A stretch of 64,000 nucleotides of DNA from Sphaerolaimus hirsutus (lineage: Eukaryota; Nematoda; Chromadorea; Monhysterida; Sphaerolaimidae). Position numbers and translations under genes: made by a program. The DNA lies in the NCBI GenBank assembly GCA_964036195.1, contig OZ038454.1, positions 29,684,315-29,748,314 of the forward strand. The letters run 5' to 3'. The number at the start of each line of letters is the position of its first letter. Positions within the stretch are counted from its first letter, which is position 1. Positions 1-64,000 of this stretch are shown here, piece by piece. Below the pieces are notes generated by a model. The model had not been told where the DNA came from and ran no database searches. It worked only from the letters and a program-made list of their open reading frames with translations.

Positions 1-605
1 AAGCAATCGTCTACCAAATCACCAATTATTCATAAAAATTGTCCAAATTTGGCAAGACAGTAGATAAATGTACCCTATTTAGTATGTTAAGCACACACAT
101 AAATATCACTAAATTTTCACATTTTTCACATCGTATGCAAAACAACGTCACTCGACAGGACCATCTACAATGGGTCACATTCAAAAACGTAAATATGAAA
201 CTCTTTCACGTTCTGACACGAAATCTTGCGATATGAAACAGTGCACTTAACACAACAAATGGGGTACATTTATTTACCCCCATACCAAATTCGAGCGGTT
301 TTCATTCAAAATTGATGTGTTGGGGGCCAATCAAAACCGTGCGCCTGACGTGGGCCACCCGGTATATTCGTAAACGTTCTGGCGAAATAATAGACCCCAT
401 TCGAATAAGCCCCCTTGTATTCGCCCCTCAAATATTGCTGTCAAAAAATAAACCCTCTGGGCATATTTCACGGAAATATGGCATATAATATTCATGATAA
501 GATGAGTTTTGTGGCTGGAGTCACCATCAGAAAAATGGTATAGCACGTTCCTGTTCTATAAATGCTTCATTGATGATATATTCGCTGAAACAGTGAATTT
601 TATCA

Positions 606-775
606 TTGGCGCCATTTTGGCGCCTGGCGCCATTGCTTCTGGCGCCCGGTGCCATTTTTTTAGATGGCACCATGGCGCCATTTTCTCTGGCACCCGGCGC
701 CAATTTTTTGAATTGGCGCCATGGCGCCATTGGCGCCATTTTTCCTGGCGATTTTCCATCACTAGTCGGTAGATT
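606..775. mobile_element. GGCGCC-array element (TTTTCCATCACTA end)
   Basis: Dense GGCGCCATTTTGGCGCC and TGGCGCCATGGCGCC palindromes ending CGATTTTCCATCACTA. Further copies at about 52066-52168, 53766-53960, 58165-58275 and 63860-64000 share the terminus (TAGTGATGGAAAA in the other orientation). Confidence 0.7.
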
Positions 776-940
776 TACAGCACTATGTTTTTGGATACAG
801 TGACACTTTTCTATTTGCAGCCTAAAAGCACGGCACTCGTTGCGGGGAAGGAAAACGTTGGCGGAAAGTGAATTTTGTGATGTTTGGAGCTTTCACGAAT
901 GATCGGGTTCAAATGAGACTGGGATTTTGGGACCGAGACT

Positions 941-1696
941 TAGGGTTCGGACGATATGATTTTTCGATATCGATATTCAATATTTTTTTCTGAAACTCGA
1001 TATAGATATTCGATAGTTTTTTCCGAAACTTGATATTCGATATGGACCCTCAATATCGATATTCAGTGCTCGATATTCGATATCAATATTTCGATATTTG
1101 TGATATTTCGATACTTGTGATATTTCGATATTTTGCTTTTGGTACAGCAAAGCATATTTCGAATGGCTTATAGTATTTTCATGTGGTTGTCAACATGATT
1201 AATCATCTCTTCACTGGCATGTAAATGGTGATTTTAACAAGGTTAACAACAGTCAAAATGAGAAAATGGAAGAAAAATATGATGAATCAAATTGTATCAG
1301 GAAAACAATCTTTGGTAGACATCCCAGTTCTTACTAATAACAGTTGCTTAAGGACATTTTGTAAGAAAAGCAGCAAATCAACATTTTCTGGTAGGTAGGA
1401 ACAAGCCAAATACAAGAAATGTTGAATAAGAACTACAACACAAATTAAATTGTAAATACTTTACTTATACTCATCAACAAAAATATTATAAACGCATCAT
1501 ACATACCTCAAAATTAAAATAATAGCTTAATTCAGGGGCACAAAGAGGTTTGATATATCAGAAAAGTGGTCGATATTCAATATCGATATTCAATAATGAT
1601 CGATATCGATATTTGAAAATGATCGATAATCGATATTTTTCAAAATTTTCGATATCGATACTCGATATGAAAACGACAGTCGATATCTGAACCCTA
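941..1696. mobile_element. hAT-like element, TAGGGTTC type with TCGATA arrays (copy A1)
   Basis: Starts TAGGGTTCGGACGATATGA, ends TATCTGAACCCTA; both ends are filled with TATCGATATTCGATA repeats around a unique core (about 1140-1550) shared with copies A2-A5. The 8-bp flanks (about ACCGAGAC and CGCGAGAC) match imperfectly. Older than the other copies. Confidence 0.8.
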
Positions 1697-1824
1697 CGCG
1701 AGACTGACACATCAATTTCACAAGGCTAATGGAGAAAAATGGGCCAACTGCCGAGTGCAGATAATGGTATTTTAATTTGAAAATGACTAAATTGGGGAAA
1801 ACTCAAACACGTGTAAAGCTCGCT

Positions 1825-2283
1825 TAAGCTGCGTTTACACTGGCACGTGTGACGACAAAATTTTTTTGGGCTTTCAACTTTCGTTATGTGACGAAAATTG
1901 AATATTTGTTGTGTCAGATACCTAGATCTCGATCACTCTTTTTGCCTAGGACAAACATAAATTTTTATATATGACGTGATCATACACAATAAAACAAACA
2001 AGAAAATTTGTCGTCACAAGTTGTCGGTTCGAGTTGTTCCCGGGAGCCTCGTTAACGAGGCTCCCGGGAACAACTCGAACCGACAACCTGTGACGACAAA
2101 AATTTTGTTTCGTTTTATTGTGTATGATAACGTCATATATAAAAATTTATGTTTGTCCTAGGCAGAAAGAGTGATCGAGATCTAGGTGTCTGACACAACA
2201 ATTATTCAATTTTCGTGACATAAAGAAAGTTGAAAGCCCAAAAAGTTTTTGTCGTCACACGTGTCAGTGTAAACGCCGCTTTA
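1825..2283. mobile_element. GTTTACAC foldback element G1 (PIF/Harbinger-like?)
   Basis: Flanked by TTA: AGCTGCGTTTACACTGGCAC...GTGTCAGTGTAAACGCCGCT. Almost the whole element is one inverted repeat. Its centre, about 2036-2071, is a perfect palindrome around GTTCCCGGGAGCCTCGTTAA. Confidence 0.8.
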
Positions 2284-2544
2284 CGAGTTTTCGAAAAACT
2301 CTGTGTGAAAATTAGTGTGAGCAGGGCCACCCGCACCATTTTTTTGAGGTGCCAATGCCTTTTCCTTTGGATGTTAAGCTGCCAATAGTTTTCCCTTTCG
2401 ACACGGAGACAGGAAGTTTGGATATTTTGTTGAAATTGAGAGTGTGGTCTCGTTGGAACCCTGCATGTTTTTATATTTGCAAACGCGAAACATCGCTTGC
2501 ACTTTCAACTAGGACCGTCTGCTTGAAAAATCTGTATTCTACCT

Positions 2545-2985
2545 ACACGTATTTCCTCGAAATACCCCCCGGGGGTGATTGTTTCATAGTCGTCCCGAGA
2601 GGGGGGGTGGGTATTTCGAGGGGGGGGGGTTATTTTTTCACAAGAAAATTTTTGAAAACCAAGTACGAAATTGTCGTCTGAAACGTACGCAGACGTCGAA
2701 AAATGCAACAAAAACTGCCATTTATAAGGTTCTGTAGACTAATATTAGTATGTAGATGGTATGTACACTGTTCTAACGTGACACCGACATTGTTTTAACA
2801 TGTGTTCTGCAGTACACAGAACACAAACTACAGTTATTGTCATGTACGTTCCCTTTACACTCAATTTGGGGGGGGTATTTCGAGGGGGGGGGGGGTGATT
2901 GTTTCATAGTGGTCCCGAGAGGGGGGGGGGGTCAAACGAGGGGGGGGCGGTATTTCGGGGGGGGGGGTATTTCGAGGAAATACGG
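2545..2985. mobile_element. TA-family MITE, diverged copy
   Basis: Left end CGTATTTCCTCGAAATACCC, right end GTATTTCGAGGAAATACGGT, poly-G runs inside. The TA flanks are not clear. A smaller fragment of the family lies at about 376-440 and another at about 4266-4437. Confidence 0.7.
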
Positions 2986-3289
2986 TCGGTATGTGTCTAG
3001 GTATAGACTTTTAAAATACACCATTGACAAATCGCAATTTATCGGTAATTATAATAAATGTTGCATCGCAATGTTGTTTGTATACATTATTAAATATAAG
3101 CTCAACGTAATTTCGCATGGTACTGCATCTCGTATATAATTATGACAAAACTTTTATTCGATAAAATCTGTCAATAGGTGCAATCGTTTATTCCGTAAAT
3201 AAATACAAGTTGCGTCAAATACATAAAAATTACAAGTATAATATACCTAATACAGAGTTCTGGTGCCAAATCGAATTGAGACAAATACG

Positions 3290-3570
3290 GGGGTGCACTG
3301 ATACGCACATCTGCCCGATATGCACATTTGCCCGTTTTTTTCACTTGACACTTTTTTAAGTGATTTTCAGATATGAGTGAAGTGAAAAACGCTGCGCGAT
3401 GACATTAGTGAACTTTTTTCACTTCACTCATATCTGAAAATCACTTGAAAATGTGTCAAGTGAAAAACAGTGAAAAATGGCTATTTTTCACTGTTTTTTT
3501 TCACTACACATTTTCAAGTGATTTTCAGATATGAGTGAAGTGAAAAAAGTTCACTAATGTCATTGCACAA
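3290..3570. repeat. Inverted repeat of AGTGATTTTCAGATATGAGTG units
   Basis: Three alternating-orientation copies of a unit containing TTTTCAGATATGAGTGAAGTG. Ends directly before element C1. Confidence 0.7.
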
Positions 3571-3583
3571 CAATTATCTCGCC

Positions 3584-4249
3584 TAGGGTTGGCCAATGTT
3601 TTTTTAAACGTTTTATTTAAAAAAACGTTGTCTTTTTTTTAAAAACACGAGGTCCGAAACATTTTTTTTAAACATTGGCCAAAATTTTTAGTACTAAGCA
3701 CTAGGTATTTTAAAAAATTATTGCACGCAAGCGTGCAATTTCACACACAATTTGACATTGGTGGTTGTTTTCATTGGTTTTGTGGCATTTTTAGTATCAA
3801 AGCAACCATTTCTATGTGCTACCATGGGTCAATAAGCCGTCATATGTTGCTCTAGTATATAATATTCAGGTAATGTGCTTCCATGTACCTCCACAGTGTG
3901 TAACTGCACTCCCAAAGTAACAACCTCCTTCTATAACCTGGTTTGATCACTATTCCGTGCGAAACTTCACTTGAAGTCACGAACATTTTGACTATAAGAT
4001 GATATACAAACATGTTGACAAAAAATGAACATTTTTGACACAAATCACCACTTATAATGCTATCCCATGTCTCCACAACCATTATAAGGTCATATATAAC
4101 ATCACAGAGTATTGTCACTTGTCTGATATACCTATACATGTTGACCCAGAGCCATATCTGGGAGCTTTTGTTAAAAAACGTTTTTTATTTAAAAAAACGT
4201 TGTTTAAAAAAAACATGGAGTTGAAAAAAACGTTTTTTTTCCAACCCTA
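3584..4249. mobile_element. hAT-like element C1 (TAGGGTTGG, T-rich ends)
   Basis: TAGGGTTGGCCAATGTTTTT...TTTTTTTTCCAACCCTA with flanks ATCTCGCC and ATTTCGCC (7/8). The core (calls for ATATGACC and GTATATCAGACA) is shared with C2 and C3. Confidence 0.88.
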
Positions 4250-4439
4250 ATTTCGCCAGCAAATTTTGACGGGGGTATATTCGTATTTTACATGTACATG
4301 GGATCCATGATGTACATTTTTCTAGACGGGGGTATTTCGGGGGTGGGGTATTTTTCCTTAGCTCGCTCAGCCCTAGTGGGGACTTCAATGGGAGAGTGTA
4401 AATTCAATGGGGGTAATAATTCGAGAGAAATACGGTATG

Positions 4440-5870
4440 ATAGGGACACTTTGCCCTCACGCACACTAATTGACAGCAGAAACCTGAGAAACTGATAAAT
4501 CGGCTTCGAGTGCATAAGAGTTATACTGGGCGGACACGAACTGCCCTCGCACGCATTATGTCTCACGTTGGAAGCGTGCCAATGATGCAAAAGCAGGCGA
4601 GTTTTGCATAAAAGATGAAAAATATCTTGTTGTGAAAAAGTTTACGTATAGCGTTATAACAGAGATGACTTTTTCAACTTTTTATGAAAATCGCATGCGT
4701 AAAAAAACGTTGGCACGCTTCCAGCGAGAACCACGCGTGCAGGGTGTAAAGTGACTGGAGTATGACCGGAATGAGAAGTCAGTCAGCAATTGTTGGCGGA
4801 GATGAAAATGAACCAATCTGGTAAACTCGAAGGTGTTCAAAACAGATTTATCCCATATGTCCAACAAGATGCCCAAATTTCGGTTGTCAACTGGTGCGTA
4901 TATCGAGGCAAAACATTGGCGCCATACTTTTCCAACCAATTGTTACAAGGACACGCTTTTCATGCGCAATGAGCGTTTTTTCAGGGGAAATTTTACTTGC
5001 TCAATCAAATGGGGGCACCCGGTCGCTCAAATTTACTTCTACACTCAAAATATTTACTTCGTACAAAATAATGGTTTTGGGGGAATCATACGAGTACATA
5101 TTCGATGTAATAAATTGACTCTTCAAACTATTATTTATATTCAGTCACATATGAGACATTATTGCTAATAGGCCGTAGCTACATAAACTGCATGCCACCC
5201 AAGTTCGGCAGTCACAGGTTTGTTTGATGTCGACCACCACAGCTTCAGCTACGAGGCCCAATAATATTCCAATAACATAAGTAAATATGTAAACATGGCA
5301 GCACACACCTGAGTGTCTCCAGCTGTGCCCCCTTGTGTATGTGAGTGGGGGGCTGTTGTGAACCTGACCCTAAATTTTCAGACTAGTACCTCCCTATGGC
5401 ATCAATTTACCGAGTGACTGCCGAACTTTGGTAACACAGCATTTACATGTAAGGCAGTAGGAAGTCGTATGAAAAAATGTAACACCATCATATCACAAAA
5501 TCTACTCGCACCAAAATTGTGTATTTATAAACGGAACATTTAACCAGGGGCGAAATTTATATTAAGCCGATCACGTTATACGGGCAGCCCGATTCACTGC
5601 CACTGAAAAAAAGTTGCCGACTAATAAAAATTCGTCCCAAATCCCTTTATCTTACACTGACCAAAGCGAGCACTACTGCAGAAATGTGTTTTATATACTG
5701 CTTCCGACTCAGGTTCGGCATCGATTTTTTGGCGTGTCGCTTATCTGCCAGCTGTGGGGTGCACAATAGCACAAATTTGAGGGGAGTGTACTTGTAGCCC
5801 ACACCCCCGCCTAGTATACACTAGCGGGGGCGCTCTTGCGACTCACTGCAGTGTGGGTGGGTCGCCAAAT
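4440..5870. other. No gene or clear element recognised
   Basis: AT-rich single-copy-looking sequence with a few CTGGTAAACTCGAA/ACGCTTCCA phrases that recur elsewhere in the window. Nothing coding supported. Confidence 0.5.
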
Positions 5871-5875
5871 AAATA

Positions 5876-6239
5876 CCGTAATACCTCGAAATACCCCCAT
5901 GGGGGTTTATTATTTCGCAAGCAAAATTTGAGGAGGGGTTAATTCGAGGGGGGGGGGTTATTCGGGGAGGGTTTTTTTATTTCGCCAGAAATTTTCGTGA
6001 AATTCATAGTAAAGAATAGGCTTTTTCTTACACAAAAACGGTAATAAATGTGAGAAAAAAGATTATATTGGGGCTATAGATCTACATCTGTACACAAATG
6101 CGCATCTAAGTGTAGCTGCGATGCAAATAAGTAGTAATAAATACATGATGTACATTGTATACATGATGTACATCATTCCGGAGGGGGGTTAATTCGAGGG
6201 GGGGTTAATTCAAGGGGGGGTTAATACGAGGTAATACGG
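5876..6239. mobile_element. TA-flanked mariner-like MITE (CCGTATTTCCTCG family)
   Basis: TA|CCGTAATACCTCGAAATAC...TTAATACGAGGTAATACGG|TA. Subterminal CCCCC/GGGGG runs and TTATTTCGCCAGC boxes. Confidence 0.85.
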
Positions 6240-6732
6240 TATGCTACTTGTTGTAATATCTTTGCTGTCCGCGTCAACTTAGGCACCGATGACTGCGGAT
6301 GCCCAGCTGGTCACGGACACATCTTCAGCTGTGGCAGGGCTAGACAAATAAAATTTTGGGGGTATAAAGCCAGCAACACCCCGTATAGTACACGTGAATC
6401 GCAAAAAATTTAAAATCTGTGCCTAACCTGAGTGGGAAGCAGTCGGAATTAATAATTTTAAAATACAATCCTGACCTACATTATTACACAGATGAAAACC
6501 TAATATTTATGTATCGAGAAATTGTTAGGTAACACATGTCCACAGCGCGAGATGAGCACTTTCTAATGCAGAAAAAGCATTTCAGCATGGCAAAATTTGT
6601 GCATAAACCAAAACACGTCAAAAAGGAACATCGCAAAAAGGCAAAAGAAAACTATTTATTATCAGATGCGTTAAATATTTATAAAAATATGTTATATTCC
6701 GACAAAAATTACAAAACCTTGAAATACTTCCT

Positions 6733-6908
6733 GCCTGGTGGCAGTCATGCACTCAGTATAAAGTCACGTGTCAAATGTCATGTAAATTAAGGGGTTATAC
6801 ATATTTTTCAAATGTCATGCAAAATGTACAAGTCCAGTAATATTTTATCCTTTACCTGACATTTTAATGACATTTAACACTTTAAAAGGTACGGGATTGC
6901 CCCTGGTA
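6733..6908 (+). mobile_element. Diverged copy of the CTGGTG...CCCCTGG inverted-repeat family
   Basis: Starts CCTGGTGGCAGTCATGCAC and ends GTACGGGATTGCCCCTGG, with a TGTCAAATGTCATG core. Related to the introner family, but its right end lacks the AG acceptor. Confidence 0.6.
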
Positions 6909-6909
6909 A

Positions 6910-8830
6910 ACGTTACCGCATTTCCTCTAATATTAAAAACGGGTGGTTAAATTCTATAAAAAGCCCAGTAATAAAAAACACTCCACTTCCAAAAAAAGAT
7001 TTTTCAATTTTAGTTGAGTTTCAACCAATATTTTTGACACACATTTCCACGAATATATATACTACCGCTCAATGTAAATATAATATAAAAATGGAAGAAA
7101 TACGGTAACATATGCCATGCTCGATCACAATCAGCACCGAGGAAGGCAAGGCGAACGAAACCCAGTCACCGAACGATTGGAGGTCTGTTCCGAAATTAGT
7201 GGGTACACACCAGTTTACCGAAGATATCCGGAAAGTGGTGAATTAGCTTTGGACGCATTTGAGTTCACCGAAATGAGGAGTCCGTTATGTACAGTTGACA
7301 GAGATTTAAAATGATTCATTCTGGCGAACTGAAATGTATTTAGAAAAGATTTATCAGTGTCTGTAGTTTCGACAATAAACTAGTGCGTGGCCACCTCTTA
7401 AAAATTTAAACTAGGGGAGACCATTCGCAGATAGATACGTGTCCCACTAATTTCTGAACACGCAATTTGCACTATTATGGGACATTTTTACTCTACATTG
7501 CGCAAAAAGCAAGACACAAACATGGAAATGAGGCGCCTACTTCTTAAAGGCGACAAAATTTTTGTTCCTGGCCCCAAAAATTCCCTTATGGCCAAATTAT
7601 GGACTTATCGACATTTGTCAAATAGTGTCAAAGTTAGACACTCGGAAACGGGTAGCGATGTGGCTTAACTAAATTATCGCACTCGACTTTTAGACCTATC
7701 GACTTTTAAATAGAAGTGGACGCCTCAAATACAGCACATGAGGCGATGAATGAGGAATTGACTATAATTTTCACATCCCCTCCATCAAACTAAAAATATC
7801 CAGGCACTTAACAGTTTTTATCTCTCACGTATTTTGATACTTAAAAAGCGATATTGCCAGTCTACGGTGGCATAGTGTGCAATAAAAAAAATGACCACAA
7901 AGTCATGCTGTACTGTGGCCACAAACACAATGAAAAATATTTAGAACACAATTATTAACCCAAGAAAACGCGGATACATTAAAAATGGGAATTCATAAGT
8001 GTTTGCCGGGTTCTTTTGTGGCTTAGTTCACGGCCGAAATTTACTCAATCTGTTTTAAACATATTTGAGTTGACCAGAACGAATTATTTTGACCGTCAAC
8101 AGAAAATGACAGGTTCGTCATGTTCGTCAACTCAAACGCGTTCAGACACGATTTTTTAGTTTACCAAATTTCGGCCGTCAACTAAAAAAAACTAGCACGA
8201 GAAGCCATGTACTTACGGCCATTAGGCAAAGACATGCGGAAATTTGACGCTTTTTAGATTGTATTTTTTTACCTTAGAATATCGGTTTGGGGGAATTATA
8301 AATTAAAATTCCGGGGAAATAAAACCTTTTATATAAAAGCGTCAATTGCTTATAGACTTCATTGGATAAACGCATATGAAGCACTAACCGTGGCTACCTG
8401 AAAATCTACCACCAATTCATGAAATGCTCCCGGGGCCGATCAAGTCATATGAAAAATATTACTTTGTGCGTTTCATCAGTGAAAATCCAACTAATTCCCG
8501 TTTTTGTTTTAAATAGAAAATTAGAACTCAGCAGCTCCAACAGCTAAACATAGCACAGGCATTTAAAACTTTTTTGCAAGAAATTTTGCAGTGGAAACGC
8601 CATTCACGGGGATCATGATACATGGACCGCAATTGAAAAAATGTACAATAGAGCTCTTATTTTTCCAACGGGCGGATAGATCTCGCAATAAACTGCTAAT
8701 TTTCAACTTCCCAGCATTTTCAATAAAAATAGCTGTGTACCTAATCACTTCTGGCACGCATAAAGCAAAACAATATCCGCTATATCCATATCCACAGGTA
8801 TTCATATCCACAGGCACTTATATAAAACCA
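6910..8830. other. No gene recognised
   Basis: Short open frames only, none with a domain or splice context. Around 7250 and 8060 there are copies of the dispersed GCATTTGAGTTCACC motif. Confidence 0.5.
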
Positions 8831-8839
8831 ACTTTACAC

Positions 8840-9647
8840 TAGGGTTCAAACGGGACCGCGGTCCCGGTACATGGTTCGGCAAAAAGTCGGGACTGGGGCG
8901 GTCCCGGTCCCGGTCCCGGTCCCGACACCCCAGTCCCGGTCCCGGTCCCGGTCCCGACAATTGAAAAAGGCCAGTCCCGGTCCCGGTCCCGGTCCCGACC
9001 ACCCAGTCCCGGTCCCGGTCCCGGTCCCGGAATTTTTCAGCGGTCCCGATAAGAAAAATTGACGGGACTGGATCCAAATTTTGCTTTTTAAATACTTGTA
9101 AAATTCAAAAAAATTCGCGCCAGTCGGCGCATTCTCGTTCTGTCGACGAATTTTTGACGTTTTTTTAGTGAGTTCCAAACATTCTCATTCATGTTCTACA
9201 TCAGAGAAGGCTGAAAATATAATTTACTTTCAGAAAGCACTGCGCCTACTTATGTATCAATACTCACGGTCATAATTTTTGTGGGTTATGTCATTTTTGT
9301 GATTCAATTGAATTTTGTGACTTTTACCATATTTTTTATGACAATTTTGATTGAATGAAGTGTGAAAATCGTATGAAACTTCTGAAAATATGCATTCAAA
9401 TGGTTATCGGTCACGATAGGGCTCAAAAGGGGGCTGTAGTCCTGGTACCTGGTTCGGCAAATCCTGGTCCCGGTCCGGATGCCCCAGTCCCGGTCCCGGT
9501 CCCGGTCCCGACAATTGAAAAATGCCAGTCCCGGTCCCGGTCCCGGTCCGGACCACCTAGTCCCGGTCCCGGTCCCGGTCCCGATAAGAAAAATTTCTGG
9601 TCCCGGTCCCGGTCCCGGTCCGAAAAACCGGTCCCGTTTGAACCCTA
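8840..9647. mobile_element. hAT-like element B1 (GGTCCC/GGGACC arrays)
   Basis: Starts TAGGGTTCAAACGGGACC, ends GGTCCCGTTTGAACCCTA, perfect duplication CTTTACAC at 8832-8839 and 9648-9655. Each end carries blocks of (GGTCCC)n around a unique core at 9070-9460. The right duplication ends 17 bp from the LST2 stop codon. Confidence 0.93.
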
Positions 9648-9672
9648 CTTTACACCCCCCCCCCAAAAAAAA

Positions 9673-9968
9673 TCACTCAGCGCCCCCACTAGTGGAAGGC
9701 GCTCCCCCCACGTGGCCCGGCTGTGGATGGGGCACAAAAGCGCCATCGAAGTGGTTCACCCTGAACACGAAGCAGGTGTTGCAGACGCGCACGCGGCGCT
9801 CGTGGCCCAGCTCGGGCAGGGCGAGGGCGTGCTGGCTGCACTGGGCGCAGAAGATGCGGCCGCAGTTGCGGCAGTGGTGCCGGCGGCGGGTCAGCGTGAA
9901 GGCGGTGCGGCAGCCCGTGCACTCGGCGCACTCGCTGTCGGGCACCCAGTACACCACTGGAGGGCCCA
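9673..9968 (-). CDS. Lst2 (ZFYVE28-like): LST2 last exon: FYVE zinc finger and C-terminus
   Basis: Contains all FYVE landmarks: WVPD (WxxD), four CxxC-type pairs (C-TGC, HHCRNC, FCAQC, VCNTC), the basic RRRHHCR patch that binds PtdIns3P, and the RVC motif. It ends [10 protein letters not shown] plus a short unconserved tail and a TGA stop at 9673-9675. A GGGACC-type hAT element starts 18 bp beyond the stop, so it probably lies in or next to the 3' UTR. Confidence 0.95.
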
Positions 9969-12900
9969 CTGGTGCGTTGCCTGAGCGGTGAGAGGCATGT
10001 CAGTGGGGTGGGAACTATTTTTTTGCACTTGGCGGAAAACGGAAACGGAAAAAATTTTGCCTGCGGAAAGCGGAAAGTTGACAGCCTAGTTGCGACTAAG
10101 CATGACTTTTTGCATTATATATTAATATATATATCATTCAGGGACGTACGCAGGATTTTTAAGCGGGGGGGGCGGATTGTATACGCAGCCCGGCGAATGG
10201 GGGGGGGCGGCGCCCCCCCCCCCCTTCAAATTTGGCCCTATAGTAAAGGAATGGAGCTATGGCGCTGGCGCCATTTGTAGGCGCCAGCCCCATGGCAGTA
10301 TTGGCGTTAGCGCTAGCGCCAACGTATACTACAGGGACGTACGCAGGGGGGGCGGGGGGGGGGGGCGCCCCCCCCGTTCCCGGGCCGGACAAAAAAAGTG
10401 CCAGAAATGGCACTTTCGTGAAGCGATTTTGTACCTACTTAGCAAAACTTTTGCGCGCAAGCGCGCATTTCCGCCCCCCACTCTATATAGAATTCATATT
10501 TTCGATTCCGGAGTGAAATCACCATTACAAGTGCCTTCAACGCAGTGCCCGGTACCTAAATTTAGGCGCAGAAGTACTTAGAGTACACGTTGGCGTTGGC
10601 GCCAACGCCAATAGGGTCATGGCGCTGGCGCCAATGAATGGCGCCAGCGCCATGGCCTCATTCCGTTTACTACAGGAGGAAATTTTAGGGGGGGGCACCG
10701 CCCCCCCCCCGTTCGCCGGGCTCTGTATACAATCCGCCCCCACCCGCTCAAAAATCCTGCGTACGTCCCTGGTATACTAAATGGGTATCTATTAAGACCT
10801 ATACCGTATTTCCTCGGAATACCCCCCTCTTTTGACCTCCCCTCTGGAGACCACTATGAAACAATCACCCCCCCTCGAAATACCCCCCCAAATTGAGTGT
10901 AAAGAGAACGTACATGCCAAATACTGCAGTTTGTGTTCTGCGTAGTGCAGAACACACGTTAAAACAATGTCGGAATCACGTTAGAACAGTGTTTATACCA
11001 TCTACGTACTAATATTAGTCCACATAACTTTATAAATGGTTTTTTTTTGTTGTATGTTTCGACGTCTGCGTACGTTTCAGACCACAATTTCGTACTGGGA
11101 TTTAAAAAATTTTCTTGTGAAATAATAACCCCCCCCCCCCCTCGAAGAGCAGTGCACTATTCCGCATCTAAACCCATCCCGCATGTTGACCCGGAACACA
11201 TTGAATTATACCTGACATGTTGAAAATAGGTAATAAAACACGTGACCTATTTATTTTGAAGGTGAAAATCTAAAAGAAGTAGGAAAATTCGGGAATTTTG
11301 GTAAAAATTAGGGTAAAATTGCTCAAAAGCGCTCCAGATAGCTAGATAGCTCGGCAATTTGCAGGTGTGGGGGTGTTCGACGGAATGTAGCAAAAAAATT
11401 TGTGCCAGGGATAGATAGATAGCTGGGCGGTTTGGGGTGGTGTTACCCACCCCTCTTTCTCACCCCTGCAGGCATAAGGTGTCTATAATGGGTCTACATG
11501 CGGAATGGGCTTTGATGCGGAATGGGCCCTAGCCCCCTCGAAATACCCCCCCCCCCTCTCGGGACCACTATGAAAGAATCACCCCCGGGGGGTATTTCGA
11601 GGAAATACGGTATATAGTTACTATGACCACGTTGGGCACTTTTATAATGCTGTTTGAACTCCTGAAATTATACATTAAACAACGGGGTAGGGTTTGCGGC
11701 TGCCCCCCCCCACCTGCGTACGTCCTTGATATCATTTTACCTGAAATTTTACAGTGTGCGCGAACCAGCACTAGGGTTCAAACGATATGACTTTTCGATA
11801 TCGATATTCGATATTCGATATTTTCTTCTGAAACTCGATATTCGATATCGATACGATATGGAACCTCGATATCGATATTCGATATTCGATATTGAAAAAT
11901 GGTCGATATTCGATATTCGATATTTCGATATTTTCGATATTCGATATTGCGATATGCTTTTGGTATAGCAAGGCATATTTCAAGTGGCATATTGTATTTT
12001 CATGTGATTGCACACATCTTTAATCATCTCTTTACTGAAATTTGAATGGTACAAGTGATTTTAACAAGCTTTACATCACTCAATGGTAGAAAATAGAAGA
12101 AAAACATGATGAATCAAAGTGTATCAGACAAATAACAATTGGTAGATATTACAGTTCATCCTAACCTAATTGCTTAAGGGCATGTTGCAGAAAAAAGTAC
12201 CGTATTACCTCGAATTATCCCCCCCCCCTTGAATTAACCCCCCCCCCCCTCGAATTAACCCCCCCTCAAAATGGGCTGGGGAAATAATAAACCCCCCCTC
12301 GAAATACCCCCCCCCCCCAAATACAGTGTAAACAGCATGTATACAACAAATAACACAGTGTGTGAACTGTATTATGCAGAACACACGTTAAAACCGATGA
12401 CTGAGTGATGTTAGGGGAGGGTTTATGTGTATATACAGTATTATATGCCTATAAACACTCATACGCCTCTATGACTATGACAATGTTGTATTTTTCTACG
12501 TCTGAGTACGGGGAATTTTGTAAAATTTCTGGCGAAATAATAGACCCCCCCCCCCTCGAATAAACCCCCCCCCCTCGAATTAACCCCCCCTCAAAATTTG
12601 CTGGCGAAATAATAAACCCCCATGGGGGTATTTCGAGGTAATACGGTATATCAGCGTTTTCTGGCTTCAAATTTAGCACTCCAACAACAATGCCATTATA
12701 AATACTGTACTTTTACTCATCAAATACAATACTTTAAGCACATCAGATCAACCATAAACATCTCAAAATGAAAATGAAAAGTAAATTTGGGGACACAATA
12801 CAGGTTCGATATATCGAAAAAATGGTCGATATTCGATATCGATATTCGATATTTTTTCAAAATTTTCGATATCGATATTCGATATTCGATATTTTTTCAA

Positions 12901-15900
12901 AATTTTCGATATCGATATTCGATATTCGATATTAAAAAATGGTCGATATCCGATATTCGATATTCGATACGATATATCGTTTGAACCCTAACCAGCACCA
13001 AAAAAAATCAGTAAAATCGACCCTCTAAAAACTCTTACCAGATCAATCTCCAAGTGCAAAACCATCCAACACACACAACCCCCCCCCCACCAACCATCAG
13101 GAAAGCCAGGTGGCAGTCTGCCCTCCCCCTGGACAGGAACGTGTCCGACGAGCTCCTGGGCCTCGACGGCGGTCTCCTCCCCGTGATCGGCCTCATCCTC
13201 GCGGAGGACACCGGCGGGCCTGCCGTTCACCTCCCTCACGTCGGCGCCCATCTCCGAGGTGCTCTGAAGGGAGGCGCGCAGCACCGCTCGCAGGTCCGAC
13301 GGGAAGTTCACCTGGGGTGGGGGTATTGAGGGGAAGGGGGTTGTTGCAAGGACGAACCCGGGGGCATATTATATATATAATGCATGAAAAATGAATAGAA
13401 ATAGATATACAGGGGTGGGCATTTTCAGTTACCGCTGGAAAAACGCGATAGCTTGAGCTACGGTTGAGCTATTACAGTGAAATTTTAACACAATAGAGTA
13501 GACTCCATAGGACACCTATTCTGAAGTTTGCAATCCAAACGACCACATTTTGGGTGAGTTGTGGAACACACAGTTTTTAGTGTAATTTTGTGACTTGGCG
13601 TCACCGATAGGATAAATCGAGGGTGGCATTTGAGGGGGGGGGGGTCACCGGTCTTTGGTGTCGTCCCATTCTGTCGTACATTGGCCGATTTTGATGCCCT
13701 TTGAGTAAATATGTTGTGGTTTGGGGTTGGGGCTACGACAAAATTCTTTTTTTTTTTCTCAAACAGTCACGCAGTCCCGAGATAAGGGGGGTCATGTCAC
13801 AAAATTACACTAAAAACTGTGTGTTCCACAACTCACCCAAAATGTGGCCGTTTGGGTTGCAAACTTCAGAATAGGTGTCCTATGAAGTCTACTCTATTGT
13901 GTTAAAATTTCACTGTGATAGCTCAACCGTAGCTCAAGCTATCGCGTTTTTCCAGCGGTAACTGAAATGCCCACCCCTGTATAAGCACATATAGCCAAAA
14001 ATTGACGATTTTGAGCGATAATTGGGGCAAAAGTCCTCAAAGTCGCTGCATATGGATCGACAGATAGCTGGTTGATTTCTTTTTGGGGGGGGGGGGGTGT
14101 TCGAGAGATAGAAGCGAACAAAATTGCCTCACGATAGACAGATAACTCGGAGGCCCCGGGCTTACATAGATAGCTGGATTGTAGAGAGTAGGTAGATTAC
14201 TTGCGTTGAGTTTCCGCTGGGTTGCAGCCCCCCCCCTCCCCCGAAATACATCCTTGAATATGAGGGCTTATCAATTTGATTGAAAACTGATTTTTATTAA
14301 AAAAATCATCTTTCAACTGATTATTTTCCCTAATTAAGGCATGTCAAAAATATTGATTTCCAACCCCACATATAGGGTTCAAACGATATATCGTATCGAA
14401 TATCGAATATTTTCAATATCGAATATCAAAAATTTAAAAAAAATATCGAATATCGATATCGAACATTTTGAAAAAATATCGAATATAGATATCGAAAATT
14501 TTGAAAAAAATATCGAATATCGATATCGAATATCGACCATTTTTTCAATATATCGAACCTGTATTGTGTACCTAATTAAAGTTATTATTTTCATTTTGAG
14601 ATTTTTGTGATTGATCTGATTTAGTTATAGTATTTTATTTGATGAGTAAAAGTACAATATTGATGATGTAATTTTGGTTGGAGTGCTAAATTTGAAGCCT
14701 GAAAATGCTTATATGCTATTTTTTTGCAACATGCATTAAGCACTTTGGTTATAAGTATGAACTGTAATATCTACCAATTGTTGTTTGCCTTATACACTTT
14801 GATTCATCATGTTTTTCTTCCATTTTCAACTTTTGACTGATGTAAACCTTTTTAAAATCACTTGTACCATTCACATTGCAGTAAAAAGATGATTAACCAT
14901 GTGTGCAACCACATGGAAATACAATATGCCACTTGAAATTGGTCTTGCTATACCAAAAGCAAATTGCAATATCGAATATCGAAAATATCGAATATCGACC
15001 ATTTTTAAATATCGAATATCGATATCGAGGTTCCATATTGTATCGATATTTAATATCGAGTTTCAGAAAAAAATATCGAATATCGATATCGAAAAGTCAT
15101 ATCGTTCGAACCCTACCCACATACCTGCAACTGATCGGCGACACCGGAAACACACACAAAGAGTCTGTGTATCAAATCCTCCGGACTTCGAAATCTGCCG
15201 CGCAGAACGGCCGCCCGCTGCCGGCGCCAAACTTCGTTCGATTCAGATTCTCTCGATTGATTTTTCCCGTCGACTTTTTCGGGCGATGAAGGATCGACTC
15301 TGAAATTAAAAAAACCTTTGGCTGCAAAATTCATTGTGAGAATGGCAGGTAGCACACTGGATGCATACTCGAAAAAGGGTACTAGGTAAGGTGTTGAAAA
15401 AATTTATATAAATGGTGTTTATACTCCTGAAACAAAGATTTACAGATATACTCGGCCGACATCACACGGAAACGTGCCATAAACCGAATAAAGAACCAAA
15501 AATTATACATCATATTTCGTTTTTACTTTGGAATAATCAATGACGAAAATTATCACAGAATTTTATTCATAAAATTATGATAGGATTCTGCACATACTTT
15601 GCGGTCCACCTAGTATATACGGCAGTGGGGAATCCAATGGTGATTTTTTTATTGCACTTAGCAAACAAAATCTTTTTACAAAAGGCTGTTACAACGCTTT
15701 GCAATTTCTGACACACATTATGTCCGGCCCTGCGAATACCAAAAAACGTGAACACGAAATGCCCCACAAACGTGAACACGAAATGCCCCACAAACGTGAA
15801 CACGAAATGCCCCACAAACGTGAACACGAAATGCCCCACAAACGTGAACACGAAATGCCCCACAAACGTCAACACGAAATGCCCCACAAACGTCAACACG

Positions 15901-18900
15901 AAATGCCCCACACACGTCAACACGAAATGCCCCACAAACGTCAACACGAAATGCCCCACAAAAAGGACTCACGCGGCTGGCAAGGCGATACTGAATGGAC
16001 TGTCAGAGTGGACCTGCGCGGCGCTGCACGAGGCGCTCGCAGACAGGCGCATGCCCTGCAACGTTTACTTCCAGCCATACACACATCGATATTATTTGCT
16101 GACAAAACAGTCACAAGTGAAATACCCTCAAATATACAACAATCCTACCGTCCGAAAGATTACCATTGTACCCATTTGAGACAGAGCTATCTTGAATTTT
16201 GACCCTCCGAGTGGTTGGATAGATAGCAAATCGCTCCTCCGGAGGGATAGATAGCTGAAAAATTTTCTGGGGGGGGGGGTTGGCGGGGTTGTGGTGGTTC
16301 GATATATAGGCTTTTTCGGGGAATAGAAGGAAGAAAAGGGAGAAAAATCGCTAAAAGTAGGTGTAAAATAGCTCAAAATGAGTATACACGAGCATATAGT
16401 ACTAAAGATAGCTGAAAATAGGCAAATACTATCATTTTGGGAGTGAAAATCTATAAAAAGGTATGAAAAATAGCGATTTTGGGCGAAAATTGGGGTATAG
16501 TTTCTCAAAAATCGCTCCAGATAGGTAGATAGCTCTGCGATTGGGGGGGGGGGGTTTAGGGGGTAGTAGCCCAAAATTTTGCCTCCGGGATAGATAGATA
16601 GCTGAGCGGTTTGGGGGGACCCCCCCCCCATTCGAGACCCCTGATTTGAGATGACACTTGAAACTTAACACGACATTAGAGGGGGTCTTGTTCATTTGGA
16701 CCCCTAGGATATAGATATAGGGTTAAATAGAAAATAAATCGCTTCGGAGGGGATGGATTCCCGAAACATGTTCTGGGGAGGGGGTTTGCGAGGATATACC
16801 TATAGGCTGCAGAATTAGAAGGTGTGGATGGAAAAAACCCGGGGAAAAGTGCTAAAAATAGGTTTAATAGCTTTAAAAATTGGAATATAGTCAAATATTT
16901 AACACAAAAAAACGATGAGTCACGAGAACTGATGATTTTGAAGGTGAAAATGGGTTAGAATGATTACCTACAATTTGCGATTTTGAGCAAAAAAATGGGG
17001 TAAATTTTATGAGAAAGATAGATAGCTCCAGTACCAGATAAATACAAAGATAGCTTCAGAGAGATAGATACATAGCTGGCGGATGGATTTTTCTTTGGGA
17101 GGGGAGGGGGGTTCGAGGGATAGCAACCGAAAAATCTCGGCACATCTGTATTTACAGCTGGAGCGTTTGGTAGGGCGGGTGGGGGAGGGGGGGGGTAGCC
17201 ACGAAGGACAAAAGCCCACCTGTTGGTCCTGCAAACTCTCTGGGCTGATGGCGCCGTGGCGCGGCTCGCTGACTTGGTCGCACAGACTGGGGATGTCGCC
17301 TGCGCTCGAGCGCCGTCTAGCGGCAGCAGTGGCGGCGGCCGAGGCGTCGGGCACGAAGTCCGTGCTGGCCGACAGCATCCGCTCCAGGGTGCCCAATTCG
17401 GCCGGCGTCAACGCGTGCAGCAGGTCGCTGGGGGGGGACATAAACGTTTGAACGTGAAAAGAAACATACTTTTTTTATACCTTTTTTCTAATCTGTTTAC
17501 TAATAAATATAAATTTTTGTCCAAACTGTTAAATACTTGAAATGTTGAAATAAACGTTGAATAAATGAAAATAAATGAATGAATCAATGAAATAAAAATA
17601 AATGTTGAAATAAACACCAATTTTGACATTTTCAAAAATTCTAAATGAAACAAACAAACCGCAATTTCTTCAGCAGCGAAAAGAATGTCTTAAACATGCC
17701 AGAAAACTCCTCTTCAGGTTTGTCGACATTCAAAGGACCCTCGGGGTAGACAACGAGACCGCTGCAAAAATTGATTGACATGGATTACTTGGGATGGTTT
17801 TTTGGACTAGAGAATGTCTAATACTGATTTCGAACTCATACATTTTGATATACCTTAAATTGAAGGTTACCACTTCTAAAAGTCGATAAGTCCAAAATTT
17901 CGATAATTGTATTAAGCACGGAAACCGCAGGGTTGGCCCTAGAGGTAGGGAAGGGAGTTGGGGGCTATTTTCTTGGCTAATATCCCCTAAAAGTCCCCAA
18001 ATCGACCAGCCATCTATCTATCTGGGGCGATATTTGATAAATTTTACGCGAGTATTACTTGGACAGAATTGGAAATGAAACGTAAAATGCAGCTTTCTAG
18101 AAACCGATTTTTGATATTATCGACTTTTAAAAGCATACGCTTCAAAAAAAAAATTCTGAAAGCGAATATAAATACCCCGATAAAACAACATTTGCGGAGG
18201 GTTCCAGATAAAGGACTACCGAAAATGACAAAAACAAATCGTTGGATAAAACTCACGTGATAATCGCCAGTCTGGGCAAAACGACCATTACGCAAGGGTC
18301 ACAGTAATCTATTTGGTCCTGTGTCAAATAGCCACAAGTCACCGCCCTGAAAAAAATATTGAGTTGAGTAGGAACAGGGGTAGCCAATAAGGGGGGTCCC
18401 TAACCGCTTCAGCTGTCTTTTCTTCAAAGATCCTACAATTAATGAAGTCCAAATTTTTTGATAAAAATACCCCCCACCCCTCTTGAATAACTCCTGACGA
18501 AAAAATAACTCACCTGGGGCCAGATTTAATTCTCCCTACAGATTTGTAGGGAGAATTAAATCTGGCCCCTGGGGTCTTATTCGAGGATAGACGTATGTCT
18601 GTAGCGGCAATTTAGTTCAAGGGAAATAATGTTGACAATTTCCAAAGCTGATAAAGTTGTTTTAAACCCATTTGAATTTACCAGAATAAGTCCACCAACC
18701 GCTGCTGACGGGGATCAAAAATGATAAATTCTTTTTAACCCAAATGTTTATCATGTTCAGAATTGAACCACAGCACATAGCCCCCCCCCCCCAAATAAAA
18801 ATCACGACCAACCCCAGTAAGGAATTTATTTAAAAAAATTAACCTGTTCAAAGTTTCTGAAAACAATACAGCGACCTCCTGTTGGCGTTCATATTCGCGC

Positions 18901-21900
18901 GCAGTTTTTACCGGCACCATGGCGGAAACATAGCTGAAAAAATTTCTTAAACATTGATGTTTGAAAAAAATGATTGGCGAAAAATTCAAATAATTTTGAA
19001 AGTCATTGAAACGTATTTATGTTGGCAAGGACGTGCTAGGGGGTCGTCTATATATCGAACCCCCGTAACCCCCCCCCCCCAAATTTTTTTACAGCTATCC
19101 CTGCAGTGAAATGAGCAAAAATCTAGGTCTTCAACTAGGGTTCAAACGATATATCGTATCGAATATAGGATATCGACCATTTTTATATCAAATATTGAAT
19201 ATCGATATCGAAAATTTTGAAAAAATATCGAATATCGATATCGAACATCGACCATTTTTCAATATATCGAACCTGAATTGTTGTGTAACTAAAACAAGTT
19301 ATCATTTTCATTTTGGTATATTTATGATTGATCTGATGAGCTTATAGTATTGTATTTGATGAGTAAAAGTACAGTATTTATAATGTCATTTTTGCTGGAG
19401 TGCTAAATTTGAAGCCAGAAAATGCTGATGTGATATTTTTTGCAACATGCCCTTAAGCAATTAGGTCACAAGTATCAACTGTAATATCTACAAATTGTTA
19501 TTTGTCTGATACACTTTGATTCATCATGTTATTCTTCCATTTTCTACTTTTGAGTGATGTAAACCTTGTTAAAATCACTTGTACCATTCAGATTTCAGTA
19601 AAGAGATGATTGTAAAGAGAGAAGTAAATAGAAGTAAACCATGTGTGCAACCAAGCGATTATACCATATGCTACTTGAAATATGCCTTGCTATACCAAAA
19701 GCAAATTGCAATATCGATATCGAAAATATTGAAATATCGAATATCGATAGCGTGGTTCCATATCGTATCGATATAGAATATCGAGTTTCAGAACAAATAT
19801 CGAATATCGATATCGAAAAGTCATATCGTTCGAACCCTATCTTCAACTTCAAGATCTGATTTGGTGCATATTTTGAAATCAGATTAAAAAAAACTGTTGA
19901 AAATTCAAGCTGTATCTCCATCCCCAGATCTCGGCGCCCATCATAATGAACTTTTGTTCAAACAAACTTGAGCTCGAACTCGGCCAGCACATAGTCGAAA
20001 GTGCGCAGCGTCTGTTTCAGCTGAAAAATCAAACAGGTCAAAAGCCTATAACACATGTAAACCCATCACGCATGTAGAGTCATCATAGACACATTTTACC
20101 CGGCCTATCTATCCCAGAGGCAATTTTTTTTCGGCTACTTTCCCCTGAACTGCTACTTCCTCCCAGAAATTGCGTAGCTATCTAGCTATCTGGAGCGCCT
20201 TTGAGCTACTTTACCCTAACGTTCACACAATTCACCCACTTTATAGATTTTCACCTGCATTATCACTAGGTCATGTGCTTTATTTTTTATTTTCAGCATG
20301 CCCGGTAAAATCGAATGCGTCCCGAGTCTACATGCATGATGGGTTTACATGCATAATGACACAGAGCCAATCAAACGTCAAATAAAAGAGGTAGCAACTT
20401 GGCACTGGAGCAATGAGCGGACTCACCTTGTCTGGGTAGGAGTGCGGGTCCCTGATGGCCTGCTCCTTGCACAGGCCGCGCAGGCCGTCCATCTGTCTGG
20501 TCAGCGATCTGGCCAGGGGGCGGATGGCTTCACTCTCCGCCTCGTGGTCGATGATGTTCGACCCGGTCGCCAGGCACTGCGCAGTCGGTCGCAGCACTTA
20601 CACCACCGTACCTACGGATCCCGATCCCGAAAAAATGCCAATCCCGATCCCGATCCCGGCCAATCCCGATCCCGATCCCGAAATCTCAAAAAACCAATCC
20701 CGATCCCGAAAACTCAATCCCGTTTGAACCCTAACCGTACCCAGAAATCTTTATGTGTTACCGGATCATTTACGGTAATTTTCAAGATGTACCGCCACTA
20801 GTCTCCGGGATCTCACCTCACAATAGGGGTTGCCAAATCGGCCAGCTATCTATCTGTGCCAGAGTCGGCTCAGCTATGTTTCTTTCCGGAGGCAATTTTT
20901 TTTGGCTTTTTGGTTTAGGATATTTTGCCTAGGCGAGCCCCCCCACCAGAAAACGTTATGCTATCCTATACCCGGAGGGCCAGAATCGTGGAACCCCTGC
21001 CCCAGTCTACCAATACTACAAAGGGAGGAAAGCAAAAATGCAAAAAAAGCACAGAATCACCTCGGCGCCGAACCACAGCTGGCCGGGCAGACTGTCGTTG
21101 AGCACGTCGTCGGGGAACTTGACCCGGTAGTCCCTGGGCGCGCGCTGCTCCTGCTCCGGGAACACTGTGCACAGCATCTCTTCTGAAATTGGGGGGGGGG
21201 GCAAAATCAAGTTGGTTATAATGTGGCGGGCTATAAGCTACCGAGTACCTAGGGTTCAAACGGGATCCCGATCCCGATCCCGGATCCCGTGAAATTCCGG
21301 GATTTAGCAGTCCCGATCCCGATCCCGAAACCCCAATCCCGATCCCGAAATCCAAAAATACCAATCCCGATCCCGAAAACTTTCAAATCCCGATCCCGAT
21401 CCCGAGAATCTCCCAAGTCCGGGATCCCGATCCCGGAAAAAATAGTGGAAATTATAAAAGTGAAAAAAATGACATTTTTGCATGCAAAAATGTGAACGCA
21501 AGCCCCCAGCGTCCCATTTTATGTCACTTTTCTGGCATCCAACAGTGTTTTGAGACCTTTATGAACAACTGTGAATGCCAGAACAGTGACGAAAATCTCT
21601 ATCCCTAGATCCCAATCCCGATCCCGAAAAAATGCCAATCCCGATCCCGATCCCGTGACCCCAATCCCGATCCCGAAATCTCAAAATACCAATCCCGATC
21701 CCGAAACCCCAATCCCGATCCCGAAATCTCAAAAAGTGAATCCCGATCCCGATCCCGAAAAGTCAATCTCGTTTGAACCCTACGAGTACCTATAGGTGTT
21801 TGCATTTCTGCGAATTTCGAGTGTTGGTATACTTCGTGGACATCGCACTTAGTACGAAAACCTACAATAACCCATCCGAATAATGAATCAAATGATTTTA

Positions 21901-23364
21901 TTAATCAAACTTTGGTAGGATTCTGCACATACTTTGCGGCAGGGGTATCTTGAATTTCGACCCTCCGAGTGGTTGGATAGATAGCAAATCGCTCCTCCGG
22001 AGGGATAGATAGCTGAAAAATTTTCTGGGGGGGTTGGGGGGGGGTTTGGGGGGGGGTTGTGGTGGTTCGATATGACTGAGGCTCTCTGTGCATGTTTACC
22101 CGCTGTGCATGTAGACCCTAATTTTCACACAAAATCGCTCATTTTCATACATTTTATACAATTTCACCTTCAAAATCACTAGTTCATGTGTTTTATTGTC
22201 TATTTTCAGCTATTTCTTGTAGTATATGTGCTTATATACCCATTTTTAGTAATTTTTTACCTACTTTTAGTGATTTTTCTACCTTTTTTCCTCATTATGA
22301 AAAAGTCTATACAATGAACCCTCACAAACCCCAAAAAAAATTTTTCTAGCTATCTATCCCTCCAGAGGAGCGATTAGCCATCTATCCAACCCCCTGGAGG
22401 GTCAAAGTCTTGAATACTCCTGACATGCACAGCGGGTAAACATGCACAGAGGCACAGGCCCGTTCGATATATAGGCTTTTTCGGGGCATAGAAGGAAGAA
22501 AAGGGAGAAAAATCGCTAAAAGTAGGTGTAAAATAGCTCAAAATGGGTATACAAGAGCATATAGTACTTAAAATAACTGAAAATAGGCAGTTAGACGCGT
22601 GAGCTAGTGATTTTGGAGGTGAAAATCCATATATAGGTATGAAAAATAGCAATTTTGAGCAAAAATTGGGGTATAGTTTCTGAAAAATCGCTCCAGATAG
22701 ATAGATAGCTGGGCGATTTGGGGGGGGGGGGTTAGGGGGTAGTAGCCCAAAATTTTGCCTCCAGGATAGATAGATAGCTGAGCGGCCTCCGGGATAGATA
22801 GATAGCTGGGCGGTTTGGGGGGGGGGGGTAACCCCCCCCCCCCCAACCCCCCCCCCCATTCGAGACCCCTGCTTTGCGGTCCGCCGACTGTATCAACAAA
22901 ATATAAAACTGCTTGGCATAGGATATCCGATATGAGTCGAGAGTAAGGGTGGAAAAGCACCGGTGGAAAATTAAATAGTAAATATGGTGTTAAAGTTGCA
23001 CTGATCTTTGTCTATTAGGTACCACAACAGCAACGATGTAGTCACTTAATCTAAGCAGCATTTCCTAGAAGAAAGGCTATTTTAAAAACTAAAGATTTTT
23101 TACTAAAATCTATTTTTGAATAGATTTTTCAATTAATCAAGGCGTCAAAAATTGATTTTTATATCCCACAGCACCCCAAAGGCTGACCAATAGCCTGCAG
23201 CACGCGGTCCTGGCAATGTCTCAACTTGTTGACCAGTCTGTTGCACCTGTCCGGCTCCCGTCTGCTGTCGACCGCGTCCAACTCGTCGGTGACCGCGACC
23301 AGCGCCTCGTCCGCGTAGTACAACTTGGCCAGCGGCGCCCAGTCGTCCAGCTGCGTGCGTTGGG
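9673..23364 (-). CDS. Lst2 (ZFYVE28-like): LST2/ZFYVE28-like FYVE-domain protein, 12 exons, first coding exon not found
   Basis: Exons in coding order (minus strand): 23364-23188, 21182-21061, 20576-20427, 20020-19968, 18933-18844, 18346-18257, 17761-17660, 17427-17220, 16055-15973, 15299-15125, 13311-13095, 9968-9673. All junctions are GT...AG and every intron phase agrees, giving 586 residues after the missing start. From memory of the family, the N-terminal part follows animal lateral signaling target protein 2: [44 protein letters not shown] and [11 protein letters not shown] in order, then [16 protein letters not shown] and a FYVE finger with WVPD, RRHHCR and RVC motifs. Family knowledge: LST2 is a negative regulator of EGFR signalling acting on endosomes, its FYVE finger controlled by mono-ubiquitination. 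The low-complexity centre seems short (human is about 890 residues). The exon carrying the usual N-terminal Met and Lys/Trp-rich start must lie above 23,364; I did not find it. Confidence 0.92.
10332..10771. mobile_element. hAT-like element E2 nested in E1
   Basis: CAGGGACGTACGCAGGGGGG...CTGCGTACGTCCCTG, perfect duplication GTATACTA at 10324-10331 and 10772-10779. Same family as its host. Confidence 0.93.
10804..11610. mobile_element. TA-flanked mariner-like MITE inside E1
   Basis: TA|CCGTATTTCCTCGGAATAC...GTATTTCGAGGAAATACGG|TA. The interior also has a GATAGATAGCT-type piece (about 11230-11530). Confidence 0.85.
11772..12990. mobile_element. hAT-like element A2 (TCGATA arrays)
   Basis: Ends TAGGGTTCAAACG...TTTGAACCCTA, perfect 8-bp duplication ACCAGCAC at 11764-11771 and 12991-12998. 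Contains a nested TA-flanked element (12200-12646). Lies in the last LST2 intron, 97 bp beyond exon k. Confidence 0.93.
12200..12646. mobile_element. TA-flanked mariner-like MITE inside A2
   Basis: TA|CCGTATTACCTCGAATTAT...GTATTTCGAGGTAATACGG|TA, with TA at 12198-12199 and 12647-12648. Confidence 0.88.
13095..13311 (-). CDS. Lst2 (ZFYVE28-like): LST2 exon k (linker before FYVE)
   Basis: Starts [16 protein letters not shown], continuing the SGVADQLQ block, then an acidic stretch ([18 protein letters not shown]) ending LPPGFPD. Acceptor CCCCAG, donor GATG|GTTGGT. The split codon joins the next exon as Val before [10 protein letters not shown]. Confidence 0.88.
13410..13979. mobile_element. Foldback element with CAGGGGTGGGC ends
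   Basis: CAGGGGTGGGCATTTTCAGT...ACTGAAATGCCCACCCCTG: nearly the whole 570 bp is an inverted repeat. The terminus is typical of hAT elements, but the 8-bp flanks (TAGATATA and TATAAGCA) do not match. Confidence 0.8.
14373..15115. mobile_element. hAT-like element A3 (TCGATA arrays) abutting a splice donor
   Basis: Perfect 8-bp duplication CCCACATA at 14365-14372 and 15116-15123. The right copy includes the T of the GT and the next seven intron bases of the LST2 exon j donor (CAG|GTATGTGGG on the minus strand). Ends TAGGGTTCAAACG...TCGAACCCTA. Confidence 0.93.
15125..15299 (-). CDS. Lst2 (ZFYVE28-like): LST2 exon j (conserved C-terminal helical block)
   Basis: Begins [14 protein letters not shown] and ends [22 protein letters not shown], the block that precedes the FYVE finger in LST2 proteins. 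Acceptor ATTTCAG, donor CAG|GTATGT. The donor lies inside the target-site duplication of a hAT-like element. Confidence 0.92.
15747..15960. repeat. 24-bp minisatellite, about nine units, next to the LST2 exon i donor
   Basis: Units of CGTGAACACGAAATGCCCCA plus CAAA. The first five have GTGAA, the last four GTCAA, so the array grew in two blocks. It begins 12 bp downstream of the splice donor at 15972 (minus strand). Confidence 0.95.
15973..16055 (-). CDS. Lst2 (ZFYVE28-like): Probable LST2 exon i (Ser-rich linker)
   Basis: A GC-rich 83-nt exon reading [14 protein letters not shown] then [11 protein letters not shown]. Acceptor TTGCAG and a perfect donor GC|GTGAGT. It starts in phase 0 and ends with two nucleotides, exactly what the flanking exons need. 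The linker is not conserved, so support is splice sites, phase and base composition only. The opposite strand is also open here but has no comparable splice sites. Confidence 0.72.
16190..17090. repeat. GATAGATAGCT-type dispersed repeats
   Basis: Blocks of GATAGATAGCTGAGCGG, AGTAGCCCAAAATTTTGCC and GGTGAAAATCTATAAAAAGG, with long G runs. Two partly overlapping units between LST2 exons h and i. Related blocks at about 11230-11530, 14000-14180, 17940-18040, 20080-20340, 20830-20960, 29700-29930, 31035-31230, 41440-41580, 57185-57860 and 59880-60240. Confidence 0.75.
17220..17427 (-). CDS. Lst2 (ZFYVE28-like): LST2 exon h (end of helical domain, start of Ser/Ala-rich linker)
   Basis: Starts [18 protein letters not shown], equivalent to the family LTEEELHTLER segment, then turns Ala/Ser-rich ([15 protein letters not shown]) and ends ESLQDQQ. 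Acceptor CCCCAG, donor CAG|GTGGGC, phase 0. Confidence 0.9.
17660..17761 (-). CDS. Lst2 (ZFYVE28-like): LST2 exon g
   Basis: Encodes [20 protein letters not shown] then [13 protein letters not shown]. Acceptor TTGCAG, donor CG|GTTTGT. Confidence 0.92.
18257..18346 (-). CDS. Lst2 (ZFYVE28-like): LST2 exon f
   Basis: Encodes [18 protein letters not shown] then [12 protein letters not shown]. Acceptor TTTCAG, consensus donor AC|GTGAGT. Same length (90 nt) and phases as the preceding exon. Confidence 0.92.
18516..18574. repeat. Near-perfect 59-bp hairpin (CCTGGGGCCAGA ends)
   Basis: GGGGCCAGATTTAATTCTCC with its inverted copy; 8-bp loop. The GGGGCCAG/CTGGCCCC ends resemble the CTGG MITEs. Confidence 0.85.
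18844..18933 (-). CDS. Lst2 (ZFYVE28-like): LST2 exon e
   Basis: Encodes [20 protein letters not shown] then AVLFSETLN. Acceptor TTTCAG, donor AACAG|GTTAAT. YVSAMV and the QQ-hydrophobic-LF-ET pattern are diagnostic of LST2. Confidence 0.93.
19136..19839. mobile_element. hAT-like element A4 (TCGATA arrays)
   Basis: Perfect 8-bp duplication TCTTCAAC at 19128-19135 and 19840-19847. In the LST2 intron between exons d and e, 121 bp from exon d. Confidence 0.93.
19968..20020 (-). CDS. Lst2 (ZFYVE28-like): LST2 micro-exon d
   Basis: A 53-nt exon encoding [17 protein letters not shown], ending in AA of a split Asn codon. Acceptor TTTCAG; donor AA|GTTTGT. The join to the next exon restores the family FEL-x-YVSAM junction. 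Confidence 0.88.
20427..20576 (-). CDS. Lst2 (ZFYVE28-like): LST2 exon c
   Basis: Fifty codons: [20 protein letters not shown], then [15 protein letters not shown] and [14 protein letters not shown]. Acceptor GCGCAG, donor AAG|GTGAGT. A short hAT element (20613-20733) sits about 30 bp upstream of this exon, within the expected branch-point region. Confidence 0.93.
20613..20733. mobile_element. hAT-like element D1 (GGGATC arrays), short
   Basis: Starts TACGGATCCCGATCCC (5' terminus shortened), ends CCGTTTGAACCCTA, perfect duplication ACCGTACC at 20605-20612 and 20734-20741. Inserted about 30 bp upstream of LST2 exon c. Confidence 0.88.
21061..21182 (-). CDS. Lst2 (ZFYVE28-like): LST2 exon b
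   Basis: Encodes [25 protein letters not shown] and GQLWFGAE, a nearly family-identical stretch. Acceptor TTTCAG, donor GAG|GTGATT, phase 0 at its end. A GGGATC-type hAT element lies 60 bp upstream of its acceptor. Confidence 0.93.
21250..21782. mobile_element. hAT-like element D2 (GGGATC arrays)
   Basis: TAGGGTTCAAACGGGATCCC...CGTTTGAACCCTA, perfect duplication CGAGTACC at 21242-21249 and 21783-21790. Upstream of LST2 exon b. Confidence 0.93.
21930..22875. repeat. GATAGATAGCT-type repeat, the longest block
   Basis: Starts with CCTCCGAGTGGTTGGATAG, ends in long G/C tracts after GATAGATAGCTGGGCGG; includes both orientations. No coding sequence seen. Confidence 0.75.
23188..23364 (-). CDS. 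Lst2 (ZFYVE28-like): LST2 exon a (N-terminal helical region)
   Basis: Encodes [19 protein letters not shown] followed by [20 protein letters not shown], matching the first conserved block of LST2 proteins. Acceptor is TACCAG before 23364; donor is G|GTCAGC after 23188. The split codon G|AA with the next exon gives Glu. Confidence 0.9.
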
Positions 23365-23503
23365 CTGGTAAGTCGACTTGGAACAGTGCCAAATGTAGCC
23401 CACTCTCAGTCTGGCTGCTGTTTGGGCTGGGTTTTATAACCGTATGGTCAAAGGTCGCTTTTCTTCCATAATGACCATAATGACTAGCGCATTTCTTCCA
23501 TAA

Positions 23504-23720
23504 TGGCCAGGTGCCATTTCCGCAAATTGAGAAGTGAGAAGTGAAGTGGCAAATGCGAAGTGAATTGCGAAGAAAATTGGCAAAAGCCAAGTGAAATGGC
23601 AAGTAAATTGGCAAAAGCGAAGTAAAAATAAAAAGTTATTTCCCTTCGCTTTTGTCAATTTCCTACTCAATTCACTTCGCATTTGCCATTTCACTTCTCA
23701 ATTTGCGGAACTGGCTCCTG
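23504..23720. mobile_element. MITE of the TTCCGCAAATTGAGAAGTG type
   Basis: CCAGGTGCCATTTCCGCAAA...TTTGCGGAACTGGCTCCTG; internal repeats of AAGTGAAATGGCAAAAGCG, foldback. Lies upstream of LST2 exon a. Confidence 0.8.
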
Positions 23721-23879
23721 ATCAAAGCCTCAGGAAATGTGAATATCGTAGTTATCAAATAGTCACACTATATAGGATCATGAAAAAGTAACCCGAGGCT
23801 TGTTGAACACTTTTCGAAAGCTGAAAAGCGACGTGGCCATTGCGTGAACAATTTCATCCATGGAGGCTACTCATCATGC

Positions 23880-25000
23880 GGATTTCATTTTTCTTTTTCT
23901 CACATTGAGCAGAGTTTTGACGCACGGGGTCACGTATGGCAACTTGGCTCACGTTCAAGTTATTGGTTGCGTAAAATACTTTGAGCGATATTATAATTTT
24001 TTTTGCTCAAAATCACTTAAATGTGCTACATTTTGCAAATTTTCACCTTCATAATTGCAATGTTCGTCTATATACGTGGTTATATATCTATTTTTAGAAA
24101 TTTTCACCCCTATTTTGTTTTTATTTTTGAGCTATTTCGAAATTTTGGGCCTCTGCCAAGTTTCCATACGGGTCTCTCCCATTCTGACTGTTGAACTTGT
24201 TACACAGACATTTTAATCGCACACTCGGGTTTAATCGACTTATTGGGTAACCACTATTATAAAATTCTTATCACGATTTGATGGTCATACAAAATTGATT
24301 GAATAACTGCCAAGACAAGTTGTAGTTTTTTGAAAGTTTCAGATCCTTGTGATGTCCAGTGATCGTGATGTCTGCTGGGACAGAAGAAGTGAGGGAAGAT
24401 TATCGGTATTGGAACTTGGCATGGTGCCAACAGATTTGGATACACGTAAATAAATTTTAATAAATAGAATTACACCGTTGCTGACAATGGTGTGCTCTAC
24501 AAAAGATGATAAAACATGATGAATATGCGACAAAATACATTGTCCATTCATTGGCAGCCTGCACACTAGTTGACTTAAGGTGTGTGTCAACTCAGATTTT
24601 GGTTTCACGTGTCGCAGATGCTCCAAATGCACATGTGGCAATGTTGAAAAGTAAACATTACGGCATGTGTATTGGAACATCGCTATGCGACACGAAATCT
24701 GGCAGCAAGCCAGGTTCCCAGTATTGACCCGATCCGAAGTGAGGGTGGAGATACCCCTATGATAAGTTGAGGGTCAGCCAAATACAGCTGGCCAAACAAC
24801 CAAAAAATTGTATATAATCATATGTATATAGACGGATATAGTGATTATAATGAGTGGGAATTTGCAGAATAAATATAATTTTAACGATTTTGTGCATTTT
24901 GAGTCACTTTCGCATATTACGCAACCGATAGCTTGGGCGGGGGCCAACTTATCATACGTGGCCACGGATGGATCCCGACATTATGTGAACTTGGCACCTG
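23880..25000. repeat. Foldback-like repeat region
   Basis: GGTTGCGTAAAATACTTTGAG near 23965 is matched in inverse near 24900 (CATATTACGCAACC). A 172-codon open frame at 24841-25359 overlaps it but shows no known domain. No gene recognised up to 27.4 kb. Confidence 0.5.
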
Positions 25001-25718
25001 TCCAAAAGCCCGTATGGATATCCCGTTTGTATACCGCCGTTGACATGGGGAGGCGGCGCTGCAGCCAGTGTGTTGGCGGCTACCAGCGACCATATCCCGT
25101 GGCTTTATTATATTCCGCCGACATTATCAGTGACTCGGACAGAAATCCTGTGTGTGTACAATATGTAATCGAGCCAAATACAAAATCAGACTTCATTGGA
25201 AAAATGCCAAGTTCACATAATGACGGCGATACCATGTCATCATACGTGACCCGATTCTGGCCAAATCCGTTAAGGGTGCAGTTGTATTTATTTCAGTTTT
25301 GGCGCTGTGCCAAACAATGCGTACTAACCCTGCTTGTTATTGGGTTACAGTGCTCATGAGAGTGTTGGAGCCTAGCGTTTTCGCTGATCGAATTGTTCCC
25401 TGATTAGTATACGCGTGATTTTCGATGTTTTCTGAATTCCTATTTTTGGTGTCTTTTCAATACGAATGGGTCACTTTTGAAATATAAAAAACACTTTTTT
25501 TTATTTTGAAAGTCTTGCAGCTTCGTTCAACTGAGCGGCTCGCAACATTAGCATATTTTCGATATACTCGCTGGGAATTAGCAGCTTTCGGACATGCAAT
25601 CAATCCGGCAGCTCGCGGTGAGTCATTTTAACAAGTACATAACAATGTTGGTAAATTCCTGATGGTAATCTGCTCGGTGATAATCTGTACTTTTGGTAAT
25701 CCAAAAATTTATGTCCCC

Positions 25719-25750
25719 GGTCCGAAAAACTGGTCCCGTTTGAACCCTAA
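25719..25750. mobile_element. Terminal fragment of a GGGACC-type hAT-like element
   Basis: GGTCCGAAAAACTGGTCCCG followed by TTTGAACCCTAA: right terminus only, no partner end found nearby. Confidence 0.6.
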
Positions 25751-26296
25751 TTTCAAGTGACAAAGTTTTAATGTCAGAAAATTTTCATAACGGAAAAAGT
25801 GTTGTAATACGAGAAGATTCATCGACTTACTGGCTGTATTTCTAACAACTGATTGGCTCTAGCATTACTAACCTTACCTTTTTCTTATTACTAGGTGGGC
25901 AATTTACCAAAAGCGACTTACGCGTTTTATCTAAAAGACAAAACGCGCAACCACTGTCGCAATCATGTGACCAAAAAATTGGACACACGACCACGGCTGG
26001 TCGCCCCATCCTATGCACCGGGGGCCACTGGTCGGGAACACCCCCTACATAAAAATACAATCCCAATATAGGAGGTAGAACCCTATATTGAGTCTAGGTG
26101 CAGACCCAAGTGGGTCTGACTTGAGCTCTGGCTGTCTAGGGAGCTGGTTTTATACTGGGTGGGTGACAGAGGTTAGAGCAGTTACACTAACAGAGTGGGC
26201 GGAGCCTGCAGGCACCAGCTGGCTCTGTTTGGACATGTTTGCTGTGGTCTGGAATTGGCTCTAGCTGGCTCTGTACCTCGCGGGTTTGGCAACATT

Positions 26297-26388
26297 GTTT
26301 TTGCCCAACTGTATCAAGGTAACTACCATAGTGGTGATATTATTTATCACCACTGTGGTAGTTACCTTGATACAGTTGGGTAAAAACA
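26297..26388. repeat. Near-perfect 90-bp hairpin
   Basis: TTTTTGCCCAACTGTATCAA...TTGATACAGTTGGGTAAAAA, about 40-bp arms around ATATTATTTAT. Confidence 0.9.
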
Positions 26389-26404
26389 ACCTGGTAGCAA
26401 TCCC

Positions 26405-26960
26405 AAGCCCATTAAAGTGTAAAGTAAAGTGTCAAATGGAAGATCAAATGCAAAGTCAAATGTGAAATGTAAAATAAAGAGTAAAGTGTCAAATGTAAAG
26501 TCAAATGTGAAATGTAAAGAAAAGTGTCAATGGAAGATCAAATGCAAAGTCAAATGTGAAATGTAAAATAAAGAGTAAAGTGTCAAATGTAAAGTCAAAT
26601 GTGAAATGTAAAGAAAAGAGTCAAATGTGAAGTCAAATGCAAAGTCAAATGTAAAATGTAAAGTAAAGTGTCAAATGTAAAGTCAAATGTGAAATGTAAA
26701 GAAAAGTGTCAAATGTAAGGTCAAATGCAAAGTCAAATGTAAAGTAAGTGTCAAATGTAAAGTCAAGTGTCAATTGTGTATCCAAATCTTATTTTTTGTA
26801 TCCAAATCTTATGTTTTTGTATCCAAATCTTATTTCGAAAAGTAAGATTTGGATACAAAAACATAAGATTTGGATACAAAAATAAAAGATTTGGATACAC
26901 AATAGACACTTTACTTTACATTTGACACTTCACTTTACATTTGACATTTGACTTTACCAC
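26405..26960. repeat. TGTCAAATGTAAAG short-repeat array with a central hairpin
   Basis: Dozens of GTCAAATGTAAAG/GTCAAATGCAAAG units up to about 26775, a hairpin of TATCCAAATCTTATTTTT and its complement (26775-26905), then inverted units to about 26955. The same parts form the cores of the introner-family copies and of N1/N2. Confidence 0.88.
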
Positions 26961-26985
26961 TACCTATTTAAGCCATTTTTAAAAT

Positions 26986-27140
26986 GGTTCATTGCCCTAA
27001 GCTTAAAATGGTTAGTAGGGCTAAGCTTAAAATGGTTAGTAGGGCTAAGCTTAAAATGGTTAGTGGGGCTAAGCTTAAAATGGTTAGTAGGGCTAAGCTT
27101 AAAATGGTTAGTAGGGCTAAGCTTAAAATGGTTAGTATGG
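26986..27140. repeat. 24-bp minisatellite, about six units
   Basis: Units of TTAAAATGGTTAGTAGGGCT plus AAGC. Because 24 is a multiple of 3 the array is open in several frames; this is not evidence of coding. Confidence 0.93.
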
Positions 27141-27441
27141 CTAATTTTTTACCTAAGCCTAAGCCTAAGCTTAAGCCCAAAATAGTGAATTTTCCTAGAA
27201 AATAGTCAGTAGAATTCTTTTAATTCCAACGCATGAGCATGAATAAGTCTGGTGCCAATTTGGTCGCTTTGGCAACTTTTGTTAAGCTTTTTACATTTTC
27301 AATATACAACGTTACAGTGTCTTGGCACCATCCCAAACGAGTCGCTCAAAGGTAAGGTTAGTCATTACAGAGCCCAACTGATTTATAACTGAACTTACTG
27401 CAACACTCACCACTTCACCAACGTTTATCGTCACTTCTCAC

Positions 27442-27532
27442 TAGGGTTCAAACGGGACTAGTTTTCGGGACCGGGCCCGGTCCCGACTTTTTGCCGAACC
27501 ATGGACCGGGACCGCGGTTCCGTTTGAACCTA
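27442..27532. mobile_element. hAT-like element B2, 91-bp minimal form
   Basis: TAGGGTTCAAACGGGAC...CCGTTTGAACCTA with 7/8-matching flanks CTTCTCAC and CTTCTGAC. Almost nothing but termini. Confidence 0.85.
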
Positions 27533-27555
27533 CTTCTGACTTTCCATAATTTGCT

Positions 27556-27731
27556 CCTGGAGCCAGTTCCGCAAATTGAGAAGTGGGAAGTGAAATGGCA
27601 AAAGCGAAGAGAAATTACGTTTTATTTTTCCTTCTTACTTCGCTTTTGCCAATTTAAATGTCATTTCACTTGGCTTTTCACTTGACATTTCACTTGTCAT
27701 TTCACTTGTCCACTTGCGGAACTGGCCCCTG
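27556..27731. mobile_element. MITE of the TTCCGCAAATTGAGAAGTG type
   Basis: CTGGAGCCAGTTCCGCAAAT...CTTGCGGAACTGGCCCCTGG, foldback. It ends about 20-50 bp before the first recognised Prx exon. Confidence 0.82.
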
Positions 27732-27751
27732 GTCAGCAAAGGACACACTAA

Positions 27752-27878
27752 AAGCTGGGTTGCAAATTTGCGGCGCAGCGTTCGAGCGCGCTGTTCACGC
27801 GTTGCGGCGTGAGGAACATCAAAGGCCTGCCGCCGCTCACCGCCATGCAGATGGTGCAGGCCACCGGCGTTCGCACAG
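27752..27878 (+). CDS. Prx3 (PRDX3-like): Prx exon 1 (presequence region; 5' limit uncertain)
   Basis: Open frame after the TAA at 27749-27751, reading [20 protein letters not shown] then [13 protein letters not shown]: basic, Ser-rich, few acids. It may begin at ATG 27845 or enter through a CGCAG acceptor at 27778 from an exon not found. Donor ACAG|GTTCAC; its one-nucleotide phase fits the next exon (G|CT = Ala). Confidence 0.6.
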
Positions 27879-30800
27879 GTTCACTTTTCTAATTTATTTA
27901 ACTGACAGGTGTACCGCGTGATTTATGCTTATGCTTATTTTTACTATTTATTTATGCTTATTTGCCAATAAATGCAGCAAAAAATAAATGGTGATTTATG
28001 CTGGTGCGTTATAAAAAACGTTTTAACTAAAAAAGTTTTTTTTAACACGGTCATTAGAAAAAGCCTTTTTGACCATCTCTAGTATTGACAGCAGAAATCG
28101 TCATTTTCGTGTCGTAGCTCCACCGAAAGAAAACACGAAAATAGGTATTTACGTTTTGTGTGGTTTTACGTTGTGTTTTGTGTGTTTTGTTTTGTGTTTT
28201 TGTGGCCGTGCGCGTACACTAGTACATCATTTAAAATTGGGAAACTCAAGTATATTTTAAACACATTTGAGGTTAAGAGAAAGAACGATTTTTGATCGAT
28301 TTTTCAACTTTTTTATTCATTTTCTATATTAAATAGTGCGCATGTCATAATATAAAAATATTTGTATATTTTCTGTCATTATAACCCACTTTTGGGGCGT
28401 CAAAAAACAAATCACTCAGGAAAAAATATCCCCCTACCTCCCCCAATTTACCCCCCCCCCCAGCTCAATCTGAGGCGTCTGGGGACGAATCAGAAGGGGG
28501 TGAATTGTTCTTGCGTCACTTGCTGCGCTACCCCCGAGTGGGGGAAAGGGCCCCCCATTTCCGCTGCCAAGCCGTGGTCGATAAACAGTTCAAAGAGATC
28601 GATTTGAGCGCTTATTCGGGCAAATGGCTCGTGCTGTTCTTTTACCCCCTTGATTTGTTGGTTTTTGGAGGTTTTGGGTTGATTTTGAAGTTGCGCAGTT
28701 GAATGTTGAATTTACATTTGTCCAGCATGGTGCTAGGGTTCAAACAATATATCGTATCGAATATCGGATATCGACCATTTTTTAATATCGAATATCAAAT
28801 ATCGATATCAAATATCGACCATTTTTTCGATATATCGAACCTATATTGTGTCCCTAAAAAAAGTTATCATTTTCATTTTGAGATATTTATGATTGATCTG
28901 ATGTGCTTGATCTGATCTGAGAGTTGTATTAGATGAGTAAAAGTACAGTACTTATAATGTCATTTTTGCTGGAGTGCCTAATTTGAAGCCAGAAAATGCT
29001 GATATTCTATTTTTTGCAACATGCCCTTAGCAATCAGGTTATCAGTATGAACTGTAATATCTACCAATTGTTATTTGTCTGATACACATTGATTCATCAT
29101 GTTTTTTTTCTACAGTTTCTACTTTTGAGTGATGTAAACCTTGTTAACCTCACTTGTACCATTCACATTTAACTAAAGAGATGATTAACCATGCGTGCAA
29201 CCACATGAAAATACAATGTCACTTGAAATATGCCTTGCTATACCAAAAGCAAATCGCAATATCGAATATCGAGTATCGACCATTTTTTAATATTGAATAT
29301 CAAATATCGATATCGAGGTTCCATATCGTATCGATATCGAATATCGAGTTTCAGAAAAAAATATCGCAAATATCGATACCAAAAAGTCATATCGTTTGAA
29401 CCCTACATGGTGCTTGATTTTTTGATGGTAACCGGTCTGGTGCCACTCCCAGACCCTGTGAAAAGCCATGTAAAATGTCAAATGACATCCAATGTGTCAA
29501 AAGTGATGGAAAATGCTCTGCAAAATGACAACTCGGTTGACACTTTGCATGACATTTGATATTTTACAGGGTCTGGGAGTGCCCCCAGTTAGGCGGTGCT
29601 TACAGGAAAAATTAGTGGCGGCACAAAATTTATATTTAAAGAGACATATTTAAGGAAAAGGTTCCGTATATTGTGAGAAAAAGCAGTTAAGTATACATAC
29701 TACATGGGTAGGGAAGGGGGGGTTGGGGGTTACCCCCCCAAACCGCCCAGCTATCTACCCATCCCGGCGGCCGCTCAGCTATCTATCTATCCCGGAGGGA
29801 AAATTTTGGGCTAATGTCCCCTAACCCCCCCCCCAAATCGACCAGCTATCTATCTATCTGGAGCCATTTTTCAGAAACTATACCCCAATTTTCGCTCAAA
29901 ATCGCTATTTTTCGTACCTTTAGGCCCCGTTTACACGGATTTTTTGTGATGACTCAACATAACTTAAAAGTTCAATAAGTTGAGTAAAAAAGTTCCAAAT
30001 TCATGAGAAAAAGTAGTCAATTGTACGCTCTACCTAGGCGAATATACATGTCAAATTACAGAATCGTGCTTGTAGCTTTGACCTCTATATGTTTGAAACG
30101 ATTTTGCTGTTGTCGAAGGCTGTCGGGAGTAGGGTTGGCCGATGTTTTTTTTTAAACGTTTTTTTAAAAAAAACAACGTTTTTTTTAAAAAAAAAACATG
30201 ACGTCCGAAATGTTTTTTTAAAAAAAAAACATTGGCCGAAATTTTTAGTACTAAGCACTAGGTATTTTGCAAAATTTTTGCGCGCAAGCGCGCAATTTCA
30301 CACACAAATTGACATTGGTGGTTGTTTTCATTGGTTTTGTTGCATTTTTAGTATCAAAACATTCATTTCTATGTGCTACCATGGGTGAATAAGCCGACAT
30401 ATGTTGCTGTAATATATAATATTGAGGTAATGTGCTTCCATGTACCTCCACAGTGTGTAACTTCACTCCCAAAGTAACAACCTCCTTTTATAACCTTGTT
30501 TGATCACCATTCCGTGCCAAACTTTACCTGAAGTCACGAACATTCGACTATAAGGCGATATATGAACAATATGTCGACGAAAAATGGATATTTTTGACAC
30601 AAATCACCACTTATAATGCTATCCCATGGCTCCACAGCCATTATATGGTCATATTTAACATCACAGAGTATTGCCAGTGTCTGATATACCTATATATGTT
30701 GACACTAGGTCATATCTGGGAGCTTTTAAAAAAGAACGTTTTTTTTAAAAAAAAAACGTTTTTTTTTTTAAAAAAAAAACGTTTTTTTTTTTAAAAAAAA

Positions 30801-33800
30801 CATTGAGTTAAAAAAAAACGTTTTTTTTCCAACCCTAGTCGGGAGACTGTCCGACAACGCCCAAAAAATTTCAACCGTCTATAAGTCTAAGCTACAAGCA
30901 CGATTCTGCAATTTGACATGTATATTCGGATGAGAAGAATGTACAATTGACCACTTTTTCTCATGAATTTGAAACCTTTTTACTCAACTTATTGAACTTT
31001 TTAGTGATATTGAGTCGTCACACAAAATCCGTGTAAACGCGGCCTTATATAGATTTTCACCTCCAAAATCACTAGTTGATGCATCTAAGTGCCTATTTTC
31101 AGCTATTTTTAGTACTATATGTCCTTATATACCCATATTTCAACCATTTTTCACCTACTGAAGCGATTTTTCTCCTTTTCCTCCCTTCTATGCCTATATA
31201 TTGAACTCCCGCGAACCCCCCCCCCCAAACCCACCTCCCCTCCAAACTTCCCCTTCTTATAGGCAATTTGTGCTTTAGTTAATCGTATAAAGTGATAGTT
31301 ATTTAAAAAAACTGTTGTCGCGGCATTGGGCCCGCACGCACTAGTTGACATCAACGCCAACTGTCAACTGGTTCCGATCCCAATTGAAGGCTTGCTGACG
31401 AGCCAACGAACGCCGTTTAAATGCAAGCTTGAAATCAGGATCGGCACCAGTTGACATTTGGTGTCGATGTCAACTAGCGTGTGTGGGGCCAATGTCCCGC
31501 CGTTAGGGTTCAATCGATATGACATTTCGATATCGATATTCGATATTTTTTTCTGAAACTCGATATCGATATTCGATATTCGATATTTTTTCAAAATTTT
31601 CGATATCGATATTCGATATTGAAAAATGGTCGATATTCGATATTCGATACGATATATCGTTTGAACCCTACCCGCCGTCTACCTGGAATAACCCCCGCAG
31701 TACGTTCGTGTGCCCGACGGAAATCGCCGCATTCAGCGACCGCGCCGCAGATTTCGAAAAGCACCAGTGCGCAGTGGTCGCTTGTTCCACCGACTCGCAC
31801 TTTTCCCATCTGGCCTGGGTCAATACGCCCAGGAAGGAGGGCGGCCTGGTGCCAGTCCCGCACCCGGTCAAGTCAAAAGTCTAGTGTCAAATGTCGCCTA
31901 AAGTGTCTGGTGTCAAATTGTGTGAAAATTGTAAAAAAAACAAAGTGTGAAAATTTCAGTAAAACAATCTTTTCCGTTTTTTATCTTCTAATTGACATTT
32001 TACATGATATTTGACACTTGCCATTGCGCTTTGCAGGGTACGGGACTGCCCCCAGGGCGACATGAAGATACCTTTGTTGGCTGACTATAAGAAGGAAGTG
32101 TCCACTGCGTACGGGGTCCTTAATAAGGATGTGGGCGCCGCGTATAGGTTGTTTTTTTAATTTTTTATTGGAAAGTGGAGGTGTTTTGATACCCTATCCC
32201 AGTTGTTTAGCTCGTATTTATTCATCGCGGCCACACCAGTTTTCGGGCGGAAAAAGTTAAATCCTATACACTTGAGTACCCCAGAATATGGAGTCGAAAA
32301 TTGAAATGAATAAAAATTGAATCCGACTCAAACATATTTATCATTTTCTGAAATTACGGTCTATGCAAGTTAGGGTTCACACGGGACCAGTTTTTCGGAC
32401 CGGGACCGGGACCGGGACCAGAAATTTTCTAATGTCGGGACCGGGACCGGGACTGGGGGGTCGGGACCGGGACCGGGACCGGGACTAGGGTTGGAAAAAA
32501 ATCGATTTTTTTTAACGACCCCGATTTTTAAAAAAAAAAATCGATTTTTTTTAATAAAAATCGATTTTTTTTAATAAAAATCTATTTTTTTAAATAAAAA
32601 TCGCTGGGGTCAAAATTAGCACTATTTCTGCCTAAAATCGCGTCTGGGGGTAATAAATGCCATATAAATTGGTAGGGAATGCACACTTATGCTTTCTGTG
32701 CTAATATAAGTACTGTAGAGCTTCAGAAAAGCTTGAAAGTCAGTTATTTTTCAGTGTAAAAGTAATTAAATTGAATATTTGTGACGTGAATCACATTTCA
32801 TCTACCATTTGCAATTTTGTTTGCAGTAATGGCATGTTCTTGCTCAGAACAAAATATAAATGATATTGGAAGTGAACATGGATGCATTTGCATAAATGTT
32901 TGATGTGACAACACAAAAAACATAACTATAAATACTTCCTAAAATGATTCACAGCCTACCTTACATGCTTAAAAGCACACATAAATGGGTACTACACCCC
33001 CAAATTGGTTGTAAAAGCCATGTAAAAAGAAACTGATGGATTGTTTGCATGAAAGTGCGCGCTCGCGCGCAAAATTTTTGCATTTTACCCAGTGCTTGAG
33101 TACCAACATTTTTGACAGCGATTTTTTTTAAAAAAAATCGGTACGGGTGCTGCGATTTTTTTTTTTAAAAATCGGAATTTTTTTAAAAAAAATCGCTTAA
33201 AAAAAATCGCTTGCCAACCCTAACCGGGACTGGCTTTTTTCAATTGTCGGGACCGGGACCGGGACCGGGACTGGGGGGTCGGGATCGGGACTGGGATTTG
33301 CCGAACCAGGTACCGGCACCGCGGTATTATTTGAACCTTATTGGTATGTAATATCCAGCCAATGTTGTTCCACACACCTCCACTGTGAAGGACCACTCTC
33401 AATGTATCAGCCTTTTCTTATAACATTATTAAAGCAGTATTCCATTGCCATCTTCACTTGAAGTTGTGAATATAAATATGATGAAACGCAATGTACGCAG
33501 GATTTTTTTGGGAGGGGGGCGGCGCCAGTTGTAGGTGCCAACGCCATGGCAGTATTGGCGCTGGCGTTGGCGCCAACGTCTACAATATAGGTTTCTTTAT
33601 ATACCTATATTTCGTACTAGAATCATGTTGGGGACCTTTCTAATGCTGTCACATTATGGAAAAATACATAGTAATCATTGGCTGGGTATTTGCGCACTAG
33701 CGCGCAAAAAATTTTTAGATGTTCCTACAAAATCGCTTTAGAAAAGTGCCATTTCTGGCAAAAAAAATTTGAAAAATATGTTTTTTCCATCCCTTGTCGG

Positions 33801-34429
33801 GATCGCTATAAAATTCCGGGACCGGGACCGGGACCGGGACTGGGTGGTCGGGACCGGGACCGGGACTGGCTTTTTTTAATTGTCGGGACCGGGACCGGGA
33901 CCGGGACTGGGGTGTCGGGACCGGGACCGGGACCGGGACCGCCCCAGTCCCGACTTTTTGCCGAACCATGTACCGGGACCGCGGTGCCGTTTGAACCCTA
34001 ATGCAAGTGCGTCACCACCACGTTTCAAACTGTCGTCGTGCAAAAAGTTCTACACAATTGACATTAAGAGAAAATCGCCGCAAAACATCACAAATCAGTG
34101 ATCCAAAATAACCGTGCAGGGGCCTGTTTCTAATCGACCCCAAGGGCGTGGTGCGGCACATGCAGTGCAACGATTTCCCCGTGGGCCGGTCCGTCGACGA
34201 AGTGCTCCGTTTGTTGGCAGCCTTCCAATTTGTAGAGAAACACGGAGAAGGTGGGTTCGAGTTTTGCGTCGTTTTTTGACTTTTTTAAATCGAGGTTTAA
34301 ATGTGTTCTATGGGTTCCATTTTTTTCAAATTTTCAGTATGCCCCGCAAACTGGAACCCGGCCGACAAAAAAGCGACAATCAAACCTGATCCGAAGGGGT
34401 CTAAAGAGTTCTTCAATAAACATGGCTGA
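27752..34429 (+). CDS. Prx3 (PRDX3-like): Typical 2-Cys peroxiredoxin, Prx3-like (mitochondrial type), six exons
   Basis: Exons 27779-27878 (start uncertain), 28464-28656, 31701-31848, 32056-32147, 34120-34250, 34338-34429; all phases agree. It should reduce peroxides using a peroxidatic Cys in FTFVCPTE and a resolving Cys in VCPANW of the partner subunit. From the Met at 27845 the protein has 229 residues; with the Arg-rich upstream reading it would carry a mitochondrial-like presequence. The C-terminus (TIKPD...SKEFFNKHG) resembles insect Prx3 as I remember it. The GGLG sensitivity motif is split by intron 3 but restored on splicing (EGGL|GDMK). The usual YF motif reads FF. Cytosolic Prx1/2 is the alternative. 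Introns 2 and 4 are full of hAT-like elements, and intron 3 is itself an inverted-repeat element. Confidence 0.93.
28464..28656 (+). CDS. Prx3 (PRDX3-like): Prx exon 2
   Basis: Begins after a long C-tract acceptor (CCCAG) and reads ...[40 protein letters not shown]. It ends GATTT|GTTGGT so that joining the next exon gives the invariant FYPLDFTFVCPTE. Confidence 0.93.
28734..29405. mobile_element. hAT-like element A5 (TCGATA arrays)
   Basis: Perfect 8-bp duplication CATGGTGC at 28726-28733 and 29406-29413. In Prx intron 2, 69 bp after exon 2. Confidence 0.93.
29440..29588 (+). mobile_element. Introner-family copy inside Prx intron 2
   Basis: 149 bp beginning CTG|GTGCCACTCCCAGACCC and ending GGGTCTGGGAGTGCCCCCAG. 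It has the same ends as the Prx intron 3 element with a better preserved inverted repeat, so it may be younger. It lies within an intron and carries GT...AG ends of its own. Confidence 0.85.
29922..31047. mobile_element. GTTTACAC foldback element G2, interrupted by C2
   Basis: TTA-flanked GGCCCCGTTTACACGGATTT...AAATCCGTGTAAACGCGGCC. The 3-bp TTA flank and ends suggest PIF/Harbinger; that assignment is inference. Contains C2 (30130-30837). Confidence 0.82.
30130..30837. mobile_element. hAT-like element C2 (TAGGGTTGG)
   Basis: Perfect 8-bp duplication GTCGGGAG at 30122-30129 and 30838-30845. Inserted into the middle of a GTTTACAC foldback (29922-31047). Confidence 0.93.
31504..31670. mobile_element. 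hAT-like element A6, 167-bp minimal form
   Basis: Ends TAGGGTTCAATCG...GTTTGAACCCTA, perfect duplication CCCGCCGT at 31496-31503 and 31671-31678. The unique core is missing: only the hexamer arrays and termini remain, so these are apparently enough to transpose. The right duplication ends 22 bp before Prx exon 3. Confidence 0.93.
31701..31848 (+). CDS. Prx3 (PRDX3-like): Prx exon 3 with the peroxidatic cysteine
   Basis: Reads [18 protein letters not shown] ... [25 protein letters not shown]. The Cys in VCPTE is the peroxidatic residue. An unusual second Cys occurs in VVACSTDS, where Val is common. Acceptor CCGCAG; the donor is CTG|GTGCCA, i.e. the end of an inverted-repeat element. Confidence 0.95.
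31849..32055 (+). mobile_element. Introner-like element that is intron 3 of the peroxiredoxin gene
   Basis: The 207-bp intron begins GTGCCAGTCCCGCACCC and ends GGGTACGGGACTGCCCCCAG, which are inverted repeats of one another. Nothing lies between the repeat ends and the exons: the left repeat supplies GT and the right supplies the AG acceptor. The core has TGTCAAATGT-type short repeats shared with the other copies listed here. Confidence 0.88.
32056..32147 (+). CDS. Prx3 (PRDX3-like): Prx exon 4
   Basis: Reads [20 protein letters not shown] then [10 protein letters not shown]. Acceptor TGCCCCCAG, donor TATAG|GTTGTT. Completes the GGLG motif begun in exon 3. Confidence 0.94.
32371..34000. mobile_element. 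hAT-like element B3 (GGGACC arrays), hosting another hAT
   Basis: TAGGGTTCACACGGGACC...GTTTGAACCCTA, perfect duplication ATGCAAGT at 32363-32370 and 34001-34008. A TAGGGTTGG-type element (32486-33222) is inserted in one GGGACC array. Internal GAACCTTA at about 33340 and a degraded CAGGGACG-type piece near 33490 show further layers. Occupies most of Prx intron 4. Confidence 0.9.
32486..33222. mobile_element. hAT-like element C4 (TAGGGTTGG) nested in B3
   Basis: TAGGGTTGGAAAAAAATCG...CGCTTGCCAACCCTA. Its duplication ACCGGGAC (32478-32485, 33223-33230) is made from the GGGACC array of the host element. Confidence 0.95.
34120..34250 (+). CDS. Prx3 (PRDX3-like): Prx exon 5
   Basis: Reads [18 protein letters not shown] then [25 protein letters not shown]: the conserved IDP-G and PVGRS-DE-LRL region. 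Acceptor GTGCAG, donor GAAG|GTGGGT. Confidence 0.95.
34338..34429 (+). CDS. Prx3 (PRDX3-like): Prx exon 6 with the resolving cysteine
   Basis: Reads [20 protein letters not shown] then [10 protein letters not shown] and TGA. The Cys of VCPANW is the resolving residue. Acceptor TTTCAG. Confidence 0.95.
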
Positions 34430-34685
34430 AAAATATCCTCCACTTGGGTTGGAACGATACGAATTTTCGGTGTCAACTTTTTTAAACTATAAATGTGTCT
34501 TGCAAAATTTTAAATATCGACATTTTATAACATGTGAAAAGTTGCTCTCTATGTATTGCAACTTATCGTTCCAACCCCGTTATTTCACTCACTGAAATAC
34601 ACCACTGACTAAGTAGGGATTATTTTTAAGTTTAGCGAAACCATGTGGACTGTTGTTGTTTTGAGTGATACATTGACGCTTATTT

Positions 34686-34878
34686 ATACTCGACGGACAA
34701 CACACCTAGTATGAAAACCTACCATAATTTATTGAATAAAATCTTGTGATAAATTTCGCAATAAATCTGTCGACAGTAAAAAACGAAATATTATGATGAA
34801 AAAACTGTATAATTTTGGGTTCATTATTCAGATGGGTTATGGTAGGTTTTCATACTAAGTGTGCTGTCCGCCGCGTAT
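34686..34878. repeat. Foldback downstream of the Prx gene
   Basis: CACACCTAGTATGAAAACCT...AGGTTTTCATACTAAGTGTG, with a TTATTGAATAAAATC segment in between. The AATAAA near 34734 could serve as a polyadenylation signal for Prx, 305 bp past the stop. Confidence 0.75.
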
Positions 34879-34899
34879 ACCAACTGAAACCGGTCCATT

Positions 34900-35480
34900 A
34901 GAGCACTAGTCTCAAATTTCGATGCTGATTTCTATTCCCATTGAGTGACGATATTCGAAGGTAAAAGAATGGAAATAAATATTTTGAATGCTTATTTGAC
35001 TTATTTAAAAATGGGAGTTGACAGCCAGGGTTTTTTGACAGCCAAGTTGACAGCCAAGTTGACAGCCAGGCTAGCCTATATTTTTAATATTGAAATACAT
35101 CACCCTTGATATAACTCTTTTGATAGCTCAATTTTTAAATGGCAAGATAAATACCTATGATATAAATTTATTACTTTTCTGCATTCAAAATCATATTTAC
35201 AGTTTTGGCTGTAGCGTCCACTTTTTTTTGATTTTAGCCATTTTTTATGGGATTAAAAAATGTTTTTGAAGTTATACATTTTGATTCTAAATGAATCCGA
35301 TGAGATTTAGTCTTTGATCCAAGCTGTGCCAATTTTTTTCCATGAATAGCGCCAATAGGTCAAAACAAAATCAATATGCATCCAATGTTGTGCATTTCAT
35401 TAGAATTCGACTGCATGCTTGCAATTTGGTCAACAGATGGGACCCGATAAATATATCCTTCAATCACCCAATTAACAACC
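34900..35480. other. Intergenic spacer between Prx and protease 1, nothing recognised
   Basis: AT-rich sequence with tandem GTTGACAGCCAAG (35028-35065). It holds the 3' flanks of two convergent genes. Confidence 0.5.
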
Positions 35481-35486
35481 CCACAA

Positions 35487-35660
35487 TCACTGTCCCATAG
35501 TTTTTTTCACCCACTGTATAAAGTCGGGCAGGTGCGTATACGTAGCAGGGCGGGATATCATTGGGTCACAACTTGTATCCCCCCCTGGCCCACAGCTCGC
35601 TGGCCCGGTGGTGTAGAATTTGCCGTCCTTGTAGTACATCAGGGTACTGCCGCTGTCACC
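35487..35660 (-). CDS. Protease 1 exon 6: catalytic Ser and C-terminus
   Basis: Reads GDSGSTLMYYKDGKFYTTGP then ASCGPGGDTSCDP ... LPDFIQWVKKTMGQ and TGA. The Ser of GDSGS is the nucleophile. Acceptor CCCAAG. Length 174 nt, as in the paralogue. Confidence 0.93.
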   Translation of the reverse strand, partial: GDSGSTLMYYKDGKFYTTGPASCGPGGDTSCDPMISRPATYTHLPDFIQWVKKTMGQ

Positions 35661-38600
35661 CTTGGGAGGGGGGGTGTATTTGAGTTTGAACCAGGGGTAT
35701 AGTGAATTTGGACCCCTTTCTTAAATTAACACATGCATCTGTTGCCATGCTCCAATGGATGGGGTTCGGGCGGGGGGTCCTCCCCAAATTGCATTCACAC
35801 CTTAGTGTTTTTTTAAGTTATTTTTTGTATTATATGCACTTATAAACCTATTTTTAACTATTATTAACCTACTTTTAGCAATTTTTCCTTATTTTCATCC
35901 TTCATTTTCACCTTGAGAAATCCTATCTATTGAGTCCCTGCACTGGGTAATATCATTTTCTGTCATCAGACTTTTACTGTGTTTTAAAGTCCATTATCAA
36001 ATTGTGTAATTGAATTTGGTGTAAATTTTGGAAGTAAAAATTATATTTGTACTCCAGCATTGATACATTCTGACAATTGGAAATTTACTGTACCATACCA
36101 TTTACCACGAAATTGAAGATGTACCATACCATACCATTTATTGCACAATAGAAAAATAAATGTACTATTTGGTTGACTGCAAAACCATACTGTCTGCCAC
36201 CCTACCCACAACCCCTCCCCCCAATTGGGGACCCCTGTGTATACTGTGATGATTAGTGTAGGGCATGGCATGTATGTGATCCTACGCACTGGCTACATGT
36301 GCGTGATCCTTGAACTAGGGCTTGAAAATTCCATATATTGCATTGACAATAGCCAACCGCACATATGCCCTTGCCTATCATGTCTCCAGTGACGCAAGTG
36401 CGCCCCGGTCTATCATCGTTGTAGATCTGCATGCATAGCTTTTTGTTTACACGGTACACGTCCTGCTGCAAAGTTGTAGTGGCCGTCTGGTTGGGGTGTA
36501 TGTAACCCCAGCCTGGCAGGGTTGTATTGGATTGCATTTCAATTTGGGGTTGGAACAATTGAAGGAATTATTGTTTAAATAACAGGAAATATTATTTTTA
36601 TTATTTTTTCTGTTGTTTGCCAGTTATTTTGATCTTTCTGGGATGTTCCAGTGAGATCTAATATTATTTCCCTTTGAGATATTTCCTGAGGTTTTCAAAA
36701 ATATTAGAAAACTAGCAGGATTCTCTCCGACCTTTGGTCGGGTTTTGTGGTTCTCTACAATTAATACCATTGGAGAAAATATGATACTTTAGTTAAGTTT
36801 GCCCACATGCTAGGCATGTGTTTTGAAATGCAGTATGTAATGTACCAACAATAACAAGACCAATACCAAAGATGCAATGTTTTGGAATGGATTTTTGTAA
36901 ACTTGGTTGGTAAAATGTAAAACTGTTAACTGTAAAATGGTTGGGCATGAAACTCTGTAGTAAAATGTGGACAGTGTGCATTCTGTGTGGTATAGGTTTT
37001 GTGATATGATAGTGTGGTTTTTGCAAGGTGTCAAACTTTGTTGTAATCTTCAATTGGTTACATTTGTGCTTTGCTGTTCTTTTTGTGTTTGTAAATCCTT
37101 GTGGTATTAATTGTAGAGAACCACAAAACCCAACTGAAGGTTGGAGAGAATCCTGCTATAGGTACCCACTACTCAGAGGCTTGCAAAAACTGACACCCCA
37201 ATGGGGACCCCCCTCCAAATGGCACCCCCCGGGGAACCCCCCAAAAGTGGCACCCCCTGGGAACCGCCCAAAAATGAGACCCCCTAGGGCCCCACAAATA
37301 TGGCACCCCCTGAGGACCACCAAAAAATGGCACCCCTTAGGGACCCCCCAAAAATGGCACCCCCTTGGGACCCCCCAAAATAGCACCCCCTGGGGACCCC
37401 CCAAACATGGCACCCCCTAGGAACCCCCACAAAAATGGCACCCCCTGGGGACCCACCCAAAGTTGGCTCCCCCTGGGGACTCTCCAAAAATGGCACCCCC
37501 TGGGGACCACCCCAAAATGGCACCCCCTTAGGACCCCCCTGCAAAAAAAAATATAGCACCCCCCTGAGGACCACCAAAAAATGGCACCCCTGGGGACCAC
37601 CCAAAAAATGGCACCCTATGTGGACCCCCTTGAAATGGCACCCCCATATGTACCTCCAGAAAATGGCACCCCCTGGAGACCCCCCAAAAATGGCACCCCA
37701 TGGGGACCCCCTCTAAATCCTGTAAACACAGCCCATAGTTTGGAAACTCCTGTAAACTCAGCCCCTAATTTGGAAACTCCTATAAACTCAGCCCCTAACT
37801 TGCAAACTCTCGTAAACTCAGCCCCTAACTTGCAAACTCCCATAAACTCAGCCACTTATTTGTAAGCTCCCATAAACTCAGCCTCTAATTTGAAAACTCC
37901 CATAAACTCAGCCCCCAATTTTGGAAACTCCTGTAAACTCAACCCATAATTTGGAAACTGCTGTAAACTCAGCCCTAATTTGGATACTCCAATAAACTCA
38001 GCCCCTAATTTAGAAACTCCCATAAATTCAGCCCCTAATTTGGAAACTCCCTTAAAATCAGCCCCTAATTTGGAAACTCCCAAAAAATCAGCCCCTAATT
38101 TGGAAACTCCCGTAAACTCATTTTCAGGTTTATGGTAATGTAGTGTGAAAATGGTATGAATATTTCAAAAAATCACTATCATCAATCCACAAATGCATCA
38201 ATTCACAATTTTCAATTTTTTAGCCCCAAGGGTTAGACTTAAAAGGTTATGGTAATGTAGAGTAGAAATGGAGTGCACATCTCAAATCACTGCAATAAAA
38301 AACCCACAAACGCATCATTTCACAAATTGAAAGTTTTTGTGCCCAGGGGTTCATTATCAGGGTTTTAGTAATGTGGTGTCAAAATGGAGTGCATATTTGA
38401 AATCGCTACAATCAGAAACCCACAAACACATCATTTTATGATTTGAAATTTTTTGGCCCTGGGGGTTCATTTTCAGGGTTATGGTAATGTAGTGTCAAAA
38501 TGAAGTGCATATTTCAAATCAAGGCAATCAAAAAGCCACAAATGCATCATTTCACAATTTCTAATTTATTAGCCCCATGGGTTCAATTTAAGGCTTACAG

Positions 38601-41600
38601 TAATGTAGAGTTGAAATTGAGTCATTTCAAATCAGTGCAATAAGAAACCTGCAAACTGCATCATTTTACAAATAGAAATTTTTGGGTCTAGGGGTTCAAT
38701 TTCAGAGTTTTAGTAATGTAGTGTCAAAATGGAGTGCATATTTGAAATCGCTACAATCAGAAACCCACAAATGCATCATTTTATGATTTGAAAGTTTTTG
38801 GCTTAGGGGGTTCATTTTTATGGTTATGGTAATGTAGTGTCAAAATGAAGTGCATATTTCAAATGAGTGCAATCAGAAACCTGAAAATGAATGATTTCAC
38901 AAATTGAAAGTTTTTGGCTCCAGAGGTTCATTTTCAGGGTTATGGTTATGTAGTTTTCAGGGTTATGTAGTGTCAAAATGGATTGCATATTTCAAATCAG
39001 TGCAATTAGAAACCCACATCGAATCATTTCACAATTTCTAATTTTTTAAGCCCTGGGCATATTTGAAATAGCTACACTCTGAAACCCACAAATCCATCAT
39101 TTTATGGTTTGAAAGTTTTTGGCCCAGGGGGTTCATTTTTAGGGTTATGGTAATGTAGTGTCAAAATGAAGTGCATATTTCAAATGAGTGCTATCAGAAA
39201 CTCGAAAATGCATCATTTCTCAAATTGAAAGTATTTAGCCCCATGGGTTCATTTTTAGGGTTATGGTAATGTAGTGTCAAAATGGAGTGCATATATCAAA
39301 TTGGTGCAATCATAGACCCAAATTTGAAATCAGTGCAATCAGAAACCCAAAAATGAATGATTTCACAAATTGAAAGTTTTTGGCTCCAGAGGTTAATTTT
39401 CAGGGTTATGGTTATGTAGTTTTCAGGGTTATGTAGTGTCAAAACGGAGTGCATATTTCAAATCAGTGCAATTAGAAACCCACATTGAATCATTTCACAA
39501 TTTCTAATTTTTTAAGCCCTGGGCATATTTGAAATCACTACACTCAGAAACTCACAAATCCATCATTTTATGATTTGAAAGTTTTTGGCCCAGGGGGTTC
39601 ATTTTAGGGTTATGGTAATGTAGTGTCAAAATGAAGTGCATATTTCAGATGAGTGCAATCAGAAACCCGAAAATGCATCATTTCTCAAATTGAAAGTATT
39701 TAACCCCATGGGTCCATTTTGAGGGTTATGGTAATGTAGTGTCAAAATGGAGTGCATATATCAAATCAGTGCAATCAGAAACCCAAATTTGAAATCAGTG
39801 CAATCAGAAACCCAAAAATGCATCATTTCACAAATTGAAATTTTTTGGCCCCAGTGGTTCATTTTCAGGGTTATGGTAATGTAGTGTCAAAATGAAGTGC
39901 ATATTTCAAATGAGTGCAATCAGAAACCTGAAAATGCATCATTTCTCAAATTGAAAGTATTTGGCCCCATGGGTTCATTTTTCGGGTTATGGTAATGTAG
40001 TGTCAATGGAGTGCATATATCAAATCAGTGCAATCAGAAACCTAAATTTGAAATCAGTGCAACCAGAAACCCAAAAATGCATCATTTCACAAATTGAAAG
40101 TTTTTGGCCCCAGTGGTTCATTTTCAGGGTTATGGTAATGTAGTGTCAAAATGGAGTGCATTATATATCAAATCAGTGCAATTAGAAACCCACAATGCAT
40201 CATTTCACAATTTGAAAATTTTGGCCCCATTTTGGGTTCAATTTCAGGGTTATCGTAATGTACTGTCAGAATGGAGTGCATATTTCAAATCATTGTAATC
40301 AGTAACCCACAAATGCATTATATCACAATTTATATTTTTTAGCCCCGGGGGCCTCACTTAAGGATTATGGTAATGTTATTGTTAACTCCAATAAACTCAG
40401 CCCCTAATTTGGCAAACACCCATCAACTCAACTCCCATAAACTCAGCCTCTAGTTTTTAAACTTGTGTCAACAGCCCCTTATCTTTAAACTTCTGTCAAC
40501 TCAACCCTAATTTATCAACACCCATCAACTCAACCCTGAATTGTAAACTCAGCCCCTAAAAACTCAAGTCAACCCCCTATACATGTGCAATTGCATTCTT
40601 GGGAAGCAACTTTGCCATCTACTAACCCTGTTTGTCAAGATTGTGGATCGTGTTTGTAAAGGGCATTTGTACTAATAAATAGTGACTGCATTGTGTGCAA
40701 AAACACACACGAATCGGGCACAATGAGGCCTGTGATTGTGCCTCCTATCTTTTGCATTGAAGCATGCTTAGCGTGCAGTTCTTTCGCAATTGTATAGGTG
40801 GAGATATAAAAATTCTGCATTTCTATTTTTGTTGATTTTTTCAGGTTTTTCATTATTTGGTTATTCACATTACTGTTATCAACAATTTATTTATGAGAAG
40901 GAAATAGTAAAAGTAATCCATTTAAATTTTATCAACATTTTTGTCTGGTAGTTATTTTTAATTTATTTAGAGATTTTGCAGGATAATATTTAATTTATGA
41001 AAATCACCCAGTTTTGGAATGCTAAGCGCCATTGGCATTTTCCTAGAATTTCCATAACTTTTTTTAAATGTCGCGAATCATTTGAAGATGCTTTAGCAAA
41101 TCAAATTTACAAATTTAATTCCAAAATTTACCTGCAGCAATGAGTTTCAGTCCTTCCTGGTTGCGGAAATCATCCGACTCAGTCGGAAGGCAAATTGGAC
41201 GCACCTCGTCACTGCGAAACATTTCACCCAAATGTATTTTTGGTGCCTTATGACTATTATTTAGTTGTCTACTCAATTTTCAAAAAAAGTTGTAAAGCAC
41301 ATGGATCAGTGCATTTCAGTTTCAATGCATTTGAGTTTACTGGAATCAATTTAAGTTTCTGTCATCAGGAATTGACTGACACAGTAAACACAAATCTGTT
41401 CATAGCTGATTCTTCAATTAACTAAATTGTTCAAAATTCGGTAGGAAACTAGTGTGTAGAGGCTTTCGGTGCACCACATAGGTACCTAGATAGTTGAGCG
41501 ATGTGTGGGGGGATCAGGGGATAGTAGTTACGAAATAGATAGCTAGGCGGGGCAGCCCCCCACCCATGGGACCCCCGCAACAGGCCTAGATGCCAAACAG

Positions 41601-44600
41601 GTTAGATGCCAAGGAGGCCTATGCCCCTAAAAACCAACTTGAACTCGATTTTTTTCCTTCAACTTTATCAATGCAATGTCCTTGCCATTTGTGCATGTAT
41701 TTGATGTGTATTCATCATGGACAATGACTTTTTCGGCATCATATTTTATTCCAGCATCTTTGACTTTGTCGTGCAATGCCACAAACGTTGCCCACATGCA
41801 CGCTGGGCATCGTCCTGCATTTCATTGCTTTTTATCAGTGGCTTCATCTACCTGCAATTAAAATCTGCCTTCGAATAACCCCCCCCCCCCAAATAAAAGA
41901 GTACCTTAGATCTGAGTTTTGAGTAAGCTGGGGGAAATAACTAGGGTTGGAAAAATTTTTTTTTTAACTCGATGTTTTTTTAAAAGCTCCCAGATATGAC
42001 CTTGTGTCAACATATATAGGTATATCAGACAGTGGCAATACTCTGTGATGTTATATATGACTATATAATGGCTGTGGAGCCAGGGACGTATCCAGGATTT
42101 TTGAGCGGGGGGGGCTGCTTGTTTACGGAGGCCGGCGAACGGGGGGGGCTCAGCCCCCCCCCCCCCTAAAATTTTTCCCTGTATAGGGACGGAAAGGCGT
42201 TTTGGCGCTAGCGCCATACAAAGGCACCATTTTATGGCGCTATTGGCGTTGGCGCCAGCGCCAGGAACCGCTTTATATGTATGTAAAATGCATACATAAA
42301 CAGCGAAAATCGCAAAAATGGGTTTTATTTCCAAGTATATTGGTTTACAGGGGCAGATCCGCTGAAAATACAATGCATGGGGACGAAATTGCGCGCTTGC
42401 GCGCAAAATTTTTAAGAAACATCGGAAAATATATAGGAAAAGTTGCATTTTCCGGGATTTTTTGGGTCTCACCCCGGGAAGGGGGGGGGGGGGGGCTGCA
42501 GCCCCCCCCCCCCGCCCCCCCCTGGATACGTCCTTGTGTGGAGCCATGGGATAGCATTATAAGTGGTGATTTGTGTCAAAAATATCCATTTTTCGTCGAC
42601 ATATCGTTCGTATATCGCCTTATAGTCGAATGTTCGTGACTTCAGGTAAAGTTTGGCACGGAATAGTGATCAAACAAGGTTATAAAAGGAGGTTGTTACT
42701 TTGGGAGTGAAGTTACACACTGTGGAGGTACATGGAAGCACATTACCTCAATATTATATAGTACAGCAACATATGACGGCTTATTAACCCATGGTAGCAC
42801 ATAGAAATGGATACTTTGATACTAAAAATGCCACAAAACCAATGAAAACAACCACCAATGTCAATTTGTGTGTGAAATTGCGCGCTTGCGCGCAAAAATT
42901 TTGCAAAATACCTAGTGCTTAGTACTAAAAATTTTGGCCGATGTTTTTAAAAAAAAAAAAACATTTCCGACGTCATGTTTAAAAAAAAAAAAACGTTAAA
43001 AAAAACGTTTAAAAATAAACATCAGCCAACCCTAGAAATAACCCCCTCTAAACACCCCCATCAATTTTGAAATTTGGTGAAGATGATTGATTCAGAGTGA
43101 TCATAAAGAGTGCAAACTTGGATTTGCCTCAGGCAGAAATTGAACCCAGCCCTCATGATCAGGGTTGGTTTTATAAAAATTCATTTTAGTAAAATTGTAT
43201 AAAAATTGTATAAAAATTTTATTTTTATTTTATTCTTGTTTCATTTTATTTTATTCCATAAAGTCATTAATAAAATAAAATGGCACATTTTACAAAAATT
43301 TTACAAAAATTGTACAGAAATTTTACAAAAAATCAGAAACATGCATGCAAGGCCAGAAAACTGTTATAATTATACCTATACATGAAAAACCTGTGACAAA
43401 TTTTTCCCTTACTTTTCAAAAGTTGCATGCAGTATGTATTGTTAGCCAGCTGCAAGTGTAAAGTTACAATTATTGATAAGAATGGTTTGCATTTTCGGTA
43501 GAAGGACTACTGGAGTGTGCTGGGCACATTTGTAAAATGTCATGCAAAGTGTCAATTGTCATGACAAATGTAAAGTCAAGTATCAATTGTCATTCCAAAC
43601 GTCAAGTGTCATGTAAAATTTCAAGCAAAGTGGCAATTGTCATGACAAATGTCATGCAAAGTGTAAATTGTGTATCCAAATCTTGTGTTTTTGTATCCAT
43701 AGTTGTTTTATATTCAAATCTTGTGTTTTTGTATCCAAATGTTCACATAAGATTTGGAGTCAACAACAACATAATTTGGATACAAAACATAAGATTTCGA
43801 AAATAAAACATGAGATTTGAACACAATTTGCTTGACAATTGATACTTTAATTTTCATGTCATGACAATTTACACTTTACTTTACATTTGTCATGACAATT
43901 GACACTTTGCATGACATTTTACATGACAGTTGACACTTTATAATGCTTGGGACTGCCCCCAGATCCATGAAAAAACAGGTAGAGACTCCAGCGATGAGAC
44001 AAAATTTTACAAAAAATTCGAATTTTTATACAATTTTACAAAAATATGAATTTTTATACAATTTTACAAAATTTTTACAAAAATTCAAATTTTTATACAA
44101 TTTTTATTTTTATTCTTAAATTTTCCATTTTATTTTATTTTATTTTATTCTTGAATATTCCATTTTATTTTTATTTTATTTTAATTTTTTTCTGAGATTT
44201 TGCCAACCCTGCTCATGATTGAACACTAGCACCTAGGGTTCAAACAGGATCCCGATCCTGAATCCTGAGAAATTTTGAGATTTTGTGGTCCCGATCCGGA
44301 TCCTGAAACCTCAATCCCAATCCAAAAATTTGAAAAAACCAATCCCGATCCTGAGATTTTGAAAATCCCAATCCCGATCCTGAAAAAAATGCCCCAATCC
44401 CAATCTCGGAAAAATTCAGAGACACAAAAGGTGCCAGAAATGGCACTTTTAAAGGACCATTTTGTATGCAGTTAGCAAAAATTTTGCACGCAAGCGCGCA
44501 TTTGCCCACCTCCCTCTATATCTCTGTTGCGTGGGCATGGACACCACTACAAATGAACTTGATACAGTGCCCATTACCATAGTTCAAGGTTTAGACACAT

Positions 44601-47455
44601 GCATATATGGTAGGCAGTGGTGTGAATGACAATGCCAAGCAGCCCATTGCGCGCTACCTAAATGAATCTACAGCATTGTTTTGGATGCCAAATTAATCCA
44701 ACGTTTCTGGCATCCGTTGTTTTTGGTGTTTTGGGTCATTTTGTGAAGTGTCAGGAAAAAAAATTTGAAAACCAATTTTTTTTTATACCTGAATCCCGAT
44801 CCCAAAAAAACGCCAATCCCGATCCCAAAAGGTCAATCCCGATCCCGAAATCTCAAAAAGCCAATCCCGATCCTGATCTCGAAATGCCAATCCCAACCCT
44901 AATCTTGAAATCTCAAAACAATCCCAATCCCGATCCTTAAAAGTAAATCCCGTTTGAACCCTACTAGCACCCTAACCTAACCGCTAGACGACAGAGGCGG
45001 CTGGACACTAGTTTTCACACGAAATTTCGAAAACTCATAAATGAGCTTTAAACGTGCTTGAGTTTTCCACAGTGACTCATTTTTAATTTCCGTCAACTGT
45101 AGTTGACAGCCACCTCATTGTAGAAAACGCAAATGCGTTCTAAGCTGATCTATGAGTTTTTGAAATTTCCTGTGAAAACTAGTGTGTGCAGGCACAATAA
45201 TAAACACTTTCCCGGTCACATCCGGCCCCCTATTTTTCATTTTACTTGTGACATCCTATCTCCAGTTCCAGGGCGCGCCAGAAACTGAAACTTGGGGGAG
45301 ATATTGGCGCAACCCCCTTCTACTTTGCATGAATTCGGGCGTCGCGACGACCACTTACAGGGTGGGCCCGCTAAGTGCAGCATTTTTATTGGCTGTTCTG
45401 GTGTCCCGCACAGGTCCAGCACCCACTTATTTCTGAGCTGTGGGAGGGGCAGAGTTGCGAAAGTGTATTTACACTTACCCAAAATACCCGGGTAAATGGG
45501 TATTTATATTTACACTTACACTTACACTTTCATAAAATACCCATACACTTTTTTTACACTTTCCTGAGCAAAATACCCGGGTACAGAAAGTGTATTTTTT
45601 CTTTCAGATGGCCCTGCTTTATGCTATTGAGAAAGCATAAAATAGGGTCATGTACAAAAAATAACTGCACATGAAGTTATGCATTGAATGTAGAAGATTT
45701 GGCAAATGTACAAACTAGCCTTTGATCTCCAACCTTTGATCAGTACTCATGGTATTCTACAGTTTCATCATACTTTTGTAAAAAAAACAAGATCAATGGA
45801 AATTCACCAGCTGGACACAAAGTCAACTGGCTTTTGCATTGACATTTGCTGCATGTCCATTCTTGCATTTAAACTGTGTATCGCATTGCTTAATCAGTAA
45901 AATATCAACACTGAAAAAGTGCCATTATTAGGGAACTTGATACCACTACAGTATTTGTTACAGTCCGAAATGTTTCATAAAATGCAGTAAAATGTGAAAT
46001 AATGCATAAAAATGACAAATAAATTGATCTAAAGGTGAAAACAGTGGTGTTTTCTGATGCTCAACAGTGAGAGCCTTTTCTAAAAAAATTTTTACACTTA
46101 CACTTTTATTTACACTTTCCTAGGTATTTTTAAAATACCTTACACTTTTAGTATTCATACTCAAAATTTGGAAAGTGTATTTACACTTACACTTACACTT
46201 TCCAAAAATACCGGTATTTTAACAACTCTGGGGAGGGGTATGAATCAAAAATTTTGGGGATGTATTACCAACACCCATCCCCTACTATACACTATTCAAT
46301 TATGTGATATTAATGTGAAAAAGAAAAAAAAATTATCTTATTCTCCATAAAACCCCACCTCCCTTTAGATAGGTGACGAAAAATTCACTTTTTATAACTT
46401 TTTTTATTAGACACTTTAAAAGCTGGTTTACAATACTTTAAAGGGAAGGGTTTGATGTTCAAAGTTATGTAAAGAACCATACTTCTAAAATGCCTGCATT
46501 GCAAAATTTACTTGGGGGGAATTTTATGACATCATAATGACATCATTGCAGGAACAAAAATTTAGAAAATTTACACTTTGAAATTCCCCCCCCCAAGTAA
46601 ATTTTGCAATGCAGACATTTTAGAGGTAAGGTCGTTACATAACTTTAAACATCAAACCCTCCCCTTTAAAGTATTGTAAACCAGCTTTTAAAGTAAAAAA
46701 AGTTATAAAAAGTGAATTTTTTGTCACCTATCTGATGGGAGGTGGTGTTTTTTAGAGAATAAATTACTTTTTTTTATGTTTCACATTAATATCACATAAT
46801 TGAATAGTGTATAGTAGGGAATGGGTGTTGGTAACACCCCCCCAAAATTTTAGATTTATATCCCTCCCACAGCTCAGAAATAAGTGGGTGCCGGATCTGT
46901 ATGGGACACCATGTATAATTGTCTTCACAGAGGCTTCACACACATCCAGCCTGCTTTCGAATGCATCACACCCATTCTTTACTGCGATTGCAAACGCACG
47001 CATCGTCGTTGGTAACGCAGTGAGCCGCAGTGAGCACCCATCTGTCTCCGATGATGGCACCCCCGCAGCCGTTGACCAGCACCGTCCAGGGGTACGAGTG
47101 GGGGGTCGCTTCGACTCCGTGAGATATACCCTGGTTCACCCCCACCACCTTGCCGCCTTCGAAGCGCAGAGATGGGGGGTGCTTCTTGGACGACACCCCG
47201 CAGTCCTGGGGCACACTCGCAGCGCCTGCAATGTGACCTGTACTGTAGTGTGTCAAATGTAATGCGATGTGTCAAATGTGATGAAAAATGTCAAATGATC
47301 ACTGCAAAACTAGAGGTAAGTTTGCCATTTTGCATGATGTTAGACACTTTGCATGGCATTTGACATTTGACAGGCCACTTTACAGGGTCTGTAAGTGGCA
47401 CCATGGAAAATGCTAGTGGAAGAAGGAATAGGGTTATGGACAGTAGACGCAGCAT
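35487..47455 (-). CDS. Secreted chymotrypsin-fold (S1) serine protease 1, six exons
   Basis: Exons in coding order: 47455-47402 (signal peptide), 47205-46983 (His), 41814-~41635 (Asp), 41211-41132, 36512-36358, 35660-35487; about 285 residues. The triad regions are visible: LTAAHC, GKDIALI and GDSGS. An activation-type N-terminus, ISHGVEATPHSYPW, follows a short pro-segment, and RPICLP and GWG are in their usual places. Counting back from the active Ser, the S1-pocket position 189 is Gly (GICAGDS), so trypsin-like specificity is unlikely; an elastase- or chymotrypsin-like preference is inferred. GDSGS replaces the usual GDSGG. The exon 3/4 junction is not fully resolved. It is likely extracellular, perhaps digestive. 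Its inverted paralogue starts 9.2 kb away, head to head. Confidence 0.9.
36358..36512 (-). CDS. Protease 1 exon 5 (GWG loop to the S1-pocket wall)
   Basis: Reads WGYIHPNQTATTTLQQDVYR, VNKKLCMQIYNDDRPGR, CVTGDMIGKGICA. Acceptor TGCCAG, donor GCG|GTTGGC. Length 155 nt, identical to the paralogous exon at 57987-58141. Confidence 0.88.
36717..37162. mobile_element. Inverted-repeat element with GCAGGATTCTCTCC ends
   Basis: AGCAGGATTCTCTCCGACCT...AAGGTTGGAGAGAATCCTGC, arms of about 60 bp continuing with GGTTCTCTACAATTAATACC. In protease 1 intron 4. Confidence 0.8.
37185..37718. repeat. Tandem array 1 in protease 1 intron 4 (unit about 29 bp)
   Basis: About 17 units built on AAAATGGCACCCCCTGGGGA plus CCCCCC. 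Strand-asymmetric: almost no G runs except GGGG on the plus strand. Confidence 0.92.
37718..38130. repeat. Tandem array 2 (unit about 30 bp)
   Basis: About 14 units built on AAACTCAGCCCCTAATTTGG plus AAACTCCTGT. Follows array 1 without a gap; a few units reappear at 40385-40560 after array 3. Confidence 0.92.
38130..40385. repeat. Tandem array 3 (unit about 110-125 bp)
   Basis: Roughly 16-18 units containing TTCAGGGTTATGGTAATGTA, GTGTCAAAATGGAGTGCATA and CAATCAGAAACCCACAAATG in that order, with mixed unit lengths suggesting a higher-order repeat. Inside protease 1 intron 4. Confidence 0.92.
41132..41211 (-). CDS. Protease 1 exon 4
   Basis: Reads DEVRPICLPTESDDFRN then QEGLKLIAA. PICLP is the conserved segment before the GWG loop. 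Donor GCAG|GTAAAT gives a Gly codon with exon 5, so the junction reads AAGWG. Acceptor CGCAG at 41212; the frame also stays open about 90 bp upstream. Confidence 0.78.
41635..41814 (-). CDS. Protease 1 exon 3: catalytic Asp
   Basis: Reads RCPACMWATFVALHDKVK, DAGIKYDAEKVIVHDEYTS, NGKDIALIKLKEKNRVQV. DIALI is the S1 Asp motif. Acceptor ATGCAG. The 3' end is uncertain: G|GTTTTT at 41635, CAA|GTTGGT, or AA|GTTGAA at 41664, the last being the only one in phase with exon 4 as placed. Confidence 0.82.
41942..43034. mobile_element. hAT-like element C3 (TAGGGTTGG), hosting a CAGGGACG element
   Basis: Perfect duplication GAAATAAC at 41934-41941 and 43035-43042. Element E3 (42081-42536) is inserted in its core. 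Confidence 0.93.
42081..42536. mobile_element. hAT-like element E3 nested in C3
   Basis: CAGGGACGTATCCAGGATTT...CTGGATACGTCCTTG, perfect duplication TGTGGAGC at 42073-42080 and 42537-42544. Core with GGCGCTAGCGCC palindromes and G/C tracts. Confidence 0.93.
43160..44211. mobile_element. hAT-like element N1 (CAGGGTTGG, TTTTATTTTA-rich ends)
   Basis: CAGGGTTGGTTTTATAAAAA...TTTTGCCAACCCTG, perfect duplication CTCATGAT at 43152-43159 and 44212-44219. The core contains a TGTCAATTGTCATG inverted-repeat module (about 43515-43971) ending GGGACTGCCCCCAG. Confidence 0.93.
44234..44963. mobile_element. hAT-like element D3 (GGGATC arrays)
   Basis: TAGGGTTCAAACAGGATCCC...CGTTTGAACCCTA, perfect duplication CTAGCACC at 44226-44233 and 44964-44971. 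In protease 1 intron 2. Confidence 0.93.
45398..46914. mobile_element. Foldback element carrying J
   Basis: Arms TGGTGTCCCGCACAGGTCC...GCACCCACTTATTTCTGAGC and its inverted copy at about 46860-46914; the turn is near 46560. Element J (45450-46230) is inserted in the left arm. The right end is about 70 bp from protease 1 exon 2. Confidence 0.8.
45450..46230. mobile_element. hAT-like element J (CAGAGTTG, TTACACTTTC arrays)
   Basis: CAGAGTTGCGAAAGTGTATT...TATTTTAACAACTCTG, perfect duplication GGGAGGGG at 45442-45449 and 46231-46238. Terminal arrays of ACACTTACACTTTC. Inserted in a foldback (about 45398-46914). Confidence 0.93.
46983..47205 (-). CDS. Protease 1 exon 2: pro-segment and catalytic His
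   Basis: Reads DCGVSSKKHPPSL, then ISHGVEATPHSYPWTVLVNG and CGGAIIGDRWVLTAAHC. The His of TAAHC is the general base. The leading DCG Cys could tether the pro-segment after activation. Acceptor GTGCCCCAG; donor CGCA|GTAAAG, chosen because phase 1 fits the next exon. Confidence 0.88.
47206..47401 (-). mobile_element. Introner-like element forming intron 1 of protease 1
   Basis: The 196-bp intron starts GTGCCACTTACAGACCCTGT and ends GAGTGTGCCCCAG. Both ends align with the family ends, and the core contains TGTCAAATG repeats and a GACATTT hairpin. It is more diverged than the Prx copy. Confidence 0.8.
47402..47455 (-). CDS. Protease 1 exon 1: signal peptide
   Basis: Eighteen codons, MLRLLSITLFLLPLAFSM: one Arg then a long hydrophobic core, a classic secretion signal. 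Donor ATG|GTGCCA coincides with the end of an introner-like element. A TATA box lies about 80 bp upstream. Confidence 0.88.
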
Positions 47456-47536
47456 TTTTGTGGATTTTGTTGGGTTTTCTGCTTTTTAGTGGTTTTCTGT
47501 GGTGTGGTTCTGTGCTGGCTGATGTGCCCGGTTTGC

Positions 47537-47543
47537 TTTTATA
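47537..47543 (-). promoter_or_regulatory. TATA box of protease 1
   Basis: CGCTATAAAAGC on the minus strand, 82-88 bp upstream of the ATG at 47455. The flanking promoter (about 47530-47605) is homologous to that of protease 2 and includes a shared CTCAAAGCTGGACAAACAA block. Confidence 0.8.
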
Positions 47544-48002
47544 GCGCTGGTCCGGCCGCATGCTCGGCTGTCTTGTTTGTCCAGCTTTGAGACGTTTTCC
47601 ACCAGGTTTGTTTGCAGTCTGTCTATTTATGCTTCTTCATTGCAAACTTGTGCATCTTCATATCTGGGGCCAGTTCCACAAGTGGTAAAGTAAAAAGGTA
47701 AGCTTTAATCTTGACTCAAATTCCACAATGACGCGCTCTCATTTTTGAAAATGAAAATCACAAGTTTGTGTAGGAAAAAGGTGGATAATCGATGCGCGCG
47801 CTGGCTGGCAAATTCGCGTGCGGTTTAGCTATCTTTAGGCAGGCACGAGTGGGCGGAGTCACGCGGGCACTTGCGCCATGCTACTGCATGCAGGAATTTG
47901 TGCGTCCACTGCAGGTAGACATACTTGTAAATATTAATAGATAGATCACATCTCGACTTTGTAAACCTTGGCTTCAAACATAAAGACTAGAAAATGTCTT
48001 GC

Positions 48003-48414
48003 ATAAAGCGCCATTTACACTGCATTTTGTGCCGACAAAAAAAGAAGACAAAAAGTTTCATAATTCCACAATAAAGTTCCATATCTGCAAGACAAAGCAG
48101 TGAAGTATACTCACTAGTTGAGTGTACACACATGCCAATTTGCAGATAATTCGGGCATGTCGTTCACGACTTAAAAACAAATTACATTTGTCGGTTCGGT
48201 TTTCGTTTTGAAACCGAGCCGACAAGTGTAATTTGCTTTGAACTCTTGAACGACACGCGCAAATTATCTGCAAATTGGCATGTGTGTACACTTAACTAGT
48301 GATTATACTTCACTGCCTTACCTTGCAGATATGGAACTTTATTCCGGAATTATGGAACTTTTTCACTCGTTTTTTATTGTCGGCACACGAAACCGTGTAA
48401 ACGCTGCTTAAGAT
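48003..48414. mobile_element. GTTTACAC foldback element G3
   Basis: TAA-flanked AGCGCCATTTACACTGCAT...ACACGAAACCGTGTAAACGCTGCT. Long arms meet near 48208 around ACCGAGCCGAC-like sequence. Confidence 0.78.
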
Positions 48415-48883
48415 ACAACATAATACACACGCACATAAAGCACAGCAGCATACATGTTTGTATTGATTGTATCGCACCTGTTTGACATTTATTCCAATTG
48501 GAGTCCAGTCCAGTGAGGTTACGTTGTGCTTTTCTTTTGTTCTATTCCCTGTTTGATGCTCGCTGGCAGAGAGGCAATAAAGTTGATTTGATTTGATTGA
48601 AAGCACAATATCAAACATCATGCATACAGTGGATGCACTAATTCCTGTGTGAACAGTAATGATGGCAAACCTTCCAGAAAAAAATTATTTTAATTTTTAA
48701 GTGTTTTTTCTAAAGTGAATTTTCAAATTTTTTCCCAAATTAATTTTCAAATTTTGAATTTTCAAATCTTTTTTGGCAATTTTTGATTTTTTAAAGAAAA
48801 TCATTGAATTTGAAGCTTAAAACACAGTATTTGGACTGTCTCCATGTTTGGAGCCACTTTTAACCTTAATTTCACTGTAAGTG

Positions 48884-49568
48884 AAGGGTGTGCTTCTAAA
48901 AGTACCGATCTACAAATTTTTCAAATTTGAGTTAGGACCATTTTTGGGGTCCCCATAAAAATGCGCTTCAAAAATATATATAATATGTGGGGGGTGCGAA
49001 ATTCAATTTTGAGATATGGGGGGTTGAAAAAAGCAAAAAAATCGCAAAATACAGTTTTTGAAATTTTAAAAGTACCGATCTACAAGCTTTTTCAGCTTTT
49101 GTGTCTTTAAAAGTACCGATCTACACACTTTTTTCAAATTGTTCTTTTAAATGTACTGATCTGCACATTATTTTTTGTGCTTCTAAAAGTACCGATGTCA
49201 GATTGGTGTCCGGTTGCGCAAAAACTCATTTTGTGCTTTTTTATTATGGGTAAAAGTACCGATCTACAGCTTTCTGATTTTGTGCTTTAAAAAATACCAA
49301 TCTACACGCTATTACCAATTTGTTCCTTTAAAATGTACTGTACTACAAAAATACAATTCCCTAAATTTTATATAGCTAGTGTTATGTGTAAAATCAATGA
49401 TTATACCCATGCATGTGGATACCCAACAGAATGGCCGAAATACCCTTACCCAAAATTCCCATACCCAATACCCATGTATGGGTATTGCATGCTCCAAACT
49501 TTCAATCGCGATTATCTCAAAATCGATTTTTTGTACATCGGTACTTTTCGAAGCACACCCTTCAAGTG
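48884..49568. mobile_element. Inverted-repeat element filled with AAAAGTACCGATCTACA units
   Basis: GAAGGGTGTGCTTCTAAAAG...CTTTTCGAAGCACACCCTTC. Seven or more spaced AAAAGTACCGATCTACA copies on the left side. Flanked by AAGT. Confidence 0.75.
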
Positions 49569-49659
49569 AAGCATGACATGACAAGTTCATATCACTTTAA
49601 CATGACAAATGGTAGAAACACTTATGTGGATCAGTTTGCACCATTTTCGCTGTGACTGA

Positions 49660-49995
49660 GTGCCTTCCAAAAAAACGTTTGTGTGGCTGCCCCTCGGAAG
49701 ACCCGCGAGCAATTTTTTTGATGGACGGGAGTCTGTATCCGCGGAAGTAGAGGGATACAGTTCTAATTGTTTGGGCGGCTCCATGCATTCCTAAATGGAT
49801 GTGATTGAGTCCGCCGCTGCCACCGCGCATGCCATTTCAATGTTTTTTTTATGTTTGAATTTTCATTACATGAGTACATTTCAATTCATTACAAATTTAT
49901 TCCTTGCGTTACTTTCAACTGTTACTGTGTACCCTTTTGCCTCGCAAAGACTGAGTGGTATATGAAATTTGATTTGATTTGATTTGATCAGATCT
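49660..49995 (+). mobile_element. Possible 3' end of a non-LTR retrotransposon or SINE with a TTTGA tail
   Basis: A GC-richer stretch (49660-49830) followed by AT-rich sequence ending GAAATTTGATTTGATTTGAT. A second tail of the same kind ends at about 48598 (AAAGTTGATTTGATTTGAT). No reverse transcriptase motif is visible. Confidence 0.4.
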
Positions 49996-50010
49996 TTTCA
50001 GACCCACAGC

Positions 50011-51184
50011 CAGTGTTGATTTTATAAAAATTCATTTTAGTAAAATTGTATAAAAATTTTATTTTATTTTTATTTTATTCTTCTTTCATTTTATTTTATT
50101 TTATTCCCAAAAGTTGTTAATAAAATAAAATGACCTATTTTACAAAAATTTTACATTAATTTTACAAAAATTTTACGAAAAATCAGAATCATGCATGCAA
50201 GGCTAGAAAAATTTCATCATTAGACATTATACATGAAAAACTTGTGACAAATTTTTCCATTACTTGACAAAAGTTGCATGCAGTAGGTATTGTTAGCTAG
50301 CAGCAAGTGTAGACTTACCATTATTGATAACAATGGTTTGCATTTTTTGAAGGACTACTGGTGCCAGTTCCGCAAAATGAGAAGTGAGAAGTGAAATGGC
50401 AAAGGTGAAGTAATCGAGCAAAGGCGAAGTCGGAAAGGCTGAAGGTGGCGGCTTGGCCTTTGCGCTTTTACTTCGTCTTTGCCATTTCACTTCTCACTTA
50501 TTATTTTGCGGAAGTGGCCCCTGGACTGTGCCGGGCACATTTGTAAAATATCATGCAAAGTGTCAATTGTCATGACAAATGTAAAGTAGTGTCAATTGTC
50601 ATGCAAAATGTCAAGTGTCATGGAAAATGTAAATTGTATAACCAAATCTTACGTTTTTCTATCCAAATCTTATGTTTATGTATCCACATTTGGATACAGA
50701 ATGTAAGATTTTGATACAAAACATAAGATCTGGATAAAATACAGAAGATTTGGATAAAAGAGAAGATTTGGATATAAAACATAAGATTTGGATACAATTT
50801 GCTTGACAATTGGCACTTTAATTTATTTTTGTCATGACAATTGACACTTTACTAGTTATTTGCCATGACAATTGACACTTTGCATGGCATTTTTCATGAC
50901 ATTTGAGACTTTACAAAGCTTGGGACTGCTCCCAGTTCCACGAATAAACAGGTAGAAACTCAAACAACAAGAAAAATATTTTACAAATAATATGAAGTTT
51001 TATACAATTTTACAAAAATATGAATTTTTATACAATTTTACAAAAATTTTACAAAAATTCAAATTTTTATACAATTTTTATTTTTATTTTGAAATTTTCC
51101 ATTTTATTTTATTTTATTTTAGTCTTAAATTTTCCATTTTATTTTTATTTTATTTTTTTTTTTTCTGCGATTTTGCCAACCCTG
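50011..51184. mobile_element. hAT-like element N2, second copy of N1
   Basis: CAGTGTTGATTTTATAAAAA...TTTTGCCAACCCTG, perfect duplication CCCACAGC at 50003-50010 and 51185-51192. It shares the N1 core and carries an extra GCCAGTTCCGCAA hairpin at about 50360-50521. Confidence 0.93.
50360..50521. mobile_element. CTGG-flanked MITE (GCCAGTTCCGCAA type) inserted in N2
   Basis: CTGG|TGCCAGTTCCGCAAAAT...TTTTGCGGAAGTGGCCC|CTGG. The equivalent position in N1 (ACTACTGGAGTGTGCTGGG at about 43506) is an empty site, so the insertion and its CTGG-like duplication can be read directly. Confidence 0.85.
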
Positions 51185-52065
51185 CCCACAGCGTATCACT
51201 TGTCGCTTTATTTAGCACGCTGAACTTAAAACTGCATTTGGTCACCTTGAATTCCCTGAAAAAGTCGAAAACTATTTTCAAATTTTTGAATTTTTGAATT
51301 TTTCAAAAAAAAATTGTGTTTTTTCCAGGGGTGAAATAAAAAATTCAAAAATTATGACAAAATTCGAAAATATTTTAGAATGTTTGAATCTTTTTTTGCC
51401 ATCGTTAGTGAACAGGGGTCTCCATGGGGTGGGGTTGGGGGAGGGTAATGGCCAAAATATGCACAGCTACTGCTTGGGACCACGGGCATATCCAGGATTT
51501 TTGAGTGTGGAGGATATTTGTTTACTGAGCTTGGCAACCCCTAAGATTTTACTGAGATGGTGACAGAATGGCGTCATAGCACTGGCACCATTGTCCGTGG
51601 CGCCCTGCTTTAAAAGGGCGCCAAAAAGGCGCCAGCAGGGTTTCAAGGTGAGCGTTGTATAAATTAAAAAAATGAACAACGCATCCGTGGATGATCTTAA
51701 TTCGCCAGAAAAATGGACGACTGGTTCATAAGATGTGCCTGACCGATCAGAAGACGAGAATGATGGACCATCGAACTTGCAAAATCATAACTCAATGGAT
51801 TCAAATCGCTGCAATTCCGTTTTTGTCCATTTCAAGGGAACATTGCTTGAAAAAGTCTATTTGAAGTGAATGGATTTTTGTCTAATGACAATTTCCATTG
51901 TGTTTGAATTTGTCATGTGGATTTTATATACCTAAAAATATTCTGTTGCTAGTCTTGTTTTTGTTAATTAAATCGTGGAGAACCTGAATTAAGACGTAAA
52001 TGCATGTACTAAAGTGCTGTCGAAGCATTTTTAGCACACACGGGGTGTTGTATTTACGCACCTAT

Positions 52066-52168
52066 TGATACTGGCGCCCTATTTTTCAAATGGCGCCATG
52101 GCGCCCTTGGCGCTTGGCGCCCTTGGCGCCTGGCGCTCTTTTTTCTGGCGCTTTTCCATCACTAATTT
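52066..52168. mobile_element. GGCGCC-array element, short copy
   Basis: TATTGATACTGGCGCCC...GGCGCTTTTCCATCACTA. Confidence 0.68.
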
Positions 52169-52228
52169 GGACATAAACATGTTGATAGCTACACAAACTA
52201 TTCTATGTGTAGCTGTGATACAAATTAT

Positions 52229-52432
52229 ACTCCAGCGACATTACACCTTACAATGAAATCTACCATATCCCATCTGGATAAAATAACAAACATATTTATC
52301 AAACAATTTTTCAAATCATCTTCATCAAATTGCTTTGATAAATATGATGAAATTTTTCTTATGTTTGTTCTTTTATTCAGGTGGGATATGGTAGATTTCA
52401 TTGTAAGGTGTAATGTGGCTGGAGTATAGCAG
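52229..52432. repeat. Near-perfect 200-bp hairpin
   Basis: CCAGCGACATTACACCTTAC...GTAAGGTGTAATGTGGCTGG, arms about 90 bp. Inserted beside a GGCGCC-array element. Confidence 0.88.
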
Positions 52433-52449
52433 TAATACGTCATGTACAT

Positions 52450-52870
52450 TTAGGGTGTCAACTTTCCGTTTTCCGTTTCCGCTTTCCGCAAATAAGTTTG
52501 TTTCCGTTTCCGTTTCCATTTTCCGTGTGCCAAATTTTTTTTCCCATTTCCATTTTCCCGCTCATTTTCCGTTTTCTGGCTAAATTTTCAGTTTTTCCAC
52601 CTTTTTTCCGTTTTCCGGTTCAAGTGTATGTTTTTCCAACTGTTTTTCACTTTCCAGCTCAATTTTGTGTTTTTTTTGTTACAGCCAAACTGGTAAACAT
52701 CGATGCAGGTCCTTAATTATGTGAAATTTTTCTATTTCTAGCAACATTTCTGCAAGATTTTTTATTTCTGGATAAATTTCTGCAATTTTTTTACATTTCC
52801 AGCAAAATTTCAGCAATTTTTTTCTGTTTCCAGCAAAATTTTTGTAAATTTTTCTATGGTGGGGTTATAG
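52450..52870. mobile_element. TAGGGTGTCAA element with TTTCCG arrays
   Basis: Starts TTTAGGGTGTCAACTTTCCG, followed by repeated TTTCCGTTTCC and TTTCCAGC units. Related pieces: about 10013-10093 (opposite orientation, ending AAAGTTGACAGCCTA) and 60245-60565 (ending TTTTTTGACACCCTAA). Both ends of one copy with a target duplication were not found. Confidence 0.65.
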
Positions 52871-53284
52871 AGCTGAAACTTTGTAAATATATAGTTGTAA
52901 CATCCGTCTACTCTGCATCGATGGGGGGAGGCATGGCGACTAACTACAGGGAGGGTCGCCCTATATGCAACAATTTTTTGCGGGGTTTTCACTGTCCCAA
53001 ACAAGTTGACCACCCACTTGATTAGCTACACTACCCGATTGGCAACACCCACAAAATTTCAGCTTTCTACCACCCCCGCAACTGGAGATACAGCCCCTGC
53101 AGTGTAGCTAATCAAGTGCGTGGTGAATTTGTTTGGGACACTGAAAACCCCGCAAAAAATTGTTGCATACAGGGCAACCCTCCCTGTAGCTAGTCGCCAT
53201 ACCTCCCCATCGATACAGAGTAGAGGGATGTTACAACTATATATTTACAAAGTTTCAGCTCTATAACCTCACCATAGCCCTAGA
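52853..53284. mobile_element. Foldback element
   Basis: CTATGGTGGGGTTATAGAGC...GCTCTATAACCTCACCATAG, turn near 53068. It contains the phrase CCCACTTGATTAGC and resembles the 45.4 kb foldback in layout. Confidence 0.85.
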
Positions 53285-53339
53285 CATAGCTTCCGAAGGG
53301 AAATAAAAAAATGGGTGGCTAACTTGACCGGGAAGGTGT

Positions 53340-53462
53340 TTACATATCATACATGATGTACATCATTCCGGACAGGGGGGTATTCTGAGGGGTGGTTTAT
53401 TATTTCACCAGCCATTTTGAGGGGGGTAATTCAAATGGGGGATGATTTGAGGTAATACGGTA
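53340..53462. mobile_element. Right-end fragments of the TA family
   Basis: Ends GATTTGAGGTAATACGGTA. Only the right half is present. A similar half copy lies at about 55315-55382 (GTATTTCGAGGAAAAACGGTA). Confidence 0.65.
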
Positions 53463-53765
53463 TACAATGCTTATATATAATACGGTATACTCTTCACTCT
53501 ACTCTTCAATTTCCCACTTGTGGAACCAGCACCTGGTGGGGGCAGTCTCGAAGTCTCAACTGTGTATCTAAATCGTATGTTTCAGATCTTATGTTTTTGT
53601 ATTCAAATGTTATGTTTGAAGAGATTTGGAATTGGATGCAAAATTTTTTGATCTGGTTACAGAAACAACATTTGGATAAGCAGTTGACACTCTGGCACTG
53701 CCCCCTGGTGCTGGCTTCACAAGTGGCAAAGTAAAGAGTAAAGTAAAAAGTAAACTGGAGAGTAA

Positions 53766-53962
53766 ACAGTGGTGATGGAAAAAGCGCCAGGATGTTGGCG
53801 TCAAGCGCCAAAATCCCCATGGCGCTTTTTGGACCACAGTGCCAAGTGCAAATGGCGCCAGGGCATTTCAGCGCCAAGCGCCAAAAGCGCCATGGCGCTT
53901 TTCTGAACCACGGCGCCAAGCGCCAATAGCGTCAGGAGGCAATGGTGCCAGCGCCAAAATGA
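53766..53962. mobile_element. GGCGCC-array element
   Basis: Starts AGTGGTGATGGAAAAAGCGC, then repeated AGCGCCAAAAGCGCCATGG units to about 53962. Confidence 0.68.
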
Positions 53963-54061
53963 TTTCGCTTCTTATATTGTGCACACACAATGCTCGGTGT
54001 CGTATATTCGTAAGTATCGTTTTGTGTAAGCTGTATCAGCTCTGAAACCACTAGCAATATC

Positions 54062-54899
54062 CATAGTTGTTAAAACGTATTTACTTTTACTCGATAAATA
54101 CGGATACTCGAGTACTGCGTAAATTCGTTTACATTTCCTCATGGAAAAAATACCGGTACTCACTTACTCGCATGCTCTTTGAAAGTACGCGAGTACAGAA
54201 AACGTATTTCAAACAGGCCTTTTACAGGCTTTTTCAAGGTATAAAGAGGAGAGAAATGCTAACAATGGCAACAAAATATTCAATATACCATATTCCCTCG
54301 AAATACCCCCATGGGGGTTTATTATTTCGCCAGCAAAATTTGAGGGGGGGTTAATTCGAGGGTTTTTTATTATTTCGTGAGAAATTTTTATAAGGATCGT
54401 AGTAAATAGTAGGCATTTGCATACCCAAAACAGGTAATAAATGTGTCCAAACAGGATATATTTGGACATAAAAACGTATATAGCTACACAAACTAGTCTA
54501 TGTGTAGCTGCAATGCAAATTAACAGTAATATACATCATGTACATTGCATACATGACGTATTTATTATGTACATGACGTACATCATTCCAAAGGGGGGGG
54601 TATTTCGAGGGGGGGTTATTATTTCCCCAGCCCATTTTGAGGGGGAGTTAATTCGAGGGGGGGGGTTAATTCAGGGGGGGGATAATTCGAGGTAATACGG
54701 TAGGTAGCATAAAAATAGGCAACAAACATTCAATGGTCAATTTAATTGTAAAAAGTTCAAAAATTGATGATTTTGAGCGAAATTGGGGCAAAAGTAAAAA
54801 ATAAATACTTTACATTTTGTGTACTCACATGTGAGTAAAAAATAAATACTTTATGTTTACGTTTACTTTTGAAAAAGTTCAGTACTTTTAACAACTCTG
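54062..54899. mobile_element. hAT-like element K (CATAGTTG...CAACTCTG)
   Basis: CATAGTTGTTAAAACGTATT...ACTTTTAACAACTCTG, perfect duplication GCAATATC at 54054-54061 and 54900-54907. Related to J by its terminus. Contains a TA-flanked element at 54288-54700. Confidence 0.93.
54288..54700. mobile_element. TA-flanked mariner-like MITE inside K
   Basis: TA|CCATATTCCCTCGAAATAC...TAATTCGAGGTAATACGG|TA. Confidence 0.85.
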
Positions 54900-55492
54900 G
54901 CAATATCCCCATTTTAACCAAAAAACATTCATATTAAACATTGTAAAAACATGCAGTTTTATGCAAATTTCTGAGTAAAAGTAAATACCCACTCTGGTAC
55001 TCTGGTAAAAACAGTACTCACTTACTCGTGTACTTTTTGAAAGTATGCGAGTACTGAAAACGCATTTCAAGGGGACATAGAAAGTGACAAACATTGGATA
55101 TTTTACCAAGAAATAATTATCAGGAGGAAAAAACACATATAATAATTGATGTTTTCCAGAGTAAAATTGAAAGATACTGATTGTTTTCTGTGAAAACGTT
55201 TTCTGTGAAAGAAAATAATCGATTTTACATTTTCTGTGAGGAAAAATACCAACTTTTACATTTTCTGTGAGAAAGATAGCAACTTTTTATGTCTTCATAA
55301 GTTCACAGTGGTCATTTTGATGGGGGTCTTTCAAGGAGGGGGTACTTCGAGGGGGGGGGGGTATTTCGAGGAAAAACGGTACTTTTTACGGAGTATTTGC
55401 CATCGATACCCCCGCGTCAAAAGTGTGGTGAAAAAAATTTGCCACGGGAATTACGGTGTTTGAGCAAATATGGTAAATATACGCAACACCTA

Positions 55493-56411
55493 CACTCCTG
55501 GAAAAATGTCTTTGTGCTCCTGATCAGGAACAAAATAAATCAATGTCTCCCCTGCTGACATGTGACCTGTGTCGGGATATACATGGGATGAATTTTTGTA
55601 GAGTAAGGTGCCTTTATGCCACATGTCGATTTTTAGCTTTCTGGGTGCCTTGCTGCTCGTTTGACAGCCATCCAAAGTCAAATTTCCGGTGGAAAAATGT
55701 CTTTGTTCCTTTGTGATAACGGTGAAACATAGAACAAAAACATGTTAAAATGGTGAAACCTACCAAAAAACATGGTGAATAAGATCTGCACTGCTCAAAC
55801 GTCTATCACCTTGTGAATTTATATTCAAAATTGTATATGCGGTGGACTTGGCACTTTGCACTCACACTGATTTAGGCCTCACGTTAGAAGCATGCCAATG
55901 ATCATTAAAGCACGTGATTTTTGTCAGATGAAAAAATTCATTTTGCAAATTTAACATATAACATGATACCTAACAGCATTTTCTTCAAATTTTTATGTAA
56001 ATGGAATGTGTTAAATATCATTGGCATGCTTCCAGTACCTCATGCTCACTGTTATTCCGCATCGTGTTCACAATCGTCTGCCGGAGGTTAGCAGACAAAT
56101 ATCGAGCCGGCATGGTGCTAATTTTTTTATTAATGAACAAAAAGAAATATTGGCACCGTGCCAGCTAATGGCTGCACGTACTTATCGAAGTGTAAAAAAA
56201 AAATCCAAAAAAATCGCGGAAGGCGCTCCGTTCAAGGTTCACAAATAATGACTATATACACAGGATGGAGGCCATATTTCTACTGTGGGGGGTTGACATA
56301 ATGAAGATCTCTATGTATTTATGAGTTTCACCCCTCTGTGCCACATATTTAATGTTTGGTTTGCCATTGAACCAAAAAAATCAGAGGGACAAAGACATTT
56401 TTCCAGGAGTG
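55493..56411. mobile_element. Tc1/mariner-like element just upstream of the protease 2 promoter
   Basis: TA|CACTCCTGGAAAAATGTCTT...AAGACATTTTTCCAGGAGTG|TA, 919 bp. The TIR sequence occurs again internally near 55690. Short open frames inside match no transposase I recognise, so it is probably non-autonomous. It ends about 50 bp before the conserved promoter block. Confidence 0.8.
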
Positions 56412-56532
56412 TAGATATTTATAAGTTGTCCTAATTATGAAGCTTTGGTAGACATAAAAACTGGTGGAAAGTGTCTCAAAGCTGGACAAACAAAAAAGCC
56501 AAGTGCTGTGGTCAAGCATGCGCCGGCGGCAC

Positions 56533-56539
56533 TATAAAA
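56533..56539 (+). promoter_or_regulatory. TATA box of protease 2
   Basis: ACTATAAAAGC, 83 bp upstream of the ATG. The upstream CTCAAAGCTGGACAAACAA at 56474-56492 and a GCATGC further in are shared with the protease 1 promoter. Confidence 0.8.
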
Positions 56540-56615
56540 GCAGCCCACACCACCAGCACAGTACCACAGCACAGAAAACAAAGAAAAACCCAGAAAACTG
56601 ACAAAATCCCTAAAA

Positions 56616-56675
56616 ATGCTGCGTCTACTCTCCATAAAGATAACCCTAGTCCTTCTGCCACTAGCATTCTCGCTG
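56616..56675 (+). CDS. Protease 2 exon 1: signal peptide
   Basis: Twenty codons, MLRLLSIKITLVLLPLAFSL, near-identical to protease 1 with a two-residue insertion. Donor CTG|GTGCCA starts an introner-like element. Confidence 0.85.
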
Positions 56676-56774
56676 GTGCCACTCCCAGACCCTGTAAAAT
56701 GTCCTGTCAAGTGTAAAATGTCATGCAAAGTGTTAAAAGTCATGGAAAATGTCAAAGGACCAGTATAAAAATTG
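56676..56774 (+). mobile_element. Introner-like element, left end, at the start of intron 1 of protease 2
   Basis: Begins directly after the signal-peptide exon with GTGCCACTCCCAGACCC, then GTCAAGTG/TCATGCAAAG repeats, and runs into the N gap. Its right end is not visible. Confidence 0.75.
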
Positions 56775-56974
56775 NNNNNNNNNNNNNNNNNNNNNNNNNN
56801 NNNNNNNNNNNNNNNNNNNNNNNNNNNNNNNNNNNNNNNNNNNNNNNNNNNNNNNNNNNNNNNNNNNNNNNNNNNNNNNNNNNNNNNNNNNNNNNNNNNN
56901 NNNNNNNNNNNNNNNNNNNNNNNNNNNNNNNNNNNNNNNNNNNNNNNNNNNNNNNNNNNNNNNNNNNNNNNNNN
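56775..56974. other. Assembly gap of 200 N
   Basis: Exactly 200 N, probably an arbitrary gap length. It falls inside protease 2, between the signal-peptide exon and the rest. Confidence 0.99.
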
Positions 56975-57294
56975 GTATTGGGCAATAAGGGTTGTCACTC
57001 AAAGTGTGCCCGCTCAGGCCACTCTCAAAGTTTCAAATGCAATTTTCACAAAACTGAAAAAACATGGAGTTATCGAGTTTCGGAAAAAACTCCTCATATC
57101 TGGGACTGGGAGCTTTTAAAAAAGTGTTTTTTTATTTAAAAACATGGCATAATAACGTTGTTTTTATCAACCCTAGTTAGACACATGAACTAGGTGAACT
57201 TGGAGGTGAAAATCTATAGGAAAGGTATGAAAAATAGCGATTTCAAGCGAAAATTGGGGTAAAATTCTCAAAAATCGCACCAGGTAGGTAAATA

Positions 57295-57723
57295 CCGTAT
57301 TACCTCGAATTATCCCTCCTTGAATTAACCCCCCCCTCGAAATACCCCCCCTAAATTTCGGCTGAGGAAATAATAATCCCCCCCCCTCGAAATACCCCCC
57401 CTAAAATTGAGTGTAACGTCAACGTGAACGTACATGACAAATACCACAGTTTGTGATCTGTACTATGCAGAACACACGTTAAAACTGATAATCAAGTGAC
57501 GTTAGGGACGGGTTTTTGTGTATATACAGTAATATATGCCTATAAACACATATAAATCTATGTGATTGTTCAATTTTTTACGTCTGCGTATGGGGAATTT
57601 CCGAAAATTTCTGGCGAAATAATAGACCCCCCCCCCCTTGAATAACCCCCCCCTCGAATTATCCCCCCTCAAATTTTGCTGGCGAAATAATAAACCCCCT
57701 GGGGGTATTTCGAGGTAATACGG
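57295..57723. mobile_element. TA-flanked mariner-like MITE in protease 2 intron
   Basis: TA|CCGTATTACCTCGAATTAT...GTATTTCGAGGTAATACGG|TA. Inserted in a GATAGATAGCT-type repeat. Confidence 0.87.
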
Positions 57724-57986
57724 TAGCTGACCTAGTTCGGGGGGGAGGGGTTGGGGCCTAATAGGACAGTAGCCCAAAATTTTGCCTTCGGGATAGATAG
57801 ATAGCTGAGCGGCCTCAGGATAGATAGATTCGCTGGGCGGTTTGGGGGCGGGGTAACCGCTTGAATCACTTTCCTAATAAATATAAACCTCACTATTCTA
57901 TTTCTTTTCAGGCCTTCCTCGCAAATAACACAAAATCTTATAGATTATAGAAGAATCATAGAAAAAATGCAACCCCCAACCCCCAG

Positions 57987-58141
57987 GCTGGGGCTTCCAA
58001 CACCCCAACCAGACGTACACGTCCAAGTTGCAGCAGGCGGTGTACACTGTGAACAAAAAGGAGTGCATCCGATCCTAACAGGATGAAAAATTGGAGAAAA
58101 TTTGCGTCGTTGGAGATAAAATGGGCCAGGGAATATGTGGG
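57987..58141 (+). pseudogene. Protease 2 exon homologous to protease 1 exon 5, with a nonsense codon
   Basis: Reads WGFQHPNQTYTSKLQQAVYT, VNKKECIRS, stop, QDEKLEKI, CVVGDKMGQGICG. Acceptor CCCCAG and donor GGG|GTTGGT are conserved. The TAA at 58076 is the only lesion; the frame is otherwise intact. Confidence 0.88.
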
Positions 58142-58164
58142 GTTGGTTAATGTTGATTGAAAAT

Positions 58165-58275
58165 AGGGACGGCGGATCAGCGCCAGGTGCCAAAAAGCGT
58201 GGTGGCGCTTTTCTAGACTATGGTGCCAAGCGCCAATGGCGCCAGGGATAGCAGCGCCAAGCACCAAAACCAAAA
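58165..58275. mobile_element. GGCGCC-array element, short copy
   Basis: Repeated GCGCCAGGTGCC / AGCGCCAATGGCGCC units in the last protease 2 intron. Confidence 0.6.
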
Positions 58276-58330
58276 AATTAAACTATGCTAGTACAGTGTG
58301 ATTAATTTATTCATTTAAAACACTCATATA

Positions 58331-58768
58331 CTGTATTTCCTCTAAATACACCCAGGGGGTTTATTTTTTCAGAGTGAGAATTTTGAGGGGGGTTAAACGA
58401 GGGGGTATTTTGAGGGGGGTTAAACGAGGGGGTATTTTGAGGGGGGTTATTCTTCCGCCAGAATTTTTTTGAAATCCCAGTACTCAATTGTCATCTGAAA
58501 CGTACGCAGACGTGGAAAAATGCAACAAAAATCGCCATTTATAAGACTCTAAAGACTTGTGTACGTGTGTAGACGTAGTTCTCAAATAACAGAGTCATCG
58601 TTTTTAACCTGCATCCTGCATTGCCCGGATGACAAACCGCAACCTCTGCCATTTTACGTTCTCTATACACTATATTTGGGGGAGGGGGTATTTCGAGGGG
58701 GGGGGGGGTATTTCGAGGGGGGGGGGCGGGGGGGTATTTCGAGGGGGGGTATTTCGAGGAAAATACAG
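58331..58768. mobile_element. TA-flanked mariner-like MITE in the last protease 2 intron
   Basis: TA|CTGTATTTCCTCTAAATAC...GTATTTCGAGGAAAATACAG|TA, with two tandem GAGGGGGGTTAAACG units. Confidence 0.83.
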
Positions 58769-58862
58769 TAAGTCTGCCATGGCACTTTTTGCTTTGGCGC
58801 TAGCGCCATGACTCTTTTACATGACTACACCTTAAATACCCCCCCCCCCCCATAATTATAAG

Positions 58863-59036
58863 GGCGACAGCGGCAGTTCCCTAATGTACTACAAGGATGG
58901 GCGTTTCTACACAACCGGACCGGCACATTGTGGCACGGCGGGGGAGGGCAGCTGCGACCCGACATCTACCACCCCTCCATGTACATGCACCTGCCCCGAC
59001 TTCATGCACTGGGTCGAGAAGACTATGGCACAGTGA
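58863..59036 (+). CDS. Protease 2 last exon: catalytic Ser
   Basis: Reads GDSGSSLMYYKDGRFYTTGP then AHCGTAGEGSCDP ... CPDFMHWVEKTMAQ and TGA at 59034. Same length as its paralogue. Acceptor TATAAG. The sequence just after the stop (GGTGATTGAAGGAT) is also shared with protease 1. Confidence 0.88.
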   Translation, partial: GDSGSSLMYYKDGRFYTTGPAHCGTAGEGSCDPTSTTPPCTCTCPDFMHWVEKTMAQ

Positions 59037-59134
59037 TATTGAGGTGATTGAAGGATCATTGAAGGATGTGGATGGAATATTGATATTTATCCGTTCATTG
59101 TCGCTATCGCTAATGGGTTTCCAATCTCTATATA

Positions 59135-59534
59135 CCGTATTACCTTGAATAATCCCCCCTCCCCTTGAATTACCCCCCCCCCCCTCGAAATACCCCCCCC
59201 CCCCTAAATTTCGGCTGAGGAAATAATAAACCCCCCTTCGAAATACCCCCCTAAAATTGAGTGTTACGTGAAGGTACACGACAAATACCGCAGTTTGTGA
59301 TCTGTACTGTGATCTTTTGTGTAATTAGGCATATACAGTAATATATGCCTATAAACACATATAAATCTATGTGATTGTTCGATTTTTCTACGTCTGCGTA
59401 TGGGGAATTTCCGAAAATTTCTGGCGAAACAAAAGACCCCCCCTCGAATAAACCCCCCCCCCCTCGAATTATCCCCTTCTCAAATTTTGCTGGCGAAATA
59501 ATAAACCCCCTGGGGGTATTTCGAGGTAATACGG
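59135..59534. mobile_element. TA-flanked mariner-like MITE downstream of protease 2
   Basis: TA|CCGTATTACCTTGAATAAT...GTATTTCGAGGTAATACGG|TA. Closely similar to the copy at 57295-57723. Confidence 0.87.
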
Positions 59535-60244
59535 TAGGAAGAATTTGAAACTCAAATCGTCATTGAATGCATTTGAATTTACCAGAGTGAGTGTCTGTCA
59601 ACTACTACCCACAGATATTAACGTGACTCAGTTCAGTAAACTCAAAAGCTCAAAGGGTTCAAAGCTGATGTACCAGGTGGCACATGTCAGGTGCACAGTT
59701 TCAATCTGCACCCAATGCGTCAATTTCAACTGAAAAGTGCTCAAATTTGGTATGACAGTAGACAAATGTACTCCATTTGCTGTGTTAAGCGCACGGTTTC
59801 ATATCACAAGATTTTCATTGTTGAACGTGAAGCACAGTGAATGGACTTCTTCCTTTGGGGCAATGTGAAGGTCTGCAGTCCGCAGCAGGGGTTTTGTAGA
59901 TTTGGACCCCCGCGGGGGGTTCATATAGATAGCAAACTTCTCCGGAGGGATAGATAGCTGAAAACATTTTTGGGGGCGGGGGTTGGGGGATTCGCGGGTG
60001 TTCAATATATAGGGTTTTCCTAGGTATAGAAGGAAGAAATAAGTATACCTATAAGCATATATACAGCCAAAGTAGGCAATAATGAACATGAACTAGCAAT
60101 TTTGGAGGTGAAAGGCCATAAACAGGTACAAAAATTAGCAATTTTGAGTGAAAATTGGCGTAAAAATTACAAAAATCGCTCCAGATAGATAGCTAGCAGG
60201 ACGATTGGGGGGGGGGGGGGTTAAGGGATTGTAGCCTAAATTTT

Positions 60245-60565
60245 TGCTCAAAGCCAAACATGCAAACCTGCATGCAGGTTTTCCTTTGGCAAATTTGTCC
60301 ATTTCTGTGCAAATTTCACTTAATTTTTTTTCTGTTTCTGTGAAAATTTTGCTTTCCATTTCCGTTTCCGGCATTTCAGTTTTCTGTTTTCTGGCCAAAA
60401 AATTTTTTTACCTTTCTGTTTTCCGCTTTCCGCTGAGTGAAATTTTTTTACCTTTCCATTTTCCGTTCTCCGGCAGAAATTTTTTTTACCTTTCCGTTTT
60501 CTGTCAAGTTAAAAATTTTTACCTTTCCATTTTCCATTTTCCATAAAAATTTTTTGACACCCTAA
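60245..60565. mobile_element. TTTCCG-array element ending GACACCCTA
   Basis: Repeated TTTCCGTTTTCYGGC units ending TTTTTTGACACCCTAA. Left terminus not identified. Confidence 0.6.
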
Positions 60566-60879
60566 CTGCATCCATACAATGAATTAAGTATGTTTTCTGA
60601 GGGAAAAAAGCCCCCCTCAAATAACTCCAGCCCACATAAACGTCTGACAAAAATCTCCCCTGAGGTTTTATTCGAGGATTTAGGGTACTCACATTTTGGT
60701 TGTCTTTTGTGTGTCCAATTTTTGAATGATTTGTGCATTCGGTTGAATTGTTTTTGATTTGAATGTATTTTTATGAAATAAATTCATAAAAAAAATCCAA
60801 TTTTCATTTTTAATGTCCGCTGTGTATACCAATCGATAGCTGAATGAAAACTGTTCATTTCCATCCATTAAATAAACAA

Positions 60880-63590
60880 ATAAACAAAATGGTTGATTTT
60901 ATATGAATTTTTATTTGCCAAAAATATATATTTTTATTTCCATACATGTATCTGAAAATGTCATCTTCCGACTGAAAAAATTGATCAAAGTCAAAAGTCA
61001 TTGTTTTTCAGGCTGTTTTTTGGAAATTCATAACTTTTGCCTTACATTGTCTATCAATAAAATATTTTGGATTTTTACTAACATAGTTATGGAGATTAAT
61101 TGGCCCATACAAACAAACTTCATCAGACTTTTCTCACTGAAAATCATGGCTGAAATTTTGAAAATGGCACCAAACTTTCAGTTCTGAATTGAGAGCTTCG
61201 CTTTTTCACAAAAACTGTGCTCAATTGCATAGTTTATGATAAAAAAATAAAATCCAAAAACCAGGTCTGTATTTTTTTGCTACAGCAGTTTGAAATGGCC
61301 AGACAGCTGTGTCACCATCACAGACAACTCCACTCTGAAGACCCAAATGAAGTTTATGAAAAAAGTTCCCATCATATACTTAGGTTATTTTATCATGTTC
61401 TTTCATTTGTATATCTCCATTTTTATTAGACATACTTTGGATGGGTGCTGTCATACACAAATGCACTTTTCACATAAAAAATTCTGCCCCCATTTTTATG
61501 GTGGATTTGAAATTTTCATTCATAGAAACTCAAAATATTCTTCCATAAATATATTTGGAAATGTCATCTTCCTACTAAAAAATTTGATCAAAGTCAAAAA
61601 TCATCATCATCATAATCATGGAGATTAATTGGCCCATACAACAAATTTCATCAGACTTTTTTTTCTTACTGAAAATCGAGGCTGAAATTTTAAAAATGGC
61701 ACCAAACTTTCAGTTCTGAATTGAGAGCTTAGCTTTTTTCACAAAAACTGTGCTCAATTGCATAGTCTATGATACAAAAATCTAATCCAAAAACTAGTTC
61801 AGCTTTTTTTACCACAGAATGATCAACCGCAGTTTGAAATGATCAAGAACACAGATGTCACGATCACAGACAATCCCACTTTGAAGACTCAGATGAAGTT
61901 TTATGAAAAAAGTTTCCATTATATTCTTAGGTTTTTTTATCATGCTCTATCATTTGTATATCATCATTTTTAGTTGAACATACTTTTGAAGGGTGCTGTC
62001 ATACAAAAATGTACTTTTTTAGCAAATATCAAAAGTGTGGTCATGCAATATCCAAAAATAATTGATTTGTACCAGTAGCTAAGTGTTCTGGCAGTAGCTT
62101 TTAGTTGGTCATTTGGTTATTTTATGTTTTGCTTGCAATCTAACTGCTATGAACTAAAGTAGGACGTGATATTTACATGTGATCACACTTGTGATATTTA
62201 TTTTTGATGTAAGTGTGCAATTTTAACATAAACATAAAATAACCAAATGACCAGGTAAAAGCTACTGTCAGAACACTTAGCTACTGGTACAAATCATATA
62301 ATTTTGGATATTGCATGACCACACTTGTGATATTTGCTAAAAAAGTACATTTTTGTATGACAGCCCCCTTCCTAAGTATGTTTTATAAAAAATGGAGATA
62401 TACAAATGAAAGAGCATTATAAAAAACCTAAGAAGACAATGGAAACTTTTTTCATAAAACTTCATCTGATCTACAAAGTGGAATTGTCTGTGATCATGAC
62501 ATCTGTGTTGTTGATCATTTCAAACTGCTGCAGTAAAAAATTGCAGATGTAGTTTTTGGATTAGATTTTTTTATCATAGACTATGCAATTGAGCACAGTT
62601 TTTGTGAAAAAAGCTAAGCTCTCAGTTCAGAACTGAAAACTTGGTGCCATTTTCAAAATTTCAGCCATGATTTTCAGTGAGAAAAAAGTCTGATGAAGTT
62701 TGTTTGTATGGGCCAATTAATCTCCATAACTAGCTTAGTAAAAATCCAAAATATTTTATTGATAGACAATGTAATTGTAAGGCAAAAGTCATGAATTTCC
62801 AAAAAACAGCCTGAAAAACAATGACTTTTGACTTTGATCAATTTTTTCAGTAGGAAGATGACATTTTCAGATACATGAATGGAATTTTTTTGAGTTTCTA
62901 TATATGTAGAAATTCTGATGAAATTTGATTATATGGACCAATTAATGTACACAACTATCTTAAAAAAAATCCAAAATATTAAATTGATGGATGATGTCAA
63001 GAAAAAGTTTTGAATTTCTGAAGAAAGACCTGTAAAAATGATGATTTTTGACTTTGATCAAATTTTTTAGTAGAAAGATGACATTTACATATGTATGTAC
63101 AGAGGAATATTTTTAGTTTCTATGTATGAAGATTCCAAATGGGGGTCAGAATTTTTTATGTGAAAAGTGCATCTTTGTATGACAGAACCCATCCAAAGTA
63201 TGTTTAATAAAAAATGGAGATATGCAAATGAAAGAACATGATAAAATAACCAAGTTCATGATGGAAACTTTTTTCATAAAACTTCATTTGGGTCTTCAGA
63301 GTGGAGTTGTCTGTGATGGTGACACAGCTGTCTGGCCATTTCAAACTGATGTAGCAAAAAAAGTGCAGACCTAGTTTTTGGATTTTTTTAAATCATAAAC
63401 TATGCAATTGAGCACAGTTTCTGTGAAAAAAGCTAAGCTAACTTCCAAAAACACTGCCTGAAAAACGATGTCTTTTGACTTTGATCAATTTTTTCACTAG
63501 GAAGATGACATTTTCAGATTTATGTATAGAAATAAATGTTGAGTTTCTATATATGTAGATTACAAATCCACCATAAAAACCGCAAAAAAA
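60880..63590. repeat. Giant inverted repeat of about 2.7 kb
   Basis: Arms mirror each other about a centre near 62190: for example CAGCTGTGTCACCATCACAG at 61303 and its complement at about 63320, and TATGGAGATTAATTGGCCCA at 61087 with its complement near 62710. The left arm also contains a direct duplication of itself (60.9-61.3 and 61.4-61.95 kb). No protein family recognised. Confidence 0.85.
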
Positions 63591-63859
63591 TTGTTTGTGG
63601 TTAGTTCCTGTGGGGTATGTTTGGTTCTTATGCAAAGCGAGTCTTAGCATACATTCAACATTAACATTAACCGATGTTAGGTAATCAGCAAACATAGATG
63701 AGTGTATCGGGCTAAAGACAGTGTAATTATACTGGAAATTAACACAAAAATGACTGTGTTTCCAATTAAACTTTTACCCTTGCAAAATAAATACACATTT
63801 TGTGTTCAATAATCAACACACATTTGTGAAACAGTGCTTCATGCCTCTTTTTAGTGGCT

Positions 63860-64000
63860 ACTAGTGTCGGAATGGCGTCATGGGCCAATTTTCTGTGGCA
63901 CCGGTCGGTGGCATTGGCGCTTTTTCAAATGGCACCGTGGCGCCATTGGCGCTGGCGCGCTGCCGTAAAAGAGCGCCAGTATGGGAAACAATATTTCAGG
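63860..64000. mobile_element. GGCGCC-array element running to the window end
   Basis: Starts TACTAGTGTCGGAATGGCGT and continues with GGCACCGTGGCGCCATTGGC; cut by the window edge. Confidence 0.6.

Follow-up and report, generated by a model that had tools for sequence, protein, structure and literature searches.

Results

The peroxiredoxin locus

The window (the whole stretch of 64,000 nucleotides that was analyzed) contains a peroxiredoxin gene on its forward strand, the second intron of which holds a free copy of a repeat family and the next intron of which coincides with another copy extended by three bases. The features that concern us are as follows.

28657..31700, + strand: peroxiredoxin intron 2 (GTTGGT..CGCAG), which holds the free family copy (sequence, protein alignment)
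29440..29585, + strand: free family copy within intron 2 (family profile, E 8.9e-39)
31701..31848, + strand: peroxiredoxin exon (sequence, PDB alignment)
31846..31848, + strand: left target-site copy CTG, the exonic Leu codon of the GGLG motif (sequence, PDB alignment, flank table)
31849..32052, + strand: element copy of 204 bp in the peroxiredoxin gene (family profile, E 2.7e-22)
32053..32055, + strand: right target-site copy, now CAG, supplying the AG 3' splice site (sequence; class CTG/CAG)
32056..32147, + strand: peroxiredoxin exon, then donor GTTGTT, with the end placed by eye (sequence, PDB alignment)
47206..47401, - strand: second introner-like intron, in a trypsin-like gene, placed by eye (family profile, E 3.2e-31)
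56676..56753, + strand: left part of a family copy in a second gene, at ..LPLAFSL/ (family profile, E 1.9e-23)

Here and below, a slash within a sequence motif marks a junction. The intron at 31849-32055, read directly from the window sequence, starts GTGCCAGTCCCGCACCC and ends GGGTACGGGACTGCCCCCAG; the exon on its 5' side ends GGCGGCCTG and the exon on its 3' side starts GGCGACATG. Joining three peroxiredoxin exons (one ending at 28656, 31701-31848, and 32056-32147) produced a 93-residue fragment that aligned to PDB peroxiredoxins without gaps (best match 1.9e-41; the two best alignments were inspected). Since the joined exons match solved peroxiredoxins in this way, the junction EGGL/GDMK is fixed by the protein, which bears out an earlier note on this DNA that had used this motif to place both splice sites and had held that the spliced product carries no extra codons. 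The note had also taken the terminal repeats of the element to be the splice sites; this holds on the 5' side, where the donor GT is the first two bases of the element, and fails on the 3' side, where the acceptor AG comes from a target duplication (see below).

The element in the peroxiredoxin gene has its A end, GTGCCA, toward the 5' side of the gene and its B end, TGCCCC, at the other side, and it folds with -59.2 kcal/mol (z -4.9), none of 200 shuffled sequences being equally stable. The free copy of intron 2, which the earlier note had located at 29440-29588, consists of the element proper (29440-29585) flanked by CTG (29437-29439) and CAG (29586-29588). The family profile that matched these copies was built from 54 copies, all outside the window, and contained neither the peroxiredoxin copy nor that of intron 2; on the reversed window its best match was 1.5e-8, and weak matches of the profile were therefore disregarded.

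The intron at 47206-47401 lies between a signal-peptide exon MLRLLSITLFLLPLAFSM and the mature part DCGVSS.. of the trypsin-like gene (Trypsin, 1.1e-10, downstream); it starts GTGCCACTTACAG and ends GTGCCCCAG, and its B end has decayed. The gene with the copy at 56676, a copy readable in its left part only, has a signal peptide nearly the same as that of the trypsin-like gene. The insertion occupies the corresponding position in both, which suggests that it is older than the duplication of these genes. Elsewhere, the window holds a FYVE zinc-finger exon (9673-9999, - strand, 4.3e-22) and blocks of simple repeats (CGATATTCGATAT, TTTTAAAA with ACG, and GGGACCGGGACC) at 28734-29405, 30140-30840, 31504-31670 and 32390-34000. 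These blocks are bounded by TAGGGTT.. and ..AACCCTA and resemble additional foldback elements that have an end sequence in common.

A large family of near-complete palindromes

A genome-wide search for the family ends, which the earlier note had proposed, returned 23,342 matches to a 17-base end pattern (at most two mismatches) in the 348 Mb genome, whereas the reversed pattern matched 180 times. An intact copy was mostly counted twice, since its two ends typically differ by only two bases, which puts the family at the order of ten thousand copies. The family consensus (189 bp, 62 copies aligned) has terminal inverted repeats that make it one long hairpin: over 94 positions its arms mismatch only twice (92 complementary), at positions 2 and 4 counted from the ends, in the stretch that is GT on one side and CCCC on the other. 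Owing to this sole asymmetry, one end is GTGCC and its counterpart GCCCC. Conservation of the GTGCCA end is partly a matter of construction, given that copies were picked by it; the opposite end could have been symmetric, yet in most copies it is not. Copies with GGGGCA at both ends lie outside the sample. The consensus also includes a near-consensus donor, CCCT/GTAAAA, 18 nt from the A end and an ACAG/GG 19 nt before the right end of the intron; used together, they could delimit a nested intron, with just the terminal arms left behind.

The flank analyses below refer to 97 copies drawn from loci on one contig retrieved with the exact A-end pattern, their neighbors in the fetched stretches, and the window, a set that includes three segmental-duplicate pairs recognized by their flanks (L049/L051, L050/L052, and L087/L088). 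These flanks had a G+C content of 0.53, compared with 0.41 for the window and the 10-kb loci overall (p 1e-38), a composition that is exon-like here.

Two observations concern the assembly itself. The mitochondrial contig C762 (locus L104) encodes a COX1 with TGA as Trp and with AGA at positions where other animals have Ser, which indicates an invertebrate-type code. The 18S genes that were found by pattern lie only on the small contig C70 (loci L102-L103); they look non-animal and may come from a contaminant or parasite in the assembly.

Target duplication and element ends

Identical 3-bp flanks were present in 59 of the 97 copies and were CNG in every case (CAG/CAG 31, CTG/CTG 25, CGG/CGG 3), which argues that the element ends at TGCCCC (32052 in the peroxiredoxin copy) and duplicates a CNG target. 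The last three bases of the peroxiredoxin intron are not the element's own, the final CAG being the right-hand copy of the 3-bp duplication. No empty site occurred among the loci analyzed, and a peroxiredoxin paralogue on contig C3 aligns only to residue 42 of 80, that is, short of the intron junction.

Two classes of MITE were considered and rejected. PIF/Harbinger MITEs have a 3-bp duplication of TWA, whereas the duplication here is CNG; CACTA (CMC) MITEs end in CACTA or CACTG, whereas the ends here, read inwards, are GTGCCA and GGGGCA. The Harbinger-like DDE_Tnp_4 has 163 matches in the genome, many with nearly identical scores, and these are perhaps a young family; the match that was read (L105) apparently contains two ordinary introns. 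As an autonomous partner DDE_Tnp_4 showed no link to the elements: of the 15 matches listed for contig C1, the nearest is 3.9 kb away from a listed exact element end, and for the other 14 the distance to such ends is 23 kb or more, which is approximately the chance expectation, the lists of ends being incomplete.

Copies inside conserved coding exons

After filtering, 56 of the 97 copies were retained, and 43 sense peptides from 43 copies, with frames set by eye, were sent to Pfam; these and the peroxiredoxin copy are the 44 copies tested. With the element and one duplication copy removed, a protein-family match spanned the junction in 13 of the 44, which ties these 13 to a coding exon and is no estimate of the exonic share of the family. 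Two of the 13 (Na/K-ATPase and ALKBH7) come from the PDB search alone. The junction-spanning matches were distributed as follows.

CTG/CTG copies: DEAD helicase (4.9e-20), Rcd1/CNOT9 (2.4e-57), Sugar_tr (GLUT; 1.9e-17), Oscp1 (4.4e-17), Calpain_III (1.7e-4), and, in the PDB, ALKBH7 (4.4e-22)
CAG/CAG copies: Oscp1 (second copy; 3.4e-19), Carn_acyltransf (2.1e-16), Cation_ATPase_C (1.6e-10)
CTG/CAG copies: AA_permease (4.2e-6), AMP-binding (2.2e-12), and, in the PDB, Na/K-ATPase (1e-26) and peroxiredoxin

Similar introns hence occupy unrelated positions in different genes, two of them in OSCP1. The matched stretches on both sides of the junction were of equal length in nine of the 13 (DEAD, CNOT9, Sugar_tr, both Oscp1 copies, AA_permease, Na/K-ATPase, ALKBH7, and peroxiredoxin), and three alignments that were inspected are gap-free (Na/K-ATPase for its best match, ALKBH7, and peroxiredoxin), so that nothing appears to be added or lost at these junctions. 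Length differences were seen in the other four (Calpain_III, Carn_acyltransf, Cation_ATPase_C, and AMP-binding). No junction-spanning Pfam match was found for 23 of the sense peptides, and weak one-sided Pfam hints (a zinc finger in L041 and PI-PLC-Y in L086) were left uncounted. At the sequence level, the abundance of the family, its short target duplications, and the restoration of the protein by exact removal support the proposal of the earlier note that this is a mobile family that makes introns.

Read-through translation of the insert was rejected, since it is barred in 15 of 15 copies: 13 have in-frame stops, and L062 and L069 are open but out of frame. A target CAG gives an exact intron of the GT-AG type. 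A target CTG gives GT...TG, and no shift within the duplication turns it into GT-AG, yet such copies sit in conserved genes.

The alternative that survives best, although we think it unlikely, is that splicing of CTG/CTG copies uses internal GT and AG sites and leaves a short in-frame peptide, only the copies ending in CAG being exact introns. Internal GT/AG pairs that keep the frame and leave extra bases occur in 15 of 15 copies examined, and pairs that are in frame and free of stops occur in all seven CTG/CTG copies tested, where they would keep 9 to 99 nt. Codon-adding introners are, moreover, reported in Fig. 2F of Gozashti et al. (PMC9860276). In the peroxiredoxin copy the internal routes would add 6, 18, 30 or 42 nt, and one of them uses the donor 18 nt inside the element, which is GTAAAA in the consensus. 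The usual donor is GTRAGT, and GTAAAA is nearer to it than GTGCCA is. However, internal splicing would add several residues to tightly conserved stretches such as GAL/VKTDEQE of CNOT9, and it leaves the gain of AG at the extreme right end (see below) unexplained. The protein argues instead for exact removal of the CTG/CTG copies in CNOT9, OSCP1, ALKBH7 and the DEAD-box gene, insofar as this can be read from sequence, and a functional 3' splice site of TG has been reported from human introns (PMC2374985).

Change of the intronic CTG toward CAG

The flanks reveal a one-way pattern. Where the left copy is CTG (39 of 97), the right copy is CTG in 25, CAG in 10 (the peroxiredoxin copy among them) and something else in 4; where the left copy is CAG (40 of 97), the right copy is CAG in 31, CTG in none and something else in 9. 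A few flank pairs with decayed ends are doubtful, for example L024 1659 (CTG/CAG) and both L013 3139 and L078 (CGG/CAG). Exact-ended copies in the first 22 Mb of contig 1, which overlap the 97-copy sample and are hence non-independent of it, were CTG/CTG in 16 cases (17 less one spurious span), CTG/CAG in 4, CAG/CAG in 23 and CAG/CTG in none. Genome-wide, the exact counts of CAG and CTG were 1399 and 1207 at left ends, which also take in the right ends of fully symmetric copies, and 1515 and 967 at right ends (chi-square p 1.3e-7).

In peroxiredoxin and Na/K-ATPase the exonic CTG encodes a Leu common to the best solved relatives, and it is therefore the intronic copy of the duplication that changed. 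Furthermore, CTG/CAG copies (n=10) had a median arm identity of 0.61 compared with 0.755 for CTG/CTG copies (n=25; one-sided p 0.007) and were also less identical to the consensus (one-sided p 0.002), so by sequence divergence they look older. Five CGG/CAG copies had a median arm identity of 0.89 and were no older by this measure; here, the change from CGG to CAG may be CpG decay. Among 12 right-hand copies that are one base off CTG, 10 were CAG, one CGG and one CTA. As T to A is one of nine possible changes and accounts for 10 of the 12, mutational bias alone would be a poor explanation, and selection may have favored the AG.

One could suppose that CTG/CAG copies are the original ones, in which the element has CTG...CAG ends of its own and no duplication. 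CTG and CAG are mutually complementary and would extend the palindrome, but CTG/CTG, CAG/CAG and CGG/CGG flanks dominate (the 59 copies above) and CTG/CAG copies are the more decayed, which makes this idea improbable. We consider instead that the acceptor AG of the peroxiredoxin copy was probably gained by mutation.

Orientation and the mode of removal

Another explanation is that a transposon later entered an old, ordinary intron and its ends met the splice sites by chance. Free copies do occur in ordinary introns, as shown by 29440-29585 in intron 2 and by an element of L054 in a GTGAGA..CGCAG intron (identified by eye). We nevertheless hold this explanation to be very improbable, given that both ends coincide with the protein junction in 13 of the 44 tested copies, in unrelated genes, with the duplication spanning the junction.

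All 13 homology-supported copies are in sense orientation, and none of 30 antisense-frame peptides (from 27 copies) had a Pfam match. A codon model trained on 12 copies recognized by eye, one of which (L026 4874) has no Pfam match, made confident assignments for 13 of the 97 joined flanks; 13 of these 13 were sense (seven being training members that were left out in turn), and joined flanks under the threshold scattered over both strands. An initial unsupervised codon model had been dropped because it settled on a wrong optimum and assigned the two peroxiredoxin flanks to different strands. Sense orientation is not absolute, since an antisense element (L054 351-542, contig C1 near 8.149 Mb) sits in an apparent exon ..VTYQ/TPPLNPSY..RPIYACPYCHSACF/GTAAGT, which we take by eye to be LITAF-like; Pfam gave no confirmation for this exon. 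On the gene strand, this element would be GG..AG if removed exactly, or GT-AG with two extra codons if an internal GT were used.

Somatic excision of DNA, as with the internal eliminated sequences of ciliates, would leave one duplication copy whatever its letters and so account for harmless CTG/CTG copies in conserved exons, but it should be indifferent both to gene strand, contrary to the orientation data above, and to AG, while the right CTG is seen to become CAG and the reverse is not seen, and we give it very little credence.

Discussion

A model of intron birth

The intron of the peroxiredoxin gene is probably an introner: a short foldback DNA transposon, non-autonomous, that makes an intron where it inserts, in this case by a CTG insertion that later gained its AG. 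In our model, the element, presumably mobilized by a transposase acting in trans, would insert at a CNG trinucleotide and duplicate it. The initial GT of the A end would become the 5' splice site, and the right copy of the duplication, following a run of C, would close the intron, so that loss of the element together with one duplication copy would restore the mRNA exactly. A CAG target in the direction of the gene would yield a GT-AG intron immediately, while a CTG target would yield a GT...TG intron that is apparently tolerated and that would later often acquire AG in its intronic copy (CTG to CAG). The conserved Leu of GGLG has the exonic CTG as its codon, and the peroxiredoxin intron would therefore be a matured CTG insertion.

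In the RNA, the near-complete palindrome would place the two splice sites side by side, and the two mismatches of the consensus, its only ones, are found at the splice-site end of the stem. Extended to the family, the model describes some 10,000 whole-palindrome introners, half of which start as GT...TG, are removed exactly with an RNA hairpin replacing a proper 3' splice site, and convert singly to GT-AG. The two mismatches would then be an adaptation that turns one symmetric transposon end into two different signals, a 5' splice site on one side and a 3' splice site rich in pyrimidines on the other. We put forward this extension tentatively and rate its chances as slightly short of even.

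The origin of introns is an old question, and if the extended model is true, the family would be a natural time series of the birth of spliceosomal introns and of their gain of a second splice site. The exonic copy of the duplication keeps the original letters and the intronic copy changes, leaving a dated mark on each insertion. Consequently, the family could be used to measure directly whether AG is required when an intron arises, at what rate it is gained, and how much the hairpin contributes to splicing.

Comparison with known systems

By the tests that we ran, the family would be classed as a DNA-transposon introner. Such introners are known in Micromonas, Aureococcus and others from the survey of Gozashti et al. 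2022 (PMC9860276), which found introners in only two animal groups. Like those introners, the elements described here are short and non-autonomous, have inverted repeats and target duplications, and become introns, with one splice site from the element and the other from the duplication; a 5' site brought by the element and a co-opted 3' site are also seen in Fig. 2C of that survey, although the example there, from Chrysochromulina, lacks inverted repeats and has duplications of 4 bp. Unlike the surveyed introners, the element here is palindromic throughout and duplicates a 3-bp CNG; roughly half of its insertions begin with no AG, and its copies grade from TG to AG. The survey gives 5 to >2,000 copies per family and genome, compared with the order of 10,000 here, a figure that counts intronic and non-intronic copies alike.

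The introner elements of Amoebophrya (PMC7789003) also have hairpin-forming inverted repeats and direct repeats across the exon-intron border (3-5 nt there), and many have non-canonical ends backed by RNA-seq. They are described as lacking inverted repeats specific to a family and as having highly varied splice dinucleotides, whereas the present elements form a single dominant family in which the GT end is fixed and the duplication is CNG. Abundant non-canonical introns also occur in the genome of another animal, the larvacean Fritillaria borealis (PMC13326754). In that genome U2AF is duplicated and 95% of introns deviate from GT/AG, whereas the few ordinary introns inspected by eye here look GT-AG, the departure being confined to the 3' end of new copies. 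In human U2-type introns, TG 3' splice sites are alternative ones, verified in 36 genes (PMC2374985), whereas in the present family an intron made by a transposon would start out with TG. The earlier note had not recognized the family as a described one, and our search of the literature, conducted without preprints and most subscription papers, likewise found no published account of it. Introners as such are known; what is new is the design of this family and its apparent maturation series.
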